Assembly: GCA_013327885.1 (NCBI GenBank)
Contig: JABUMY010000006.1
Location: forward strand, 248,001 to 312,000
Origin: Flavisolibacter longurius
Lineage (GTDB): Bacteria; Bacteroidota; Bacteroidia; Chitinophagales; Chitinophagaceae
Reading direction: 5' to 3'
DNA: 64,000 bases
Each line of letters starts with the position of its first letter. Within the stretch, counting starts at the first letter, position 1. Below, in pieces: positions 1 through 64,000 of the stretch. A program made the position numbers and the translations under genes. The notes under the pieces are model-generated. The model did no database searches. It was given only the letters and a program-made list of their open reading frames with translations, and was not told the origin of the DNA.

Positions 1-1
1 A

Positions 2-1009
2 CCGTTTGTTGGTTATTACACCGATAAAAAGCCACAGCCTTTTTCGCTTTCGACAGGCATGGGCTTTACGTTAATGGGACTGCTCTTTCTTGCTTTTGCG
101 CCGAGCTTTGGCTGGATCCTGGTGTCGGTTGGTCTGATCGGTATCGGCTCTTCCGTATTTCACCCCGAAGCTTCCAAAGTTGCCTACATGGCTTCCGGTG
201 GTCGCCGAGGATTGGCCCAATCCATCTTCCAGGTGGGCGGCAATGCCGGCAGTGCCATCGGTCCCCTTTTGGCTGCGCTGATCATCGTTCCGTTTGGACA
301 GGCCAGTGTTGCCTGGTTTTCGGTGCTGGCCCTCCTGGCCATTGCGATCCTGTTTCGCATAGGAAGGTGGTACCAGGGCAACATGCACCGCATCCGGCCC
401 AAAAAAACAACGGCCGCAGGAACAGATCCGACGGTTCTTTCCCGCAACAAGATCGTTCTCTCCATCGTCATCCTATTGGTGCTGATCTTTTCAAAATATT
501 TCTACCTCGCCAGCATGAGCTCTTACTTTACGTTCTACCTCATCGATAAATTTGGGGTTACAGTTCAAAGCTCACAGCTGCACCTGTTTATCTTTTTACT
601 GGCAACAGCCCTCGGTACATTTATGGGCGGCCCGCTCGGCGATCGCTTCGGCCGCAAATACGTGATCTGGTTCTCCATTCTTGGTGCTGCACCATTTACC
701 TTGTTATTACCACATGCCAATCTTTTCTGGACAACTGTGCTGAGTGTACTCATTGGCTTTATCCTGGCATCGGCATTTTCCGCTATTCTTGTTTATGCGC
801 AGGAATTATTGCCTGGAAAAGTGGGCATGGTGTCGGGCTTGTTCTTTGGCTTTGCTTTTGGCATGGGTGGCCTGGGTTCAGCACTGTTAGGTGCCCTGGC
901 CGACAGCACCAGCATTAATTACGTGTACCAGCTTTGCGCTTACCTTCCGCTTATTGGCTTGCTCACAGCCTTCCTGCCCAACATCGGTACAAAGACGGTG
1001 AAGAAATAA
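2..1009 (+). CDS. MFS transporter, fosmidomycin-resistance (Fsr)-like, 5' truncated
   Basis: The reading frame is open from base 2, so the gene begins left of the window; the ATG at 59 is internal. About 335 residues remain of a family usually near 400. The protein is a run of hydrophobic segments with the Fsr-type signature GSSVFHPEAS followed by FQVGGNAGSAIGP, and a cytoplasmic GDRFGRKY loop typical of MFS proteins in the second half. Family knowledge: Fsr-like exporters are inner-membrane proton-driven drug efflux pumps. The actual substrate here is unknown. It stands alone on the plus strand with a 243-base gap to nrfH, so it is probably not part of the nitrite operon. Confidence 0.85.
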   Translation, partial: PFVGYYTDKKPQPFSLSTGMGFTLMGLLFLAFAPSFGWILVSVGLIGIGSSVFHPEASKVAYMASGGRRGLAQSIFQVGGNAGSAIGPLLAALIIVPFGQASVAWFSVLALLAIAILFRIGRWYQGNMHRIRPKKTTAAGTDPTVLSRNKIVLSIVILLVLIFSKYFYLASMSSYFTFYLIDKFGVTVQSSQLHLFIFLLATALGTFMGGPLGDRFGRKYVIWFSILGAAPFTLLLPHANLFWTTVLSVLIGFILASAFSAILVYAQELLPGKVGMVSGLFFGFAFGMGGLGSALLGALADSTSINYVYQLCAYLPLIGLLTAFLPNIGTKTVKK

Positions 1010-1091
1010 TGCATGCAAGTGTGATGAACATCGCCCATAAATGAAAATACTTAGTGGGTGCAAATGGAAAATTCCTCACCTGAAAATTGGA

Positions 1092-1099
1092 TACATTTG
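1092..1099 (+). promoter_or_regulatory. Candidate -7 element ahead of nrfH
   Basis: TACATTTG matches the Bacteroidota -7 consensus TAnnTTTG exactly and lies about 150 bases before the nrfH start. No clear TTTG -33 element sits at the expected distance, and no convincing FNR/CRP-like dyad was found in the 1010-1252 gap, so this is only a candidate. Confidence 0.35.
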
Positions 1100-1252
1100 T
1101 AAGAGAGGCTACCGGGTAGGGTTAGGTGTTGTTTTTACAAATTGCTGCCGATTGGAAACAATCTTTGCACCATTTTTGTAGAACGTATACAGCCCGTTTT
1201 CTTTTTAGACTTAAACAGGCTGGCAAGGAATTTTTACCAATTTCTATAAGGC

Positions 1253-1897
1253 ATGAGCAGGTTACGGAAATTTGAACGGTTTCTTTTCAAGTACAGTTTA
1301 ATACCCCCGCACAAATGGCGGCGGGCTGCGATTGTTGCGGTGGCTGCGTTTATCGGGCTCGGTCTTTACGTGGTGAGGGTGAGTAACGCTGCTTCTTATT
1401 TGTCCGACGATCCGCAGGCTTGCGTCAACTGTCACCTGATGACGCCTCAATACATTACGTGGACACACAGCTCACACCGCGAAGTGGCCCATTGCAACGA
1501 TTGTCATGTTCCGCACAACAATGTATTCAACAAATATTTTTTCAAGGCAAAAGATGGTCTTTACCATGCCTCCATTTTTACGCTTCGGGCCGAACCACAG
1601 GTGATCCAGGCGAAAAGCGCTTCGGTAGAGGTCATTCACAACAATTGCATTCGCTGTCACCAGGACCAGGTAACGGATTTCAAAACAGCCAGCATGGTCG
1701 ATAACCACCATGCCAACCGCACCGATCGCCTTTGCTGGGATTGTCACCGCGAAGTGCCACATGGCAAGGTGAAAGGGCTTTCCTCCGTTGGCCTTCAACT
1801 GGAGCCCATCCGACTATATGACCCCGACCGGAAAGTGGTGCCGGCATGGCTGCAGAAAACAATGGAAGAGAAAAAAGACAAGGCCCAAACAAAATAA
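1253..1897 (+). CDS. nrfH: Cytochrome c nitrite reductase small subunit NrfH
   Basis: Membrane-anchored tetraheme quinol dehydrogenase that passes electrons from the quinol pool to NrfA. Four CxxCH motifs are visible at residues 57-61, 81-85, 132-136 and 161-165. A single N-terminal membrane anchor (about residues 24-46) follows a basic segment, as in the NapC/NirT/NrfH family. The 214-residue length is close to the family norm. The start ATG at 1253 has an AAGG just upstream. It is followed by nrfA after 24 bases, the usual nrfHA order for systems lacking NrfBCD. Confidence 0.95.
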   Translation: MSRLRKFERFLFKYSLIPPHKWRRAAIVAVAAFIGLGLYVVRVSNAASYLSDDPQACVNCHLMTPQYITWTHSSHREVAHCNDCHVPHNNVFNKYFFKAKDGLYHASIFTLRAEPQVIQAKSASVEVIHNNCIRCHQDQVTDFKTASMVDNHHANRTDRLCWDCHREVPHGKVKGLSSVGLQLEPIRLYDPDRKVVPAWLQKTMEEKKDKAQTK

Positions 1898-1921
1898 TTG
1901 TAAGCACTCAAATACAATCCA

Positions 1922-3409
1922 ATGAAGAATTGGCTACTTTTTTTAGGAACGATCGTCGTTGTTTTTTTGCTGGCAATGCTGGTGTATTCGATTATGGACC
2001 GTAGGACCGAAGGCCGGTTTGCCTACAAAGCGCAGGTGGCCATTGAAGGCATCGAGCCAAGGGATTCGCTGTGGGGAATGAACTATCCCCGCCAGTATCA
2101 ATCCTACCAAAAAACAATGGACACCAGCTTTAAAAGCAAGTACAACACCAGTGGCTTTCGCGATGCGCTGGAGCAGGATCCCGAAACCATAATCCTGTGG
2201 GCCGGTTACTCGTTCAGCAAAGGCTATAACCAGCCACGCGGACACAACCATGCCGTTCGCGATGTGCTGGCATCGGTGCGCATAGGTGCACCGGTAGATT
2301 CGGCAAACACGTCGATCCCCAGTACCTGCTGGACCTGTAAAAGTCCCGATGTGCCCCGACTGATGAGTGAGTTAGGTGTAAAAGAGTTTTACAGTAAAAA
2401 GCTGCCGGACTTTGGCAACCAGGTGATCAACCCAATCGGTTGTGCCGATTGCCATGACCCCAAAACCATGAACCTTACCATCACAAGGCCGGCGCTGATC
2501 GAAGCTTTTAAAACCAATGGCCGTGACATCAACAATGCCTCGCACCAGGAAATGCGTTCGCTGGTTTGCGCCCAGTGCCATGTGGAATATTATTTTGACA
2601 AAACAAGTCCCGATAAAAAAGGCGCCAACTACCTGACCTTCCCCTGGAAATATGGTTACGGCGTGGAGTCGATGATTGCTTATTACGATAGCATAGGCTT
2701 TGCCGATTGGGTTCACCCCCTGAGCAAAGCGCCCATGCTAAAAGCACAGCACCCCGACCATGAGATCTTTTCCTTTGGTGTGCATGCCAAACGCGGTGTT
2801 TCCTGTGCCGATTGCCACATGCCCTATGGAACGGAAGGAGGGCAGAAATTTACCAACCACCACATTGGTTCGCCGCTGGCGAACGTGGAGAATTCCTGCT
2901 TTGTTTGTCACCGCGAAAGAGTAGATGACCTGATCTCGGATGTGTACGAACGGCAGGGAAAAGTAAAAGGAACATCGGAAGTGGTGCAGCGCAACATTGC
3001 CATGGCACACCTGGAAGCTGAGCAGGCCTGGAAGCTGGGTGCGACCGAAGCGCAAATGAAGACCATTTTAAAAGGGATCCGGCATGCTCAATTTCAGTGG
3101 GATTATATCGCTGCCTCGCACGGTGCCGGTTTTCACGCCCCGCTGGAAGCTACCAGGGTATTGGCTTCGGCATCCGCTATTATACAGGAAGCCCGTGTAG
3201 AACTGGCCAGGGTTTTGGCCACACTGGGTCACACGCAACCGGTAAAGATGCCGGACCTGAACAGCAAATCGGCGCTGCAGGCTTATATCGGTATTGACCT
3301 TGAAAAAGAGAAACTACAAAAAGCCGATTTCCTTGAGCAGGTGGTACCCCGCTGGCTGGCAGAAGGCAAGGCCAGGGAAGCCCGCAAGAAAGTGACCATG
3401 CTGCAGTAG
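1922..3409 (+). CDS. nrfA: Ammonia-forming cytochrome c nitrite reductase NrfA
   Basis: Periplasmic pentaheme enzyme that reduces nitrite to ammonium with six electrons. The diagnostic lysine-ligated catalytic heme motif CWTCK is at residues 136-140, and four ordinary CxxCH motifs start at residues 174, 216, 295 and 326. The N-terminus (residues 1-25) is a signal or membrane anchor. The 495-residue length fits NrfA. It lies 24 bases after nrfH and the stop codon is immediately followed by a 7-bp-period array (3411-3438), then a porin gene. Role in nitrite detoxification or respiration is inferred from the family. Confidence 0.96.
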   Translation: MKNWLLFLGTIVVVFLLAMLVYSIMDRRTEGRFAYKAQVAIEGIEPRDSLWGMNYPRQYQSYQKTMDTSFKSKYNTSGFRDALEQDPETIILWAGYSFSKGYNQPRGHNHAVRDVLASVRIGAPVDSANTSIPSTCWTCKSPDVPRLMSELGVKEFYSKKLPDFGNQVINPIGCADCHDPKTMNLTITRPALIEAFKTNGRDINNASHQEMRSLVCAQCHVEYYFDKTSPDKKGANYLTFPWKYGYGVESMIAYYDSIGFADWVHPLSKAPMLKAQHPDHEIFSFGVHAKRGVSCADCHMPYGTEGGQKFTNHHIGSPLANVENSCFVCHRERVDDLISDVYERQGKVKGTSEVVQRNIAMAHLEAEQAWKLGATEAQMKTILKGIRHAQFQWDYIAASHGAGFHAPLEATRVLASASAIIQEARVELARVLATLGHTQPVKMPDLNSKSALQAYIGIDLEKEKLQKADFLEQVVPRWLAEGKAREARKKVTMLQ

Positions 3410-3410
3410 G

Positions 3411-3438
3411 GTGAGTGGTGAATGGTCAGTGGTGAGTA
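3411..3438 (+). repeat. Degenerate tandem heptamer array after nrfA
   Basis: Four 7-base units of the type GTGAGTG/GTGAATG begin one base after the nrfA stop codon. A possible stem (ACTAACCT at 3452-3459, AGGTTAGT at 3478-3485) follows before the porin start. The array belongs to the period-7/8 family seen elsewhere in the window. Confidence 0.75.
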
Positions 3439-3521
3439 GGTCGTTTTTATTACTAACCTTTCTTTCTTATCCGTCACAGGTTAGTTGGTTATTATTTGAT
3501 AACAAGATTTCCTGTTTATTT

Positions 3522-4838
3522 ATGCGAAACAAATTGCTGCTGGCAGGATGCTTGCTTGGTTTGTTGCCCTATACAAAAACAAGGGCACAATTTAACCTTG
3601 ACGGGCAGTTGGTGCAACGGGCTGAGTACCGCAATGGCTACGGACGCCTGATTAGGGAAGGCGCCGACCCCGCCGCCTTTGTGGCCCACAGGGCACGGCT
3701 GCAAGCCAGCTATACAAAGGACAATGTTACGTTTTTGGCCAGCGTGCAGGATGTTCGCACCTGGGGGAACACAGCCCAGACAAAGCTTACTGACGATAAC
3801 CTTTCTGTTCATGAAGCCTGGCTTGAAGTTGCGCTTTCCGGGAACTGGAAAGTAAAGCTGGGACGGCAGGAATTAAATTACGACAATGCCCGTTTCCTGG
3901 GTAACCTCGACTGGGCCTTACAGGCAAGGGCACACGATTTTGGATTGGTGAAATATGAAAAAGGGGCGTCAAAGCTTCATTTTGGTGGCGGGTACAACCA
4001 AAATTCACAGCAGCTTTCGGGAAACCTGTTTACGGTAAGCAACCAGTACAAAACGGCACAAATGGCGCGGTATGAAAACACCTGGGGGCCATTCCAGCTT
4101 TCGATGCTTTTCTGGAACGATGGCCGGCAATACTGGCAAACCGACAATACAGGCAACCTTATCGACAAGGGCGTTCGCTACCGGCAAACCATTGGTCTTC
4201 CCACCTTGAAATGGCAAACAGGAAACACAACGTTCTCCGGCTTTTATTACCACCAGTTGGGCAAAGATGCCGCCGGCCGCACGATGGATGGTTATGATGC
4301 CAACCTGCAGGTACTGCAGCAAATCAACCTGGACACAGCCGCCGGCAAGCGATTGCGGGTAGCCGCTGGTGCGGAGATCATCAGCGGAACACCCACCAAT
4401 GCCGCCAACCGCAACAAATCCTTTTCGCCCCAATACGGCACCAATCATTTGCATAACGGCTACATGGACCTGTTTTATGTTGGTGGTGCCCATGAGAACA
4501 GCGTTGGCCTGCAAGACTTTTATTTGCGTACACGCCTTGACGTTAGCCCAAAATTTTTCACCCAGTTGGACGGGCATTATTTCAGGTCAGCGGCAGACAT
4601 CATTACACTTGGTGGTGAAAAAAGAGAGGCCTACCTGGGAACAGAGATCGATCTTTCACTGGGTTATATTTTCAACAATTCCCTTTCGCTCCAGGGTGGC
4701 TACAGCCAAGCCTTTTTCTCCGACACGTTTGAAATTCTGCAAAACAACGGGCAATTGAAAAAGGGGCAAAACTGGGCTTACCTAATGCTTATCTTCCGGC
4801 CAACTTTGAAAAATAAGTTTATCGGCATTTTATTGTAA
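3522..4838 (+). CDS. Alginate-export-type outer-membrane beta-barrel porin
   Basis: The 438-residue product starts with a signal peptide (MRNKLLLAGCLL ... ARAQ) followed by a beta-barrel-like sequence with many alternating aromatic strands, and it ends in a short hydrophobic strand. The motif VKLGRQELNYDNARFLG near residue 110 is typical of alginate-export (Alginate_exp) family porins. A longer in-frame ORF opens upstream, but ATG 3522 directly precedes the signal peptide. It sits between nrfA and the ResB/ResC gene (4-base gap), so it may let nitrite or ammonium cross the outer membrane; that is inference. The true substrate is not visible in the sequence. Confidence 0.75.
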   Translation: MRNKLLLAGCLLGLLPYTKTRAQFNLDGQLVQRAEYRNGYGRLIREGADPAAFVAHRARLQASYTKDNVTFLASVQDVRTWGNTAQTKLTDDNLSVHEAWLEVALSGNWKVKLGRQELNYDNARFLGNLDWALQARAHDFGLVKYEKGASKLHFGGGYNQNSQQLSGNLFTVSNQYKTAQMARYENTWGPFQLSMLFWNDGRQYWQTDNTGNLIDKGVRYRQTIGLPTLKWQTGNTTFSGFYYHQLGKDAAGRTMDGYDANLQVLQQINLDTAAGKRLRVAAGAEIISGTPTNAANRNKSFSPQYGTNHLHNGYMDLFYVGGAHENSVGLQDFYLRTRLDVSPKFFTQLDGHYFRSAADIITLGGEKREAYLGTEIDLSLGYIFNNSLSLQGGYSQAFFSDTFEILQNNGQLKKGQNWAYLMLIFRPTLKNKFIGILL

Positions 4839-4842
4839 CGAC

Positions 4843-7800
4843 ATGAATTACCTGAAATATTTGCTTTCCACCCGGGTTTCCCTGGTCCTGCTTATTTTGT
4901 TTGCGGTTGCGATGGCAACCGCAACGTTTATTGAAAACGATCACGGAACCGCTGTGGCCCGCAGCCAGGTGTACGAAGCCTGGTGGTTTGAAATGATCAT
5001 GGTGTGGCTTGCCGTAAACTTCCTTGCCCACATTGGCCAGTACAAGCTTTTTCACAAATCACGCTGGCCCATTGGCTTGTTTCACCTTGCATTTGTCATC
5101 ATCATCCTTGGTGCCGGCATTACCCGTTATTTCGGGCACGAAGGCATTATCCACATCCGTGAGGGCAACACCGAAAGCACCTATTATTCGGCTGAGCGTT
5201 TTTTGCAGCTAAAGCAGTCGCACGGCGGTAAGCGTTTTGAAAAGCCACTGTCCCTCATCAGCCATAATTTCCAGCCACACACAACAGAAGTTTCGCTGGG
5301 CGAACCAACCTTCAACATAACAGTTCAGGAATACATTGCCAACGCAAAAGAAGAGATCACCAAAGGTGATAAAACCTATTTTGATTTTGCCGTTGCTGTT
5401 GGCGAAGGCCGGCAGGATTATATGATCGAAGAAGGCAACGCCCTGGCAATGGGCAACCTGCTTGTGGGTACCACGGCCAGTGCAACAGCACCCGTAAAGA
5501 TCTTTCGCAAAGACAGTGGCTGGGTCATTCAATCGAAAGTGCACCTGCAGGTAATGGAAATGGCTACGCAGCAGATTGGCGCCTTGCATGCCGGTTCAGA
5601 AAGTCCGTTGCAAATGCGGTCGCTTTACCAATGGGACAGCGGCGCTTTTATGCTGAAGGGGATTCATGAAAAGGCAGCCCTTGTGTATACGCCTGAAAAA
5701 GATAAAAAAGAAGCCAAGAATTTCCCGGATTATGTCAGGTTAAAGATCACTGATGCTGTCGGTAAACCGGTAACGGAAAGCTTTATCAAGATCGTTTCGT
5801 TTGACCCCGGCTGGCACTCTTTTGTTTATGGCGACAAATCCTATTCAGTGACCTATGGCCCTAAAGCCGAACAGCTTCCCTTCCAGCTGCAGTTGCGAAA
5901 ATTTGAACTGGAACGGTATCCCGGCAGCCAGAGCCCGGCCAGCTATGCCAGCGAGTTACAGGTGATTGATGGAAACGCCAATTTTCCCTACCGTGTTTTT
6001 ATGAACAATGTACTAGATCATAAAGGCTACCGTTTTTACCAGTCGTCATTTGATAACGATGAAAAGGGCACTATCCTTTCCGTCAACCAGGACCGGCCGG
6101 GCACTTACCTTACTTATCTCGGTTATTTTTTACTTAGCCTGGGCATGTTACTGACCCTTTTTGCAAGGGGCAGCCGTTTCCGCTTGTTGAACAAACGCCT
6201 GGGATCGATTCATAAAAAAGCACCGGCAACAGCAACACTAAGCTTGCTGCTGCTTTCATTTGCAGCCAATGCAGAAACACCCACAGCGCCAATGGTTGTG
6301 CCGCAGGAAAAAGCGGCTGCTTATGGGCGGTTGGTGGTGCAGGACCTCGATGGCAGGATGAAACCCCTGAATACACTCGCCAACGAAATTGTGCGCAAGC
6401 TGAACGGACGGTCCACCATCCTGATTCCAACCCCAAAAGGAGATTTGAAATTAACCTCCGAACAGTTTTTGCTGGCGGTGCAGATGGACCCGGAAACCTT
6501 CAGCCAGTTACCGATTATCAAGATCGATGAAAAAAAATCAAAACGAGCCTTTGAAGCGTTGGGAATAGAGCCAACTGACCGTATCTCGTTTCAGCAATTC
6601 CTGAACAAAGAAGGCGACTACCTGCTGCGGGAACTGGTAGACGAAGCGAACAAATTAAAACCTGCCGAACGCAACGAAGGACACAAAGAGATCCTGAAAA
6701 CAGACGAGCGTTTCAATATTTTTTATGCGCTGCTGACCGGTGATTTCCTGCGCATTTTTCCCAACAAAGAAGATAAGAACAATACCTGGTTCACCAGCAA
6801 GCAATCAGCCCAGGGTTTTAGCGAGGAAGATGCCCGGTTTGTTGCCAATATAACCTCGGTGTATTTAACGGGCTTGCGCAAAGGCGTTATCCAGGGCGAA
6901 TGGAAAGATGCCAATGAGGCGTTGGAATACATCCAGCTTTTTCAGCAACATGCCGGTGAAAAAGTCTACCCGCAAGAAGGATTGCTGGAAGCCGAATTAC
7001 TTTATAACCGGCTGAACCTTGGCACCAGGCTTTTTGGACCTTTCTGGCTTTTGGGTGCGCTGATGCTGGCGTTGGGGATCGTTACCCTTTTTAAAAAGAA
7101 CAAGGCACTCCGTGTTGCCTGGACAACCGGTAAAGTACTGACCTGGCTTGGCTTTGCGCTGTTTACCGGTCATCTTGCCTTACGCTGGTACATTGCGCAA
7201 CGGCCGCCATGGACCGATGGCTTTGAGATGCTGGTTTTTGTTGCCTGGAGCATCCTGCTTTTTGGGCTTCTTTTTTCGGGCAAATCACGGTTCACCATTC
7301 CGCTGAGTTTACTCTTTTCCGGCACCCTGCTTTTTGTTGGCTTTCTCGACTGGCTGAATCCCGAGATCACCAACCTGATGCCGGTGTTGCATTCCTACTG
7401 GCTAAAAATACACGTAGCCATCATCGTTAGCTCGTATGCGCCGTTGGCGTTGGCTGCAATTTTGGCGCTTTTAAGCCTGCTGTTTATGATTTTTAAACCG
7501 GCGGCACCCAAGCCTGCCTGGTGGGTGAGCATGCAGGAATTGAGCATTGTAAACGAACTGGCCATTACCATTGGTCTTTTCCTGCTGGCCATCGGTACAT
7601 TTCTGGGAGGCGTTTGGGCCAACGAAAGCTGGGGACGTTACTGGGCCTGGGACCCGAAGGAAACATGGGCCCTTATATCGGTGATCGTGTACGCTTTTGT
7701 GCTGCACCTTCGGTTGATACCGGCCACCAAAAATGCGCTGGTTTATAACCTTGCCAGTTTATGGGCATTTTCGTCCATTATTATGACATCGTTTGGCGTG

Positions 7801-7962
7801 AACTATTACCTATCTGGTTTGCATTCCTATGCCGCCGGCGACCCGGTTCCTATTCCGCAGTGGGTATTTTGGGCTGTGGGCATTTTGCTGCTTATTTCTG
7901 TATTGGCAATTGTGAAGTACCGCAAGTTCCAGGATAGCGAAAAGAAAGAATTACGGGTATGA
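4843..7962 (+). CDS. ccsBA: Cytochrome c biogenesis protein, ResB-ResC (CcsBA) fusion
   Basis: System II cytochrome c maturation protein that exports heme and attaches it to CxxCH motifs. At 1039 residues it is a fused ResB/Ccs1 plus ResC/CcsA protein. The N-terminal half has ResB-type membrane segments and a large periplasmic domain; a membrane segment lies near residue 430, then a second periplasmic region. The C-terminal half is polytopic and carries the tryptophan-rich heme-handling motif WAWDPKE at residues 934-940. It is the last gene of the nrf operon, 4 bases after the porin, and presumably matures NrfH and NrfA. A strong terminator follows at 8003-8036. Confidence 0.93.
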   Translation: MNYLKYLLSTRVSLVLLILFAVAMATATFIENDHGTAVARSQVYEAWWFEMIMVWLAVNFLAHIGQYKLFHKSRWPIGLFHLAFVIIILGAGITRYFGHEGIIHIREGNTESTYYSAERFLQLKQSHGGKRFEKPLSLISHNFQPHTTEVSLGEPTFNITVQEYIANAKEEITKGDKTYFDFAVAVGEGRQDYMIEEGNALAMGNLLVGTTASATAPVKIFRKDSGWVIQSKVHLQVMEMATQQIGALHAGSESPLQMRSLYQWDSGAFMLKGIHEKAALVYTPEKDKKEAKNFPDYVRLKITDAVGKPVTESFIKIVSFDPGWHSFVYGDKSYSVTYGPKAEQLPFQLQLRKFELERYPGSQSPASYASELQVIDGNANFPYRVFMNNVLDHKGYRFYQSSFDNDEKGTILSVNQDRPGTYLTYLGYFLLSLGMLLTLFARGSRFRLLNKRLGSIHKKAPATATLSLLLLSFAANAETPTAPMVVPQEKAAAYGRLVVQDLDGRMKPLNTLANEIVRKLNGRSTILIPTPKGDLKLTSEQFLLAVQMDPETFSQLPIIKIDEKKSKRAFEALGIEPTDRISFQQFLNKEGDYLLRELVDEANKLKPAERNEGHKEILKTDERFNIFYALLTGDFLRIFPNKEDKNNTWFTSKQSAQGFSEEDARFVANITSVYLTGLRKGVIQGEWKDANEALEYIQLFQQHAGEKVYPQEGLLEAELLYNRLNLGTRLFGPFWLLGALMLALGIVTLFKKNKALRVAWTTGKVLTWLGFALFTGHLALRWYIAQRPPWTDGFEMLVFVAWSILLFGLLFSGKSRFTIPLSLLFSGTLLFVGFLDWLNPEITNLMPVLHSYWLKIHVAIIVSSYAPLALAAILALLSLLFMIFKPAAPKPAWWVSMQELSIVNELAITIGLFLLAIGTFLGGVWANESWGRYWAWDPKETWALISVIVYAFVLHLRLIPATKNALVYNLASLWAFSSIIMTSFGVNYYLSGLHSYAAGDPVPIPQWVFWAVGILLLISVLAIVKYRKFQDSEKKELRV

Positions 7963-8002
7963 TCGTAGCATTACGTTGATAAATAACCGATTTATAGTGG
8001 AT

Positions 8003-8036
8003 GAAAGACAAGGCAAAACTTGTCTTTCGTTTTTTT
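8003..8036 (+). terminator. Rho-independent terminator of the nrf operon
   Basis: A perfect 10-base stem (GAAAGACAAG / CTTGTCTTTC, loop GCAAAA) is followed by G and seven T residues, 40 bases after the ccsBA stop codon. Confidence 0.92.
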
Positions 8037-8303
8037 GAGCAGGATATAAACGATCACTTGCATTGTCTATTATCTATTTAAAATCCCGTTACCAAATTCG
8101 AACAAGAACGTGCTGAATTTGTGGACAGACATATTTTGAAAACCTTTTATTTATACGTACACTTGTTGGCGGTATCAGCAAATTTTCCTTACCAACGTTG
8201 AAAACCCTCTCCAAACAACTGCATATCACAAGACGATTGCTACCCTAAACAAAACGTGTTAACTGTGCCTTCGTTGTCAACGATCAGCCTAAAAAGACAC
8301 GGT

Positions 8304-8981
8304 ATGCTACGCAATCTTTTGGTCTTTGCCAGCTTGTTTGGTTTTCAAATGCGGTCCCACCGCGAACGCACAACACTGGGTATTGTAATCGCCACGATGT
8401 TGTTGCTTTTGTTCTATAGCATTGGTTTGCTAATGAACACGGTTAATGAAAATCCCCGGATTGCATCGGTTGAAATGCCGGCCGCAAGAAAGGAGCAGAC
8501 AAAAATGATCGAATCGGTTCCGGAAGCAAAAATGCTTCCCCTCGGAACTATCAAATCCTCTGTTTTCGATGTGACGATTCACTGGGCAATACCCTACAAA
8601 CCGGTCTCACCCGATGAACTTTTACTGGAGGCAAAAGAAGGCCACCATTTCGTGGTGCTGGATATTTCTTACCGCAATACGTCAACTGACCAGGAAGCAG
8701 ATCTTGGAATGGTGATCCTGACAACAACAATTAAGGATGAATGTGGCCGGGAGTACTATTCGGACCCATTGGCCATTGCTTCCCTGCAGCGGGAATATCC
8801 CTTTCCGCAACATGAGGCGCAATACCGAAAAATGCGGGGTGTGCTAAAGCCGGGTGAGTTTTGCCGGACAACCATCATTGCATTTGAAGCACCGGAAGCG
8901 ATAAAAAGTTTTATCCTTTCCATGCCCGACGGCGACAGCAGGTCAACAGAATTGCACGAAACAAAATTTACGGTGCGGTAG
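8304..8981 (+). CDS. Membrane-anchored DUF4352-like protein, function unknown
   Basis: The 225-residue product has one transmembrane segment (about residues 25-46: TLGIVIATMLLLLFYSIGLL) and an extracytoplasmic beta-rich domain. The stretch HHFVVLDISYRNTS resembles the immunoglobulin-like DUF4352 fold, in which a conserved 'V.v.i.N' strand is typical. A GTG at 8256 would add 16 residues, but ATG 8304 is preferred. It lies alone between the nrf terminator and the convergent tesA gene. No function can be assigned. Confidence 0.7.
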   Translation: MLRNLLVFASLFGFQMRSHRERTTLGIVIATMLLLLFYSIGLLMNTVNENPRIASVEMPAARKEQTKMIESVPEAKMLPLGTIKSSVFDVTIHWAIPYKPVSPDELLLEAKEGHHFVVLDISYRNTSTDQEADLGMVILTTTIKDECGREYYSDPLAIASLQREYPFPQHEAQYRKMRGVLKPGEFCRTTIIAFEAPEAIKSFILSMPDGDSRSTELHETKFTVR

Positions 8982-9004
8982 AGGAAAGCGCCAACGTCAA
9001 CTCG

Positions 9005-9706
9005 TTATCCTTTCAACTTCAGTAACAGAATTTCTTTCAGTACCTGCCAAACATTGCCGGCCACCACCTGGTGGCCTTCTGCTGTGGGGTGATTGCCATC
9101 TTCGAGGTTTAAGCGGGGCACATCGGCAACGCCTTGCAAAAGAAAAGGAATAAGCGCCATGTTGTTTTTTTTCGCCAGCTCAGGGTACAGTTCACTGAAT
9201 GCTTTTGTATAAGATGGTCCCATGTTGGGTGGCATTTGCATGCCCGCCATAACCAGTTTGGCTCCGGGATATTTTGCTTTCACTTTATCAATAATGGACT
9301 GCAGGTTCTTTTTTGTTTCAGCAGGTTGAATGCCCCGCAAGCCGTCGTTGGCGCCCAATTCCAGAACAAAAACGGACACAGCTTGTTGTTTCAGTACAAA
9401 ATCAATTCGCTGGTTTCCACCAGCTGAAGTTTCGCCGCTAACGCCGCCATTGATCACCCGGTAAGCCAACCCGGCCGAATCGATCTTTTGCTGGATAAGG
9501 GCGGGAAAGGCCTGGCTCTGATCAAGTCCGTAACCGGCAGTGAGACTGTTGCCAAAAAACAGGAGGTTACCTTTTTCGGCTTTGGGTTGTGTCGACAGGG
9601 ACGTATCGGCAGCTTCTTGTTTCGTGCCTGCATCGTTAGCTTCATTGGCACAACCACCGCAAAGCAGGAGACACGAAAGAAGAAGAGTGAAAAGAATGGA
9701 ACGCAT
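9005..9706 (-). CDS. tesA: SGNH/GDSL esterase, TesA-like, probable lipoprotein
   Basis: Arylesterase/lysophospholipase/thioesterase of the TesA family, 233 residues. The block I serine motif is FFGNSLTAGYG (Ser54), with GGVSGET (block II), ELGANDGLRG (block III) and the Asp/His pair in DGNHPTAEGH near the C-terminus. The N-terminus is a signal sequence with LLCGGC, a loose lipobox, so the protein is probably a periplasm-facing lipoprotein. The gene is divergent from the ybbA/ybbP-like ABC transporter, an arrangement also found in E. coli (tesA-ybbA-ybbP), which supports the family call. The natural substrate is unknown. Confidence 0.88.
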   Translation of the reverse strand: MRSILFTLLLSCLLLCGGCANEANDAGTKQEAADTSLSTQPKAEKGNLLFFGNSLTAGYGLDQSQAFPALIQQKIDSAGLAYRVINGGVSGETSAGGNQRIDFVLKQQAVSVFVLELGANDGLRGIQPAETKKNLQSIIDKVKAKYPGAKLVMAGMQMPPNMGPSYTKAFSELYPELAKKNNMALIPFLLQGVADVPRLNLEDGNHPTAEGHQVVAGNVWQVLKEILLLKLKG

Positions 9707-9802
9707 AGAAAAGTTTTAAGCGGTGCTAACAAATCCTTTTGGGTGATTAGAGTACATTTAAGGTCAAACAGGATTGAACCCAGCAAATTAATACATACAG
9801 GA

Positions 9803-10498
9803 ATGGCAAGTATACTTTCAGTGGAAAACGTACGAAAAACCTACCAGAGCGGTAACCGTAGCCTGCCGGTTTTGGAAAACATCAACCTATCGGTGGAGGC
9901 CGGGTCAACAATGGCCATTGTCGGCCCATCAGGTAGCGGCAAAACAACGCTGCTTGGGCTTTGTGCGGGCCTTGACCGGGCCAGCAGCGGCACCATTGCC
10001 TTGAATGAAATTGTGCTGGATGACCTGAATGAAAACCAGCGGGCAAAGGTGCGCAACCAACATGTGGGATTCATCTTTCAAAACTTCCAGCTTATTCCCA
10101 CGCTTACCGCTCTGGAAAATGTAATGGTGCCGCTGGAATTGCGGGGTGAAAAGGGCTGCAAACCGGTGGCGTTGGAACTGCTGGCAAAAGTTGGTCTGGC
10201 CGAACGAGGGCACCATTACCCCACGCAGTTAAGTGGTGGCGAACAACAGCGGGTTTCACTGGCAAGGGCCTTCTCCAACAACCCCAAGATCCTGTTTGCC
10301 GATGAACCCACAGGAAACCTAGATGCGGAAACAAGCGACAAGATCGTATCCATGCTGTTTGACCTGAACCGCGAACGGGGCACAACGCTGGTGTTAGTGA
10401 CCCACGACATGGAACTCGCTTCCAAAACCGGCCGTATCGTACGGATAAAAGGCGGCAAAATCATTTCTGACGAACCGGTACTGGCACCCGTACCTTAA
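9803..10498 (+). CDS. ybbA: ABC transporter ATP-binding protein, YbbA/LolD type
   Basis: A 231-residue cytoplasmic ATPase with Walker A GPSGSGKTT, signature LSGGEQQRVSLARA, Walker B ILFADEPTGNLD and the switch histidine in LVTHD. The LDAET ending after Walker B is typical of the MacB/LolD/YbbA type. The frame is open far upstream, but ATG 9803 gives the normal family N-terminus. It is followed after 20 bases by its permease and is divergent from tesA. Family knowledge suggests extraction or handling of lipids or lipoproteins; the substrate is not known. Confidence 0.93.
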   Translation: MASILSVENVRKTYQSGNRSLPVLENINLSVEAGSTMAIVGPSGSGKTTLLGLCAGLDRASSGTIALNEIVLDDLNENQRAKVRNQHVGFIFQNFQLIPTLTALENVMVPLELRGEKGCKPVALELLAKVGLAERGHHYPTQLSGGEQQRVSLARAFSNNPKILFADEPTGNLDAETSDKIVSMLFDLNRERGTTLVLVTHDMELASKTGRIVRIKGGKIISDEPVLAPVP

Positions 10499-10518
10499 CA
10501 AACGAAGCAGCTTATCTC

Positions 10519-13059
10519 ATGCAAAAAAATGGATTGAACCTTGCCTGGCTTGCCCGCATGGCCTGGCGTGACAGCCGCAAAAATCGTTCTCGCTTGTTCC
10601 TGTTTATTGCGTCGATCGTTATTGGCATCGCCGCCCTTGTGGCCATTGACTCACTTTCGCATAACCTCCGCCGTGAGATCGACCTGCAGGCGGCCGAATT
10701 GCTCGGTGCCGATCTGGAGATCAGCAACCGAAGGCCGTACACAGCCGAACAACAAAAGCTGATCGACTCTCTTGGCGACCGGCGATCGGAAGAGCGGCGG
10801 TTCACGTCCATGATCCTTTTTCCTAAAAACAATGGTAGCCGCATTATTGAAGTAAGAGCTTTGGGCGGTGAATTTCCTTATTACGGAGAACTGAAAACAG
10901 AGCCGGCGACTGCCGGAACAAGTTTTCGCAACGGTTTGTTTGCACTTGTCGATCAAACCTTGCTGCTGCAGTTCGGTGCGAGGGTAGGAGACTCGGTGCG
11001 AATTGGCAAAACAGCCTTTGTAATTGCCGGTGCCATAAAAGGCGCTCCGGGACAAAGCGGGGTGTCGGCGTCTGTTGCACCGGTAGTATACATTCCCATC
11101 GCCAGCCTGCCGCAGACAGGTCTTGAGCAAAAAGGCAGTCGCATTAATTACCGCTATTACATAAAATGGGACAAGCCCGTTGATATCGCAGCGGTTGAAA
11201 AACGGATAGAAGAACCGTTTGAGCTGGAAGGTATCAACTGGGATACGGTGGCCTCGCAAAAAGAAGATACGTCGCGGTCTTTCCGGGATGTGATCCGCTT
11301 TCTTTCGCTGGTGGCCTTTATTGCGTTGCTGCTTGGCTGTATCGGCGTGGCCAGTGCCATCCAGATCTATATCCGGGAAAAGATCAGTACCATCGCTGTG
11401 CTGCGCTGCCTGGGTGCCACAGCCGCACAGGCCTTTCTTATTTACTTGATACAGATTGTGGCCATAGGCCTTTTAGGCTCCCTGCTCGGCGCCATCCTTG
11501 GAACAGTCGTGCAACAGACTCTGCCCGTCGTGCTGAAAGACCTCCTGCCAGTAGAAGTTTCGGCCAGCATTTCCTGGCCATCTGTGTTGCAGGGAATTGT
11601 GCTGGGTCTTGTCATTTCGTTTTTGTTTGCGCTGCTGCCATTGCTTTCTATCCGTAAAATTTCGCCGCTAAATACGCTTCGCATCACCTACCAGCAAAAC
11701 ATCACTGAAAAAGATCCCCTGAAATGGCTGGTCTACCTGCTTCTTTTTCTTTTTGTGATTGGCTTTGCTTACCTGCAGGTGGAAGGCTGGCGCCAGGCGA
11801 TTGTTTTTACCGCTAGTGTGGCCGTTGCGTTCCTGGTGCTTTCCGGCACGGCGGCTTTGTTGATGTGGCTCGTCCGAAAATTTTTCCCTGTTTCCTGGAG
11901 TTTTGTTTTGCGACAGGGAGTAGCCAACCTGTACAGGCCCAACAACCAGACACGCATCCTGATCGTTTCCATCGGGTTGGGAACAGCCCTTATCTGCACT
12001 TTATTTTTTATCCAAGGAATATTGCTGAACCGGGTTTCGCTGGCGGCGATGGATCAGCAACCGAACATGGTGCTGTTTGATATTCAATCAGCACAAAAAG
12101 ACAGCGTGGTGGCCCTGGCAAGACAACAGGGTTTACCGGCAGATGGCACCGTATCGATCGTTACCATGCGGCTGGAAGCGATCAACGGAATTACGGCTGC
12201 CAGCTTACGGGAAGACAGTACACTGAAAATGCAACGGTGGGTATTTAGCCGTGAGTACAGGGTAACGTTCAGGGACACACTGACTGCATCGGAAAAACTG
12301 CAAAAAGGAAAATGGACCGGCCGCGTAAAGGAAGGAGAGTTGATCCCTGTTTCACTGGAACAAAGCTTCGCGGAACGCAACAATATTTCTATTGGCGATA
12401 CCATGCAGTTTAATGTGCAGGGAGTGGTGATGCCAACTATTGTCGGCAGTTTGCGAAGCGTTGACTGGAACCGGATGCAAACAAACTTCCTGGTTGTTTT
12501 CCCGGCCGGTGTACTGGAAGAAGCGCCGCAGTTCCATGTGTTGCTGACTAGGGTGCCATCCGTAGAAGCTTCGGCCAGCTTTCAACAAGCCGTCGTCAGG
12601 CAGTTTCCCAATATCTCTATCATCGACCTGGGACTCGTCTTATCCATTCTAAACAACATCATGGAAAAGATCGGGTTTGTGATCCGCTTTATGGCGGGCT
12701 TCAGCATACTGACAGGCCTGATCGTTTTGGTAGCATCGGTGCTGATAAGCAAGTATCAACGCATGCAGGAAAATGTGTTGCTGCGAACACTGGGTGCCCA
12801 AAGCAAACAGGTATTTATCATCACTGCACTGGAATACAGCATTCTTGGTGCCATGGCAGCTGCCACCGGTATTTTATTGGCAACGGCCAGCAGTTGGGCG
12901 TTGGCAAACTATATGTTCGACACGGCATTTACTCCCGCAATACTGCCCATTGGGGTAGTCTTTCTATCCGTGTGTGCCATAACGGTAGCCATTGGACTGT
13001 TCAATAGTCGTTCTGCACTAAGCCGACCACCGTTAGAGATCCTGCGGCAGGAAGGGTGA
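10519..13059 (+). CDS. ybbP: FtsX-like ABC permease, YbbP-like
   Basis: An 846-residue inner-membrane permease with the YbbP layout: one N-terminal membrane helix (about 22-42), a periplasmic domain (about 45-255), an FtsX core with the first three helices (about 258-385), a central pair of helices, a second periplasmic domain, and a C-terminal FtsX core (about 705-840). Both cores show the typical 'REKISTIAVLRCLGATAAQ' and 'ENVLLRTLGAQSKQ' coupling helices. Length is close to E. coli YbbP. It forms the transporter with the preceding ATPase. The stop codon is followed after 10 bases by an 8-bp-period array. Confidence 0.9.
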   Translation: MQKNGLNLAWLARMAWRDSRKNRSRLFLFIASIVIGIAALVAIDSLSHNLRREIDLQAAELLGADLEISNRRPYTAEQQKLIDSLGDRRSEERRFTSMILFPKNNGSRIIEVRALGGEFPYYGELKTEPATAGTSFRNGLFALVDQTLLLQFGARVGDSVRIGKTAFVIAGAIKGAPGQSGVSASVAPVVYIPIASLPQTGLEQKGSRINYRYYIKWDKPVDIAAVEKRIEEPFELEGINWDTVASQKEDTSRSFRDVIRFLSLVAFIALLLGCIGVASAIQIYIREKISTIAVLRCLGATAAQAFLIYLIQIVAIGLLGSLLGAILGTVVQQTLPVVLKDLLPVEVSASISWPSVLQGIVLGLVISFLFALLPLLSIRKISPLNTLRITYQQNITEKDPLKWLVYLLLFLFVIGFAYLQVEGWRQAIVFTASVAVAFLVLSGTAALLMWLVRKFFPVSWSFVLRQGVANLYRPNNQTRILIVSIGLGTALICTLFFIQGILLNRVSLAAMDQQPNMVLFDIQSAQKDSVVALARQQGLPADGTVSIVTMRLEAINGITAASLREDSTLKMQRWVFSREYRVTFRDTLTASEKLQKGKWTGRVKEGELIPVSLEQSFAERNNISIGDTMQFNVQGVVMPTIVGSLRSVDWNRMQTNFLVVFPAGVLEEAPQFHVLLTRVPSVEASASFQQAVVRQFPNISIIDLGLVLSILNNIMEKIGFVIRFMAGFSILTGLIVLVASVLISKYQRMQENVLLRTLGAQSKQVFIITALEYSILGAMAAATGILLATASSWALANYMFDTAFTPAILPIGVVFLSVCAITVAIGLFNSRSALSRPPLEILRQEG

Positions 13060-13069
13060 AGGAGAGAGA

Positions 13070-13108
13070 GTTATTGGGATATTGGGTTATTAGGTTATTG
13101 GGTATTTT
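13070..13108 (+). repeat. Degenerate tandem octamer array after the ybbP-like gene
   Basis: Four 8-base units (GTTATTGG, GATATTGG, GTTATTAG, GTTATTGG) plus a partial unit lie just after the permease stop codon. The same GATATTGG unit recurs at 63876-63904. Confidence 0.75.
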
Positions 13109-13181
13109 GCGATACACAGCAGTTTCTTTACATAACAATGTGATGCGAAAGAAAAATCCTAAAACGATGGGAAGACATCTT

Positions 13182-13230
13182 CTTACTACTCGCTATTTAC
13201 GACTTGCTACTTGCTTCCTACTTACCACCT
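13182..13230 (-). repeat. Degenerate tandem heptamer array abutting the 13229 stop codon
   Basis: Seven 7-base units of the type CTTGCTA/CTTACTA (TAGCAAG/TAGTAAG on the minus strand) run up to the stop codon of the minus-strand gene at 13229. With the octamer array at 13070 it fills the space between two convergent genes. Confidence 0.75.
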
Positions 13231-13549
13231 ACCTTAAATCTTCCAACATCAATTTTATTTTATCAAACAATTCGCCAACGCCAAGTGCTGACCATAGAAT
13301 AAAAAGAGCAAGGATAATTTTTGCCAGCAGTGGAATGGTAAACCCTGTCGTCTTCTTGACCCAGCTTTGCACCGGTGGTAGAAAAACAACGGAGAGCAAA
13401 ACGATAAAAACGCCGTATTCAAAATCATTTCCCCAGCAAGTATTGATCAGGCCAATGGCAAAGAAGAGAAGGGCCAATACCCATCCTGCAATATTGCCAA
13501 GTAAAGAACCTTGTTGCGTTGTTACTACAGGCTTATTTGTCGTGTTCAT
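13229..13549 (-). CDS. Small membrane protein, function unknown
   Basis: A 106-residue protein with about three hydrophobic helices (residues 18-36, 45-58, 72-92) and a short charged C-terminus. I do not recognise a named family. The plus-strand ORF overlapping it has a low-complexity composition and no features, so the minus-strand frame is preferred. It is convergent with the ybbP-like gene and lies downstream of a terminator that separates it from the beta-lactamase-like gene. Confidence 0.7.
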   Translation of the reverse strand: MNTTNKPVVTTQQGSLLGNIAGWVLALLFFAIGLINTCWGNDFEYGVFIVLLSVVFLPPVQSWVKKTTGFTIPLLAKIILALFILWSALGVGELFDKIKLMLEDLR

Positions 13550-13569
13550 CTTTGTGTGTTGATTTTAAA

Positions 13570-13617
13570 AACAGCTTCCTGTTCATTCTGGAAACAGGGC
13601 TGAACGGAGAAGCTGTT
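13570..13617 (-). terminator. Terminator of the beta-lactamase-like gene
   Basis: Long imperfect hairpin with outer stem AACAGCTTC (13570-13578) and GAAGCTGTT (13609-13617) and inner TTCA/TGAA pairing. On the minus strand it ends in a T-rich run (TTTTTAAAA), 40 bases after the stop codon at 13657. Confidence 0.75.
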
Positions 13618-13656
13618 GTAGCTGATTAAAAATAGTCCTGTTTTGGTTGCGACCTT

Positions 13657-15345
13657 TTAGTTTATGCGGGTAAATAATATGTTGCGGACAACAGGATTGC
13701 AATACATAAAGCCGGTTACGACACCATCTTTGTTTCGTTGGAACCGCACCGTCATCATGGCCAGCATGAATGTATCCTTATCAACCGCCGTTAGCCTGAT
13801 TGATTTTGCCGGGTTCCGGTAAAAACGCATCTGCAGGCCTTCGCCTTCCGTTACTATTTCCATCACCGATCCCAGGTCGTTGCTTTCATATTTTCCCGCA
13901 AAGGCAGCCAACTCTGTTGCAGTAGGTGCATAACCTTTGGCACGGGCAAACGGTATTTTTTCGCCTTCGGTTGTTATGATCTCGAAGTAATCATTTCCCC
14001 TGAACTGCAATTCAAAACTGGCGTTCGATAAAAAACTCATTGAACGGCCACGGCTTTTGAACCGATCGGCAGACAAGGAAAGGAGCGAACCTGCGCCAGC
14101 AATGGAGAGAGCCTTTTTGTTGGCAAGGAGCCGTAAGGGCTGCCCTGTTTTTTCATTAAAATACAGTCCTGCTTTGTCGCTTGCATCGACAGTGACAGTT
14201 TCGAGTTCTGAATTTGGTTGTGTTGCAAGGCTGCTGTTGGACGAGGGCAAAAAGAGGTCAAAAATGCGGGCCGCCAGTGCCGATCTTGCTCCATTGTCTG
14301 CATTGCACATTAGTGCCAGTGAAAGGTTGTGCTGAGGCAAGCGTGCCAGCATCGTACTGTAACCCGCGGCACCACCGCTGTGCCAGATAAGGTTGCCGCC
14401 ACGCCGAAAGGTATCGACCATGAGGCCACGAGCATAACCAAGCTTGCGGCCGTTGTTCAATACAGCGGGTTGCAGCAGTTTCTCCGTAACAAATACGCCG
14501 AGACTTTTTTTCGACAGGGCTTCATTCCAAAGAACTAGGTCAGATGCCGTGCTGAAAAGGGCTCCGCCACCGCCACGGTCGTTGCCGATTTCCATATCCA
14601 GCTTCCAGCCGTCGTTCTGTTTTTTGTAAGCCAGTGCCCGGTTTTTAATCACGCCGGTAAGGTCCTGCACATAGGAAGTTGCCGTCATTTTCAGCGGCTG
14701 GAACAACCGCTTGCGGGTGAATTCGGAAAATGACTCACCACTGATTCTTGCCACGATTTCTTTTAGCAACACATAACCGCTATTGGAATAAGACCATTCT
14801 TCTCCCGGCTTAAAATTCAATCCGCGCTGCCGCAGGGTAATTGTCAGGGCATCGGGATCGCCTTCTGCCAGCGTCCTGAGACCCGTCCAGTCCCGGATAC
14901 CACTGGTATGTGTCAGCAGGTGATCCAGCGTGATCTTCTCGCCATAATCGGGCAGTTCAGGTATGTATTTACGGATATCCTCCGTCAACGAAAGACGGCC
15001 TTCTTCCACGAGAAGCAGCACGGCCGCGGCTACAAATTGCTTCACCACCGACCCGGCATCCAGCACCGAATTCGTAGTTAACGGAATACTGCGTTCCAGG
15101 TCGGCAAGGCCATAGGCTTTGTTGGCAACCAGTTTACCATTATGCGAAACGGCACAAACACAGCCGGGAGAATTGTCACCAACCCAAGTAAAAAGCTTGT
15201 CCAATTCAGCCTCTTTTTCCTGTGCGTAGAGGCTACCTGAAATTGTAAACAAAATTGCCGCAAACGACACGGTCTTGCAGTTCTGCACAAATAAGCGATA
15301 TGTGTTTGATCCCCGCTCTTTATTGCCAGTAATTATCTTTTGCAT
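13657..15345 (-). CDS. Secreted serine hydrolase, class C beta-lactamase/esterase family
   Basis: A 562-residue member of the Beta-lactamase (S12-like) family. The nucleophile motif SVVK is at residues 99-102, the second motif YSN at 186-188, and the C-terminal triad region reads IWHSGG. LLTHTSGIRDW is the family's typical loop. An N-terminal signal peptide ends near SLYAQ (about residue 42). The frame extends upstream to a TTG at 15393, but ATG 15345 is preferred. The C-terminal 200 residues form a separate beta domain, as in many penicillin-binding-protein-like esterases. Substrate (peptide, ester or beta-lactam) cannot be told from the sequence. Confidence 0.88.
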   Translation of the reverse strand: MQKIITGNKERGSNTYRLFVQNCKTVSFAAILFTISGSLYAQEKEAELDKLFTWVGDNSPGCVCAVSHNGKLVANKAYGLADLERSIPLTTNSVLDAGSVVKQFVAAAVLLLVEEGRLSLTEDIRKYIPELPDYGEKITLDHLLTHTSGIRDWTGLRTLAEGDPDALTITLRQRGLNFKPGEEWSYSNSGYVLLKEIVARISGESFSEFTRKRLFQPLKMTATSYVQDLTGVIKNRALAYKKQNDGWKLDMEIGNDRGGGGALFSTASDLVLWNEALSKKSLGVFVTEKLLQPAVLNNGRKLGYARGLMVDTFRRGGNLIWHSGGAAGYSTMLARLPQHNLSLALMCNADNGARSALAARIFDLFLPSSNSSLATQPNSELETVTVDASDKAGLYFNEKTGQPLRLLANKKALSIAGAGSLLSLSADRFKSRGRSMSFLSNASFELQFRGNDYFEIITTEGEKIPFARAKGYAPTATELAAFAGKYESNDLGSVMEIVTEGEGLQMRFYRNPAKSIRLTAVDKDTFMLAMMTVRFQRNKDGVVTGFMYCNPVVRNILFTRIN

Positions 15346-15436
15346 GTTGCTTTGTTTTGATGGTTTTGCCTGCTGTTTGCTCTTATGCGTCAACAGGCTA
15401 ATGGTTTAAATTGATTTTAATTGACCTTAAAGCTGT

Positions 15437-16834
15437 TTATGTCACCAGTGTAGCATGTTCCTTCACGACTGTCATCTTCCCGTTTTGTAATGGTGCCGAA
15501 GTCACTGCCAAATCAGGCCGCCGGGTCATATCGATTGGGAAGTTGGAGCGTACCCGTTTGTAGCTATAAAAGCTGTTCATAAAAAAGGAAAGAAGAAAAG
15601 CACCCAGTCGAAGCGTTAAGGCTCCCCGCCAAATTCTTTTGATCGCATACAAGGGCGAAAATGATTTTTTCCAAAGGTTACGGTGCGCTGCCAACAACTG
15701 CGCTTCGTTTATTTTCTTTGGCTTGAAGGCCACGTTGTATCCGTTGTAAAAATTCCATCCGCGTTCGTCCAGCATCCGGTCTTCACGCTGCAGCTTTGAA
15801 TAAATAGCCGTTCCCCTGAACGGCGTCATAATGCTTAAGAATGGAACATCGATACCGATCTCCATTAACTGGTCTGCCATGGTAAGGATCGATTCTTCGT
15901 CGTCGTGGTCAAAACCCGCGATAAAGCCGGCCATCACGGCGATGCCGCGTTTGCGGATGGCGGCGACAGCTTCCTTGTAATGAGCGATCTTGTTTTGGCG
16001 CTTGTTGGCATCCGCCAGGGATTCGGCGCCGAACGACTCGATGCCCAGGAACACACCAATACAACCGGACGCTTTCATCAGGTCAAGCAGTTCAGGGTCT
16101 TTGGCAATATCCATGCTGGCCTGCGTCAGCCACCACTTTTTCAGGGGAATCAGTTCTGTCAGCAGTTGACGGATAAAAGGTCGTTTGATGGTAAGATTAT
16201 CATCCCAAAACCAAACGATCTTTCGTTGCCACCAGTGCGGGAACTTGTCGTAAGCCGCATCGCGGACCACATCAGCAACAGGCCGCAACCGGAAACCCGG
16301 GTTAAGCGAAGGCACGGTACAAAACGAGCATGAAAAAGGACATCCCCTTGTTGCCTGGATCACTTTCTTAATAAAAAACCGATCGGGCAGAAGGTCGTAC
16401 CGTGGCGTAGGCAGGCCTTCCATGTTACAGGGCGTGCCGGCATAGACTTGCCGCAGGCTGCCAGCCTCCAGGTCATCTAACAGGTTTGGCCACACGTTTT
16501 CCGCTTCGCCGGTAACGATGGCATCAAAATAACCAAGGGCTTCCTCCTGGCAATAGGTGACATGCGGACCACCCGCTACTACGGTTTTGCCAAGGCTTTT
16601 GAATTTTGTTGCCAATTCGTAAGCCGCCAGGGCAAAGCCGCTGAAAAAAGAAATAGCCACAAGGTCCGCATCAGTTTCAAAATCCAATTTGTCAACCTGC
16701 TGGTGAAAGACCCGAACGCTGTGCCTTGCCGGCGTGATGGCGGCCAAGTGAATGCCGGTGATGGGCGGTACAAAATCTCTTTCATGCCCAAATTCGTAGC
16801 GCTGCACATAGGCAATGATGATGTCGATTTTCAT
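15437..16834 (-). CDS. B12-binding-domain radical SAM protein
   Basis: A 465-residue cytoplasmic enzyme. Residues 1-140 form a cobalamin-binding-like Rossmann domain ([25 protein letters not shown]), followed by the radical SAM core with the 4Fe-4S motif C165-x3-C169-x2-C172 in [10 protein letters not shown]. The region to about residue 370 shows the usual TIM-barrel segments ([29 protein letters not shown]), and residues 370-465 are a variable C-terminal extension. Class B radical SAM enzymes do methylations or rearrangements, but the sequence does not reveal the substrate. It stands alone between genes that look unrelated. Confidence 0.88.
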
Positions 16835-16958
16835 TGCTAAAATTTTTTAGAAGTGATAAGGTTATTTTGCTTCTTGTGTTGGGACAAAGGGTGGCCTGTA
16901 CAGGCGGTTGCCTGTAAAAAATCGCTGCTATAAAAATGTTTACGCTAGCTTTTCACTC

Positions 16959-18203
16959 TTACCGAAACTGAAACAGGAAAGGAAACAGGAAGGTGACAAT
17001 GCTTACCCAAACAAAATAGACCGGTAAAAAATTGGTGATCGCCCTGCCAACGCCATCCATGTCTGCCTTTTTGAAGAGGGCCCTGTAAAGCTGTATGGTT
17101 ACCAAAACCAGGTTGATGAGAATAAGCACATTTCCACCCAGCACCGCCGCCCGGTTAGGGGTTAATCCCCACTCGGAAATGCGGAAAAGAATGGCCGATA
17201 AAGCAATGCCGTTAACAACTATTGTGATGATTGAAAGCAGGAAAAGCACCCAGGTTTCTGCCAGCTTTTTGCCGGCCTTTGTTGCTTCGGCAGCAGAGAA
17301 AAAGATCAGGGCCATCACACCAATCAGCAGTGCGTTAAAGATGAGCAGGAAGTCGCGGTTGTTGTATGGATCGTTGCCCGAATAAGCCATGGCAATAAGG
17401 TAAACCACCAGCATCACCAACACCAGCGGGCTGAAAATCTTCGCGATCACAGGCGACACTTTGCCCACCAACTGCGGATTGGTTTGGGTAAGATAGGTAG
17501 CGGCAAGCGGAACGGCTGCGAGCCCAAATACAGCGATGTTCTCCATGTAAAACTGTTCGATGCGCAGGCCGATAAGCGAGAAAAGGCCAATGGTGATTCC
17601 TGAAAGAATGCCACCCGCAATAACGATCAGCGCCGCCATCACCAACAGCTCGCCGTTGTAGCGCAGGAAATGAAGCCGCTTTTCGGGATTGTTCTTCCTT
17701 TCGCCAACAAAGGCAAAACCCAGCACCGACCAAAGCACCAGCAGCAAATGCACGCAGGACAACACCAGGGTATCGCTGCGGTCAGCATGGGGCAATGCGT
17801 TGATAAAAAGGAGTCCTGCAACAGTGATCCCGGCGATGAAAAAGATCTTATAAGCAGAAAGATGGTTGCGCCAGGCGAAATAAGCCAGCAGTCCAGGGAA
17901 CACGATAAAGCCAATGTTGCGTGGATAGAAAACTTGCGGATCGATACCTATAAGGCTTGGCAGCTTGGCGAGGAAACCAGCAATCAGCCCACCAAGGATC
18001 ACAAAAACCAATTCCTGGCGGGAGCCCCAGCTTATATCTTCGCTTTCATACTGCAGCCTTTCCTGCCAGCAGGCGGCAACGGTATTACCTTGCAGCTCGG
18101 GGTAAAGTTTGGCAAACTCGCGTTTGAAACTTGCCTTGTTGGCCCGGTACATTTTTTCCAGCGCGGCTGGGTTATCGATATGGGCGAGAATTTCGTTTTT
18201 CAT
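16959..18203 (-). CDS. DUF4153 polytopic membrane protein
   Basis: A 414-residue protein with a soluble N-terminal segment (about 60 residues) and ten or more hydrophobic helices. The C-terminal GLTPNRAAVLGGNVL is characteristic of DUF4153 proteins. The chosen ATG 18203 lies within a slightly longer frame opening at 18230; it gives a normal polar N-terminus. It is 46 bases after the 18250-18588 gene, so both are probably co-transcribed from the operator-bearing promoter at 18631-18645. Function of the family is unknown. Confidence 0.8.
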   Translation of the reverse strand: MKNEILAHIDNPAALEKMYRANKASFKREFAKLYPELQGNTVAACWQERLQYESEDISWGSRQELVFVILGGLIAGFLAKLPSLIGIDPQVFYPRNIGFIVFPGLLAYFAWRNHLSAYKIFFIAGITVAGLLFINALPHADRSDTLVLSCVHLLLVLWSVLGFAFVGERKNNPEKRLHFLRYNGELLVMAALIVIAGGILSGITIGLFSLIGLRIEQFYMENIAVFGLAAVPLAATYLTQTNPQLVGKVSPVIAKIFSPLVLVMLVVYLIAMAYSGNDPYNNRDFLLIFNALLIGVMALIFFSAAEATKAGKKLAETWVLFLLSIITIVVNGIALSAILFRISEWGLTPNRAAVLGGNVLILINLVLVTIQLYRALFKKADMDGVGRAITNFLPVYFVWVSIVTFLFPFLFQFR

Positions 18204-18249
18204 GCCTGTATAAATTACGGTTTTTATCAATTTTTTGAAGGTGCAAGGC

Positions 18250-18588
18250 TTAGTTCCACAAGGTGCCGTTCAATCCCAAAACAGTTCCGAGCCAAAGGGC
18301 AATCACATAACCAACCAACCGCATAACATGGGCAAGCAGTTTTATCCAGCCTCCCTGGTAAAAGAGGTGATCCATATAAAAATAAAATACGCCACCCATG
18401 GCACCGGCAATCGGCACAATGAGCAAGGGCTTTAACATCCAAAATTTTGGCCAAGCGGGATCAGGATTGTTGACTCCGTACAGGAAGAGTGAAATCAGCA
18501 CCAGTGCAATACCGGCGCCCTGCAGCATGCGTTTGCCAAGAGAGGCAGCGTGTACGCTATCAGAGGTAAAGTTGTTTTCTGTTTTCAT
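18250..18588 (-). CDS. Small three-helix membrane protein
   Basis: A 112-residue protein with about three hydrophobic helices (residues 22-38, 50-70, 84-108). Proteins of this kind in Bacteroidota are, from memory, sometimes labelled 'potassium transporter KefB'; nothing in the sequence supports that, since the transport and TrkA domains of KefB are absent. It is preceded by its own copy of the CTTTG..CAAAG palindrome and leads into the DUF4153 gene. Confidence 0.72.
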   Translation of the reverse strand: MKTENNFTSDSVHAASLGKRMLQGAGIALVLISLFLYGVNNPDPAWPKFWMLKPLLIVPIAGAMGGVFYFYMDHLFYQGGWIKLLAHVMRLVGYVIALWLGTVLGLNGTLWN

Positions 18589-18630
18589 TATTTGACTAGC
18601 TTTTATTTGAGTATTTGTTTTTAAAAAGAA

Positions 18631-18645
18631 CTTTGTATTTCAAAG
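18631..18645 (-). promoter_or_regulatory. Palindromic operator copy 2, upstream of 18588
   Basis: CTTTGTATTTCAAAG is a 15-base dyad with one mismatch and matches 13 of 15 positions of the operator at 19599-19613. On the minus strand it overlaps a near-consensus -7 element (TATACTTTG), about 45 bases before the start of the 112-residue protein. It is probably bound by the HTH protein encoded at 18667-18963. Confidence 0.6.
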
Positions 18646-18666
18646 TATAGAGGCAAAAAAAAGGCG

Positions 18667-18963
18667 TTAGCGGTGCGACTGGATGATCTTTTCCAACGCT
18701 TTTAGGTGGTCGTTAAACGCTTTCTTTCCTTCTTTGGTGATAAAATATTTTGTGTTGGGTTTTCGTCCCACGAATGATTTTTCCATGCCGATGAACTCTT
18801 CTTTTTCCAGTCCTTTTAAATGACTGGCCAGGTTGCCGTCGGTCACATCGAGGTATTCTTTCAGTGCATTGAAGTCAAGCCTGTCGTTTACGGCAAGTGC
18901 CGACATGATCCCGATCCGGATCCTGCTTTCAAATGCCTTATGTAAACCGTTTATGGATGACAT
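18667..18963 (-). CDS. Winged-helix transcriptional regulator
   Basis: A 98-residue DNA-binding protein with a winged-helix layout: FESRIRIGIMSAL (helix 1), FNALKEYLDVTDGNLASHLKGLEKEEFI (helix-turn-helix) and a basic wing (SFVGRKPNTKYFITKEG). It resembles the short HTH_34/MarR-like regulators of Bacteroidota. Its ATG overlaps the stop codon of the upstream membrane-protein gene by one base (TAATG), so translation is coupled. Two palindromes nearby (19599-19613 and 18631-18645) suggest that it controls its own operon and the following one; this is inference. Confidence 0.85.
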   Translation of the reverse strand: MSSINGLHKAFESRIRIGIMSALAVNDRLDFNALKEYLDVTDGNLASHLKGLEKEEFIGMEKSFVGRKPNTKYFITKEGKKAFNDHLKALEKIIQSHR

Positions 18964-19589
18964 TACCGCTCGTACTTAAAGTGAATATAAATGCCGTAAC
19001 CAATGTGCACTACGCCAAATCCCAATGCCCAGAGCAAAAGGCTCCAGGGAATAAAATAAGCACCAAAAAGTCCCAGTGCCACCTGTATCAGTCCAAGGTA
19101 TTTTACATCGTCATACGTAAACTTGCTGGCGCTGAAAAGGGCAAGTCCGTAAAAGATAAGCGTAACCGGCGCCACCAAACCAACCAGGTCCTTTGCGATC
19201 AATAGAAGGCTGAACAAACCGCCGGCCACAAGGGGAACAGCCATGCTGCCAAGCAGGCGGCGGGATGTCGCATTCCATATTTTTTCGCCTTTTTTATTGG
19301 CATTTTTGGAGGAAAGTGAGATGGCTGTACCAATGGCCAGGAGCAAAATAGAAACCGCTAAGAAAACAACATTGAGCAGGGCAGAGCGACCACTTTCAGG
19401 ATTGGAAGCCCGGTAATCGATACCATCAGGATTAAAACCAAAAACGGCATAAGCAACATAAGCACCGGCAAGGGCATAAATGCCCGCCATGATACCGGCC
19501 CAACCCGAAAGCGACAGAAATTTTGTGGAGCGCTCCATCATGGAGCGGATCTCTGCAATATCCCGGATGTATTCCTGCTCTTCTTTCAT
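18963..19589 (-). CDS. Six-helix membrane protein coupled to the HTH regulator
   Basis: A 208-residue protein with a short charged N-terminus (DIAEIRSMMERSTKFLSLSG) and about six hydrophobic helices. No named family recognised. It is the first gene of the operon, starting 10 bases after the palindromic operator, and its stop codon overlaps the regulator's start. The partnership suggests a membrane protein whose amount is set by the regulator, but no activity is visible. Confidence 0.8.
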   Translation of the reverse strand: MKEEQEYIRDIAEIRSMMERSTKFLSLSGWAGIMAGIYALAGAYVAYAVFGFNPDGIDYRASNPESGRSALLNVVFLAVSILLLAIGTAISLSSKNANKKGEKIWNATSRRLLGSMAVPLVAGGLFSLLLIAKDLVGLVAPVTLIFYGLALFSASKFTYDDVKYLGLIQVALGLFGAYFIPWSLLLWALGFGVVHIGYGIYIHFKYER

Positions 19590-19598
19590 TTGAAAGTA

Positions 19599-19613
19599 CT
19601 TTGAAGTTCAAAG
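19599..19613 (-). promoter_or_regulatory. Palindromic operator copy 1, overlapping a -7 element
   Basis: CTTTGAAGTTCAAAG is a perfect 15-base dyad. On the minus strand it overlaps TAGCTTTG (19609-19616), an exact TAnnTTTG -7 element, and the predicted transcription start. It lies 10 bases from the ATG of the 208-residue membrane protein. Position and symmetry suggest repression by the HTH protein of the same operon. Confidence 0.65.
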
Positions 19614-19779
19614 CTAACTTTCGTTTGTCAGACCGCCAAGTTTATTTTCATTTTTTTATTCTTACATACAGCGAAGAACAAAAAGCGGTTAGGCAAGAAG
19701 GTGATACCGTAACCATTTTGCATTATAAAATCAGTTATCTAACAGGACTGGCTTTAGCTCAATTGAAAGAACAAAAAGT

Positions 19780-20277
19780 TTAGCGTAGCGAATTATTTTC
19801 GAAACCCTGCACACCCTTACCGGGTTCCAATTCCGTTTCCAGTGGAGCAGTGGGCAACGTATCGCTAACTGGTTTGCTTTTACCGGTTAGGTAAAATAAG
19901 CTGACAAGCATCCAACCGATCCAGAAAAGATAGCCACCGAGGTGAAACCGTTCACCCAGCCAGCGGTGCGAAAGGTTGTCCCGGAAATCCTGGTAGGTAA
20001 AAAACAAGCCAATAAGGGCCAGGAAAATGGCACCGATATGTACCAGTTTTGCTTTCAGGGCCGGAAGCCTGCGTTGTGCCCAACCCTGTAGAATGAAAAA
20101 CAGCACCCAGACAAAGAGCAGGAGCAGGCCAGCCTGCCACCAAACTTTTAAAAAAGAATATTGCTTGTATAAAAGGCTGATGCCCATTCGGCCCACCAGC
20201 GATGCCTTGGAAAGTAGGTAGCCACCCAGCGCCGACAGCGCAGTCAGAATAAGAAAAAAAGAAAAGGTTCGTTTCAT
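19780..20277 (-). CDS. Four-helix membrane protein, function unknown
   Basis: A 165-residue protein starting MKRTFSFFLILTALSALGG, with about four hydrophobic helices and a polar, acidic C-terminal tail (about residues 137-165). The frame opens seven codons upstream at 20298, but ATG 20277 gives the better N-terminus. No family recognised. It is divergent from the retropepsin-like gene. Confidence 0.7.
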   Translation of the reverse strand: MKRTFSFFLILTALSALGGYLLSKASLVGRMGISLLYKQYSFLKVWWQAGLLLLFVWVLFFILQGWAQRRLPALKAKLVHIGAIFLALIGLFFTYQDFRDNLSHRWLGERFHLGGYLFWIGWMLVSLFYLTGKSKPVSDTLPTAPLETELEPGKGVQGFENNSLR

Positions 20278-20602
20278 GTCAGTGCAACTAAAGCGCATTA
20301 AAATACAACATCAGCAAAGAATACGGCCAAAGATCTGGTGAAGCGTGATATATTGGTTTCCGGCGGTGGCAAAAGTCCGTTGATGTTCAGATAAAACTTC
20401 GTAAATGCCGGTCACTGCAAAGCCATTTTTTTAGGAAAAAGCTTAGCAATAAAGAAGCTGTAATCAGGTGATTCGCAACTACCGTTTTTAGCAATCTTTT
20501 CAACGGTTGAACAGTGATTGGCAAAACTATTTTGTTTCCAAATCCATAAATGTGAGCAACGGTAAAGAGGTGTCCGCTAAGGGTTGATACTTTGGTGGTA
20601 CC
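20278..20602. other. Divergent intergenic region
   Basis: This 325-base gap between divergent genes must hold both promoters, but I could not identify either with confidence. No gene or repeat seen. Confidence 0.5.
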
Positions 20603-21574
20603 ATGCGAGCCCGGTTCTACAACCACTGCTTTATTTGGGCCCTGTTGTTTGCCAGCTTTGCACCATCCAGTGCGAAGGATTTCCGCTTGCAGGCAGGAAA
20701 AAAGACAATCATCATGACTGTTTTACGGAGCGACTCAGTCTCCTGTGTGATACCTTTTAACCGTGTTGGTAACCTTATGGTGATAAAAGCAAAAGTGGAT
20801 ACAGTGGAAGGAAATTTTATTCTGGATACCGGTGCGCCACACCTGGTGCTAAACCATACCTACTTCCGCGATTACCCGGTAGATATAGAACATGACGGGC
20901 AGCAGACAAGCATAGCAGGCCAGGGCGATTATATTTATAAAACAAGGGTGCGGGAACTGGCTTTTGGCGCCATGCAATATTTCCAGCTTGATGCCGATAT
21001 GACCAACCTGGGGAACATTGAAAATGCAAAAGGCCTGAAAGTATTAGGGCTGTTGGGCCTCGACCTTTTTCGCCAGTGCGAATTGATCATTGATTTTGAA
21101 AATAGCCTGCTCTACCTGCATCGCATCGGCAAAAAAGAAGCCGCTACGTATTCTCACCAATTGCTGAAAGACACATCCCAATACAGAACCCATGCCATTG
21201 GCTATGCCAGCAAGCGGTTAACCACCACTATTGAAGTGGCAGGGAAAAAACTAAAGCTGGCCATTGATTGTGCGGCCGAATCCAATATCCTTGACAGCCG
21301 TTTGCCCGACGCGATTCTTTCCCTTGTCACCATTAACCGGCGGGTAAAGCTGGCGGGTCCGGGTGATAAAAAAGTTGATGCGTTGTTTGGCAATTTGGCA
21401 ACGATGAAAATCGACGGCCAAACCATCGGGAACCTGCCGGTAATTGTGATCAACCTTGAATTTACCTGCTTTAACGACGGTTCCGGCGTAAGCGGGGTGC
21501 TGGGTTTCGATTTCTTGTCGCAGCGCAAAATCGGGTTTAACTTTGTACAACGCAAAATGTACATATGGAAATAA
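20603..21574 (+). CDS. Secreted bilobal retropepsin-like aspartyl protease
   Basis: A 323-residue protein with a signal peptide (residues 1-24). The first lobe has the active-site motif FILDTGAPH (Asp75-Thr-Gly) and the closing motif GLLGLDLF (about residue 151). A second lobe repeats the pattern with LAIDCAAESN (Asp222, no Thr-Gly) and closes with GVLGFDFL near the C-terminus. It thus looks like a duplicated retropepsin unit in which only one Asp-Thr-Gly is intact. The last 10 bases overlap the start of the glycogen-binding-module gene, so the two are translationally coupled. Proteolytic activity is unproven. Confidence 0.75.
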   Translation: MRARFYNHCFIWALLFASFAPSSAKDFRLQAGKKTIIMTVLRSDSVSCVIPFNRVGNLMVIKAKVDTVEGNFILDTGAPHLVLNHTYFRDYPVDIEHDGQQTSIAGQGDYIYKTRVRELAFGAMQYFQLDADMTNLGNIENAKGLKVLGLLGLDLFRQCELIIDFENSLLYLHRIGKKEAATYSHQLLKDTSQYRTHAIGYASKRLTTTIEVAGKKLKLAIDCAAESNILDSRLPDAILSLVTINRRVKLAGPGDKKVDALFGNLATMKIDGQTIGNLPVIVINLEFTCFNDGSGVSGVLGFDFLSQRKIGFNFVQRKMYIWK

Positions 21575-23007
21575 GGCGTGCCTGTACGTTTCGGTGTTTG
21601 GTGTTTTTTGCCTGCCTGCTTTTTGCAATGCCAGGGCTTAACGCACAACCACCCAATACGTACACCATCAAAAACGGCCGCATGTATGTGCAGTTAGGAA
21701 AACCCATCAAAGCAGCGACCCTTGACAGTTTCATCCTGCAGTTTGATCTCGCTGATCTTGATCTGAAAACGTTTCTTACTTCGAACAACCCGGATTCGCT
21801 TGATCACCTGGGATGGAAGGTAGAGATCAACAACGAAGTTGGCCTCGTGATCAGCAAAGCCATGGAACCGTTTGGTGAACTGAAAAAGCTGGACGAACGC
21901 TTTTTCTACAAAGACCGGAAAAACCCGCTCTTTCCCGCGGTGAACAATGGGCTAACGTTTGGGGTTAACCGCTTTCGAAACAAGCAGCCTTTCGCCACCC
22001 AGGATTCACTGGTTCGCTTTTTCTTGCGTAATCACCAGGGCGCACAGCAGGTGCGGCTGGCGGGCAGTTTCAACAATTGGGTTCCCGACCAGTTGTCGAT
22101 GCAAAAAACCGACAGCGGCTGGATTTACGATGTGGTGCTGAGCCCTGGTAAATATTGGTACAAGTTTATTGTGGACGGGGCCTGGATCGTTGACCGCGAC
22201 AACCAGCTCGCCGAAAACGACGGGAGGGGAAACATCAACTCTGTTTTCTTTCGCACCAACGTCGTATTCTTCCTTGACGGATACCACGGTGCAAAAAATA
22301 CTTTTTTGGCCGGCAGCTTTAACAACCGGAAGCCAGGTGAGTTACCAATGACAAAAACCGCTGAGGGTTGGAGCCTGCCGCTTTATCTAGCCGAGGGAAC
22401 GCATACGTACAAATTTGTGGTGGACGGCCAATGGGTGGCTGATAGCCAGAATCCTGAATCAGTGCCGGATGGGACAGGCGGCGTGAATTCAGTTATCCGT
22501 AAAGGAAAATCGGTTTTATTCCAGTTGACCGGCTTCCAGGATGCGAAAGAGGTCATGCTGCTTGGGTCATTTAATCAATGGCGGGATTTTGAATGGCGTA
22601 TGGAAAAAAGAGGCGGCGGTTGGCAACTGCCTTTTACCCTGGGGCCAGGAAACCACGCCTATAAATTTAAGATCGATGGCAAGTTGGTATCCGACCCGGC
22701 CAACCCACTCACATCAGCCCGTACCGGCAACTCGTTTTTGATCCTACAGCCCAACCATCGTTTCCAGCTAAAGGGTTTCGGGAAAGCCGACAGGGTTTAC
22801 CTTGCCGGTGATTTTAACAATTGGGACCCAGTTGCCTTTCCCATGCAAAAAAAAGAAGACAGCTGGGAATTTCCGGTACATCTCACAGTTGGAAAACACC
22901 TGTACAAGTTTATTATCGATGGCAAATGGATCATCGATCCCGGGAACAAATTATGGGAGGACAACGAATATGGAACCGGCAATTCGGTGATATGGACCGA
23001 GCAGTAA
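21565..23007 (+). CDS. Secreted protein with four tandem CBM48/AMPK-type glycogen-binding modules
   Basis: The 480-residue product has a signal peptide (about residues 1-27), an N-terminal domain of about 115 residues that I do not recognise, and four consecutive modules of about 83 residues (approximately 150-231, 232-315, 316-398, 399-480). Each has the CBM48 pattern: 'V.LAGSFNNW', a tryptophan in 'GW..P..L', then 'G.H.YKF.VDG.W..D'. The hallmark reads GSFNNW, GSFNNR, GSFNQW and GDFNNW. There is no catalytic domain. CBM48 modules bind alpha-glucans, so it may bind glycogen or starch outside the cytoplasm. ATG 21565 overlaps the protease gene. Confidence 0.85.
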   Translation: MEIRRACTFRCLVFFACLLFAMPGLNAQPPNTYTIKNGRMYVQLGKPIKAATLDSFILQFDLADLDLKTFLTSNNPDSLDHLGWKVEINNEVGLVISKAMEPFGELKKLDERFFYKDRKNPLFPAVNNGLTFGVNRFRNKQPFATQDSLVRFFLRNHQGAQQVRLAGSFNNWVPDQLSMQKTDSGWIYDVVLSPGKYWYKFIVDGAWIVDRDNQLAENDGRGNINSVFFRTNVVFFLDGYHGAKNTFLAGSFNNRKPGELPMTKTAEGWSLPLYLAEGTHTYKFVVDGQWVADSQNPESVPDGTGGVNSVIRKGKSVLFQLTGFQDAKEVMLLGSFNQWRDFEWRMEKRGGGWQLPFTLGPGNHAYKFKIDGKLVSDPANPLTSARTGNSFLILQPNHRFQLKGFGKADRVYLAGDFNNWDPVAFPMQKKEDSWEFPVHLTVGKHLYKFIIDGKWIIDPGNKLWEDNEYGTGNSVIWTEQ

Positions 23008-23133
23008 GTTTTTTATTCAGGCTGAAACTGCCCTGTTTGACGCAAAGCAAATCGTTCACATCAAACCAAAAATGATGATTCTGGCCAGATATATTTTACT
23101 TTGACCCGAATTCATCCCACTGTGAAAACCCAT

Positions 23134-23481
23134 ATGCCCATGCCAGACATAATGGAAAATGATAACTACAACGAACCTTTTTATCGTTTTTATCTCTGGG
23201 TATTTGTGGTTATTCTCATTTGTATCCCGGTCATTGCCGTTTTGCTGGGTAATGCCTGGCTAAGTCTGGGCATTCTTTTTTTCGTACTCAGTAGCTGGAT
23301 TCCCTGGATCACTGTTCCTGCACTATTACTTTCTGCAGTTTATGTCTGGAGCGGGCATGGTTTCTCGTTTTCGCAATACCCTACGTTTTTCCTCGCCTGT
23401 TCCGTGTGCAGTGCCCTCTTGTTTTATATGGCCCGGAAAAAGGTTTTGGTGAAGCAGGAGAAAGAATCGGATGAATGTTGA
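23134..23481 (+). CDS. Small membrane protein, function unknown
   Basis: About 115 residues with three to four hydrophobic helices (ending LLFYMARKKVL) and a charged C-terminal tail. The frame opens at a TTG (23101), but a TTTTACTTTG box at 23095-23104 looks like a -7 element, so ATG 23134 or 23152 is the more likely start. No family recognised. Confidence 0.6.
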   Translation: MPMPDIMENDNYNEPFYRFYLWVFVVILICIPVIAVLLGNAWLSLGILFFVLSSWIPWITVPALLLSAVYVWSGHGFSFSQYPTFFLACSVCSALLFYMARKKVLVKQEKESDEC

Positions 23482-23605
23482 CAGCAAACAGAAACCGTTT
23501 ACTTTTTTCCAGCACAGTATTTTTACGGCAAAAATTTAGACTTTCCCTTTCTGCATTGTACTTTCGCTGCTTGTTACCAAATTCTACGACAACCGGAACT
23601 AACCA

Positions 23606-24991
23606 ATGAATAATCGCTTTTCCAGGTTACTGCATTTTTACGGCGTAGCGGTCGACTATCTTTCCCTCAATGCCATTTACCTCACATCGTGGTACTGGCT
23701 GCAGGACAAGGGTGGCGACGAACCCACCTATGTATATTTCTGGATTGGCTTGAACCTGGCCTGGTTTCTTACCAGCAAGTATTGCTACCTCTATACCGAA
23801 ACCTATCTCTCTTCTTTTGAACTGTTTTACCGGCGTTCCTTTCGCACTTACCTGTACTGGTTGGCGCTGATACTTACGTTTTTGTTTTTTACCCGCCAAC
23901 AGCAGCTTTCGCAACTCCTGGTGATCGGCGTACTTTTTAGCCAGGGCATTATGATGCTGCTCAACCGCCTTCTGTTTTTTGCCCTGCGGCGCTACATGCG
24001 GGAAAAGGCCATGCTTACCCGGAAAGTGCTGATCCTTGGTTATAACGATACGGCCAAAAAGCTTACTTCCTACCTCGAAGAAGAAGACAGCCTGGCCAGC
24101 ATTGTTGGATATTGCGAAGAACCCGGCAACATCCGGGAGCTGACAAAGTACCCCGTTCTCGCAGGTTTGGATGATGCCCTGAACGTTTCGTTTCAGCACA
24201 GCGTTCACGAAATCTACACCACCCTGGCACCGGAGCAAAACCAATCCATTTACCGGTTGATGAAAGAAGCTGAGCGGGCCTGCATACGGGTGCATTTTAT
24301 ACCTGACCTACGCCTGTTCATGAACCGGAACTACCATGTGCAGTTTTTGGGCGATATGCCCGTGCTGGCCATTCGCAAAGAGCCCCTGGAAGATTCGGTC
24401 AACCAGTTAAAAAAACGGGTGCTGGATATTGTCATTAGTTTATTGGTGATCGTTTTTGTGCTTTCCTGGCTGGTGCCCCTGCTTAGCCTTTTAATTTATA
24501 TCGAATCACCGGGTCCTGTTTTTTTCAAGCAATTGCGCAGTGGCCGCAACAACACACCCTTCTGGTGCCTGAAGTTTCGGAGCATGAAGATGAACAAAGA
24601 TGCCAATGCCAAACAGGCTACCCGCAACGATAGTCGCATTACTAAAACTGGCCGCATTATCCGCAAAACCAGCCTGGACGAATTTCCCCAGTTCATCAAC
24701 GTGCTGCGGGGCGATATGAGCCTGGTAGGGCCACGGCCGCACATGCTTCGCCATACCGATGATTATTCCAGTCAGCTTGATGATTTTATGGTGCGCCATT
24801 TTGTAAAGCCGGGCATCACCGGTTGGGCACAGGTCAATGGCTTTCGAGGCGAAACCAAAACACTTGCCGACATGCAGGGCCGCATCGAACGTGATGTTTG
24901 GTACCTGGAGAACTGGAGCCTTTGGCTGGATATGAAGATACTTTTCCTGACCGCCTACAACATGGTTAAGGGCGAAAAAAACGCCTATTAG
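23606..24991 (+). CDS. Polyprenyl-phosphate sugar-1-phosphate transferase (exopolysaccharide initiation)
   Basis: A 461-residue WcaJ/undecaprenyl-phosphate glucose phosphotransferase type protein. The N-terminal half has about four membrane helices and a CoA-binding-like Rossmann segment (VLILGYNDTAKKL, near residue 140). The C-terminal half is the bacterial sugar transferase domain: a membrane helix (about 275-295), then SPGPVFFKQLRSGRN, the catalytic-region LDEFPQFINVLRGDMSLVGPRP, and ITGWAQVNGFRGE. It transfers a sugar phosphate to undecaprenyl phosphate to start a polysaccharide repeat unit. No other polysaccharide genes lie nearby, so its pathway partners are elsewhere. Confidence 0.92.
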   Translation: MNNRFSRLLHFYGVAVDYLSLNAIYLTSWYWLQDKGGDEPTYVYFWIGLNLAWFLTSKYCYLYTETYLSSFELFYRRSFRTYLYWLALILTFLFFTRQQQLSQLLVIGVLFSQGIMMLLNRLLFFALRRYMREKAMLTRKVLILGYNDTAKKLTSYLEEEDSLASIVGYCEEPGNIRELTKYPVLAGLDDALNVSFQHSVHEIYTTLAPEQNQSIYRLMKEAERACIRVHFIPDLRLFMNRNYHVQFLGDMPVLAIRKEPLEDSVNQLKKRVLDIVISLLVIVFVLSWLVPLLSLLIYIESPGPVFFKQLRSGRNNTPFWCLKFRSMKMNKDANAKQATRNDSRITKTGRIIRKTSLDEFPQFINVLRGDMSLVGPRPHMLRHTDDYSSQLDDFMVRHFVKPGITGWAQVNGFRGETKTLADMQGRIERDVWYLENWSLWLDMKILFLTAYNMVKGEKNAY

Positions 24992-25264
24992 ATGTTTAAT
25001 CCATTCGATACTTTTCCGTTGGCGAAATAAACTTTTCGTTTTTTCTACTACCAAGATTGGGCAACCGATTGCGCACCGCCTGCGCTTAACTCCTGTCTAT
25101 ATTTATCGGGATGATTGCTGTTTTTAGGATGATTGATTTAATAAATCGTCATTTTAATTACACATAATTTTTGATTGATTCCTGCATAAGGTGAAACCTA
25201 ATTCGAATGGCTTGTTTGCATTGCTAATGCAGCGGCCAGGTCAATCATCCCTAAACAACAAGAA

Positions 25265-27001
25265 ATGAGGATACTGCTACCACTGTTGGTACTGCTTTTC
25301 AGCCTGAAGGTTCGGGCACAGGATGTAAGCCTGGCCTTACAAAAAAAACCGCCCATGAACGAAGCTGAAAGGGCAAAGGAGTGGAACGACTTGCGAACAA
25401 CCGTTAACGTAAGTTTCCTGAACAGCAATGAGCGGTACAGCCAGGACAGAGTGCCCCAAACAAGCCTGAAAAATTCCGATACACTGGTTGGCTGGAAAGG
25501 GGAAAAGCTGCATACCCAGTTGGCCATCTGGACGAAAAAAGACCTGTCGCGGGTGAGGATTACCGTTAGTGACCTGGTATCGAAAGCCGGGACTAAAATT
25601 AAAAAAAACAATACAACTGCTGGTTTTGTTGGTTATGTCATGACCGATGAATTCCGCAATGGCTGCGGTCACCGCAAACCCCAGGATTTCGATTCTTCCC
25701 TGGTGGCAGATCCGATTGATGAAAGCAAGGCTTCTGTTCCGGTTAAGGCGAACACTGTACAGCCCATTTGGGTGAGTGTAAATATACCGGCAACTACCGC
25801 TGCAGGCAGTTATACAGGTACTATTACGGTTTATGCTGAAAGTGTTTATAACCTGCAACTGACAGTCAACGTGCTGAACAGGACCTTGCCACCTCCGGCA
25901 AAATGGTCGTTCAACCTTGACCTCTGGCAACACCCGGCAGCCATTGCCAGGGTGCACAAGGTACCGTTGTGGAGCAAAGCGCATTTTGCCTTGCTGAAAA
26001 ACTATTATACCCTGTTGGCAAGTGCCGGCCAGAAAAACATTACTGCCAGCATCGTGGAAGAACCCTGGGGACACCAAACCTATGATGATTACCCTTCCCT
26101 CATTAAATGGACGAAAACAAAGGATGGAACCTGGCAGTATGACTACCGTCTTTTTGACAGATACATCGCCTTTGTAATGGATTTCGGCATCAGGTCACGC
26201 ATCAACTGTTACAGCATGGTTCCCTGGAAAATTGCCTTTCCTTATTTCGACGAAAAACTGGGCAGGGACACAGTTTTTAGGGGCAGCATTGGAACTCCCG
26301 AGTACAACGCTTTTTGGAAACCAATGCTGGTTGATTTCACCCGCCACCTGAAAACAAAAGGCTGGTTTGCCAAAACCGCCATTGCCATGGATGAACGCCC
26401 CATGCCGGCCATGAAAGCGGTTATCAAGCTTTTAAAAGAAGTGGACAGAGACTGGAAGATTGCCCTGGCCGGCGATTATCATCCTGAAATCCAGGCTGAC
26501 ATTTACGACTACTGCATTGCTTCGCGGTGGCAGTTTCAGCCCGATACCTTAGACCAGCGAAAGGAAACTCAAAAGCTGAGCACCTGGTACACTTGCTGTA
26601 CCGAAAAATATCCTAACGGGTTTACCTTTTCGCCACCGGCCGAACATGTTTGGATCGGTTGGTACACGGCAGCAAAAAACATGGATGGCTACCTGCGTTG
26701 GGCTTACAATAGCTGGCCCAAAAACCCGCTGCAGGACAGTCGGTTTACCGCCTGGCCTGCCGGCGATACCTACCAGGTTTATCCCGGTCCGCTAAGCTCC
26801 ATTCGTTTTGAAAAACTAATTGAAGGCATCCAGGACTTTGAAAAGATCCGCTTACTCCGTGATGAATACAGACGATCCGGTAAAGTAGATAAACTGCAGG
26901 CACTGGAAAACGCCTTAGCCAGTTTCAACATCGATAAACTTTCACACCAAACAGCAGAAGAGATGATCAGTCAAGTGAAAGCTTTTGTGAACCCTGAATA
27001 A
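25265..27001 (+). CDS. GH123-type glycoside hydrolase (DUF4091)
   Basis: A 578-residue secreted enzyme with a signal peptide (about residues 1-18). Residues 20-220 form a beta-sandwich N-terminal domain; the C-terminal part matches the DUF4091/GH123 catalytic domain. The adjacent Asp376-Glu377 pair in IAMDERPMPA fits the substrate-assisted mechanism known for GH123 N-acetyl-beta-galactosaminidases. The final region has the GH123-like ending 'RFEKLIEGIQDFEKIRLL'. The next gene is a GH20 hexosaminidase, so the pair probably removes N-acetylated hexosamines from glycans. Exact specificity is inferred. Confidence 0.8.
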   Translation: MRILLPLLVLLFSLKVRAQDVSLALQKKPPMNEAERAKEWNDLRTTVNVSFLNSNERYSQDRVPQTSLKNSDTLVGWKGEKLHTQLAIWTKKDLSRVRITVSDLVSKAGTKIKKNNTTAGFVGYVMTDEFRNGCGHRKPQDFDSSLVADPIDESKASVPVKANTVQPIWVSVNIPATTAAGSYTGTITVYAESVYNLQLTVNVLNRTLPPPAKWSFNLDLWQHPAAIARVHKVPLWSKAHFALLKNYYTLLASAGQKNITASIVEEPWGHQTYDDYPSLIKWTKTKDGTWQYDYRLFDRYIAFVMDFGIRSRINCYSMVPWKIAFPYFDEKLGRDTVFRGSIGTPEYNAFWKPMLVDFTRHLKTKGWFAKTAIAMDERPMPAMKAVIKLLKEVDRDWKIALAGDYHPEIQADIYDYCIASRWQFQPDTLDQRKETQKLSTWYTCCTEKYPNGFTFSPPAEHVWIGWYTAAKNMDGYLRWAYNSWPKNPLQDSRFTAWPAGDTYQVYPGPLSSIRFEKLIEGIQDFEKIRLLRDEYRRSGKVDKLQALENALASFNIDKLSHQTAEEMISQVKAFVNPE

Positions 27002-27125
27002 CAGTTTCGACAGCTAAGAGGCATCGTTTGATATAGACCTTGTTTCTGATCTAACCAAGAAGAGAACAAGTACTCTTTCATTTCCACAAAACATAAACAA
27101 ACAAAATTTTTAACGCGATTGAATC

Positions 27126-28952
27126 ATGAAGAAATTCCTGTATGCTTCCATTCTTCTTTTTACCCTTGCGGCAAATGCCCAGGTAAAGCACGCCCTGATA
27201 CCCTTGCCGAAAACTGTAGAGGAGAAATCCGGCCATTTTACACTGGATAAAAACACAACCATACGGTACACCGACAAATCCCTGCAATCACTGGCAACGC
27301 TGTCCGTTGCGGGCATCCGCGATATAAGCGGACTGCAACTGCCTGCACAAAACAGCACAGGCGCTATAAAAAACAAAAAAGCTATCAACCTGCAGTTGGA
27401 TAATTCCATTACTCACGACGAAGGTTATGTGTTGGACGTAACCCCAGCTTCCATCACCATCAAAGCAAAAAAAGAAGCCGGGCTGTTTTACGGCGTGCAG
27501 ACGCTTTTGCAACTCATTCCTGTGGAAGGCGCTAAAAAGATTCCTGCGGTACACATTGAAGACGAACCCCGCTTTGCCTGGCGTGGCATGATGATGGATC
27601 CCTGCCGCCACATCTGGTCGGTAGACTTTATCAAAAAATTCATTGACCAACTGGCTTACCATAAGCTCAATAAATTTCACTGGCACCTTACCGAAGACCA
27701 GGGCTGGCGGATCGAGATCAAAAAATACCCACGCCTGCAAACAGTGGCTGCCTACCGCAACGGCACGCAGGTTGGCTACGACCGCAAAAAAACTGACAGC
27801 ATTCGTTATGGCGGTTATTATACGCAGGAACAGGTAAAAGAAGTGGTAGCCTATGCAGCAGCACGGTATATCGAGGTCATTCCGGAAATTGAAATGCCCG
27901 GTCATTCTGTAGCGGCAGTGACGGCCTACCCGCATCTGGCTTGTAACGAGATCAGTTTCGAAACCGGCAAGCCCCACGAAGTGCGGCAGGTTTGGGGGGT
28001 ATCGAAAGACATTTATTGCGCCGGCAACGATTCGGTATTTACCTTTTTGCAGGATGTACTTACCGAGGTGATGCCCTTGTTTCCCTCCAAGTTTTTGCAC
28101 ATTGGTGGTGATGAGGCGCCGCATCATGCCTGGGCCAAATGCGCCAAATGCCAAAAGCGCATGAAAGACGAAGGCCTGAAAAACGAAGCCGAGCTGCAAA
28201 GCTGGTTCTTGCGCCGTATGGAGAAGTTCATCAACGCAAGCGGCAAGCGTATCATTGGCTGGGAAGAGATCATGCAGGGAGGCCTTTCGCCAACGGCCAC
28301 TGTGCAGTCATGGCTGGGAACACAAAGTGGCATCAAAGCAGCAAAGCAAGGCAACGATATCATCATGTCGCCCTATTCCCACATGTATTTCGATGGCTAC
28401 CAGGCCGAATCCAAGATTGAACCGCAGGCTATCGGTTACTGGGTACCGTTAGATACGGCTTATGCTTTTGATCCGCGTCACCCGGACATGACCGATGAAG
28501 ATGCCAAACACCTGTTGGGTGTACAGGCCAACGTTTGGGCTGAATTTATCAAAGATGAACCTTACTTCCAGTACATGGTGTTTCCCCGCATAGATGCGCT
28601 GGCAGAAATTGCCTGGACGCCAAGGGAGAAAAAAGATTTTACCCAGTTTCAGCAGCGCCTGCAAACGCAACTCAAACGCTACGACCGCTGGGGTATTCAA
28701 TACCGCGTACCAACGCCTTTGCTTACTGCTTCGTATGCAGCCGACAGCGTAGCAACCGTAACCCTGCAGAACCGCAACGGCAGTGGCGTGATCAGGTACG
28801 AGACCGGTAATGAAAATGTTACCGAAAGCTCACCGGTTTATACAAAGCCCCTGGCGTTGCCAAGGGATAAGACCTTGCATTTTGCCAGCTTTCCGGCAAA
28901 CGGACGGAAAAGCTCAACCGATTATTTCCCGAAAAAAGGCCGGAAAAAATAA
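27126..28952 (+). CDS. GH20 beta-N-acetylhexosaminidase
   Basis: A 608-residue secreted enzyme: signal peptide (1-20), GH20b N-terminal domain (about 22-145), then the GH20 barrel with YHKLNKFHWHLTEDQGWRIE, PEIEMPGHS and the catalytic pair Asp329-Glu330 in HIGGDEAPHHAW. GWEEIMQGG and WAEFIKDE are also family typical. A C-terminal domain (about 530-608) follows. It removes terminal N-acetyl-glucosamine or -galactosamine by substrate-assisted catalysis. It lies 124 bases after the GH123 gene and ends with a strong terminator. Confidence 0.95.
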   Translation: MKKFLYASILLFTLAANAQVKHALIPLPKTVEEKSGHFTLDKNTTIRYTDKSLQSLATLSVAGIRDISGLQLPAQNSTGAIKNKKAINLQLDNSITHDEGYVLDVTPASITIKAKKEAGLFYGVQTLLQLIPVEGAKKIPAVHIEDEPRFAWRGMMMDPCRHIWSVDFIKKFIDQLAYHKLNKFHWHLTEDQGWRIEIKKYPRLQTVAAYRNGTQVGYDRKKTDSIRYGGYYTQEQVKEVVAYAAARYIEVIPEIEMPGHSVAAVTAYPHLACNEISFETGKPHEVRQVWGVSKDIYCAGNDSVFTFLQDVLTEVMPLFPSKFLHIGGDEAPHHAWAKCAKCQKRMKDEGLKNEAELQSWFLRRMEKFINASGKRIIGWEEIMQGGLSPTATVQSWLGTQSGIKAAKQGNDIIMSPYSHMYFDGYQAESKIEPQAIGYWVPLDTAYAFDPRHPDMTDEDAKHLLGVQANVWAEFIKDEPYFQYMVFPRIDALAEIAWTPREKKDFTQFQQRLQTQLKRYDRWGIQYRVPTPLLTASYAADSVATVTLQNRNGSGVIRYETGNENVTESSPVYTKPLALPRDKTLHFASFPANGRKSSTDYFPKKGRKK

Positions 28953-28987
28953 ACCCGAATCGTTTGTACATTTTAGCACAAGAAAAT

Positions 28988-29016
28988 AAGAAAGGCATCC
29001 CAGCGATGCCTTTCTT
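28988..29016 (+). terminator. Rho-independent terminator after the GH20 gene
   Basis: A perfect 12-base stem (AAGAAAGGCATC / GATGCCTTTCTT) with loop CCAGC, 36 bases after the GH20 stop codon. The T-tract is part of the right arm. Confidence 0.85.
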
Positions 29017-29071
29017 CATTCACATTCATTCTTATCTTCACGACATTACTTGTCAACTTTTATCAAACAAG

Positions 29072-29899
29072 ATGAACAAACGTTTTTTCCTTTGCTTCCT
29101 TTTTTTGCTTTCCCTGCTGGCTTCAAATGCGGCCACCGTTGATACAGTGGAAACCTACAGTGCGGCCATGAAAAAAAATATAAAAGCCGTTGTGGTTACA
29201 CCGGATGGGTACAACAAAACAACGGCCTTGCCGGTGGTTTACCTCTTACATGGCTACAGCGGCAATTATGCCGATTGGGTACAACGGGCAAAAGGTTTTG
29301 AAAAAGATGCGGACAGGTACCAGGTGATCATTGTTTGTCCCGATGGCGGTTTTGGAAGCTGGTACTGGGACAGCCCGGTTGACAGCAGTTTTCGCTATGA
29401 GACCTATGTGGCCAAAGAACTGGTGCAATGGGTGGATGCGAAATACAAAACCATCAAAGACCGGAAGGGCAGGGCTATCACCGGGTTGAGCATGGGCGGG
29501 CATGGCGCCTTGTATTTGGCCATTCGTCACCCTGAGGTATTTGGTGCAGCTGGCAGCATGAGCGGCGGTGTGGACATACGGCCTTTTCCCAACAACTGGG
29601 AGATGGCCAAACGCCTCGGCAGCTATGCATCACAGCCCGAGCACTGGGAGAGCCACACGGTGATCAACATGCTTCACCGTCTGACACCGAACAGCCTGGC
29701 CTTGTTGATTGATTGCGGTCGCGAAGATTTTTTTTATAACGTGAACAAAGCCTTGCACGAACAATTGAATTATCGCAACATTCCACATGATTTTATTTCG
29801 CGGCCCGGCGCCCATAACTGGGCGTACTGGGGCAACGCGGTAGGCTACCAGTTGCTGTTTTTTCATAAGTATTTTACCAGTGGCTTGTCCAAATCATAA
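29072..29899 (+). CDS. Secreted CE1/esterase-D-like alpha/beta hydrolase
   Basis: A 275-residue secreted esterase. The frame opens at 28964 through the terminator, so the start is ATG 29072, directly before the signal peptide (MNKRFFLCFLFLLSLL). The catalytic serine is Ser140 in GLSMGGHGALYLA; VVYLLHGYSGNYADW is the oxyanion region; LIDCGREDFF holds the acid and PGAHNWAYW the histidine. This is the putative-esterase (CE1-like) family, which includes feruloyl and acetyl-xylan esterases. It stands between glycosidase genes, so it may remove acyl groups from polysaccharide; specificity unknown. Confidence 0.88.
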   Translation: MNKRFFLCFLFLLSLLASNAATVDTVETYSAAMKKNIKAVVVTPDGYNKTTALPVVYLLHGYSGNYADWVQRAKGFEKDADRYQVIIVCPDGGFGSWYWDSPVDSSFRYETYVAKELVQWVDAKYKTIKDRKGRAITGLSMGGHGALYLAIRHPEVFGAAGSMSGGVDIRPFPNNWEMAKRLGSYASQPEHWESHTVINMLHRLTPNSLALLIDCGREDFFYNVNKALHEQLNYRNIPHDFISRPGAHNWAYWGNAVGYQLLFFHKYFTSGLSKS

Positions 29900-30260
29900 G
29901 CAGGCCATTTGAATGGAGAAGGAGATGTAAACTTTCGGCCTGGGTATCAACGATTGCCTTTCCTCTTATTGGCTGAATCAGTTCTTTTTTACCGAGCCTG
30001 TAACGGTAAAATTCATCGATCCGGCTACGCTGAATCATCACCATTCAATTGCTGTAACATTCGCGTTAAAAATAATATCGGTCATCGGACAATACTGTTG
30101 CCTTACAGGACAGTACAGTTGCCTGCGTTTGGTTTATTTTATTCGTACCAGAAAGAGCAATTGCTGTGACATTAGAAGCAATAGCTCATCAAGTATAAAC
30201 GTTTGCTCTTTGCATAAATTAATCTTTTGCAGATAGCGTACATTAAATTTTTTGAACGAT
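29900..30260. other. Intergenic region before the GH51 gene
   Basis: A 361-base gap. It has an inverted pair AAAGAGCAA (30152-30160) and TTGCTCTTT (30204-30212) and a -7-like TAATCTTTTG near 30221. A small ORF inside has no recognisable features. Probably the GH51 promoter region. Confidence 0.4.
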
Positions 30261-32294
30261 ATGCATTGCAGAACCATACACCTGAACAGAAATCAAAAAC
30301 GTTGGAAAATTTTTGTTTTGGCAACAGCCCTAACCGGTTTATTGCTGCCTGTAGCAAAGGCCCAAAAAGTGGAGCCATTGGTAGTTAACGCTGCGCAAAT
30401 TAAGGCCCGCGTATCACCCACGATGTGGGGATTGTTTTTTGAAGACATCAACATGGGTGCCGATGGCGGCATTTATGCAGAACTGGTGAAAAACCGGTCC
30501 TTTGAATTTTCAAAACCCATGATGGGCTGGAAGGTACTGGGCAAGCCAAAAACGGAAGGTGATTTTCTTGTCCTGAACCGACAGCAGGCCGCAACGGCCA
30601 ACCCGCGGTTTTTACGGGTAACGCTGCACAACAATGCCAAAGGAACACTGGGCCTTGCCAATGAAGGCTTCCGTGGCATGGGCATCAAACAAGGCGTGGG
30701 TTATGATTTTTCTGTGCTGTACCGGCAGCCGGCACCAGGTATAAAGCTACACATTGAACTGGTGGATGAAAGCGGAAAGAACATTGGCGGCACAACCGTA
30801 ATCACCAAGGCAGGAAACGACTGGAAAAAAGCAACGGGCAGTTTTCAAGCAACGGCAACGGCACAAAAAGCAAAACTAAACATCTGGCTCGAAGGCAATG
30901 GCAGCATCGACATGGACATGGTTTCACTTTTTCCGCAGGATACCTGGAAAGGGCGGCCTGGTGGCATGCGTGCTGATATGATACAGCTGCTGGCCGATAT
31001 GAAACCCGGTTTCCTGCGGTTTCCGGGGGGCTGCATCGTCGAAGGGTTTGACCTGTCGCAGCGATACCGCTGGAAGAACACCATCGGCCCGATCGAAGAA
31101 AGACAACTGGTGATCAACCGGTGGAATTTTGAGTTTGCGCACCGTCCAGCGCCTGATTATTTTCAAACGTTCGGCTTGGGCTTTTTTGAATATTTCCAAC
31201 TGGCCGAGGACATCGGCGCCGAGCCGCTGCCGATCCTGAATGCCGGCATGGCCTGCCAGTTCAACACCGCCGAACTGGTGCCGCTGGAAGACCTGGACCC
31301 TTACGTGCAAGATGCGCTTGACCTGGTTGAATTTGCCAACGGCGACAGCACCACCAGGTGGGGACGTGAACGGGTAAAAATGGGCCATCCCGACCCGTTC
31401 AATTTAAAATACCTGGGCGTAGGCAACGAGAACTGGGGCCCGCAATACATTGAACGGCTAAAGATCTTTACCAAAGCCATCAAGGAAAAATACCCGGATA
31501 TAAAATTGGTTACAAGCACCGGCACCGACCCGGCCTTTGCGCCTTTTTCGGATAACGGCTTTGCCTACCTTGACAGTTCGCTGCGTAAAATGAAGGTGGA
31601 TATTATTGATGAACATTTTTACCGCAAGCCGGAATGGTTTTTCCAAAGTGCCAGCCGCTATGATACTTATGACCGCAACGGCCCGAAAATTTTTGCCGGC
31701 GAATATGCAGCGCATAGTCCAAGGCCTGCCACGGAACGCAACCGCAATACCTGGCATTCTGCGCTTGCCGAATCGGCATTTATGACCGGCATGGAACGCA
31801 ACGCCGATGTGGTAACGATGGCATCGTATGCGCCGCTGTTTGCCCATGTGGATGGCTGGCAGTGGACACCGGATATGGTTTGGATTGATAACCTGAAAAC
31901 CTACAGTACGCCCAATTACCATGTGCAGAAGCTTTTTTCGGTAAACAAGGGAACGGACGTAGTGCCCCTCTTACTTGAAGGCAAGCCCCTTACCGGCCAG
32001 GATAGCCTGTATGCATCGGCAACAATTGACAAAGAGAGCAATGAACTCATCCTGAAACTCGTGAATGCTTCCAACAAGCCTTTGAAAAAAGACATCGCTG
32101 TCAACGGTGTAAAAAAGCTGGGTAGTTCTGCTATTGTCACCGTATTGAAAGGAGATGACCTCGATGTTGTCAATACCCTCACCGAACCGGATAGGGTAGC
32201 ACCAAAGGAAAGCAAGCTGCGTGTGAGCGGTAAAAAACTTTCGGTTCCATTGGCGCCGTATTCATTTACGGTGCTACGGGTAAAGATTTCGTAA
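30261..32294 (+). CDS. GH51 alpha-L-arabinofuranosidase
   Basis: A 677-residue secreted enzyme. ATG 30261 follows an upstream TTG of the same frame; a signal peptide ends near VAKAQ (about residue 35). The start MWGLFFEDINMGADGGIYAELV is the GH51 barrel opening, a CBM4-9-like insertion lies at about 95-220, and the barrel resumes with FLRFPGGCIVEG. The acid/base is Glu390 in GVGNENWGPQY and the nucleophile Glu481 in FAGEYAAHSP. It removes arabinofuranosyl side chains from arabinan or arabinoxylan. It precedes a rhamnosidase gene, which suggests pectin-type substrates. Confidence 0.93.
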   Translation: MHCRTIHLNRNQKRWKIFVLATALTGLLLPVAKAQKVEPLVVNAAQIKARVSPTMWGLFFEDINMGADGGIYAELVKNRSFEFSKPMMGWKVLGKPKTEGDFLVLNRQQAATANPRFLRVTLHNNAKGTLGLANEGFRGMGIKQGVGYDFSVLYRQPAPGIKLHIELVDESGKNIGGTTVITKAGNDWKKATGSFQATATAQKAKLNIWLEGNGSIDMDMVSLFPQDTWKGRPGGMRADMIQLLADMKPGFLRFPGGCIVEGFDLSQRYRWKNTIGPIEERQLVINRWNFEFAHRPAPDYFQTFGLGFFEYFQLAEDIGAEPLPILNAGMACQFNTAELVPLEDLDPYVQDALDLVEFANGDSTTRWGRERVKMGHPDPFNLKYLGVGNENWGPQYIERLKIFTKAIKEKYPDIKLVTSTGTDPAFAPFSDNGFAYLDSSLRKMKVDIIDEHFYRKPEWFFQSASRYDTYDRNGPKIFAGEYAAHSPRPATERNRNTWHSALAESAFMTGMERNADVVTMASYAPLFAHVDGWQWTPDMVWIDNLKTYSTPNYHVQKLFSVNKGTDVVPLLLEGKPLTGQDSLYASATIDKESNELILKLVNASNKPLKKDIAVNGVKKLGSSAIVTVLKGDDLDVVNTLTEPDRVAPKESKLRVSGKKLSVPLAPYSFTVLRVKIS

Positions 32295-32489
32295 CAAAAA
32301 ATTTAAATACTTCTTTCGAATGTATTTCATTGTATTGAACGTTGATTACCTGTAAAAATCACATTGACTTGAAACTATCTTTCACTTGAATGAAACAGTG
32401 AACAAATAAACAGGAAATTAAAACTGCTTTTCTTTAAAATTTGGACCGCTTAGCATTTTTTACAAACCATTCTTACGCAAGTCCCAGCC

Positions 32490-35165
32490 ATGCATACACG
32501 TAAATTTATATTGGCCGCTTTTTTATTGACCATTGCTACAGAGAAGACAAACGCTCAATGCGTTCCTGTGAACCTGAAGTGCGAATACCTTGTTAACCCG
32601 ATTGGCCTGGATGTGGCCGAACCGCGTCTTACCTGGAACTGGGAAAATTGCGAAAGCAAGGGCAGTAGGCAAACAGCCTATCGCATCATTATAGGATCCG
32701 ACTCTGTCCAGGTAGCCAAAGGCAACGGTAGTAGCTGGACTTCAGGTAAAATCGCCTCCGGTAAAATGCTGGCAACCGCAGGCAGCGGGACATTGAAACC
32801 CTTCACCAAATATTTCTGGACCGTACAAACCTGGGATGGAAACGGCCGTGCCTCGCGGCTGGCACCGGTAGCCCATTTTGAAACCGGTATGATGGATAAA
32901 CGTTCCTGGTCGGGTAGCTGGATTACAGACGGCATGGATGTGACGAAAAAGCCGGCGCCTTACTTCCGCAAGGAATTTGTGGCAACAAAAAAAATTAGGT
33001 CGGCACGTGCTTATGTAGCGGTAGGCGGTTTATACGAACTATTCTTTAATGGAAAGCGTGTTGGCAACGATCACCTCAACCCCATGTACACCCGCTTCGA
33101 CCGGCGGATACTTTATGTTACACACGATGTAACGCCTTACTTGAACGATGGCGGCAATGCCATTGGCGTGGTGCTGGGCAACGGGTGGTTCAATCACCAG
33201 TCAACCGCTGTTTGGCATTTTGACAAAGCACCCTGGCGTGCACGTCCCAAGTTTAGCATGGACCTGCGGATCACCTATGAAGACGGGACAACGGAAACCA
33301 TTTCCACCGGTGCAGGCTGGAAAACAGCTTCCGGTCCACTCATCTTCAACAGCATTTACACTGCCGAGCATTACGATGCAAGGCTGGAGCAGGAGGGTTG
33401 GAGCAAAGCGGGTTTTGCCGATTCGGCCTGGCGTAATATTGCTTTCACCGGTGCACCCGCACCACTCATTACAGCGCAGCAACTGCAACCCATTCGTGAT
33501 GGAAAAATTCTGAAGCCGGTTTCGGTAAAAAAGATCAATGCATCAACCTATGTCTATGACCTCGGGCAAAACATTTCCGGCGTCAGCGAGATGAAAGTAA
33601 GCGGCAAAGCGGGAACAACACTCCGCTTAGTGCACGCCGAAAGACTGACAAAAGAGGGCAGGGCCGACCAGTCGAACATCGACTACCACTACCGTCCAAC
33701 CGATAATACAGACCCTTTTCACACCGATATTTTTATTCTTTCGGGAAAGGGCGAGGAAACATTTCGTCCCCGCTTTAACTACAAAGGCTTCCAGTTTGTA
33801 GAAGTGCAAAGCAATGAACCGATCATACTGGGACAGGAAAACCTGACCGGTTATTTTATGCACAGTGCCGTGCCGCCAAAAGGCCGCATCAGCAGTTCCA
33901 GTCAGCTCCTGAACAAGATTTGGGAGGCCACTAACAATTCTTATCTATCAAATTTATTTGGCTACCCAACCGATTGCCCCCAGCGAGAAAAGAACGGCTG
34001 GACGGGTGATGCCCACATTGCCATTGAAACCGGCCTGTATAATTTTGACGGCATTACCGTGTACGAAAAATGGCTGGCCGATCACCGCGACGAACAGCAA
34101 CCCAACGGTGTGCTGCCTTCTATTATTCCGACCGGTGGCTGGGGTTATGATTGGGGCAATGGTCCGGATTGGACAAGCACCATTGCGCTGATTCCCTGGA
34201 ACATTTACCTGTTTTATGGCGATGTGCAACTGCTGGATAAAAGCTATGACGCCATCAAAAAATATGTCGATCACATTGACAGGCGAAGCCCTGCAGGCCT
34301 GACCGATTGGGGACTTGGTGATTGGATACCGGTGAAATCCATTGCCAACAAAGAACTTACTTCCTCCCTTTATTTTTACGTGGATGCGTTGATCCTTTCC
34401 AAAGCAGCCGGGCTGTTGCAAAAAACCGAAGACCATAAAAAATATTCGGCACTGGCAGAAAAGATCCGTTCGGCCATCAATGCAAAATTCCTTAACAGGG
34501 AAAAAGGCATTTACGCCAGCGGCCTGCAAACCGAACTGAGTGCGCCCTTGTACTGGGGCGTGGTTCCGGAAGAACTAAAAGCAAAGGTGACAGCCAATCT
34601 TTCTAAAAAAGTAGCGGCCGACGGCAGCATGGATGTGGGCTTGCTGGGAACCAAGACCATCTTAAATGCGCTGAGCGAAAACGGTTATGCCGACCAGGCC
34701 TATGGGCTTGCTGCAAGAGAAGACTATCCCTCCTGGGGCTATTGGATCAAAAATGGCGCAACCACATTGTTCGAGAACTGGAAGATAGAAGGCAGCAATG
34801 ATATTTCGATGAACCATATCATGTTTGGAGAGATCAGCGCCTGGTATTACAAAGCACTGGGCGGCATTTTTCCCGATGCGCAAAACCCCGGGTTTCAAAC
34901 AGTTTTGCTAAAGCCAAATTTTGTGGCCGGACTGGACTCATTTTCCGCGGAGCATGCAGGGCCCTATGGCAAGATCACATCGGCCTGGAAAAAGCGGGAC
35001 GGTAAAATTCAGTATTCAGCCATCATACCACCCAACAGCAAAGCCATCTTGACCATAAAAGCAAAAAAACTTACGGGCATTCCTGCCGGAAACATAAAAA
35101 GAGAGAGTGCCAACCTGGTGATTCAACTAACGCCAGGAACACACGAAGTGGTGATCGAACCTTAA
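32490..35165 (+). CDS. GH78 alpha-L-rhamnosidase
   Basis: An 891-residue secreted enzyme with a signal peptide (about 1-23) and the standard GH78 order: N-terminal beta domains (ENPIGLD-type opening at 30-160; AYVAVGGLYELFFNGKRVG carbohydrate-binding domain), the (alpha/alpha)6 barrel and a C-terminal beta domain. The catalytic-region motif TDCPQREKNGWTGDA (Asp495 to Ala508, with Glu500) is clear, as is NGWFNHQ. It releases rhamnose from rhamnogalacturonan or glycosides. It is about 195 bases after the GH51 gene on the same strand. Confidence 0.94.
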   Translation: MHTRKFILAAFLLTIATEKTNAQCVPVNLKCEYLVNPIGLDVAEPRLTWNWENCESKGSRQTAYRIIIGSDSVQVAKGNGSSWTSGKIASGKMLATAGSGTLKPFTKYFWTVQTWDGNGRASRLAPVAHFETGMMDKRSWSGSWITDGMDVTKKPAPYFRKEFVATKKIRSARAYVAVGGLYELFFNGKRVGNDHLNPMYTRFDRRILYVTHDVTPYLNDGGNAIGVVLGNGWFNHQSTAVWHFDKAPWRARPKFSMDLRITYEDGTTETISTGAGWKTASGPLIFNSIYTAEHYDARLEQEGWSKAGFADSAWRNIAFTGAPAPLITAQQLQPIRDGKILKPVSVKKINASTYVYDLGQNISGVSEMKVSGKAGTTLRLVHAERLTKEGRADQSNIDYHYRPTDNTDPFHTDIFILSGKGEETFRPRFNYKGFQFVEVQSNEPIILGQENLTGYFMHSAVPPKGRISSSSQLLNKIWEATNNSYLSNLFGYPTDCPQREKNGWTGDAHIAIETGLYNFDGITVYEKWLADHRDEQQPNGVLPSIIPTGGWGYDWGNGPDWTSTIALIPWNIYLFYGDVQLLDKSYDAIKKYVDHIDRRSPAGLTDWGLGDWIPVKSIANKELTSSLYFYVDALILSKAAGLLQKTEDHKKYSALAEKIRSAINAKFLNREKGIYASGLQTELSAPLYWGVVPEELKAKVTANLSKKVAADGSMDVGLLGTKTILNALSENGYADQAYGLAAREDYPSWGYWIKNGATTLFENWKIEGSNDISMNHIMFGEISAWYYKALGGIFPDAQNPGFQTVLLKPNFVAGLDSFSAEHAGPYGKITSAWKKRDGKIQYSAIIPPNSKAILTIKAKKLTGIPAGNIKRESANLVIQLTPGTHEVVIEP

Positions 35166-35320
35166 ATGCAAAGGGTAACGACAAAGTAAATGGTCGGATA
35201 AAAACGTTACCAATAAGATCGAACGTAAACATAATAACAAAGCATAGCCTGGAGCAGGTACCTGAAATAACTGAATTTAAGTGCCCCATTTCATGCATGC
35301 ATTGATACAGTTTTGTACAG

Positions 35321-35328
35321 TAAATTTG
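35321..35328 (+). promoter_or_regulatory. Candidate -7 element of metY
   Basis: TAAATTTG matches TAnnTTTG exactly, about 94 bases before the metY start. No SAM riboswitch fold or S-box motif was seen in the leader. Confidence 0.45.
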
Positions 35329-35379
35329 AGGGAACCAATTTTCTTTCCCGTTCAACCAAACTCAATTTCGATTCGATAG

Positions 35380-36729
<1,350 letters not shown>

Positions 36730-36922
36730 GGAGTGCTGAATAACCATTTTTTACTGTTGTGCAGTTACCGTCTTGTGCGTTTGCGCAGCGTTGATTGCAC
36801 AACATTTTTTTTACCCTTTATACCAGATAGACGATCGCTGCTATTTTCTGTCAAGGTCGATGGCTTTGTACAGATTAAATTTTATCTTTCAACTACCGAG
36901 TGCTTATCTTAAATCGAAAACC

Positions 36923-37225
36923 ATGGCAAGCAACGTAACACTTTCCGGCGCACTGAACGATCTGCGCAAAGAAGGTTATTCGGAAGACTTCAATCTCCGG
37001 CAAAATTGCCTCGAATGCCGCGATGGCCAGTTTAGAATTTTTGCAGATGAATTTAAGATCGATAAATTTTACCGGTTCGAGGGACAGAGCGATCCTTCTG
37101 ACCAGGCCATCCTTTACGCCATTTCATCGGACAAACACAATGTGAAAGGTGTGCTGGTGAATGCTTACGGCATCTACAGCGAACCAGTGACGGATGAAAT
37201 GTTGCAGAAGTTGGAAGTTCGATAG
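36923..37225 (+). CDS. Small conserved Bacteroidota protein (not a PRPP synthetase)
   Basis: A 100-residue soluble protein. The frame opens 50 codons upstream, but ATG 36923 fits the family start (SNVTLSGALNDLRKEGYSEDFNL). Conserved-looking features are LECRDGQ, DEFKIDKFYRFEG and DQAILYAISS. Homologues have, from memory, been labelled 'phosphoribosylpyrophosphate synthetase', but the PRPP-binding loop and the usual 300-residue length are absent, so that name should not be carried over. Function unknown. Confidence 0.75.
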   Translation: MASNVTLSGALNDLRKEGYSEDFNLRQNCLECRDGQFRIFADEFKIDKFYRFEGQSDPSDQAILYAISSDKHNVKGVLVNAYGIYSEPVTDEMLQKLEVR

Positions 37226-37283
37226 CTATTTTAGTATGAAAAACCAGGGCAAAGGAATGTGCCGATAACTGCTTAAAAAACCT

Positions 37284-40007
37284 ATGGCGATCAATAACCA
37301 ATTAACGATTACGCAGGAAGAAAGTAATGAACTCGTCTTTCTCCGCGACTTGCTACGATTTTCACCTGATGTTATTTGCACCCTGGATGGCGCCGGTCAT
37401 TTCCTTTATGTATCGGCGGCCACAGCCTCGTTGTGGGGCTATACACCCGAAGAACTGGCCGGCCGGCACTTCTCCAATTTTATCGTAGAAGAAGACAGGG
37501 CGGCTACGGAAGCCGTCGCAGCAAGCGTACAAAAAGAAGGAGAGGTGATTGATTTTGAGAACCGTTACCGTTGTAAGAACGGAGCCATTATGCCCATGGT
37601 GTGGCGGGCCCGCTGGGACCTTCAAAAGCAGGTGATTTACGCAGTGGGCCGCAATAATTCGGAACGAAAAAAAATCACCCAGCAACTGGCTGTACAGGAC
37701 CGCAACCTGCGCCGGGCTTACCAGGTAGCCAGTCTGGCCTGGTGGGAATACAGTGCAGCCGGTGAAAAATTTTTGTTTTCCGATGAGATGTTCCTGCTGT
37801 TGGGACTACCGGTTTCTGAAAGCCATGAATTGCCGTTTGAGAATTATTTATCACTTGTTCATCCCGATGACCAATCAAGGATAGCAAGGATTTTTTGTAA
37901 AGAGACCATAGCGCCCTTACCACCGGCACCGGAAAGTGTTTTTTACTACCAGCATCGGCTCTTAAAGCCGTCGGGTGAAATGATCATCGTATCACAAACC
38001 TCCGAAACCATCCGTGATACAGCAGGGGCCATCACTGGTTTTTACGGAACAGCACAGGACATTACGGAAAGCCAGTATTACCACCAACTGGAAAAGCTGG
38101 AAAAACAGGTGCTGGAAATGAATTCGATTTCCGTTCGCAGCCTGCAGGAAATGCTTTCCGTTTATTTGTTAGGCATCGAAGCGTTGCATTACGGTATGTA
38201 TTGCTCCATTATGGAAGCAAGAGGTGAGCAATTGTATAACGTGGCAGCACCCAACCTGCCAAAGGATTACCTGGAGGCCATCGATGGAATTTCCATCAGC
38301 GATAACATTGGTTCCTGCGGAACCGCCGCTTTCCGCAAAGAAAAAGTGATCGTTACGGATATTTTATCCGACAGCCGCTGGGAATCGCACCGGGTATATG
38401 CTGCGCAGCACGACCTTTTGGCTTGCTGGAGCCTCCCCATTCTTGACTCAAACGGAGAGGTGATGGCCACTTTTGGCTGCTATTACAAACAAAACAAAGC
38501 GCCATCTGCAAGGGAAGAAAATACCATCCAACGCACTGGCAGTATCCTAAAGATCATATTTGAAAGTTACCACCGCGAGAAGGCTTTGCAGGAAAGCAAC
38601 CAGCGCTACGAGATGGTGACCCGAGCCACCAATGATGCCATTTGGGACCTGGATATTGAACGGGATGAAACGACATGGGGCGAAGGTTTTTTTACTCTTT
38701 TCGGTCACGATTACAAAACAAAACATGTTGGTTCCGATGCCGTTTTTTCGTTTGTGCACCCCGATGATGTAGAAAGGCTGCAGCGCAGCCTTGCCAATGC
38801 GCTGGCCGAAGAAAAAACAACCTGGTCGGAAGAATTCAGGTTTCGCAAAGCCGACGGAACCTATGTGTATATTGTTGACAAGGCCATCCTTATCCGCAAC
38901 GAATCGGGCAAACCCATTCGCATGGTGGGTGCTGCACAGGACATTACGGCAAGAAAAGAAGCAGAGGAGGAAAGAAGATTATCAGAAGAACACTACCGCC
39001 TTCTTTTTCATAAAAGCCCCATTCCGAAACTGATCTTTGAACCCGGAAAGCTGCAACTGGTTTCGGCAAATGAAGCTGCTGTTGCTACTTATGGTTATGA
39101 AATAGCTGACCTGCCGAACCTGACGATGCTTGACCTGGTGGCCGAAGAAGAGCAGGCGTCACTGGCGGAGAGTTTGACGCTTACCGGCAACGGCAACCAC
39201 GTTACCACGATTTTCAGCCGGCACCGAAAAAAAGATGGGACGCTGTTTTATGTTGAAATGCGCAAGCAGCAATTGGAGTTTAATGGGAAAACACATTTCC
39301 TGGTCAGCGTTATTGACATGACGGAAAAACTTCGCCTGCAGCAAAAGCTGATCGAAGAAAAAGTAACAGCGCAAAAAGATGTGGCGAGGATCATCATCGA
39401 TACACAGGAAAAGGAGCGGAGTGTTATTGGAAAAGAGCTGCACGATAATGTAAACCAGTTGCTGACCACGGCCAAGCTTTACGTGGAGAACATAAAGCAT
39501 CTCCCCACTCAGGTAGAAACTTTTGCCGACAAAAGCATAGCGCTACTCTTACGGGCAATTAACGAAATCCGCTTTTTATCAAGGCAACTGGTTACGCCTG
39601 TCATCCATGATATTGGTTTTGAAGCAACGCTTGCCGAATTAAAGGACCACTACCTTTCACTGGGACTTTTTGATATGCAGTTAAAAACGTCGCTGCACGA
39701 GACAGAACTAAGCGAGGAATTAAAACTAACGCTCTACCGGATTGTGCAGGAGCAGTTGAACAATATTGTAAAGTATGCAAAGGCATCGCATGTGACGGTG
39801 AGTTTGCTGCAGGAAAACAATATCCTCTACTTAAACATTTCGGATAATGGGGTGGGGTTTGACCCCGGGAAAACGGCAAAGGGATTGGGGTTGCGTAATA
39901 TTCGTAACCGGGCAGAGGCTTACAAGGGAAATGTTACCATAGAGTCATCGCCGGGAGCCGGATGCCTGTTGCAGGCGGAGTTTCCGTTGGGGGAGGATTT
40001 GCTTTAA
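37284..40007 (+). CDS. Soluble PAS/GAF sensor histidine kinase
   Basis: A 907-residue protein without membrane helices. Order of domains: PAS (about 25-135), PAS with PAC (about 140-265), GAF (about 270-430, with GSCGTAAF), PAS (about 438-560), PAS (about 572-690), then a HisKA_3-type kinase. The phosphoacceptor His720 is in SVIGKELHDNVNQLL, followed by YRIVQEQLNNIVKYAKA (N box) and ISDNGVGFDP..GLGLRNI (G boxes). It senses an unknown cytoplasmic signal. No response regulator is nearby. A paralogue with a similar C-terminal half lies at 47172-49406. Confidence 0.92.
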   Translation: MAINNQLTITQEESNELVFLRDLLRFSPDVICTLDGAGHFLYVSAATASLWGYTPEELAGRHFSNFIVEEDRAATEAVAASVQKEGEVIDFENRYRCKNGAIMPMVWRARWDLQKQVIYAVGRNNSERKKITQQLAVQDRNLRRAYQVASLAWWEYSAAGEKFLFSDEMFLLLGLPVSESHELPFENYLSLVHPDDQSRIARIFCKETIAPLPPAPESVFYYQHRLLKPSGEMIIVSQTSETIRDTAGAITGFYGTAQDITESQYYHQLEKLEKQVLEMNSISVRSLQEMLSVYLLGIEALHYGMYCSIMEARGEQLYNVAAPNLPKDYLEAIDGISISDNIGSCGTAAFRKEKVIVTDILSDSRWESHRVYAAQHDLLACWSLPILDSNGEVMATFGCYYKQNKAPSAREENTIQRTGSILKIIFESYHREKALQESNQRYEMVTRATNDAIWDLDIERDETTWGEGFFTLFGHDYKTKHVGSDAVFSFVHPDDVERLQRSLANALAEEKTTWSEEFRFRKADGTYVYIVDKAILIRNESGKPIRMVGAAQDITARKEAEEERRLSEEHYRLLFHKSPIPKLIFEPGKLQLVSANEAAVATYGYEIADLPNLTMLDLVAEEEQASLAESLTLTGNGNHVTTIFSRHRKKDGTLFYVEMRKQQLEFNGKTHFLVSVIDMTEKLRLQQKLIEEKVTAQKDVARIIIDTQEKERSVIGKELHDNVNQLLTTAKLYVENIKHLPTQVETFADKSIALLLRAINEIRFLSRQLVTPVIHDIGFEATLAELKDHYLSLGLFDMQLKTSLHETELSEELKLTLYRIVQEQLNNIVKYAKASHVTVSLLQENNILYLNISDNGVGFDPGKTAKGLGLRNIRNRAEAYKGNVTIESSPGAGCLLQAEFPLGEDLL

Positions 40008-40173
40008 AATAAAGTGCATTTGTATTTTCAGAAACTTTGTTGTTTAGGTAGGAGGAATTGGTTTGGACAAATGGTTCCTGATTTCTGGCTTGCTTTCTTG
40101 TAACGTTTGAATCAAGTATTGTGTGATAATTTAGCAGCTTTCTTATGCAGTCATTTTTACGTTAGATTGTTTT

Positions 40174-40244
40174 CCACCTTTTCTCTCCCGAAAAGGTGGA
40201 GCCAAAAGTTCAAGGAAAAAGCAAAACGCTCCGCTGCTTTTTCC
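40174..40244. repeat. Paired stem-loops, possible REP-like element
   Basis: Two adjacent hairpins: 10-base stem with a 6-base loop at 40174-40199, and GGAAAAAGC (40214-40222) pairing with GCTTTTTCC (40236-40244). The double-hairpin layout resembles dispersed intergenic elements, but no second copy is visible in this window. Confidence 0.5.
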
Positions 40245-40606
40245 AAGCCAACGCACAATTGCTGCTCTTCATGGGATTCAACGTTTATTTTGTAAACTGT
40301 CTTTCTTTTTCTCCACATACTTCACTTCACGTTGGTTGATACAAATGCATACATCGGCCTTTTTGCAAGAAACTGCAGGCGCTGTATTGCGCTATCCTTT
40401 TTTTACAGCAAATAGAAACGTTAGAGCATGCGCAATAAGGCGCTGAACCAGCGGCATAGGGAAATAATTTGTAGCGCTTTTTTCTTATTTAAGAACTGAT
40501 AATTGTGCGTTGACTTTTGAACATTTTTTTGCTGTTAAATAATGACTCTAACTGAAAAGAGTTGCATTTCATTCTTCCCCTCATCCAACCGGTACTACTA
40601 AAACAA

Positions 40607-40630
40607 CCCGCCGCTCCTTTGAGGGGCGGG
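40607..40630 (-). terminator. GC-rich hairpin downstream of the Asp-box lipoprotein gene
   Basis: CCCGCC / GGCGGG stem with a one-base mismatch and an inner CTC/GAG stem closing a CTTT loop. On the minus strand it is followed by TTGTTTT, about 90 bases after the stop codon of the 40719 gene, so it may terminate that operon. Confidence 0.55.
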
Positions 40631-40718
40631 ATGACGTTTGTTATTGCTGTAAAGAATTGGGGTGGGTTTACAAAGCATGAATTCATTCCCGGCGATTGCC
40701 ACAGACAAGCATGGTTAT

Positions 40719-41945
40719 TTAGATCGAAGTACGTTTGTAAACAACAAATGATTTTCCTTTTTGCTGCCGGCAGAAGGAAAGAAAGGTTTGCCTGTCTCTT
40801 GTTTCAGTTACCACGGGATAGCTCACCCGCAGGCTGTCTTCGGACAGGTAGGTGTTTACCAGCGGTCGTCCTTCTTTGGAACGTTTTTGTACGCCGATGC
40901 GTGATTGAAGGGCTCCTTTCACGGGCGCCGTCTCATCCCAAACGATCACCAGTTCACCTGATTGCAGCGCTGTTATTTGTGGGTGTGATCCCCGCACATT
41001 AATGCTTTCGCGATCGCTAAAGCTTTCGCCCTTGTTGGCAGAACGGGTGTAGTAGCTGCCTTTGGGTTCTTGCCCGGTGTACCAGGCAAAATGCAGGCCT
41101 TCGCTGTTTTCGGCCATGGCAGGACCCGTATGCGGACAGGCATTCAGCACCCAATTGTCGGCACTGATGCGTTTTGGTTCTGTGAAGGTAATGCCACCGT
41201 CGTTGGATATTGTATGCACCATATCGCGAATGCCATCGTTCAAAATGCCCCGGTACAGCACATGAATGCCGCCGGAATTGTCAACAAAAAGGTCGGTGCG
41301 GCAGCACTGGCAGCAGCCTTGCTGAATATTGCGTTCGTTCACAAAACCGTCCTTGCCGTTTGTGCGGGCAAAATAAAGGGCAGAGCCTTCCTTTTTTTCC
41401 GTTTTCCGGTTGTCAAGCCAGGTAATGGCCACTTCGCCATCCGGCAGCAGCGCCATGTCAAAATAACGCTGGTCAAAGCCGGTCGTGTCGTTTACCAGGG
41501 GCCTGGCCTTGTTCCATGTTTTTCCCTTGTCAAACGATTGCGAATAAAACACCATCCCGGAATATTTATTCATAGGATTGGGATTGGCAGCTCCCCAAAC
41601 AGCAATGATCTCTCCTGACGGCTTAAACACAACCTTGGGAATGTTTTCCGAATGTGGGTGCACGTTAGTGCTGGATGGAATTACATTGGCGGGGCCAAAT
41701 GTTTGTCCTTCATCGATTGAAACGGCGTAACAAAAGACGGCGGTGCTGTCACTTGTATTTCGTACCCAGCTTAATACAAGATTGCCTTCCGTGTCTTTTG
41801 CCAGGTAAGGACAGGTGCCGGGAAGTGAATCTATCACAGGGTACACATCCGCACCGGCACTATTTTCGCGACTGCTGACGCCACAGGAAAGGAAAACGAG
41901 GGCACAAGCGTATAACAGGATTTGCGTGATATTATTTGTTTTCAT
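40719..41945 (-). CDS. Asp-box (BNR) lipoprotein, exo-sialidase-like fold, with CCxCC motif
   Basis: A 408-residue lipoprotein with signal peptide and lipobox FLSC (Cys21). Asp-box repeats are visible: SIDEGQTFG, SFDKGKTWN, SNDGGITFT and a weaker SANKGESFS, so the protein is a beta-propeller of the sialidase-like type. At about residues 208-212 it has CCQCCRT, a cysteine cluster typical of a subset of these proteins with unknown role. The frame runs upstream, but ATG 41945 overlaps the TonB receptor's stop by one base (TAATG), indicating coupling. Sialidase activity is not assured; the cysteines and neighbours suggest a thiophilic metal function. Confidence 0.72.
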   Translation of the reverse strand: MKTNNITQILLYACALVFLSCGVSSRENSAGADVYPVIDSLPGTCPYLAKDTEGNLVLSWVRNTSDSTAVFCYAVSIDEGQTFGPANVIPSSTNVHPHSENIPKVVFKPSGEIIAVWGAANPNPMNKYSGMVFYSQSFDKGKTWNKARPLVNDTTGFDQRYFDMALLPDGEVAITWLDNRKTEKKEGSALYFARTNGKDGFVNERNIQQGCCQCCRTDLFVDNSGGIHVLYRGILNDGIRDMVHTISNDGGITFTEPKRISADNWVLNACPHTGPAMAENSEGLHFAWYTGQEPKGSYYTRSANKGESFSDRESINVRGSHPQITALQSGELVIVWDETAPVKGALQSRIGVQKRSKEGRPLVNTYLSEDSLRVSYPVVTETRDRQTFLSFCRQQKGKSFVVYKRTSI

Positions 41946-44281
41946 TAATCTTTTTTTAGAAAGTTGGCGAGGTCGATGGAAAGTCCGGCAACAATGCTTC
42001 TCGGTTCCGCTAACTGGTAGCTTTGGCCAAACGCACTTTTGGTAGTGATATAGGAAAAATAACGGTCGGTGGCATTCATCAGGTTGGCCCAAACTTCCCA
42101 GCCGCTACCGTTGTACCCGGCACGGATGTTCAACACCGTATAGCCCTCGTACATTGCGCTGTTCTGCGGGTCGGTAAAATAGTTGCCTACGTGCTGGCAC
42201 TCTACCCCAATCCGCAAACCCTTTACAAATGCGGGCTTGTACCAGGCTTCGGCATTGTAAAGCCAGTTGGGTGCGTTGTTCATCTGCTTGCCGTTAAACG
42301 AAATGCCCTTCTCTACAAAATCAACAAACAGGTGCTTGCTGTAAGCACCGCTAAGTCGAAGGGACAGGTCGCTAACAGGCGTTGCCTGGAAACCAAGTTC
42401 AATTCCTTTATGATCCGTTCTGCCTGCATTCTGGTTGGCAAAAGACCCGTCGTCAAGCTTTACAGAAATGATCTCATTGGTACCCTTCAGGTGGTAAAGA
42501 CTGGCGTCGACTGAAACTTTTCCTTCCAGGAATTTTGTCCAGCCACCGACTTCGTAATTGTAAAAAACAGAAGGGGCGAGAAAAGGAACTTTTACGCCGG
42601 TGTACATTTCGGTTACCTGTGGCGGCACAAACCCCTCGCTGTAATTGGCGTACAAACCGGTTCGGGATGAAAAATTATACGTAGCGCCAATCTTGGGACT
42701 AACCCTTGTAAAGCGGTTGGCAGTATCGGGAGATCCGCTAAAAGCAGAAGGTGTCAGCTTATTGTTGAACCGGTACTGGAAAAGGTCATATCGCAGCGAA
42801 GCCACAACCCGCAACTTTTGGACTGGACTTATTTCCAGGTTGGCAAAGGCCGCGTAGTTGTTGATGCGGGTAGTATAATTTGTCAGGCTGCTGTCGGTGG
42901 ACGTATACCCGATATATTTCCGGCGAACAGTATCTTTTTGAATGCGGATATAAGAAGCCTCGTAGCCGGAAGGACTTAGGTCTACGCTGGCACCACCAAG
43001 TAGAACGGCTTTTTTCCAGGCAAAGCTTTGCCTGTGCTGGGCAAGCAGGGCATAGCTGGAAAAGCGGCTGGCATTGACTTCGCCGTGTGCCAGTTCTTTG
43101 TTACCAACCCATCTGCCATTCACTCGTCTGTAATCGTCTTTGATACGATAGGCAGGGTTTTGTCCAATGGTGTTGGCCCGGTGCACAAATGAAAGCGTTG
43201 ACTTACCCGCCTCGCTCCAGTTATGTCGCAGGGTGCTGCGATAGCGAAACGCATCCACTTTTCGATACGTGAAGGTTTGCGGACTGACAAAGGTCTTGGT
43301 GGCAAACATCAGGCTATCCACGCCACTGGGCATATCGCTGTAATAGTTTAGCCAGGTAGCACTGTTTGAAAGCGTTGTGCGGTTCGAAAAGCGGTAATCG
43401 ATTCTTGCCGTAACAATGCCTTTGTGAAAATCGGAGAATTCCTGGAAACCGTCTCTCTTATCGGCATAATAACCGCTGAGAACAAATCCCCAATTGCCGC
43501 TGCTGAAACTGGAATGCAGGTCACCACGTTTGTAGCCAAGATTGCTGCCTTGTGCCGACAGTTTTAAAACCGGCGTGGCCGTTGGCGCCAACGTAATAAA
43601 GTTTACGACGCCACCAATCGCTTCGCTGCCGTAAAGCGAAGAAGAAGGGCCCTTGATCACTTCAATGGATTTAGTGGCAGCCATGTTCATTTCAAGCAAG
43701 GCATTGTGGTTAAACACACCGGTGGTGCGAACCGGGATGCCATCTTCGAGGTAAAGAAAAAGGCTTTTGGTGGTCATGGGCTGGCGGATGCTCATCTGGT
43801 GCTGTTCGTTGCCAAGACTGACCATGTTTACACCGCTGACCTTGTTTATGACCTGGTCGGCGGTTACCGGTTTCGTATCCTGGATGGTCTTTGCCGTAAG
43901 CGCCGCAATGGCAATGGGTGCTTCGGAGCGGCGAATACCTTCGCCACGGTTTGCCGACACAACGATTTCCTGCATCAGCTGTTGTTTTTGTGTTAAGACA
44001 ACAATGGATACAGGGTTATCGGCAGAAACAATTTGCGAGGCATAACCCGCATGCGAAACAACGTGTTCTTTGCAGTTTTTGCACGACAGTTGAAAGCTAC
44101 CCGCCGCATCGGTGGTGCAGCCGCAGGAGCAGCTTTCATCCTGGCAGCGAACCGTGGCACCTTCGATGGGTTCTTTCGTGGTTTGGTCAATGACTTTTGT
44201 GCGGATACTTACCTGGCCCATTGCCGCCAGGTTAAAAAATAAAAATAAGGTAAAGGCTGCCAGCCTGGAATAGGTGGTCAT
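41945..44281 (-). CDS. TonB-dependent outer-membrane receptor with a cysteine-rich N-terminal domain
   Basis: A 778-residue receptor: signal peptide (1-22), CarboxypepD_reg-like domain (about 24-95), plug (EIVVSANRGEGIRRSEAPIAIAAL, about 105-235, with VIKGPSSSLYGSEAIGGVVNF) and a 22-stranded barrel ending in a strand before KKD. The N-terminal domain contains Cys46, 51, 53, 55, 67 and 70 plus His73 and His77, in place of the usual cysteine-free sequence. It is 100 bases after the CGGKC protein gene and coupled to the Asp-box lipoprotein. It probably imports a metal or metallophore; which one is not seen. Confidence 0.85.
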   Translation of the reverse strand: MTTYSRLAAFTLFLFFNLAAMGQVSIRTKVIDQTTKEPIEGATVRCQDESCSCGCTTDAAGSFQLSCKNCKEHVVSHAGYASQIVSADNPVSIVVLTQKQQLMQEIVVSANRGEGIRRSEAPIAIAALTAKTIQDTKPVTADQVINKVSGVNMVSLGNEQHQMSIRQPMTTKSLFLYLEDGIPVRTTGVFNHNALLEMNMAATKSIEVIKGPSSSLYGSEAIGGVVNFITLAPTATPVLKLSAQGSNLGYKRGDLHSSFSSGNWGFVLSGYYADKRDGFQEFSDFHKGIVTARIDYRFSNRTTLSNSATWLNYYSDMPSGVDSLMFATKTFVSPQTFTYRKVDAFRYRSTLRHNWSEAGKSTLSFVHRANTIGQNPAYRIKDDYRRVNGRWVGNKELAHGEVNASRFSSYALLAQHRQSFAWKKAVLLGGASVDLSPSGYEASYIRIQKDTVRRKYIGYTSTDSSLTNYTTRINNYAAFANLEISPVQKLRVVASLRYDLFQYRFNNKLTPSAFSGSPDTANRFTRVSPKIGATYNFSSRTGLYANYSEGFVPPQVTEMYTGVKVPFLAPSVFYNYEVGGWTKFLEGKVSVDASLYHLKGTNEIISVKLDDGSFANQNAGRTDHKGIELGFQATPVSDLSLRLSGAYSKHLFVDFVEKGISFNGKQMNNAPNWLYNAEAWYKPAFVKGLRIGVECQHVGNYFTDPQNSAMYEGYTVLNIRAGYNGSGWEVWANLMNATDRYFSYITTKSAFGQSYQLAEPRSIVAGLSIDLANFLKKD

Positions 44282-44327
44282 TTCGTTTGGTTTAAACGTT
44301 CAGCAATACAAAGATTCACACCCCATC

Positions 44328-44347
44328 ATTCTATACATACGTAGAAT
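44328..44347 (-). promoter_or_regulatory. Candidate inverted repeat upstream of the TonB receptor
   Basis: ATTCTA and TAGAAT arms flank an 8-base centre containing TACATACG. It lies about 47 bases before the receptor ATG, just upstream of a weak -7-like AATCTTTG. A regulator binding site is possible but unproven. Confidence 0.35.
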
Positions 44348-44380
44348 TGGATGAATCGTTAATTCAGATGCAGGATTTGT

Positions 44381-44755
44381 TTAAACGAACGTTGGCGGGT
44401 GGAAAACAGGGTAGGACCGGTCAACAGGATAAACCGGTGGAAGTGAAGGGTAATCGTCGGAATTTGCTTCGATTGTTAGTGAGGGAAGTACAGCAAATTG
44501 TTCAACCGAATAAAGAACCTGCTGGTTGTTTTCCAGCTTGTGTTGGGGATGCTGCCGGTTGTTGGATTCTTCTTCCTGCAACTTTTTCATCAACTGGCAT
44601 TTGCCACCGCATTTGAGCTGGGGACGGGTTTTGTTCTCGCAGTTTTTTGCGTACCATCCCGGGGAAATTTCAAAGGCAAGAACAGACCCCGCTTGTTGAA
44701 ACGTTTGCGCCGTAAAGGCCACCAGTAACACCCAAAAGAAGACGAACCTGCCCAT
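44381..44755 (-). CDS. Small secreted CxGKC protein, putative metal-binding
   Basis: A 124-residue protein with a signal peptide or N-terminal anchor (residues 1-27). A mature cysteine motif reads NCENKTRP ... KCGGKCQLMKKL, with Cys39, Cys49 and Cys53, then a long polar, Gln- and Asn-rich region and a proline-rich C-terminus (VYPVDRSYPVFHPPTFV). Short proteins with the pattern C..K..P...CxGxCxL are, from memory, widespread in Bacteroidota next to TonB receptors. ATG 44755 is used; the upstream frame continues to 44791 but begins before the signal sequence. The role is unknown; copper is a guess. Confidence 0.7.
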   Translation of the reverse strand: MGRFVFFWVLLVAFTAQTFQQAGSVLAFEISPGWYAKNCENKTRPQLKCGGKCQLMKKLQEEESNNRQHPQHKLENNQQVLYSVEQFAVLPSLTIEANSDDYPSLPPVYPVDRSYPVFHPPTFV

Positions 44756-44765
44756 GAAGTGAAGG

Positions 44766-44773
44766 CAAAGGTA
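44766..44773 (-). promoter_or_regulatory. Candidate -7 element before the CxGKC gene
   Basis: On the minus strand this reads TACCTTTG, an exact TAnnTTTG match. It ends only 10 bases from ATG 44755, so the leader would be very short. Confidence 0.35.
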
Positions 44774-44841
44774 ATCCTGTGCAAAGCGCAAAAACTGACA
44801 CTCCTCATACCATGTGGTGATATTGCTGACGTGGAAAAGAA

Positions 44842-44882
44842 AAAAGCGTAGCTGCCGGCAGGTCCGCGGCAGCTACGCTTTT
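44842..44882 (-). terminator. Terminator of the GreA-like gene
   Basis: A perfect 16-base stem (44842-44857 with 44867-44882) and a 9-base loop. On the minus strand it is followed by a T-rich run, directly after the stop of the 44885 gene. It could act in both directions. Confidence 0.93.
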
Positions 44883-44884
44883 CA

Positions 44885-45277
44885 TTAGCCGATGGGTTGC
44901 GAAATGGCCATGATGGTAAAATAACGTTTACCCTTTGGCGTTTGCCAAAAGATATCCTCGCCACGTCGATGGCCAAACAGGGCACTGCCAATCGGGGAGA
45001 AGATAGATACCTTGCATTTGCGGTGATCGGCTTCATCGGGCAACACGATGGTGTAGGTATAATTGAGGCGGGACTGCTTGTCCCGGATAATTACTTTCGA
45101 ATTCAACCGCACCACTTCCCAGGGGAATTCGCTTTCTTCCAGCACTTCGGCGTTGGCAATGTTTCCAAGGAGCGAAGAGTTATCGGCTCCTTTTGTTACC
45201 GCGTTGTTACCCAAATTGCTGCGGAGAAATTGGTAGTCCTTGTTTACCAGTACTAGTTTAGGGGCATCCATTTGCAT
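44885..45277 (-). CDS. Short GreA/GreB C-terminal-domain protein (Rnk-like)
   Basis: A 130-residue protein. The C-terminal 80 residues match the GreA/GreB FKBP-like domain (LNSKVIIRDKQS, YTIVLPDEAD, ISIFSPIGSALFGHRRGEDIFWQTPKGKR). The N-terminal part is too short for the full antiparallel coiled coil of GreA with its catalytic acidic tip, so it is more like Rnk, which binds RNA polymerase but does not restore cleavage. Activity is inferred. It is closed by a strong terminator at 44842-44882. Confidence 0.85.
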   Translation of the reverse strand: MQMDAPKLVLVNKDYQFLRSNLGNNAVTKGADNSSLLGNIANAEVLEESEFPWEVVRLNSKVIIRDKQSRLNYTYTIVLPDEADHRKCKVSIFSPIGSALFGHRRGEDIFWQTPKGKRYFTIMAISQPIG

Positions 45278-45433
45278 GATCTGTCTATTTAACGGTTTAT
45301 TATTTTTTATTGTCTTTATTCATTTTGAACCAACCTTCCCTGCGCCTTGCAGGGATTAGCTGTGAAAGATCCTGATGATGAGTAGTGGTGTCATAAACTG
45401 CGGTTGTTGTGCGTTTAAAAAATGATTAGTGCT

Positions 45434-45952
45434 TTATGCAATTTTCCGTTCGGGCACCAGCAATTTTCCCAGCATCACCTCCCAGTGCCTTGCCTTGTTG
45501 GCAAGCCGGGTCAGTTGCTTTGGACAGTTGAGCGCATCGCTGTAAAAAATGATTTCTTCTGAGGCCTCATCGTCCAGTTGCAGGTGCAGGGATAACTTGC
45601 GCAGGCGCTGGTCCTTTTTCCGCTCCTTGACAGCAGATGGATAAGCCGTGTAGTGCTTTTGCAGCACACAGGTTTGCACCTCATCGAGGTCAATGAGTTT
45701 TGCATTTGCCTTGGCTCCGTTCTTTTTTTTCAGCAATAGCAGTTTACGTTGCTGGCCGTCCAAACCAAGAATAGCGTTATCCAAAATTTCCTTGCTTGAG
45801 AGCGAAAGTTTACAACTTGAACTGATCCGGTCAAATTCCTGCAGGAATCGATAAATCTCTTTTTGCTTGCGGTTGTGCCTTATGCTTATGACACCTAACA
45901 CGATCAGGGAGATCGTTGCCATTGCCATAAATACAACCATTGTGAATGTCAT
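45434..45952 (-). CDS. Membrane-anchored hypothetical protein
   Basis: A 172-residue protein with one N-terminal membrane helix (MTFTMVVFMAMATISLIVLGVIS) followed by a cytoplasmic, lysine-rich domain (about residues 24-172) with many short helices. The frame continues upstream to a TTG at 45985, but ATG 45952 is preferred. I do not recognise a family. It lies between the GreA-like and HPF genes with gaps of 150-230 bases. Confidence 0.65.
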   Translation of the reverse strand: MTFTMVVFMAMATISLIVLGVISIRHNRKQKEIYRFLQEFDRISSSCKLSLSSKEILDNAILGLDGQQRKLLLLKKKNGAKANAKLIDLDEVQTCVLQKHYTAYPSAVKERKKDQRLRKLSLHLQLDDEASEEIIFYSDALNCPKQLTRLANKARHWEVMLGKLLVPERKIA

Positions 45953-46181
45953 AAGTAAATAGTTTAGCTTTTTGCACGAGGGCAATCGTTAATAAATACG
46001 TTTTTTGTTTTGCAGTAAAAACGGTGCTGATGCGACATGATTCTTCTGCATTTACACACTTCAAACACTCTCCGCTGATCAAACAGCAAACACCGCTATA
46101 CGGCTATCGCTGCACGACAGTGTTCTGCACCTGTTTTTACAATTGCTTAAAATTTAAAATGACCGAATATTGTTCCGGTGA

Positions 46182-46514
46182 TCAGGCGGCAACAGCTTTC
46201 CCCATCAGCATTTTTCGTTTTTCCAGTTGCCGGATGACCCGCTTTTCGATGTTCTTCAGGATGATCTTCCAGCGGTCGCCGGACTCTGAAGCAACAACAT
46301 CGGTACCCGGGATACCCATCCGCAACACAACTGTACGGGGATTGACAGCTTCGCTGTTTGTTCGTAGATAAATATCCATCCAGGCCACTTCCGGCAGCAA
46401 CTGCTTTAGCTTTTTGATCATATTCTGAATCTTCCGTTCGAGGTAAGTGTTCATTTCAACACCTTTGGTTTGAATGTCAAGTTTCAGGTCCTGTTGTTCA
46501 AGTACAGTGCTCAT
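46182..46514 (-). CDS. hpf: Ribosome hibernation-promoting factor (HPF/YfiA family)
   Basis: A 110-residue protein with the fold pattern of short HPF/YfiA: 'LDIQTKGVEMNTYLERKIQNMIKKLKQLL' (helix and strand), then 'WMDIYLRTNSEAVNPRTVVLRMGIPG' and a final helix 'RWKIILKNIEKRVIRQLEKRK'. It would bind the 30S decoding region and stabilise idle 70S or 100S ribosomes in stationary phase. It lies in a set with the GreA-like and the 45434 genes, but 230 bases apart, so co-transcription is not shown. Confidence 0.82.
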   Translation of the reverse strand: MSTVLEQQDLKLDIQTKGVEMNTYLERKIQNMIKKLKQLLPEVAWMDIYLRTNSEAVNPRTVVLRMGIPGTDVVASESGDRWKIILKNIEKRVIRQLEKRKMLMGKAVAA

Positions 46515-47171
46515 ACAAGTAAATTTTAGGGTTATGGTTTATGGCTGCAGCAAAACCTTACGTAGAAGATCAGCCGCACCCACATTGGCAGCATGGCTTA
46601 TTGAAAGCTTGCTTCCAGTCCAATGAAAAGTTTTACAATCGGGGGAATGAATCGTCCATTTTTACGCAGGAAAAAGTTGGCTGCCGGAGCATACTTATTC
46701 ACGGAAAAAATTATGCAGCGTGATCTATTTCAGGAATTCATACCGAGAATTTTTCATACCGCACATCTGTTACAATGCACGTTGAGCCAAAGCTTTTTTA
46801 CAGGTAAAAATTGACAGCGCAGGCAGACTTGCCTTACGCTTTAGAAGAGGAAAAGTCCTTTAGGCTGGAGAAAAAGTAAAGCCGGGAACAAAAAGGAACA
46901 AATTCAGGGAACGAACAGGTATAACAATTGCGCAGGTCAAGCAACAAGGGCTTGACGTAGGAAGTATCCATGCGATATGTTATTGCTGTTGTCATGATGG
47001 ACAAACATACAAAAGAAAAGTGGACGGGGCAAAAAAGGCGGGTTAAGGCAAGGCTAAAGTTTATTTTAAGAGCAAAACCATCGTGTAATGCCTTGCCTAG
47101 TTTGTTGTCATTTTGTTGGTGGATTACTTAATTTATAGATAAAGAAATTCACAAGCTTTTTCAATTAATCA
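46515..47171. other. 657-base region without a supported gene
   Basis: It contains an inverted pair AGGCAAGGC (47047-47055) and GCCTTGCCT (47090-47098), which may form a loose stem downstream of the kinase gene. A 60-residue plus-strand ORF at 46541 has no recognisable features. No RNA gene identified. Confidence 0.5.
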
Positions 47172-49406
47172 TCAATCCTGGTGACGACATTCTTTTGCCA
47201 ACGGGAAGCTTGCCATCAACTTACAGCCTTTTCCCGGGCTGGAATCAAAGCAAAGCAAACCATTCAGTTGTTCGGCACGCATTTGCATATTGGAAAGACC
47301 AATGCCGCTGCGCTTTTGTTGCGGGTCAAACCCTTTTCCATCATCCGTAACCGTTAGTAACAATTTGCTTTCTACCACGGTCATCAAAAACCGGACATGT
47401 GTTGCTTCAGCATGTTTAATGATATTGGTGATATGCTCCTGCAGGATACGGTAAACACCCAGGTGCATTTCTTCACTGACCTGCAGCGTTTGCAGGTCGC
47501 AGATCTCTGCTTCAACAGCAAACTGGTTCGTTTCTTCCACCTGTTGCACAAGTTCCGTTATCGAATCGGCAAAGCTGTACAATCCTTGCATGGGTATGGA
47601 GAGTTTTTTCGACAACCGCCGGATCTCGGATATCGATTGTTGGAGGAGCTCTTTTGATTTGGCCACATAGTCGGTGCGGCGGCTTTCATCCTGCAGGATC
47701 ATTTCCTGGTAAAGCTTGATCGTTGTCAGGACAGGGTTTACACTGTCGTGCAGCTCGCGGCTTACAAGTGAACGTTCGTTTTCCTGGGCCGCAATTACGG
47801 CCGCTGTTGTTTGCTTTCGTTGTGCGGCCAGCTCCGCTTCAATGCGTTTTCTTTCGGTAGTATTGTTTTGAATACAGAAAAATTGCTGCAGGTTTCCGGT
47901 TTCATCAAACACCGGTTGAACACTTGTTTCCGCCCAATATATATCGCCATCCTTCCGGTAATTTAACAACTCCACCTGGATAGGTGACATGGTCTTGAAA
48001 TGGTCGCGGATGCAATTAACGGTATCCATGTTTGTTTGAGGACCAGCAAGTATACTCACTGGCGTATTTCCAACGGCTTCCTCAAAAGAATACCCGGTCA
48101 TGCGGGTAAATGCGGCGTTCACCCAGGTGATCGTTTCGTCGGGTGCGAGGATCAGTACAGCATTTTCCGTTTCCCTGGCAACAAGGGAAAGTTTATTCAA
48201 TTCTGCTTCAGTTCGTTTTCGCTCGTCGATGTCTTTAAAGAAAACAGATATGCCATCTTCCGACGGGTAAATATCCATTTCAATCCACCTGTTGATTTGT
48301 GGACTGATGTATTCGTGGTGTTGCGATTTTCCCGTTTTTAGCACTTGCTGGAACATCGGCAGGTAAAAGGAAAGTGATTTGTCCTGGAACAGGGAAGTGA
48401 TCATGGACCCAACCGCCGTTTTTGAAGGGATTCCGGTAATATTGGCCGCAGCCCTGTTCCAGTGATGGATGCGGTGGCTGAAATCAAACATAAAAAAGCC
48501 CTGGTTCATGTGCTCCAGTATACCGGCTAATTGCTTGTTTTGAGCTTCCATTCTTTTGCGGTTGGCCATTCGTTCGGCTTCCGCATTTTTGCGGTCGGTA
48601 ATATCGGTTTGTATGGCAAAGAACTGGGTGACGGTTCCGTCTAGACCATACACGGGTTGCGCATTGATCTCTGTCCAGTACTTTTCTTTTGTTTTGGTAT
48701 AGTTCAGGATCTGGGCCTTGAAAGGGAGTCCCATCCTGCTTTGCACATCGATATAGTTTTCGGTTTCAGGGTTTGTTTCGGGTCCGCGCAGGAGTTCCCC
48801 AATATATTTTCCTTCCAGCTCTTCAAACGTATACCCTGTTTTTTTTACAAAGGCATTGTTTACCCAGGTCACCTTTCCCTGGCTGCAGGTAATGATAACA
48901 AGGTTGCTTGTTTCCCGGGCAATTAACGAAAGGCGTGTCAGCTCTTCTTCTGTTTTTTTACGCTCGGTAACGTCCTTCAAAAAAATGGAAATTCCTTTAC
49001 TGGAAGGATACACATTTACTTCCACCCAAATATTGAAATGAGGGAGAAAGGACTCGAAATAAACAGCCTTTTTTTCCCGCATGGCAATGTGGTACTGCTC
49101 ATAAAAAACAGATCCTACCAGGTAGGGGAATGATGCCCAAAGATTGCGGCCGAGATAATCGTGCCGGTTAAGATTCAGCATACGTTCGCTTGCAGCGTTG
49201 GCATAAGCTACACACCAGGCCTCATCAAGTTCAACATAGCCATCGGTGATGCGTTCGAGCATTTGCTCTAATACAGACGCATTCTCTTCTCTGGGTGAGC
49301 AAGTGGGAGACAACTTTGATGCAGGCAATTTGCCCGATAGTAGAGGGTTGGAACGAGACTTGTTCTTTCTTTTTCCAGTTGCTGTTTGCAAATGCAGTTG
49401 GTTCAT
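47172..49406 (-). CDS. PAS-domain sensor histidine kinase
   Basis: A 744-residue soluble protein with four PAS domains (about 40-150, 155-275, 285-395, 400-530) and a HisKA_3-type kinase. The phosphoacceptor is His553 in RSLVSRELHDSVNPVL, with YRILQEHITNIIKHAEATH as the N box and DDGKGFDP..GIGLSNM as the G box. The second and fourth PAS resemble LOV domains (GELLRGPETN, VSILAGPQTN) but lack the flavin-binding cysteine. ATG 49406 is chosen over the upstream TTG. It shares its kinase part with 37284-40007. No response regulator is close by. Confidence 0.9.
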   Translation of the reverse strand: MNQLHLQTATGKRKNKSRSNPLLSGKLPASKLSPTCSPREENASVLEQMLERITDGYVELDEAWCVAYANAASERMLNLNRHDYLGRNLWASFPYLVGSVFYEQYHIAMREKKAVYFESFLPHFNIWVEVNVYPSSKGISIFLKDVTERKKTEEELTRLSLIARETSNLVIITCSQGKVTWVNNAFVKKTGYTFEELEGKYIGELLRGPETNPETENYIDVQSRMGLPFKAQILNYTKTKEKYWTEINAQPVYGLDGTVTQFFAIQTDITDRKNAEAERMANRKRMEAQNKQLAGILEHMNQGFFMFDFSHRIHHWNRAAANITGIPSKTAVGSMITSLFQDKSLSFYLPMFQQVLKTGKSQHHEYISPQINRWIEMDIYPSEDGISVFFKDIDERKRTEAELNKLSLVARETENAVLILAPDETITWVNAAFTRMTGYSFEEAVGNTPVSILAGPQTNMDTVNCIRDHFKTMSPIQVELLNYRKDGDIYWAETSVQPVFDETGNLQQFFCIQNNTTERKRIEAELAAQRKQTTAAVIAAQENERSLVSRELHDSVNPVLTTIKLYQEMILQDESRRTDYVAKSKELLQQSISEIRRLSKKLSIPMQGLYSFADSITELVQQVEETNQFAVEAEICDLQTLQVSEEMHLGVYRILQEHITNIIKHAEATHVRFLMTVVESKLLLTVTDDGKGFDPQQKRSGIGLSNMQMRAEQLNGLLCFDSSPGKGCKLMASFPLAKECRHQD

Positions 49407-49880
49407 GTATAAGTTTTCACAGGTATGTAGACCGTAACTTTTATCTTGCCTCAAAGGCTGATAGCTGCACCCTTTCAATCAACTGAATAATGTCTATTGA
49501 AACAGTCAATTGCAATCATTCGTTGTCCATTTCTGCAGGGCTATGGTGCCCATACAATTTTGCGGCGACGAATAGCAGCCTTTAAAAAGACAATCGTTTG
49601 CTAAGTCTGCCAACGAAGTTGCAAGAACCGCAATAAATGATTAGAAATTTCCTGTATTCGTCCGGTGGCCCAATCTCATCGGTACAACTATGTTGAAAAT
49701 TGACCTGTTTCAAGCCGCTTGTCAACCAGTAAGCGTAATCACTTGGTCTTGTGTCTATGTTTTAGCTTATTGGCAAAATCCGTGGCTTATCAACGAAAAA
49801 ATGGTTGCATCAAATAATGGGCGAGGTAAAACGCAGCTGTTCTTAACACAGTTGGCAAATTTAATTGCAGGATGGTATCC
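49407..49880. other. 474-base intergenic region
   Basis: No supported feature. A 77-residue plus-strand ORF (49690-49923) overlaps the next gene and has no recognisable domain. Confidence 0.5.
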
Positions 49881-50357
49881 CTACGTACCCGATGTAGCCC
49901 CTGACATCGAGGCAATAAAATAATTGGCTGCATACACACCCAGTAGTAAAAGAAGGCTGTCACTTGGTGTCTTATCGTAGGTTAGGACATAGTTGTAGTG
50001 AAATTTTTTCCAATTAAATTTCGGGTCGTATTGCACTAGCTTTTCGCCTTCTTTGTTTTCAATGAGGTAATGGTTGTGAAACATTCCTTTGGCTTTAAAA
50101 ACAAATTCTTGCCCGTTTTGAAAGCTGATGATGATCTGCCCACGCCAATTCATTTTCAGATCGGCAATCTCTTCTCCCTCTTTCGAAACCATAAGACTGG
50201 TTCCAAACAGGCCAACGGGTTTTATCGCATAGGTATCCGAATTCGCCAGCCTGATTGCGGCTTTCATGTGAAAGATGTTTTCATAAACCAGTTCGCCCAG
50301 TAACTGGCCGTTATCAGTTAGCTGAAAAGTTTTGTTATCGGTTGAATTGGCTTCCAT
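49881..50357 (-). CDS. LURP-one/Tubby-like domain protein
   Basis: A 158-residue protein with the repeated strand pattern of LURP-one-like beta-barrels, such as ADLKMNWRGQIIISFQNGQEF and HYLIENKEGEKLVQYDPKFN. The C-terminus is hydrophobic (LLLLLGVYAANYFIASMSG) and may be buried or membrane-attached. ATG 50357 starts the polar MEANSTDN segment; an in-frame upstream extension exists. Plant members are involved in stress responses, but no bacterial role is known. Confidence 0.6.
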   Translation of the reverse strand: MEANSTDNKTFQLTDNGQLLGELVYENIFHMKAAIRLANSDTYAIKPVGLFGTSLMVSKEGEEIADLKMNWRGQIIISFQNGQEFVFKAKGMFHNHYLIENKEGEKLVQYDPKFNWKKFHYNYVLTYDKTPSDSLLLLLGVYAANYFIASMSGATSGT

Positions 50358-50580
50358 ACTTTTTTCTTTTGCGTGAGTAGGAAAAGTTCTTAGCAAACCC
50401 TTTGCGTAAATGGCAAACGCTTTTCTTTAAAAGTAAGGCTTTTGAGAAATGCATCAGGTGCAAGCAAACAGAACAATTACAGAAAAGAAACAGGCATTTT
50501 CTGCTTATTTACAGAAGATGCATCAATACGCTAAAACATAATTCACTTGTCGCTGTAACAAGGAAAAAAGGAATGTCTTC

Positions 50581-51150
50581 TTAGTTCCTTCCCTTTAATA
50601 ATTTGTTGTTTAACCGGTAGTAAAGTATGATCGCACCGCCGTTAAAAACCTTTGTTTTTACGAGTGAAAGTAGCGTTCTGTCGCAGGTGGCATCAAACAA
50701 AGGTTTTCCTTGCCCGGCCACAACAGGGTAAACACAAAGCTGGAATTCGTCAATCAAATCCAGCTTCATAAGTTGAAGAATCAAACTGCGGCTGCCAACA
50801 TAAACGGGAGCGTCATCTTGTTGCCTGAGCGACAACACCGTTTCTTTCAGCTCACGGTCAGCCAGGGTGGCTGTTTGCCAGTCGATCGTTTTAAGCGTAT
50901 GCGAAAAAACTATTTTCGGGATCTTGTTTATGGCCAGCGCAAATTCATTCATAGCGCTGTCGTCCGAAGGCGATTGCAAAAATTGTCGCCAGTATTCCAT
51001 TAATTGAAAGGTCGTCCTGCCATATAAAATAGCATCGCCTTCCGCTAATAATTCCGTGTAATGCTGGTGAACCTCGGCATCCGGCAGGCCAGCCGTATGG
51101 TCGAAAATGCCGTCGAGAGTCATATTGAACGCAGCTATTATTTTTCGCAT
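50581..51150 (-). CDS. Dihydrofolate reductase/RibD C-terminal family protein
   Basis: A 189-residue protein. The start MRKIIAAFNMTLDGIFD and LYGRTTFQLMEYWRQF are typical of the RibD_C/YwjB-like group, as is DAPVYVGSRSLILQLMKL. The family binds NADPH and a pteridine-like substrate; the exact reaction is unknown. It is single on the minus strand with 223 bases before the next gene. Confidence 0.85.
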   Translation of the reverse strand: MRKIIAAFNMTLDGIFDHTAGLPDAEVHQHYTELLAEGDAILYGRTTFQLMEYWRQFLQSPSDDSAMNEFALAINKIPKIVFSHTLKTIDWQTATLADRELKETVLSLRQQDDAPVYVGSRSLILQLMKLDLIDEFQLCVYPVVAGQGKPLFDATCDRTLLSLVKTKVFNGGAIILYYRLNNKLLKGRN

Positions 51151-51389
51151 GTCCTGGTTTTCGCCTGTTTGTTTTATGATGCAAATACGTGCCGGTAACG
51201 GTTATGGCTATTTCAAATCTACAGCTAAGCATGAAATGAACAAGAAGTCGCAATGAAAAGATGTGAACCAATTTCATTTCACAGGAATGGATATTACTGC
51301 ATGGCATAAGCATCGCTATCATGAAGTCTTCAGCCGATAAACCTAACGACAATTTGAAACGCAGGATGTTTCACGTTCTGCCCTAAATT

Positions 51390-51418
51390 AAAAGCGGATC
51401 CTGAGAGAATCCGCTTTT
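51390..51418 (-). terminator. Terminator of the S74-domain gene
   Basis: A 10-base stem (AAAAGCGGAT / ATCCGCTTTT) with a 9-base loop, followed on the minus strand by AATTTAG. It lies 25 bases after the stop codon at 51443. Confidence 0.8.
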
Positions 51419-51442
51419 CAATTTTTAGTAGAACGTAATTGT

Positions 51443-52597
51443 TTACCCCTTGCTTTCTGTGCCTTTCCGGCGGCGCAGCACAAGACCGGTTAACCCGGCA
51501 CCGGCAAGTACCACCGTTGCCAGTACAGGCAAGCCTGCCGTACGCATTCCTGTGCGTTTTTCCATGGCATCAAGCCGTTCACGCAACTCCTTGTTTTCTA
51601 CCATTAATTTTTCCATGTCAGCAGCCTGGTTCCGTGTACGGGCTTCCAGGGCCTGTACGCCAGCCAGGGCAACACCATCGGCATCTACCGTACCGATAAC
51701 TTTTTCATCATTCCCCAATCCAAATACAGACCGGAAGTCCTGTGCCATGGGTCCCAAATGGCGGGTCCCGCCATCATTGCGGTAGCTCCACATGGTAATA
51801 GGCAGCTTACGCAGTTTTGCCAATATTTCTTCTCCGCCGATGGACTCTATATTTTGTTTGCGATTGCTGTCAGATGTATTGGTCCAGACACCGGATGTAC
51901 TGAGGTAAGCGCCGGTAGAGGTGGAGATCACAGCATTGCTTTGTCCCCAGTTGCTCACGCTGGCGCCTGACTGAATGGTGACACCGGTACTCAGGTTAGA
52001 CGAAGTGAAAATGCGAAAGCCGCCGGAAACCCGCCAGTTAGCTGAATGATTGACACCGGCACGAATTGTATCGACGGTAGAACGATCACCAAAAACAAAA
52101 CTTCCTTGCCGCGCATTGGTATGGGAATGATATCCCAAGGCAACTGAAGCCGCACCACTGGCGGTGGCATCTTCCCCTGCCGCAAAGGAAGACGTTTGGG
52201 CAGCCGTGCTGCCTTTGCCAAAGGCCGTACTGTATTGGGCAGAGGCCCGCACATTGAATCCAGCCGCAAAGGAATGATCGCCGATATTGGCGGCGTCCCA
52301 TTGGGTGCCGGAAATTTCCCCTGCACGAAATGCGCCTTTGCCTGGATACCACATCAACCTGGTACCAGCCCCTTGCGCCGGAACGGTTTCGCCGGAAGGG
52401 TCGCCATTATACGTGCCGCCCACAAGCAGGGCTCCGGATTTAAACAGGCTCATTTTCGTCACGTCATCAGCCGTGCGCAAAGCCATGAGGGTATCCGTTG
52501 ATTGTGCGTTCACAAGCGAAGGAACGAATAAAAAAAGGAGAGCGCCGACGCCGATTTCTTTCGCCGGGCGGTCTTTCAGGAATTGGTTTTTTTTCAT
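51443..52597 (-). CDS. Secreted YadA-like repeat and S74-chaperone protein with a C-terminal membrane tail
   Basis: A 384-residue protein with a signal peptide (about 1-32), YadA-head-like repeats rich in SFAAG.N..AS and SVALGYHS (about 100-200), a beta region to about 260, and the intramolecular chaperone-of-endosialidase (peptidase S74) domain (about 255-335, WTNTSDSNRKQNIESIGGEEIL, MAQDF). A coiled coil and a hydrophobic helix follow (VLATVVLAGAGLTGLVL) with a final RRRKG. The tail resembles sorting-type C-terminal signals. It lies 95 bases after a T9SS cargo gene. Its job could be a trimeric surface fibre; this is inference. Confidence 0.8.
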   Translation of the reverse strand: MKKNQFLKDRPAKEIGVGALLFLFVPSLVNAQSTDTLMALRTADDVTKMSLFKSGALLVGGTYNGDPSGETVPAQGAGTRLMWYPGKGAFRAGEISGTQWDAANIGDHSFAAGFNVRASAQYSTAFGKGSTAAQTSSFAAGEDATASGAASVALGYHSHTNARQGSFVFGDRSTVDTIRAGVNHSANWRVSGGFRIFTSSNLSTGVTIQSGASVSNWGQSNAVISTSTGAYLSTSGVWTNTSDSNRKQNIESIGGEEILAKLRKLPITMWSYRNDGGTRHLGPMAQDFRSVFGLGNDEKVIGTVDADGVALAGVQALEARTRNQAADMEKLMVENKELRERLDAMEKRTGMRTAGLPVLATVVLAGAGLTGLVLRRRKGTESKG

Positions 52598-52692
52598 ACG
52601 ATGAAATAAATGGTTTGTATAAGAATTGTAAAACGAGTATAAACCAGCTTTTGCAGGCAACTTGTTTACGGTTTGTTTTTTACTGAATTGGT

Positions 52693-53667
52693 TTATTGCT
52701 TTTGAAAACGAATGGTTTGCCCATCGCTTAGTTGCAGGAGATAGATTCCTGTAGACAAGGTGCCCACAGGCAGTACTTGTTGCGTACTTACCACCAACCC
52801 AGTGGCTACCAATGAACCGGCCGCATTGCTGATGGTATAAGCCAGCGGTCGTGCGACATTGCCATTCAGGTTAAGGGTCATGCTTTCGCCGCGAACAGGA
52901 TTGGGATAGAGTGTTGCCGATCTTGCTATCTTGTCCCACTGCACCAGCCTGACACCATGAAGACGCTGGCTACCATCCCGGTCGTGTTGACGTAAGCGGT
53001 AGTAATTGCTGCCGCTAAATGGATGGGTATCGGTAAAAGAATAGGCAGCACCGGTAGCATCACCCGCCGCAACTTTGCCGATCGTGGTATATTGGCGTCC
53101 ATCACGGCTTTTCTCAATTGAAAAATGACTGTTGTTTATTTCCTGGGCGGTTTGCCATTGCAACAAAACCTGGCCTTCATGGCGCTTCGCAGTAAAAGAT
53201 ACAAGTGTTACCGGCAATGGAACATACATCGACGAGGCTGTAACCCCGGCAAAGGTTTTACTTGAAATCACTTCATCCACGTAAAATCCGGTATTACTGG
53301 CAATGCTGGTAACAGAAGGCGACCAGTTGCCGCCGGTTAAAAAGCTAATTTTCAGGTCCTCCAGGTTGTACCCGTTAAGCGCTGAAACATCGACATAAAG
53401 CCTTACCCTGCCGGTAAAATTCAATGGATTCAGGAAGGAAACAACCTGGCCAATACTGGACACAGTGCCGTTCAACGAAACCGGGACGGAACCTTTCCAA
53501 AAACGATTATTGGTGATGGCAAGCGTTTCGGAAGGAAGCAAGCTTATGTTCTTCTCCAGTTGTAGCGATGTGCCTGCCGCAAGTGTAAGTGAGCCGTCTC
53601 CCACACTAAGTTGGGCACCGGCCTGTAACGACAACAAAAAACTAAAGACGAGTACGCGTTTTTTCAT
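52693..53667 (-). CDS. T9SS-sorted surface protein
   Basis: A 324-residue protein: signal peptide (1-18), a beta-rich domain (about 20-150) with repeated LNG-like strands, a fibronectin-type region (LVSFTAKRHEGQVLLQWQTAQEINNSHFSIEKS, about 155-245) and a C-terminal type A sorting domain (LYPNPVRGESMTLNL ... GIYLLQLSDGQTIRF). Type IX secretion takes such cargo across the outer membrane and cleaves the tail. It is probably the first gene of a two-gene operon with the S74 protein. Function unknown. Confidence 0.85.
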   Translation of the reverse strand: MKKRVLVFSFLLSLQAGAQLSVGDGSLTLAAGTSLQLEKNISLLPSETLAITNNRFWKGSVPVSLNGTVSSIGQVVSFLNPLNFTGRVRLYVDVSALNGYNLEDLKISFLTGGNWSPSVTSIASNTGFYVDEVISSKTFAGVTASSMYVPLPVTLVSFTAKRHEGQVLLQWQTAQEINNSHFSIEKSRDGRQYTTIGKVAAGDATGAAYSFTDTHPFSGSNYYRLRQHDRDGSQRLHGVRLVQWDKIARSATLYPNPVRGESMTLNLNGNVARPLAYTISNAAGSLVATGLVVSTQQVLPVGTLSTGIYLLQLSDGQTIRFQKQ

Positions 53668-53875
53668 AAGGATGGATTCGGTTTGCGCCGCAAGATAAAT
53701 GCCACAAAGGAAAATTGCAAGTAACGGTGCCGGATAGTGGTAAAATCAATGGTAATGATATGCGGACAGAGGAAAGAAAAGGCAAGGGCCAGTGGGAAAA
53801 CGAACTGTTTCCATGCAATGCCAGCGCAGGTAATTTACCAGGAAGAATTAGCTTTAACGTAAACAATGCTTGTCT

Positions 53876-55180
53876 ATGCCTGCCATAACATTTCATATCA
53901 CGTCACAGTCTCTCCGCCACAAATTTGTATTGTTTGTTTTTCTTGCAGGAAGCCTTTGTATGGGTCTTTTTGCAAAGTCACAACAGGCGGTCAATTATGA
54001 TGAAACAAAAGTGGGAACGTATTACCTGCCCGCATTACTAACAACAACAAAAGGACAAAAGATTACGACACGTCGGCAGTGGGAGAAGGAAAGAAGACCT
54101 GAAATTTTGGCCCTTTTTACCGAATTCGTTTATGGCCGCATACCGAAAAATTTTCCGGCAACCCGTTACCATACCGTTACAAACGATACAACAGCGCTGC
54201 AGGGAAAGGCCACCCGCAAAGAAGTAACCATTTATTTTGGAAAGGAAAACGATGCGCCTTCCTTGCATTTGTTGCTTTACCTGCCGAACAGCGTTCCAAA
54301 AAAGGCACCCGTTTTTGTGGGGCTGAACTTTCAGGGCAATCATACCGTTCATAAAGACAGCGCAATCTCCATTACGGCAAACTGGAAGAAACGCAATGCC
54401 AACAATCAGGCTATCGAAAGGGGAGGGCAGGAGCGTCGCTGGCCGGTTGAAGCGCTGATCGATGTGGGGTATGGATTGGCAACAGCCTGGTACGAGGATC
54501 TTGAGCCGGACAACGCCAGTGGCTGGCAATCCGGCATTCGTACCTCTCTCCAAACGGAACTGGGTATTCAACCCCTGGAGTGGGGTGCTATCGGCGTATG
54601 GGCCTGGGGGCTTAGCCGCATTATGGACTACCTGGAAAAAGACGAACGGGTGAATGCAGCGCAGGTCGTTCTTACCGGGCACTCACGACTTGGAAAAGCG
54701 GCACTGTGGGCAGCCGCCAATGACCAGCGTTTTGCCATGATCGTGGCCAACAATTCGGGTGAAGGAGGCGCAGCGCTTGCCCGGCGCAACTATGGCGAGA
54801 CTGTTGCCCGAATCAATACTTCTTTTCCGCATTGGTTTGTATCCAAATACAAGACGTTTAACGAAGCGGTGGACCAACTGCCGGTTGACCAGCACATGTT
54901 GCTTGCGCTAATGGCACCGCGACCACTGTATGTAGCCAGTGCAGCAAATGACAAGTGGGCGGACCCAAAAGGTGAATTCCTGAGTGCAAAACATGCAGGC
55001 GAGGCGTATGCGTTATACGGCTTGAAAGGCATTGAAGAAGACAGCTTGCCGCCTCTTCATCAACCGGTAGGTAACGCCATCCGCTATCATATTCGCGAAG
55101 GCGATCATGACATCGTTCTTTATGACTGGCAGCAATACATAGCTTTTGCGGATGCATACTTTCGAAAGAATAAAATGTAG
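53876..55180 (+). CDS. CE15 glucuronoyl methylesterase
   Basis: A 434-residue secreted esterase. The frame opens at a TTG (53870); ATG 53876 begins the signal peptide (about 1-38). Ser270 lies in TGHSRLGKAALWA, the CE15 signature, followed by NNSGEGGAA, and the C-terminal GDHDIVLYDW holds the catalytic histidine. KGNHTVHKD and WGAIGVWAWGLSRIMDYL are also family typical. It cleaves the ester bond between lignin alcohols and methylglucuronic acid of xylan. It stands alone, apart from the earlier glycosidase cluster. Confidence 0.9.
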   Translation: MPAITFHITSQSLRHKFVLFVFLAGSLCMGLFAKSQQAVNYDETKVGTYYLPALLTTTKGQKITTRRQWEKERRPEILALFTEFVYGRIPKNFPATRYHTVTNDTTALQGKATRKEVTIYFGKENDAPSLHLLLYLPNSVPKKAPVFVGLNFQGNHTVHKDSAISITANWKKRNANNQAIERGGQERRWPVEALIDVGYGLATAWYEDLEPDNASGWQSGIRTSLQTELGIQPLEWGAIGVWAWGLSRIMDYLEKDERVNAAQVVLTGHSRLGKAALWAAANDQRFAMIVANNSGEGGAALARRNYGETVARINTSFPHWFVSKYKTFNEAVDQLPVDQHMLLALMAPRPLYVASAANDKWADPKGEFLSAKHAGEAYALYGLKGIEEDSLPPLHQPVGNAIRYHIREGDHDIVLYDWQQYIAFADAYFRKNKM

Positions 55181-55361
55181 AATCAGAAATCAGGTTGATA
55201 AGCGATTAGTGAATTTTGGATCGTAGACATTGTGATTGGATTTGTCACAGATTGAAAATTTCACACATTTAGCGAACAGGGACTGTTGCTTTGCACAAAA
55301 TGATCTTAAACAAATAAAAAATTGTGGTAATTAGGAAACTTGGTTTACTGAAGAAAAATAA

Positions 55362-55389
55362 AAAGGGTTACAACTATTTGTAACCCTTT
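55362..55389 (-). terminator. Terminator of the tRNA-Arg gene
   Basis: A perfect 12-base stem (AAAGGGTTACAA / TTGTAACCCTTT) with a 4-base loop, followed on the minus strand by TTATTTTTC, directly 3' of the tRNA. Confidence 0.92.
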
Positions 55390-55400
55390 GGTCGTGGCTG

Positions 55401-55474
55401 TGATCCGATCAGGATTCGAACCTGAGACCTACTGCTTAGAAGGCAGTTGCTCTATCCAGCTGAGCTATCGGACC
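55401..55474 (-). tRNA. tRNA-Arg (anticodon TCT)
   Basis: On the minus strand the 74-base gene folds into a cloverleaf: acceptor GGTCCGA / TCGGATC with discriminator A, D stem GCTC/GAGC, anticodon stem ACTGC/GCAGT with loop CTTCTAA (anticodon TCT), and a T stem CAGG/CCTG with TTCGAAT. No CCA is encoded, so it is added afterwards. Confidence 0.96.
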
Positions 55475-55531
55475 AAAATAAAAATGCCGCTCTTTCCACA
55501 AGAACGGCGCAAAGATAAGTGAAAGGAATAT

Positions 55532-56038
55532 TCAATTTGCTCCCCTTCCCGAAAAACGAAATCCATCCAGGAAAGCATCGTGGTTGCCCACCGTCGTATC
55601 AGAAATATTCTTTACATAGAGCACACCAACCACCCGGCCATTGGTATAGCCTTTTACCTTCCAGTCGATGCCCTGGCTATCCTGCCAGTAATCGGTAATC
55701 GTCAACTGCCTGTCGTCGGTCTTAATGTCCATCGATACGTTGCAGTAAATGTGCATAGGCTTGCGCACCCGGTTGAGGTAATGCACCAAAATGCTTTCCG
55801 CCTCCTCCAGCGAATACGCCTCCTGCATTTGCACACAGATGGTACCATAGGTAACACCATTTTCGGTGTATTCATTAAAAAATACCTTATCGCCGCCTTT
55901 TGTATGCCGAACATGCAGGGTACGGGCACTTGAATTGAGGTAGGAGGAGCAGCCCGGGCAAATGAGGTAGCGCTTAAATCGCGGTGCGGTTGCCCTGAGC
56001 ACAAAGCTGGTAGCTAAAAAGACAAATAGGTTTTCCAT
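55532..56038 (-). CDS. Hypothetical protein with N-terminal CxxC segment
   Basis: A 168-residue protein starting MENLFVFLATSF, with a short hydrophobic segment and CPGC near residue 27. The rest is a mixed alpha/beta domain with no recognised motif (HIYCNVSMDIKTD, GFRFSGRGAN ending). The frame continues upstream to 56137, but that would overlap the hutH start on the other strand; ATG 56038 leaves 51 bases for divergent promoters. Confidence 0.65.
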   Translation of the reverse strand: MENLFVFLATSFVLRATAPRFKRYLICPGCSSYLNSSARTLHVRHTKGGDKVFFNEYTENGVTYGTICVQMQEAYSLEEAESILVHYLNRVRKPMHIYCNVSMDIKTDDRQLTITDYWQDSQGIDWKVKGYTNGRVVGVLYVKNISDTTVGNHDAFLDGFRFSGRGAN

Positions 56039-56089
56039 AGCGGTAAAATCTGGTGACTTGTTGAAGATAAAAGATATTTTTACGACCCT

Positions 56090-57655
56090 ATGGACAGCAC
56101 GGAATTTTTCTACGGACAAGACCAACTGACCGTTCAACTGGCGATTGCATTAGCCCAAAAAAAACAAAAAGGTAGCCTCAGCCCGGGCACAAAAGACCGC
56201 ATCCGGGAAAACCAGCGCCATGTACAAGCCATGGCCGATACGGGCAAAACGGTGTACGGCATCACCACGGGTTTTGGCATTTTGGCCAACACCCACATCA
56301 GCGCAGAAGATACCGCCACCCTTCAATACAAGATCCTGCAAAGCCATAGCGTTGGGGTGGGAGAGGCGGTTCCCGGTGAAATTGCGCGGCTGATGCTCAT
56401 CACCAAAGTGCATTCACTGGCGCAAGGTTATTCAGGTGTGCAGCTATCCACGCTGGAACGGATTCTCTGGCATCTTGAAGCCAATGTGATTCCAGTAGTT
56501 CCCATCCAGGGCAGCGTTGGAGCTTCGGGCGACCTGGCGCCGCTGGCCCATCTTTTTCTCCCGCTCATCGGCCTGGGCGAAGTGTTTTACAAAGGTGCCC
56601 GGCACAAAACAGGCGATGTGCTGCACAGCTTAGGTATGGCGCCGGTGGCGCTGGGACCCAAAGAAGGCCTTGCGCTTATCAATGGCACACAGTTCATTTT
56701 AGCCTATGCCATCAAAGCCGTGGAGCGCATGCATTATTGCCTGGAGGCGGCAGACATCATTGGCGCCATGAGCCTGGAAGCCCTCACCGGTACAAAAGCA
56801 CCGTTTGATGAACGCCTGCACCAATTGCGCCCTTACACCGGCAACCGGTTGGTAGCACAACGCCTGCGCAAGCTGCTCAGCCATTCGCAGATCATGCAAA
56901 GCCATGTTGATTGCGGACGGGTGCAAGACCCTTATTCGCTGCGGTGCATGCCACAGGTGCACGGTGCCAGTCGTACCGCCTGGCTGCACCTGAAAGAAGC
57001 CACGGAAATTGAAATGGCTTCGGTTACTGATAACCCCATTGTACTGGGAGAAGACGATACCATCAGTGGCGGCAATTTTCATGGCCAGCCCTTAGCCCTG
57101 CCATTGGATTATGCCTGCTTTGCGGCGGCGGAGATCGGCAATATTTCGGACCGTCGCTGTTATCTTTTGCTCGAAGGCAAATGGGGTTTGCCCCTGCTGC
57201 TGATGCAGGATGTTGGCCTGAACAGCGGCTTTATGATACCGCAGTATACAACGGCTGCGCTGGTGTCGGAGAACAAAACGCTTTGCTTCCCGGCAAGTGC
57301 CGACAGCATTCCCACCTCACTGGGACAGGAAGACCATGTGAGCATGGGCAGCATCAGCGGACGTAAGCTGAATACCGTTTTGCAAAACCTTGAATACATA
57401 CTTGCGATTGAATTGCTTTGTGCCTGCCAGGCGATCGAGTTCAGGCGACCGCTGGAAAGCAGCGCTTTGCTGGAAGAAGCCCATCATTATGTGCGCCGCT
57501 TTGTTGGCTTTGCCGAAGAAGACCGCGTTTTTGCCAACGATATCAACAGCATTAAATCCATCATCGAAAATTATTCATTTGTACAGCATGTGCAAAAAGC
57601 AGCGGCCGACCAGGACATCCTGCTGAACGAAGGTTTTACAGGCTTTACGTTATGA
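56090..57655 (+). CDS. hutH: Histidine ammonia-lyase HutH
   Basis: A 521-residue cytosolic enzyme that turns histidine into urocanate and ammonia, the first step of histidine use. The MIO prosthetic group forms from Ala145-Ser146-Gly147 in GSVGASGDLAPL. TGFGILANTHI, QSHVDCGRVQDPYSLRC and LPTSLGQEDHVSMGS-type segments are typical. The start ATG at 56090 gives MDSTEFFYG. No hutU/hutI genes are adjacent. Confidence 0.94.
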   Translation: MDSTEFFYGQDQLTVQLAIALAQKKQKGSLSPGTKDRIRENQRHVQAMADTGKTVYGITTGFGILANTHISAEDTATLQYKILQSHSVGVGEAVPGEIARLMLITKVHSLAQGYSGVQLSTLERILWHLEANVIPVVPIQGSVGASGDLAPLAHLFLPLIGLGEVFYKGARHKTGDVLHSLGMAPVALGPKEGLALINGTQFILAYAIKAVERMHYCLEAADIIGAMSLEALTGTKAPFDERLHQLRPYTGNRLVAQRLRKLLSHSQIMQSHVDCGRVQDPYSLRCMPQVHGASRTAWLHLKEATEIEMASVTDNPIVLGEDDTISGGNFHGQPLALPLDYACFAAAEIGNISDRRCYLLLEGKWGLPLLLMQDVGLNSGFMIPQYTTAALVSENKTLCFPASADSIPTSLGQEDHVSMGSISGRKLNTVLQNLEYILAIELLCACQAIEFRRPLESSALLEEAHHYVRRFVGFAEEDRVFANDINSIKSIIENYSFVQHVQKAAADQDILLNEGFTGFTL

Positions 57656-57712
57656 AATACAGGGGAGATACGTGTGGCATAAATTTTTTATTTCTCCGCA
57701 CAAAATCAAAAT

Positions 57713-58327
57713 ATGAAAAGACTGAACCTCTGCATTTTAAGTATGGCAATAGCCGCCGTTGTGATTTCCTGCAATGAAGGCTCCAACACAACAGCAGCAA
57801 CCAGCACAAGCGATCAAACGGGCAACACGGTTACCAATCCAACTGGCTCTGTTGGCGATACAACTTCGCTCACCGGCGGCAGTAATACGCCGTTGAGCGG
57901 ACAGGATTCTGCATTTGGCATGAAGGCAGCTGCCGGCGGTATGATGGAAGTAGAGGCCGGCAATGCAGCCCAGCTAAAAGCGCAACACGAAAGAGTGAAG
58001 GCCTATGGCGCCATGATGGTAAGAGATCACAACACGGCCAACCAGGAACTGATGACCATTCTTTCGGGCCGCGGCTTAACACCGCCAGCTACCTTGCCTG
58101 CGGAGCACAAAGCACATGTGGATGCACTGAACAAAACAAGCGGCGCCGCATTTGACAAACAATACATGGGTATGATGGTTTCCGACCACGAAAAAACCAT
58201 TGCCGATTTTGAAAAGCAGGCCAGTGCCGGCACCGATGCAGACCTGAAAGCATTTGCCACGAAAACCTTACCGGCGCTTCGTGCCCACAGGGATTCGGCG
58301 GTAGCGATTAATGCGGCGATTAAATAA
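57713..58327 (+). CDS. DUF4142 lipoprotein
   Basis: A 204-residue lipoprotein with lipobox VISC (Cys20), a Thr/Asn/Gly-rich linker to about residue 65, and a DUF4142 (ferritin-like, four-helix) domain (about 66-204) with KAYGAMMVRDHNTANQEL, a typical helix, and MGMMVSDHEKTIADFEKQ. Function of DUF4142 is unknown. The stop codon is immediately followed by a heptamer array. Confidence 0.85.
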   Translation: MKRLNLCILSMAIAAVVISCNEGSNTTAATSTSDQTGNTVTNPTGSVGDTTSLTGGSNTPLSGQDSAFGMKAAAGGMMEVEAGNAAQLKAQHERVKAYGAMMVRDHNTANQELMTILSGRGLTPPATLPAEHKAHVDALNKTSGAAFDKQYMGMMVSDHEKTIADFEKQASAGTDADLKAFATKTLPALRAHRDSAVAINAAIK

Positions 58328-58376
58328 GAAGTAGGAGTTGAGAAGTATGCAGTAGGCAGTAAGCAGTAGGCAGTAA
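58328..58376 (+). repeat. Tandem heptamer array after the DUF4142 gene
   Basis: Seven 7-base units (GAAGTAG, GAGTTGA, GAAGTAT, then GCAGTAG/GCAGTAA alternating) begin directly after the stop codon. The array is an inverted partner of 58561-58598. Confidence 0.88.
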
Positions 58377-58429
58377 AAACAGCCTTTGCGCTGAGCCAAA
58401 CCATATCACATTTGATAATCTCACTTTAA

Positions 58430-58458
58430 ACAAAAGGCACGTTTATCGTGCCTTTTGT
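58430..58458. terminator. Bidirectional terminator between convergent genes
   Basis: A 12-base stem (ACAAAAGGCACG / CGTGCCTTTTGT) with loop TTTAT. It sits between the two inverted heptamer arrays and can serve the DUF4142 and the mutase genes. Confidence 0.85.
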
Positions 58459-58560
58459 TATTTATTGGATTGAATAAAAATCTGTTTTTCTGAAAAAAGA
58501 TTATTACAACATTTTCATTTTTATTAAGCGGCTATCGACTTAATCCTGCCAATTGTTGGC

Positions 58561-58598
58561 TTCCGACTGCCTACTGCTTACTGCTTACTTCTCAACTA
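58561..58598 (-). repeat. Inverted heptamer array overlapping the mutase stop codon
   Basis: On the minus strand the units read GAAGTAA, GCAGTAA, GCAGTAG and GCAGTCG directly after the TAG stop (58596-58598). It matches the array at 58328-58376 in inverted orientation with only a few mismatches over about 30 bases. Confidence 0.85.
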
Positions 58599-60161
58599 CC
58601 GGTATTCACCAAACACCTCCCGCAATACATCAGCAATCTCACCGAGGGTGCAATAGTTTTCCACGGCGGCAACTACAGCGGGCATAAGGTTGGTGCCATC
58701 AATGGCAGCGGAACGAACTGATTGCAAAGCCCCCTTTACGGCTGCCGCATCGCGGGATGCTTTTAATCGGGACAGGCTTTCGATCTGTTTGTCACGAATA
58801 CTGTCATCCACGCGAAAAACAGGAATGTTGCCCACTTTCTCCTGGCTGAATTTATTCACGCCAACAATGATCTTTTCGCCCCTTTCAATGCCCCGCTGGT
58901 AGTCGTAAGCACTGCGTGCAATTTCATCCTGCATAAAACCGCTTTCTATGGCCGATACACTGCCGCCCATGGCGTCAATTTTTTCCAGCAGGCTCCAGGC
59001 ACGTTCTTCCACTTCTGCGGTAAGCGCTTCTACAAAATAAGAACCGGCTAACGGATCCACTGTGTCCGGCGCACCGCTTTCAAACGCAATGATCTGTTGT
59101 GTCCGCAATGCAATGCTGGCTGCTTCTTCCGTAGGCAGGCTAAGGGCTTCGTCATAGCCATTTGTGTGCAGCGATTGCGTACCGCCTAAGACCGCCGCCA
59201 GCGACTGAATGGTTACACGGGAGATGTTGTTGAGAGGTTGCTGTGCCGTTAAAGTGCTGCCGCCGGTTTGTGTGTGAAAGCGCAGCATCAGTGCTTTGGG
59301 ATCGGTAGCGCCAAGGTCTGTCATGATCTTTGCCCACATACGCCTTGCCGCACGAAACTTGGCCACTTCTTCAAAGAGGTTGTTGTGGGCATTGAAGAAA
59401 AATGAAAGTCGTTTGCCAAAAACGTTGATGTCAAGGCCTTTTTGCAACGCCGCCTGCACATAGGCCTTACCGTTACTTAGCGTAAATGCAATTTCCTGTA
59501 CGGCCGTGCTGCCGGCTTCGCGGATATGGTAGCCCGAGATAGAGATGGTGTTCCATTTGGGCACTTCCTTGCTACACCACTCAAAAATATCGGTGATGAT
59601 GCGCATGGAAGGCTTGGGCGGGTAGATATAGGTTCCTCTGGCTGCGTATTCTTTCAGAATATCGTTCTGAATGGTGCCTGTGATTTTTTTTAGGTCGGCA
59701 CCCTGCTTTTTCGCCAGGGCCACGTAAAACGAAAGAAGAATATAAGCCGTTGCGTTGATGGTCATGGACGTAGATACATCCTGCAGGCGAATGCCGTTAA
59801 AAAGAGCTTCCATATCCTGCAATGAATCAATGGCCACACCCACTTTTCCCACTTCACCTTCCGCCAGTTGATGGTCGCTGTCGTAGCCAATTTGCGTGGG
59901 CAAATCAAACGCAACGCTCAAGCCCATCACACCCTGCGACAAAAGGTAATGGTACCGTTTATTGCTTTCTTCAGCCGTGGAAAAACCAGCGTACTGCCGC
60001 ATGGTCCAGAGCTTCCCCCGGTACATATCGGGCTGAATGCCTCGTGTAAACGGCAATTCACCCGGTTTGCCCAAACTGTCAGCAGAAAGATTGGCAAGAT
60101 CTTCCGGTGTGTACACCGTTTTTATTTCGATTCCCGAATCGGTTTGTTTGTTCTGACTCAT
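58596..60161 (-). CDS. Methylmalonyl-CoA mutase large-subunit-type protein without B12 domain
   Basis: A 521-residue catalytic domain of the methylmalonyl-CoA mutase family. The start has [30 protein letters not shown], where the Tyr of RQYAGF corresponds to the MCM substrate tyrosine; PPKPSMR carries the substrate arginine and SGYHIREAG the catalytic histidine. These residues favour methylmalonyl-CoA over isobutyryl-CoA. The usual C-terminal cobalamin-binding domain is missing, so a separate B12 subunit is expected, but none is in the window. The 3' end overlaps the inverted heptamer array. Confidence 0.88.
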
Positions 60162-60222
60162 AAATTTTCAAATAACAGCAACATCGTTTTAAATAAACAG
60201 CCGTTTCCACTCACTCCATAAC

Positions 60223-60720
60223 CTAAAGGATACGTCTTGCTTCTTCATTCAGCGTGTCCAGCGTAAACGTATGCAAAGCGGCATTCTCCTGGTTTAGAAT
60301 TGCCTCCAGTAGACCTTTATTGAGATCATGTGCCGATGCTTCCGCAGGAAGGGTACGGGCAATGGTATTGATGATCAAAAGAGTTTGATCGCGAAGGTTG
60401 CGTACGGCTTCCCAGGCAGCCTGGCTGACATAGATCTGTTGCGAAGCGTTGTATTCAAATTCCTGCTTGATGGTTTCTATCAGCATCAATTGCATGTCTC
60501 TTGCCGAAAGCTGTGGCTGGTTCACGCGACTGATCAATGCAGGCAGTGAAATGCGTTCGCAGAGGATAACCAGTCTTTCAAATGCCTGCAATTGCAGGGG
60601 CTTGGTGGTAAAGGACTGCACCGGGACCGGCTGTTTTTCGCGGTAGGTGCGTAAAAACGCCAGGAAACCAACAACAAGGGCCAGGGCTGAGATCAAAAGA
60701 CTAAGCGTGGATGCTTCCAT
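60223..60720 (-). CDS. Membrane-anchored hypothetical protein
   Basis: A 165-residue protein with an N-terminal membrane helix (LSLLISALALVVGFLAFLRTY) and a cytoplasmic helical domain with many polar residues (QLMLIETIKQEFEYNASQQ and similar). No family recognised. It lies 61 bases upstream of the mutase gene on the same strand and may be co-transcribed with it. Confidence 0.68.
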   Translation of the reverse strand: MEASTLSLLISALALVVGFLAFLRTYREKQPVPVQSFTTKPLQLQAFERLVILCERISLPALISRVNQPQLSARDMQLMLIETIKQEFEYNASQQIYVSQAAWEAVRNLRDQTLLIINTIARTLPAEASAHDLNKGLLEAILNQENAALHTFTLDTLNEEARRIL

Positions 60721-60812
60721 GAAATTTTATTAAGGGGCAAAAATACTGTGAAACTCTTTCTGTATGCCGTTGGCGGTAACGAACTTGTGTCGTATCGTAG
60801 TAAATTTGCCAC

Positions 60813-61157
60813 ATGAATACAATTACAGCAGCACCGGTGCAATTTACCGACGGTGCAGTAACAGAAATAAAACGCCTGATGCAGGAACCCGGTTTTGATC
60901 AGAGCAAAACCTTGCGCATTGGCGTCAAGGGTGGCGGGTGCTCCGGGTTGTCGTATGTGCTGGGGTTTGATGACAGGGGAGAGAAGGACAATGCCTACGA
61001 GGTAAACGGGGTGCCTTTTGTAATGGACCCGGCGCATGAACTTTACCTTGCCGGCATGCAGATCGACTGGGAAAATGGCTTAAACAACCGGGGCTTTACG
61101 TTTAGCAATCCCAACGCATCATCGACTTGCGGCTGCGGTTCGTCATTTGGCGTATAA
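60813..61157 (+). CDS. A-type iron-sulfur carrier (HesB/IscA/SufA/ErpA family)
   Basis: A 114-residue protein. The three ligand cysteines are Cys43 in GGGCSGLSY and Cys106, Cys108 in STCGCGSSF, the hallmark of A-type Fe-S carriers. VPFVMDPAHELYLAGMQIDWE is also family typical. It passes Fe-S clusters to target proteins. No suf or isc genes lie nearby, so the specific subtype is not set. A terminator follows at 61187-61217. Confidence 0.93.
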   Translation: MNTITAAPVQFTDGAVTEIKRLMQEPGFDQSKTLRIGVKGGGCSGLSYVLGFDDRGEKDNAYEVNGVPFVMDPAHELYLAGMQIDWENGLNNRGFTFSNPNASSTCGCGSSFGV

Positions 61158-61186
61158 TCTTTACTGTGCATAAAAAATCATTCACT

Positions 61187-61217
61187 AAAAACGCAAACAA
61201 GTCGTTTGCGTTTTTTT
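61187..61217 (+). terminator. Rho-independent terminator after the Fe-S carrier gene
   Basis: A stem AAAAACGCAAAC / GTTTGCGTTTTT with loop AAGTC and a T-tract of 7 within the right end, 30 bases after the stop codon. Confidence 0.92.
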
Positions 61218-61281
61218 ATGCCGAATAAAATATGGTTTAAGCGTAAAAATTGATTTCACTACTTTTCTTCTCGCACTAATT

Positions 61282-61806
61282 TCATACCTCTCCACTTGAT
61301 TGTTGCCTCAATACATTCACCGTTACCAGTAGTTGGCCAGTATGGCGCATGGTGTGTTCGGCCGCATGAAAAAGTAATCCGAGTACAGTGGAAGGCAGTT
61401 TGCTCCGCCCGACTTCTCTTGCTTCCGTCAGGCTCTCCGCATCGAAGGTTTTCAGGTTCTCAACAAAACCATCAACTGTTTCATTAAGATGTTGACAAAG
61501 ACTGGCCGTTGATTCGTCTCCGCCAACGCCTTCTTTCTTCAAGTAGGCAAATTGCTCCGGGGAAAGTGCTTGCCCTTTTGCATAGGTCTGCAACCGGTCG
61601 AGCACACCGGGAATGTGTTGGAGGTGAAAGCCAACAGATGCAGAACCGGCAGGCTTTTCCCACAACAAAGCATCCGGGAAATTTTGCAGCATCCCGTTGA
61701 TCTCTTCTTTTGCCTGTAACAGCGCATGTGCCGCCGGTTGCAGGTAAGGTGAGATGCCAGGTAAAGCGCCGCGCAGCCAAACTTCGGGTTGTGTAGAGGT
61801 AGACAT
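61282..61806 (-). CDS. DinB-family protein
   Basis: A 174-residue DinB/YfiT-like protein with a four-helix bundle and the usual metal-binding histidines: GFHLQHIPGVLDRL (near residue 60) and LLFHAAEHTMRHTGQLL (about 145-160). Members act as metal-dependent transferases, often in thiol (bacillithiol) chemistry; the substrate here is unknown. It is convergent with the Fe-S carrier gene. Confidence 0.82.
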   Translation of the reverse strand: MSTSTQPEVWLRGALPGISPYLQPAAHALLQAKEEINGMLQNFPDALLWEKPAGSASVGFHLQHIPGVLDRLQTYAKGQALSPEQFAYLKKEGVGGDESTASLCQHLNETVDGFVENLKTFDAESLTEAREVGRSKLPSTVLGLLFHAAEHTMRHTGQLLVTVNVLRQQSSGEV

Positions 61807-61943
61807 AGCTCAAAGGTATTGGCTTTTCATTACCAACGGGAACAGCAGCTTTAGCGTCTATCCAATATGGGTTAAACAAACCTTTTCAAACAAATTGTTT
61901 CAATACAAAATGTCAACTGTAAAATGTATTCAACCAAATAACC

Positions 61944-62186
61944 TTATTTGGTCATCAGCACTCTTGTTTGCGTGCCAATGGGAATATTCACCGAGGGCTT
62001 TTCGTAAGTGACGAACGAAACATCTTTTTCGGTTTGCCAGGTAAATATCTTTTGCCGGAGATTGGGATAGCGATTGACCTCTTCAACTTTTACAAGCGTG
62101 GCATAGACCATCTCGGCCTGTACCTCTTTGGCGGGAAAGCAAGCATAGCAGACCGCGCAAATGGCAAGGGATAAAATTGTTTTCAT
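61944..62186 (-). CDS. Small secreted protein, function unknown
   Basis: An 80-residue protein with a signal peptide (MKTILSLAICAVCYACFPAKEVQA) and a short mature part (YATLVKVEEVNRYPNLRQKIFTWQTEKD...). A ribosome-binding AGGAA is directly before ATG 62186. No family recognised. Confidence 0.6.
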   Translation of the reverse strand: MKTILSLAICAVCYACFPAKEVQAEMVYATLVKVEEVNRYPNLRQKIFTWQTEKDVSFVTYEKPSVNIPIGTQTRVLMTK

Positions 62187-62538
62187 TTCCTGTGTTTTTT
62201 GTTAGCACAAAATCTTGTCTTCAGTACAGAAACAGGCTCAATCTTATCAAAGCATGGATGGCAGCTATTGCTGAAAGAACAAAGTATGTTCCAATTTGTT
62301 GGCAGTAGGGTTGAAGTGATGAGGTGCAGAAGCCAGACAAGGCAACTCCCGGCGTTTTAAAAATCTATGTAGTTGTAAAAGAAGCAGTAACAAAAAATCG
62401 GGACAGTGAAATATTTTTTAATACGAAAGCGCGGCACGATTTCGTTTCATCCTTTTTTAGATAAAATAGCAAACAAACTAGCCGGGGACCAAACTTACAC
62501 ACGCAAACGGGTAAGGTTCTGTGCAGAAAATTGAGTAA
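62187..62538. other. 352-base intergenic region
   Basis: I see no gene, repeat or clear structure here beyond the RBS of the 62186 gene. Confidence 0.5.
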
Positions 62539-63057
62539 CTAATCAGCAGTATCGTTCAATACTTTTTCCATCACCATAAATTCAAGCTTTTGCCGGGGCA
62601 GGCCAAAAGCCGGATCATCAGGAAACGGCGCTCTTTCACCTGTATCCTTGTAGCCTTTGCGTTTATAGTATTCTATAAGTGTTTCCCTGGCCGTTATCAC
62701 TGTCATTTGTATACGGTTGCAATCACATAGATGGGCAACCTCTTGGGCAGCTTGCATTAGCGAAGCGCCAATTCCCTTGGCCTGCAGCATTGGCGATACC
62801 GTTAACATACCCAAGTAAAGCACCCTGCCTTTTTTCTCTAGGTAAACACAACCAACAATCTCTTCGTCTTCCGCTACCAAAATTTCGGCTTCGCTATTTT
62901 CAATCATTCCCTGCAACGAAGTTTCGCTGGTGCGGATGCCATCCAGCAGGTCAGCCTCTGTTGTCCAGCCCTGGCGGGAGCTGTCGCCCCGGTAAGCACT
63001 GTTCACTAGTTTATTTAATGCAACAACATCTTTCGCTGTCGCTTTCCTGATCTTCAT
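62539..63057 (-). CDS. GNAT-family N-acetyltransferase
   Basis: A 172-residue GNAT protein. MKIRKATAKDV is a typical start; VGCVYLEKKGRVLYLGMLTVSPMLQAKGIGASLMQAA holds the acetyl-CoA-binding region (Q/RxxGxG/A as QAKGIG), and YYKRKGYKDTG lies near the C-terminus. The substrate is unknown. It starts 32 bases after the ThuA gene ends, so it is probably in the same operon. ATG 63057 is preferred over the longer frame. Confidence 0.9.
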   Translation of the reverse strand: MKIRKATAKDVVALNKLVNSAYRGDSSRQGWTTEADLLDGIRTSETSLQGMIENSEAEILVAEDEEIVGCVYLEKKGRVLYLGMLTVSPMLQAKGIGASLMQAAQEVAHLCDCNRIQMTVITARETLIEYYKRKGYKDTGERAPFPDDPAFGLPRQKLEFMVMEKVLNDTAD

Positions 63058-63089
63058 GCTGCCTCCATTCACGGTAAAAAAAAGCTGTT

Positions 63090-63846
63090 CTATTTTTTGC
63101 CTGTTGCCGCCCATCGGATACCGGCCAGCAGGTGGTCAAGAAATGCCGGCTCGTCGAAGGTTTGCGGAACATGGCCCAACGCGGTATAAAAAGAGCGACC
63201 ACCATCGTACTGCTGGTACCAGGCAATCGGATGCATCTTACCCATGCCTTCTGATTTTTTGTTACCCCACTGCACGTTGGCGTTGTAGGTCGATTCGTCA
63301 ACAGACAAGATATACTGGAGGTTGGGCGATTTTTCAGGACCGAAATCATACCATTCGTCCGTCCAGAGGCGACCGTTGGCAAAGCCTTCGAGTCCCGGGA
63401 ACGTTTTGTCGAGCACTTGGAGCTTTGCTGTTTGAATGGCCGGGTGAATTTTAAACATACGGCCAACCAACTTTGTGTACCATTCCCAATCGTATTCCGT
63501 ATCCGACGCACTGTGTATGCCCACATAACCTTTACCTGACTGGATAAAGCGTTCCATTACTTTTTGCTGTTCGTCATTAAAAATATTACCGGTAGTATGC
63601 AGGAAGATCACTACCTGGAATTGGGAAAGGTATTGGTCGTTAAAGCCACCTGGGTTCTCCCATAACACAACATCGAAAAAAATGCCTTTCGGCCATCTTT
63701 TTTAAAGCGATCACGCCACTGTGCAGGGCTTCGTGGTGCCATCCGTTGGTAGTGGTCACCAGCAGGGCCTTAAATTGTTTTTGCGCCATTGCAGGAGCAA
63801 CCAAAAGCTGAAGTACCATAAGCGTAAAAAAGAGTTTTTTTCTCAT
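63090..63846 (-). pseudogene. ThuA-domain protein, split by a frameshift
   Basis: The gene starts at 63846 with a signal peptide (MRKKLFFTLMVLQLLVAPAMA) and ThuA-type FKALLVTTTNGWHHEALHSG, then loses frame near residue 50. The rest (WENPGGFNDQYLSQFQVVIFLHTTGNIFNDEQQK ... GIHSASDTEYDW) continues in the next frame to 63090. The break is at a run of seven A (63676-63682 on the plus strand); six would keep the frame. ThuA-like proteins are trehalose-utilisation-type folds related to class I glutamine amidotransferases. Whether this is a real mutation, a slippage-controlled gene or a sequencing error cannot be decided here. Confidence 0.82.
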
Positions 63847-63875
63847 TGATGAAAGATAGGGGATAATTGAGAATC

Positions 63876-63904
63876 GATATTCGGATATTGAGATATTGGG
63901 ATAC
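63876..63904. repeat. Octamer array at the window end
   Basis: Units GATATTCG, GATATTGA, GATATTGG and GATAC (8-base period), the same unit family as at 13070-13108. Confidence 0.7.
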
Positions 63905-63909
63905 TTTAC

Positions 63910-63958
63910 GTTTATTGATAACCGTTTACTGTTTGCCGTTTACCGTTTACCGTTTTTT
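63910..63958. repeat. Heptamer array of the GTTTACC type
   Basis: Seven 7-base units (GTTTATT, GATAACC, GTTTACT, GTTTGCC, GTTTACC twice, GTTTTTT) directly follow the octamer array. Confidence 0.8.
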
Positions 63959-63964
63959 GCTTCT

Positions 63965-63999
63965 CGTCTGACGTCTCTCGTTTGACGTCTCTCGTCTAC
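63965..63999. repeat. Heptamer array of the CGTCTGA type
   Basis: Five 7-base units (CGTCTGA, CGTCTCT, CGTTTGA, CGTCTCT, CGTCTAC) run to the window edge and may continue beyond it. Confidence 0.78.
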
Positions 64000-64000
64000 C

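Follow-up and report, generated by a model that had tools for sequence, protein, structure and literature searches.

A conserved Bacteroidota operon that probably serves copper acquisition, headed by a small protein with the features of an arrest peptide

INTRODUCTION

The window analyzed here, a 64,000-nt stretch of a Flavisolibacter longurius contig, harbors three neighboring genes for exported proteins with conspicuous sets of cysteine residues, which raises the question of what a small secreted protein, a TonB-dependent receptor and a propeller lipoprotein accomplish together. A sequence-only reading had proposed a system for the capture and import of a thiophilic metal, perhaps copper, in which the propeller sits at the surface, the receptor has a metal-docking domain and the small protein acts in the periplasm as a chaperone. 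Our comparison of the locus with its relatives suggests that the three genes probably form a copper-acquisition operon, composed of a leader, a TonB receptor and a Cys-rich propeller, which would be switched by translation arrest. For the first protein, the best reading is that of a copper sensor and not of a chaperone.

RESULTS

The three genes form a conserved operon

All three genes lie on the minus strand, to which all coordinates below refer, and are read from 44755 to 40719 in the order small leader protein, TonB receptor and Asp-box lipoprotein. The leader gene (44381..44755) is an open reading frame for 124 amino acids with an N-terminal hydrophobic segment, a Cys cluster, a variable linker and a C-terminal FHPP. 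It is followed by the gene of a 778-aa TonB-dependent outer-membrane receptor with a CarbopepD_reg_2 domain (41945..44281), assigned by Pfam matches over cut-off, and by that of a 408-aa Asp-box protein of the sialidase fold (40719..41945), which matches BNR_2 over cut-off (2.1e-10) and whose lipoprotein status was read from its N-terminus. The receptor and propeller genes overlap in a TAATG at 41947-41943, and a Bacteroidota-type -7 promoter element, TACCTTTG (TAnnTTTG), was read from the sequence upstream of the leader at 44766..44773. The three ORFs with their cysteines, the TAATG coupling and the promoter element are hence present as previously described. Of 159 leader copies, 55% have TAnnTTTG in the 90 nt ahead of them, compared with 19% of 770 background upstream regions. 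In 20 of these 159 cases another gene on the same strand lies fewer than 60 nt before the leader, so that not every leader is clearly the first gene of its operon.

A profile search with the Asp-box protein yielded 80 named loci, and in 64 of these the small protein, the receptor and the propeller directly adjoin each other in the same order, which exceeds what chance would give and bears out the expectation that the three families co-occur in other genomes. Throughout this work, related genomes were counted as separate entries and the phylum of the sampled genomes was taken from their named relatives.

Conserved cysteines mark the propeller and the leader, and those of the receptor N-terminus are clade-specific

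The propeller contains the cysteines C211, C212, C214 and C215, which make up the sequence CCQCC (residues 211–215, 41301..41315), and six more including C270, a residue that the sequence-only reading had overlooked. C212, C214 and C215 are invariant in all of 41 diverse members, which renders CxCC family-invariant, and the stretch W265–P275 (41121..41153), in which W265, C270, P271 and G274 are likewise invariant (41/41), completes the invariant Cys set. In total, ten residues are invariant in the 41 members, all of them Cys, Arg, Asp, Trp, Pro or Gly around CxCC and CPxxG, and both CxCC and W..CPxxG are kept in 80 of 80 closer propellers. The structure model of the propeller (pLDDT 90) has sialidases, BT3686 and PHL lectins among its matches; a block around residues 261–270 reaches a mean pLDDT of 60. 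On a roseobacter plasmid, a propeller homolog with the sequence CTCCQT...GCPVNGP closes a cluster of TolC, copper oxidase and azurin genes. Plasmid members of this family carry the annotation sialidase.

The receptor has seven cysteines, namely C46, C51, C53, C55, C67 and C70 in the N-terminal domain (44072..44146) and C695. Its N-terminal stretch is specific to a clade: at least four cysteines are found there in only 10 of 70 relatives, at least one of which (L199) owes its count to signal-peptide cysteines, and 52 of the 70 have none or one. We therefore dropped the receptor N-terminal cysteines as a general core of the system, and the view of this domain as the key docking site is unsupported because most relatives lack them. 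Conservation of cysteines in homologs, as anticipated earlier, thus holds for the propeller and the leader cluster and fails for the receptor N-terminus. In the plug of the receptor, N158, E159, Q160, H161 and M163 of the motif NEQHQM (residues 158–163, 43793..43810) are invariant in 34 of 34 sequences and the motif FNHNA (residues 190–194, 43700..43714) contains the invariant H192. From the sequence we infer that E159, H161 and M163 are candidate copper ligands.

The receptor was modeled with a pLDDT of 84, and its closest solved relatives are general receptors, not specifically copper receptors. As regards CrtA, the best solved receptor in a single-sequence search was 9RVQ (1.1e-17), which ranked third by profile, behind two PqqU/YncD entries, and was absent among the 50 structural matches listed, an absence that excludes nothing. 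Sequence support for an identification of the receptor as CrtA was weak, and the barrel region with the essential H358 remained unaligned. An assignment to OprC/NosA (TIGR01778) was likewise discarded, since the receptor has no CxxxM and no Cys in the plug; TIGR01778 was not among the 25 of 26 NCBIfam matches listed.

The leader family combines a Cys core with a C-terminal proline motif

The leader matches no Pfam or NCBIfam family over cut-off. Of 296 genomes sampled from the phylum, 120 gave a match to its family in a profile search, and we recognized no description of it in a literature search that had subscription journals mostly outside its reach. The cysteines of the window protein, C39, C49 and C53, the latter two in a CGGKC motif, form a cluster of the type C-x9-C-x3-C (residues 39–53, 44597..44641), which we regard as a putative copper sensor. 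C39, N41, P45, C49, G51 and C53 are invariant in the window protein and 15 aligned relatives (16/16), giving the core pattern CxNxxxPxxxCxGxC. Among 162 distinct leader copies, 131 possess this strict core and 155 a looser three-Cys pattern, which is absent from the remaining seven. Identical leader proteins were merged for the motif, gap, composition and folding counts; leader starts are mechanical calls, some of which may be wrong.

The proposed arrest motif FHPP (residues 118–121, 44393..44404), another feature that had previously been passed over, ends three residues ahead of the stop. All 162 distinct leaders carry a PP within their last ten residues, as opposed to 20 of 1,893 other genes, and the end motif reads F[HR]PP in 122 leaders and another xxPP in 40. 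When the best 30 loci of a profile without the motif region were inspected, FHPP was present in 29 of 29 ORFs, 22 of which were not rows of that profile (7 were; L315 had no separate row). F[HR]PP differs from the arrest motif RAPP and is not known to stall ribosomes. The distance from the last Cys to the PP has a median of 66 residues (5–95% range 63–69, 115 copies with the strict core). In those 61 of the 80 loci that have one strict-core F-x-P-P leader, one receptor and one propeller each, the linker has a length of 62.6 ± 1.85 residues, and its identity amounts to 42%, compared with 74% for the receptors and 69% for the Cys region (114 pairs).

At the DNA level, the leader gene is rich in C and poor in G over its final 120 nt (44384..44503), the proposed Rho loading region (C minus G = +0.20). 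The family mean is +0.131 (157 copies) versus −0.019 for 547 background genes, and C exceeds G in 98.7% of the leaders versus 36.6% of the other genes. At fourfold sites of the leaders G is depleted (0.17 vs 0.24) but C shows no increase (0.244 vs 0.259); the bias stems in part from amino-acid content. Between leader and receptor lies an intergenic region of 99 nt (44282..44380), the proposed termination zone; the median gap from a leader to the next gene is 105 nt in the family (n = 165). These gaps are not more structured than others, with z<−2 in 40% of 112 leader gaps versus 36% of 120 other gaps and a mean folding z of −1.67 versus −2.06 (mononucleotide shuffles).

Leaders head copper operons in other genomes

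Eighty of the listed leader places were fetched and the remainder left out, so that weakly scoring leaders are under-represented; these loci contain 86 leader copies outside window-type loci. The marker profiles came from the first 20 of them, which were hand-picked among high-ranking matches, and a marker was counted if it lay within four same-strand genes after the leader. The leader heads copper operons, with MbnP/MbnH, an OprC-like receptor with CxxxM or SCO1 downstream of 60 of the 86 copies, or of 49 if cases marked by SCO1 only are left aside. In the 60 loci fetched after those that supplied the profiles, 47 of 65 copies are marked. Another 10 of the 86 precede a window-type receptor, with PepSY_TM as the third gene in 9, four precede an OprC-like receptor without CxxxM, three have only an unassigned TonB receptor and nine are without a marked neighbor. 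The SCO1 labels derive from a profile built on one sequence, and some of their scores are weak (38 to 110 bits); the labels Rho and TlpA (except at L144) are our own reading.

Viewed from the marker side, a listed leader lies within 2 kb upstream of at least 38 of 101 MbnP matches, three of which score below the family's cut-off, where about 0.04 would be expected; as only 150 leader matches were listed, this count is a lower bound. Neighboring proteins match MbnP (7.8e-53) and CCP_MauG (3e-53) in Pfam, both over cut-off, and the NCBIfam matches to MbnP, MbnH and TonB-copper all stay below cut-off. The genome of the window itself has an MbnP without a leader nearby. The earlier suggestion of a thiophilic metal with copper as the best candidate is therefore backed by the copper-gene neighbors of both the leader and the propeller families.

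DISCUSSION

These observations are consistent with the following mechanism. When copper is scarce, the ribosome would be arrested at the C-terminal F-H-P-P of the leader and cover the C-rich 3′ end of its message, thereby blocking Rho or another terminator, so that transcription could continue and receptor and propeller would be made. Copper binding to the nascent Cys cluster would relieve the stall, and departure of the ribosome would then shut off the remainder of the operon. The receptor may bring copper, free or chelated, through the outer membrane, perhaps via E159, H161, M163 and H192, and the propeller, with its invariant CxCC and further Cys, may capture copper or pass it on beside the receptor, in the place of the PepSY_TM (CrpH-like) protein of sister operons. 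This suggests a testable role for the Cys-marked propeller family.

Alternatively, the small protein could be stable and ferry or chaperone copper in the periplasm, from the receptor toward the inner membrane, using its Cys cluster and the His of FHPP as ligands; this would agree with the copper neighbors, the Cys cluster and the hydrophobic segment ahead of it in 84% of 115 leader copies. However, such a protein needs neither a PP at the extreme end of every member, nor a fast-changing linker of fixed length, nor a C-rich, G-poor 3′ end, and the proposed His ligand is absent ahead of the PP in 50 of the 162 copies. We thus consider the chaperone assignment of the sequence-only reading unlikely, since end motif, linker and base composition better fit a regulatory arrest peptide. 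A control that is not Rho-based is about equally improbable: as in CutF, the nascent leader might slow the ribosome and thereby open a stem-loop over the start of the next gene. CutF is reported to combine a Cys motif and a Pro-rich end with a stem-loop that masks the start of the following gene (PMC9973294), but the gaps behind our leaders are no more structured than others, and the genes that follow them encode receptors, MbnP/MbnH or SCO1, not a copper oxidase as behind CutF.

Several soft metals bind Cys sites, and the operon might serve zinc, silver or mercury, or copper detoxification instead of uptake, as could be read from the roseobacter plasmids on which a propeller homolog accompanies copper oxidase and TolC genes. 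We give this little credence, as MbnP/MbnH, OprC-like receptors with CxxxM and SCO1 downstream of leaders indicate copper supply and TonB receptors import. Very improbable, finally, is a sialidase-like carbohydrate-active propeller next to a glycan-importing receptor: the sialidase fold and the BNR_2 match speak for it, but the invariant residues cluster around the CxCC and CPxxG stretches and homologs adjoin copper genes on the plasmids.

The proposed copper-acquisition operon resembles in several respects the CruR-CrtA-CrpH operon of Bordetella pertussis, headed by the proteobacterial copper-sensing arrest peptide CruR (PMC9426467, PMC12914433, PMC13038864). CruR has a predicted export signal, a Cys motif, RAPP three residues from its end and a C>G bubble, and its gene is followed by a 162-bp gap, a TonB receptor and then PepSY_TM (PMC9426467, PMC12914433). 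Shared features are the small exported protein with its Cys motif, the PP about three residues from the stop, the C>G 3′ end, the long gap and the TonB receptor followed by a third gene, which in sister operons of the phylum is also PepSY_TM. In contrast, CruR has CXXC in place of C-x9-C-x3-C and RAPP in place of F[HR]PP; the third gene of the window encodes an Asp-box propeller, and its receptor is by sequence not specifically CrtA-like. Homology of the leader to DUF2946 was not detected: neither the window leader nor the 15 aligned relatives matched PF11162 at E up to 1, and hhalign against eight DUF2946 members of the phylum gave a probability of 0.9%. Since profile similarity is lacking, the mechanism is argued by analogy. 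From residue numbers, the last Cys of CruR lies about 47 residues from its PP compared with about 66 here, which might place the cluster on the far side of the Sec channel, where it would sense periplasmic rather than cytoplasmic copper. Bacteroidota may own a widespread family of nascent-chain copper sensors, evolved independently of DUF2946, whose F[HR]PP arrest motif controls many of the copper-acquisition operons of the phylum (receptors, MbnP/MbnH, SCO1) and which read periplasmic copper, a generalization that we advance with some doubt.

CutF-CutO-CutG of Rhodobacter capsulatus likewise combines an exported nascent copper sensor, a Cys motif and a Pro-rich end with copper genes downstream; it differs by controlling a copper oxidase via a stem-loop (PMC9973294). 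OprC is a TonB-dependent copper importer encoded in an operon with a FoxB-like gene (PMC8610252). In other genomes, members of our leader family precede OprC-like CxxxM receptors, but the window receptor lacks CxxxM and instead has invariant NEQHxM and NHN in its plug.

The pairing of a lipoprotein with a TonB receptor is reminiscent of BtuB-BtuG in Bacteroides, whose complexes 8blw and 8bmx are among the structural matches. BtuG is a propeller that captures its ligand; ligand and sequence family differ from ours, and to our knowledge BtuG has no Cys site.

In the RAPP/RGPP and NSP-stop/NAP-stop groups, too, regulated genes lie behind those of small proteins that end, exactly or nearly, in a Pro motif. 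The Bacteroidota NSP-stop/NAP-stop leaders go with secA/secDF (PMC10987492) and not with copper genes. RAPP/RGPP arrest peptides precede TonB-receptor genes across Gram-negative bacteria, and the survey of them reports some groups, Bacteroidota among them, in which no copper-related RAPP/RGPP leaders turned up (PMC12992588). If our reading is true, the leader family with its 120 of 296 genomes would fill this gap, provide a tag with which to search the genomes of a major phylum for copper-supply genes and represent a second, apparently unrelated solution to nascent-chain metal sensing.

Operon layout and conservation

The operon comprises three genes on the minus strand, which encode a small exported-looking protein (44755–44381), here called the leader, a TonB-dependent receptor (44281–41945) and an Asp-box lipoprotein, here the propeller (41945–40719). 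The sequence-only reading had described these genes and their unusual cysteines; the observation is confirmed, and the positions of the cysteines it named are correct in all three proteins. The region is flanked by two long ORFs on opposite strands (37284–40007 and 47172–49478) that look by eye like histidine kinases with multiple PAS domains.

Searched with the lipoprotein as query, homologues turned up in 29 of 98 family genomes and 107 of 296 genomes sampled from the phylum, many of the matches being distant. The order leader, receptor, lipoprotein was found in 14 of 40 neighbourhoods fetched from lipoprotein matches, two of which had extra ORFs called between the small protein and the receptor. 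When named genomes were scanned (80 loci kept, from Chitinophaga, Niastella, Pontibacter, Rufibacter, Flavobacterium and others), 64 loci showed this direct order; the three-gene arrangement is conserved. L166 has the same order with a split receptor frame, and in five loci (L146, L158, L159, L161, L168) the record edge falls within the receptor. Six loci (L162, L164, L174, L177, L183, L218) contain the receptor and no leader in the three genes upstream, while L153 and L154 have neither leader nor receptor. In two Niastella loci (L149, L152) the Asp-box gene comes directly after the leader, a hint that this receptor is not always present where leader and propeller are.

A conserved proline end in the leader

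No Pfam or NCBIfam model matches the leader family above a cut-off. C39, C49 and C53, which had been singled out from the sequence, are invariant in 16 of 16 aligned proteins, as are N41, P45, G51, P120 and P121. The C-terminus of the window protein, FHPP-TFV, had been overlooked. All 162 distinct leader copies carry PP within their last ten residues (106 FHPP, 16 FRPP, 40 others) vs 20 of 1,893 other genes of those loci. To exclude that the search model had selected for this end, the search was repeated with a profile built from the N-terminal half alone; within the order, 158 of 248 genomes matched, and all 29 ORFs from its best 30 loci end in FHPP, 22 of them not being rows of that profile. 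The linker between the Cys region and FxPP is only 42% identical, compared with 74% for the receptors and 69% for the Cys regions, and its length is nearly fixed (62.6 ± 1.85 residues). Two leader copies lie side by side at L075:11475–12476 and in L260, and L138, L240, L241, L243, L246 and L270 each contain two leaders.

At the nucleotide level, C exceeds G in the last 120 nt of 98.7% of 157 leader copies vs 36.6% of 547 other genes. The frequency of G is 0.17 vs 0.24 in other genes when fourfold sites are taken, and C is not raised, so the bias partly reflects amino-acid content. A median of 105 nt separates the leader from the next same-strand gene, and this gap showed no unusual structure. 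A TAnnTTTG element lies within 90 nt upstream of 55% of leaders vs 19% of the background, and for 20 of 159 leader copies another gene on the same strand lies under 60 nt upstream.

Leader neighbourhoods and the probable copper link

The leader profile matched 120 of the 296 phylum genomes. Outside the window-type set we examined 80 loci with 86 copies (L255 yielded none), scoring markers within four same-strand genes downstream. MbnP/MbnH, an OprC-like receptor with CxxxM, or SCO1 follows 60 of the 86 leaders, and 49 when SCO1-only cases are left out. The window-type receptor family follows ten, in nine cases with PepSY_TM behind it; an OprC-like receptor lacking CxxxM follows four, another TonB receptor three and no recognised gene nine. 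In 60 loci fetched later than the sources of the marker profiles, a copper marker follows 47 of 65 copies.

The marker names rest on scanned examples, among which MbnP (7.8e-53), CCP_MauG (3e-53) and PepSY_TM (2.2e-11) downstream of leaders exceed their Pfam cut-offs, as does SCO1 (4.8e-24) in a gene directly upstream of a leader (L136). NCBIfam MbnH reached 6.1e-67, yet under its cut-off; NCBIfam TonB-copper, always under cut-off, was the best match in three of four scanned OprC-like receptors and second in the fourth. Conversely, at least 38 of 101 MbnP matches in the 296 genomes have a leader, among the matches listed, within 2 kb upstream, vs about 0.04 expected. In the genome that the window comes from, an MbnP match (G000:C52:67604–68248) has no leader nearby, and the sole leader match is the window copy, both among the matches listed.

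MbnP and MbnH are found in methanobactin operons, and according to the authors close MbnP homologues had at that time not been tied to copper by any data (PMC3621798). The NCBIfam name of the MbnP family is copper-binding. In later work, MbnP reportedly was found to bind copper via a kynurenine.

Copper, tentatively named in the sequence-only reading, is thus well supported by genomic context, and the operon very probably handles this metal. The leader is likely to be an arrest-type copper sensor.

Receptor and propeller

The N-terminal cysteine cluster of the receptor, previously taken for a metal-docking domain, is not general, four or more cysteines being present there in 10 of 70 relatives. 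Invariant in 34 of 34 receptors are the plug residues N158, E159, Q160, H161 and M163 as well as N191, H192 and N193.

In the lipoprotein, CxCC and W..CPxxG occur together in 80 of 80 closer members. Among diverse members, 41 of 41 share C212, C214, C215 and C270, the last overlooked before, along with R232, R240, D241, W265, P271 and G274. By tblastn the lipoprotein matched 64 plasmid records, and the neighbourhoods of three (Phaeobacter, Leisingera, Marinovum) were examined. On the Phaeobacter and Leisingera plasmids, which count as one case because they are nearly identical, the homologue stands at the end of a cluster comprising TolC, a copper oxidase, a copper-binding protein, an azurin-like protein and cytochromes c; on the Marinovum plasmid the surrounding genes are unrelated, with a multicopper oxidase at a distance of about 3 kb. 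C-x-C-C-Q-T and G-C-P-V-N-G-P are both present in the proteins from Phaeobacter and Marinovum. The roseobacter homologues L325:6154–7224, the one in the copper cluster, and L326:5932–7176 (CTCCQT/CSCCQT with GCPVNGP) are annotated as sialidase family protein or hypothetical protein. Some more distant phylum homologues adjoin an upstream TlpA-like thioredoxin gene (L144, labelled by Pfam; L072, L076 and L094, by eye), which may mean that the propeller cysteines must be kept reduced. That the propeller captures the metal at the surface is an even proposition.

Comparison with known leaders and copper systems

CruR of Bordetella pertussis (PMC9426467, PMC12914433) is a small protein with predicted export that carries CXXC and, three residues from its end, RAPP; its gene has a C>G bubble and is followed by a 162-bp gap, a TonB receptor and PepSY_TM. 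In the model given there, copper relieves a stall, whereupon Rho stops transcription (PMC9426467, PMC12914433). The arrest of CruR was subsequently demonstrated in vitro. The window leader resembles CruR in its exported look, Cys motif, PP near the end, C>G 3′ end, gap and TonB receptor behind it. Few genomes of the phylum carry DUF2946, the CruR family (8 of 296, five above cut-off; L316–L323, ending RAPP or RGPP). The last Cys precedes PP by 44–49 residues in seven of these eight proteins vs 66 in the leader family; in the remaining one a late Cys reduces the count to 6. Profile comparison found no relationship between leader and DUF2946. By three tested features the leader falls outside the CruR family, and the likeness is one of layout. 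Judged from the spacing between Cys and PP, the leader may read copper in the periplasm.

CutF is a second analogue; its description includes a stem-loop (PMC9973294), in contrast to the leader gaps here, where none was seen. PepSY_TM is a possible copper reductase (PMC13038864), and the copper receptor OprC is described in PMC8610252; PMC11836926 is a further literature source. Within Bacteroidota, leaders with an NSP or NAP end exist (PMC10987492).
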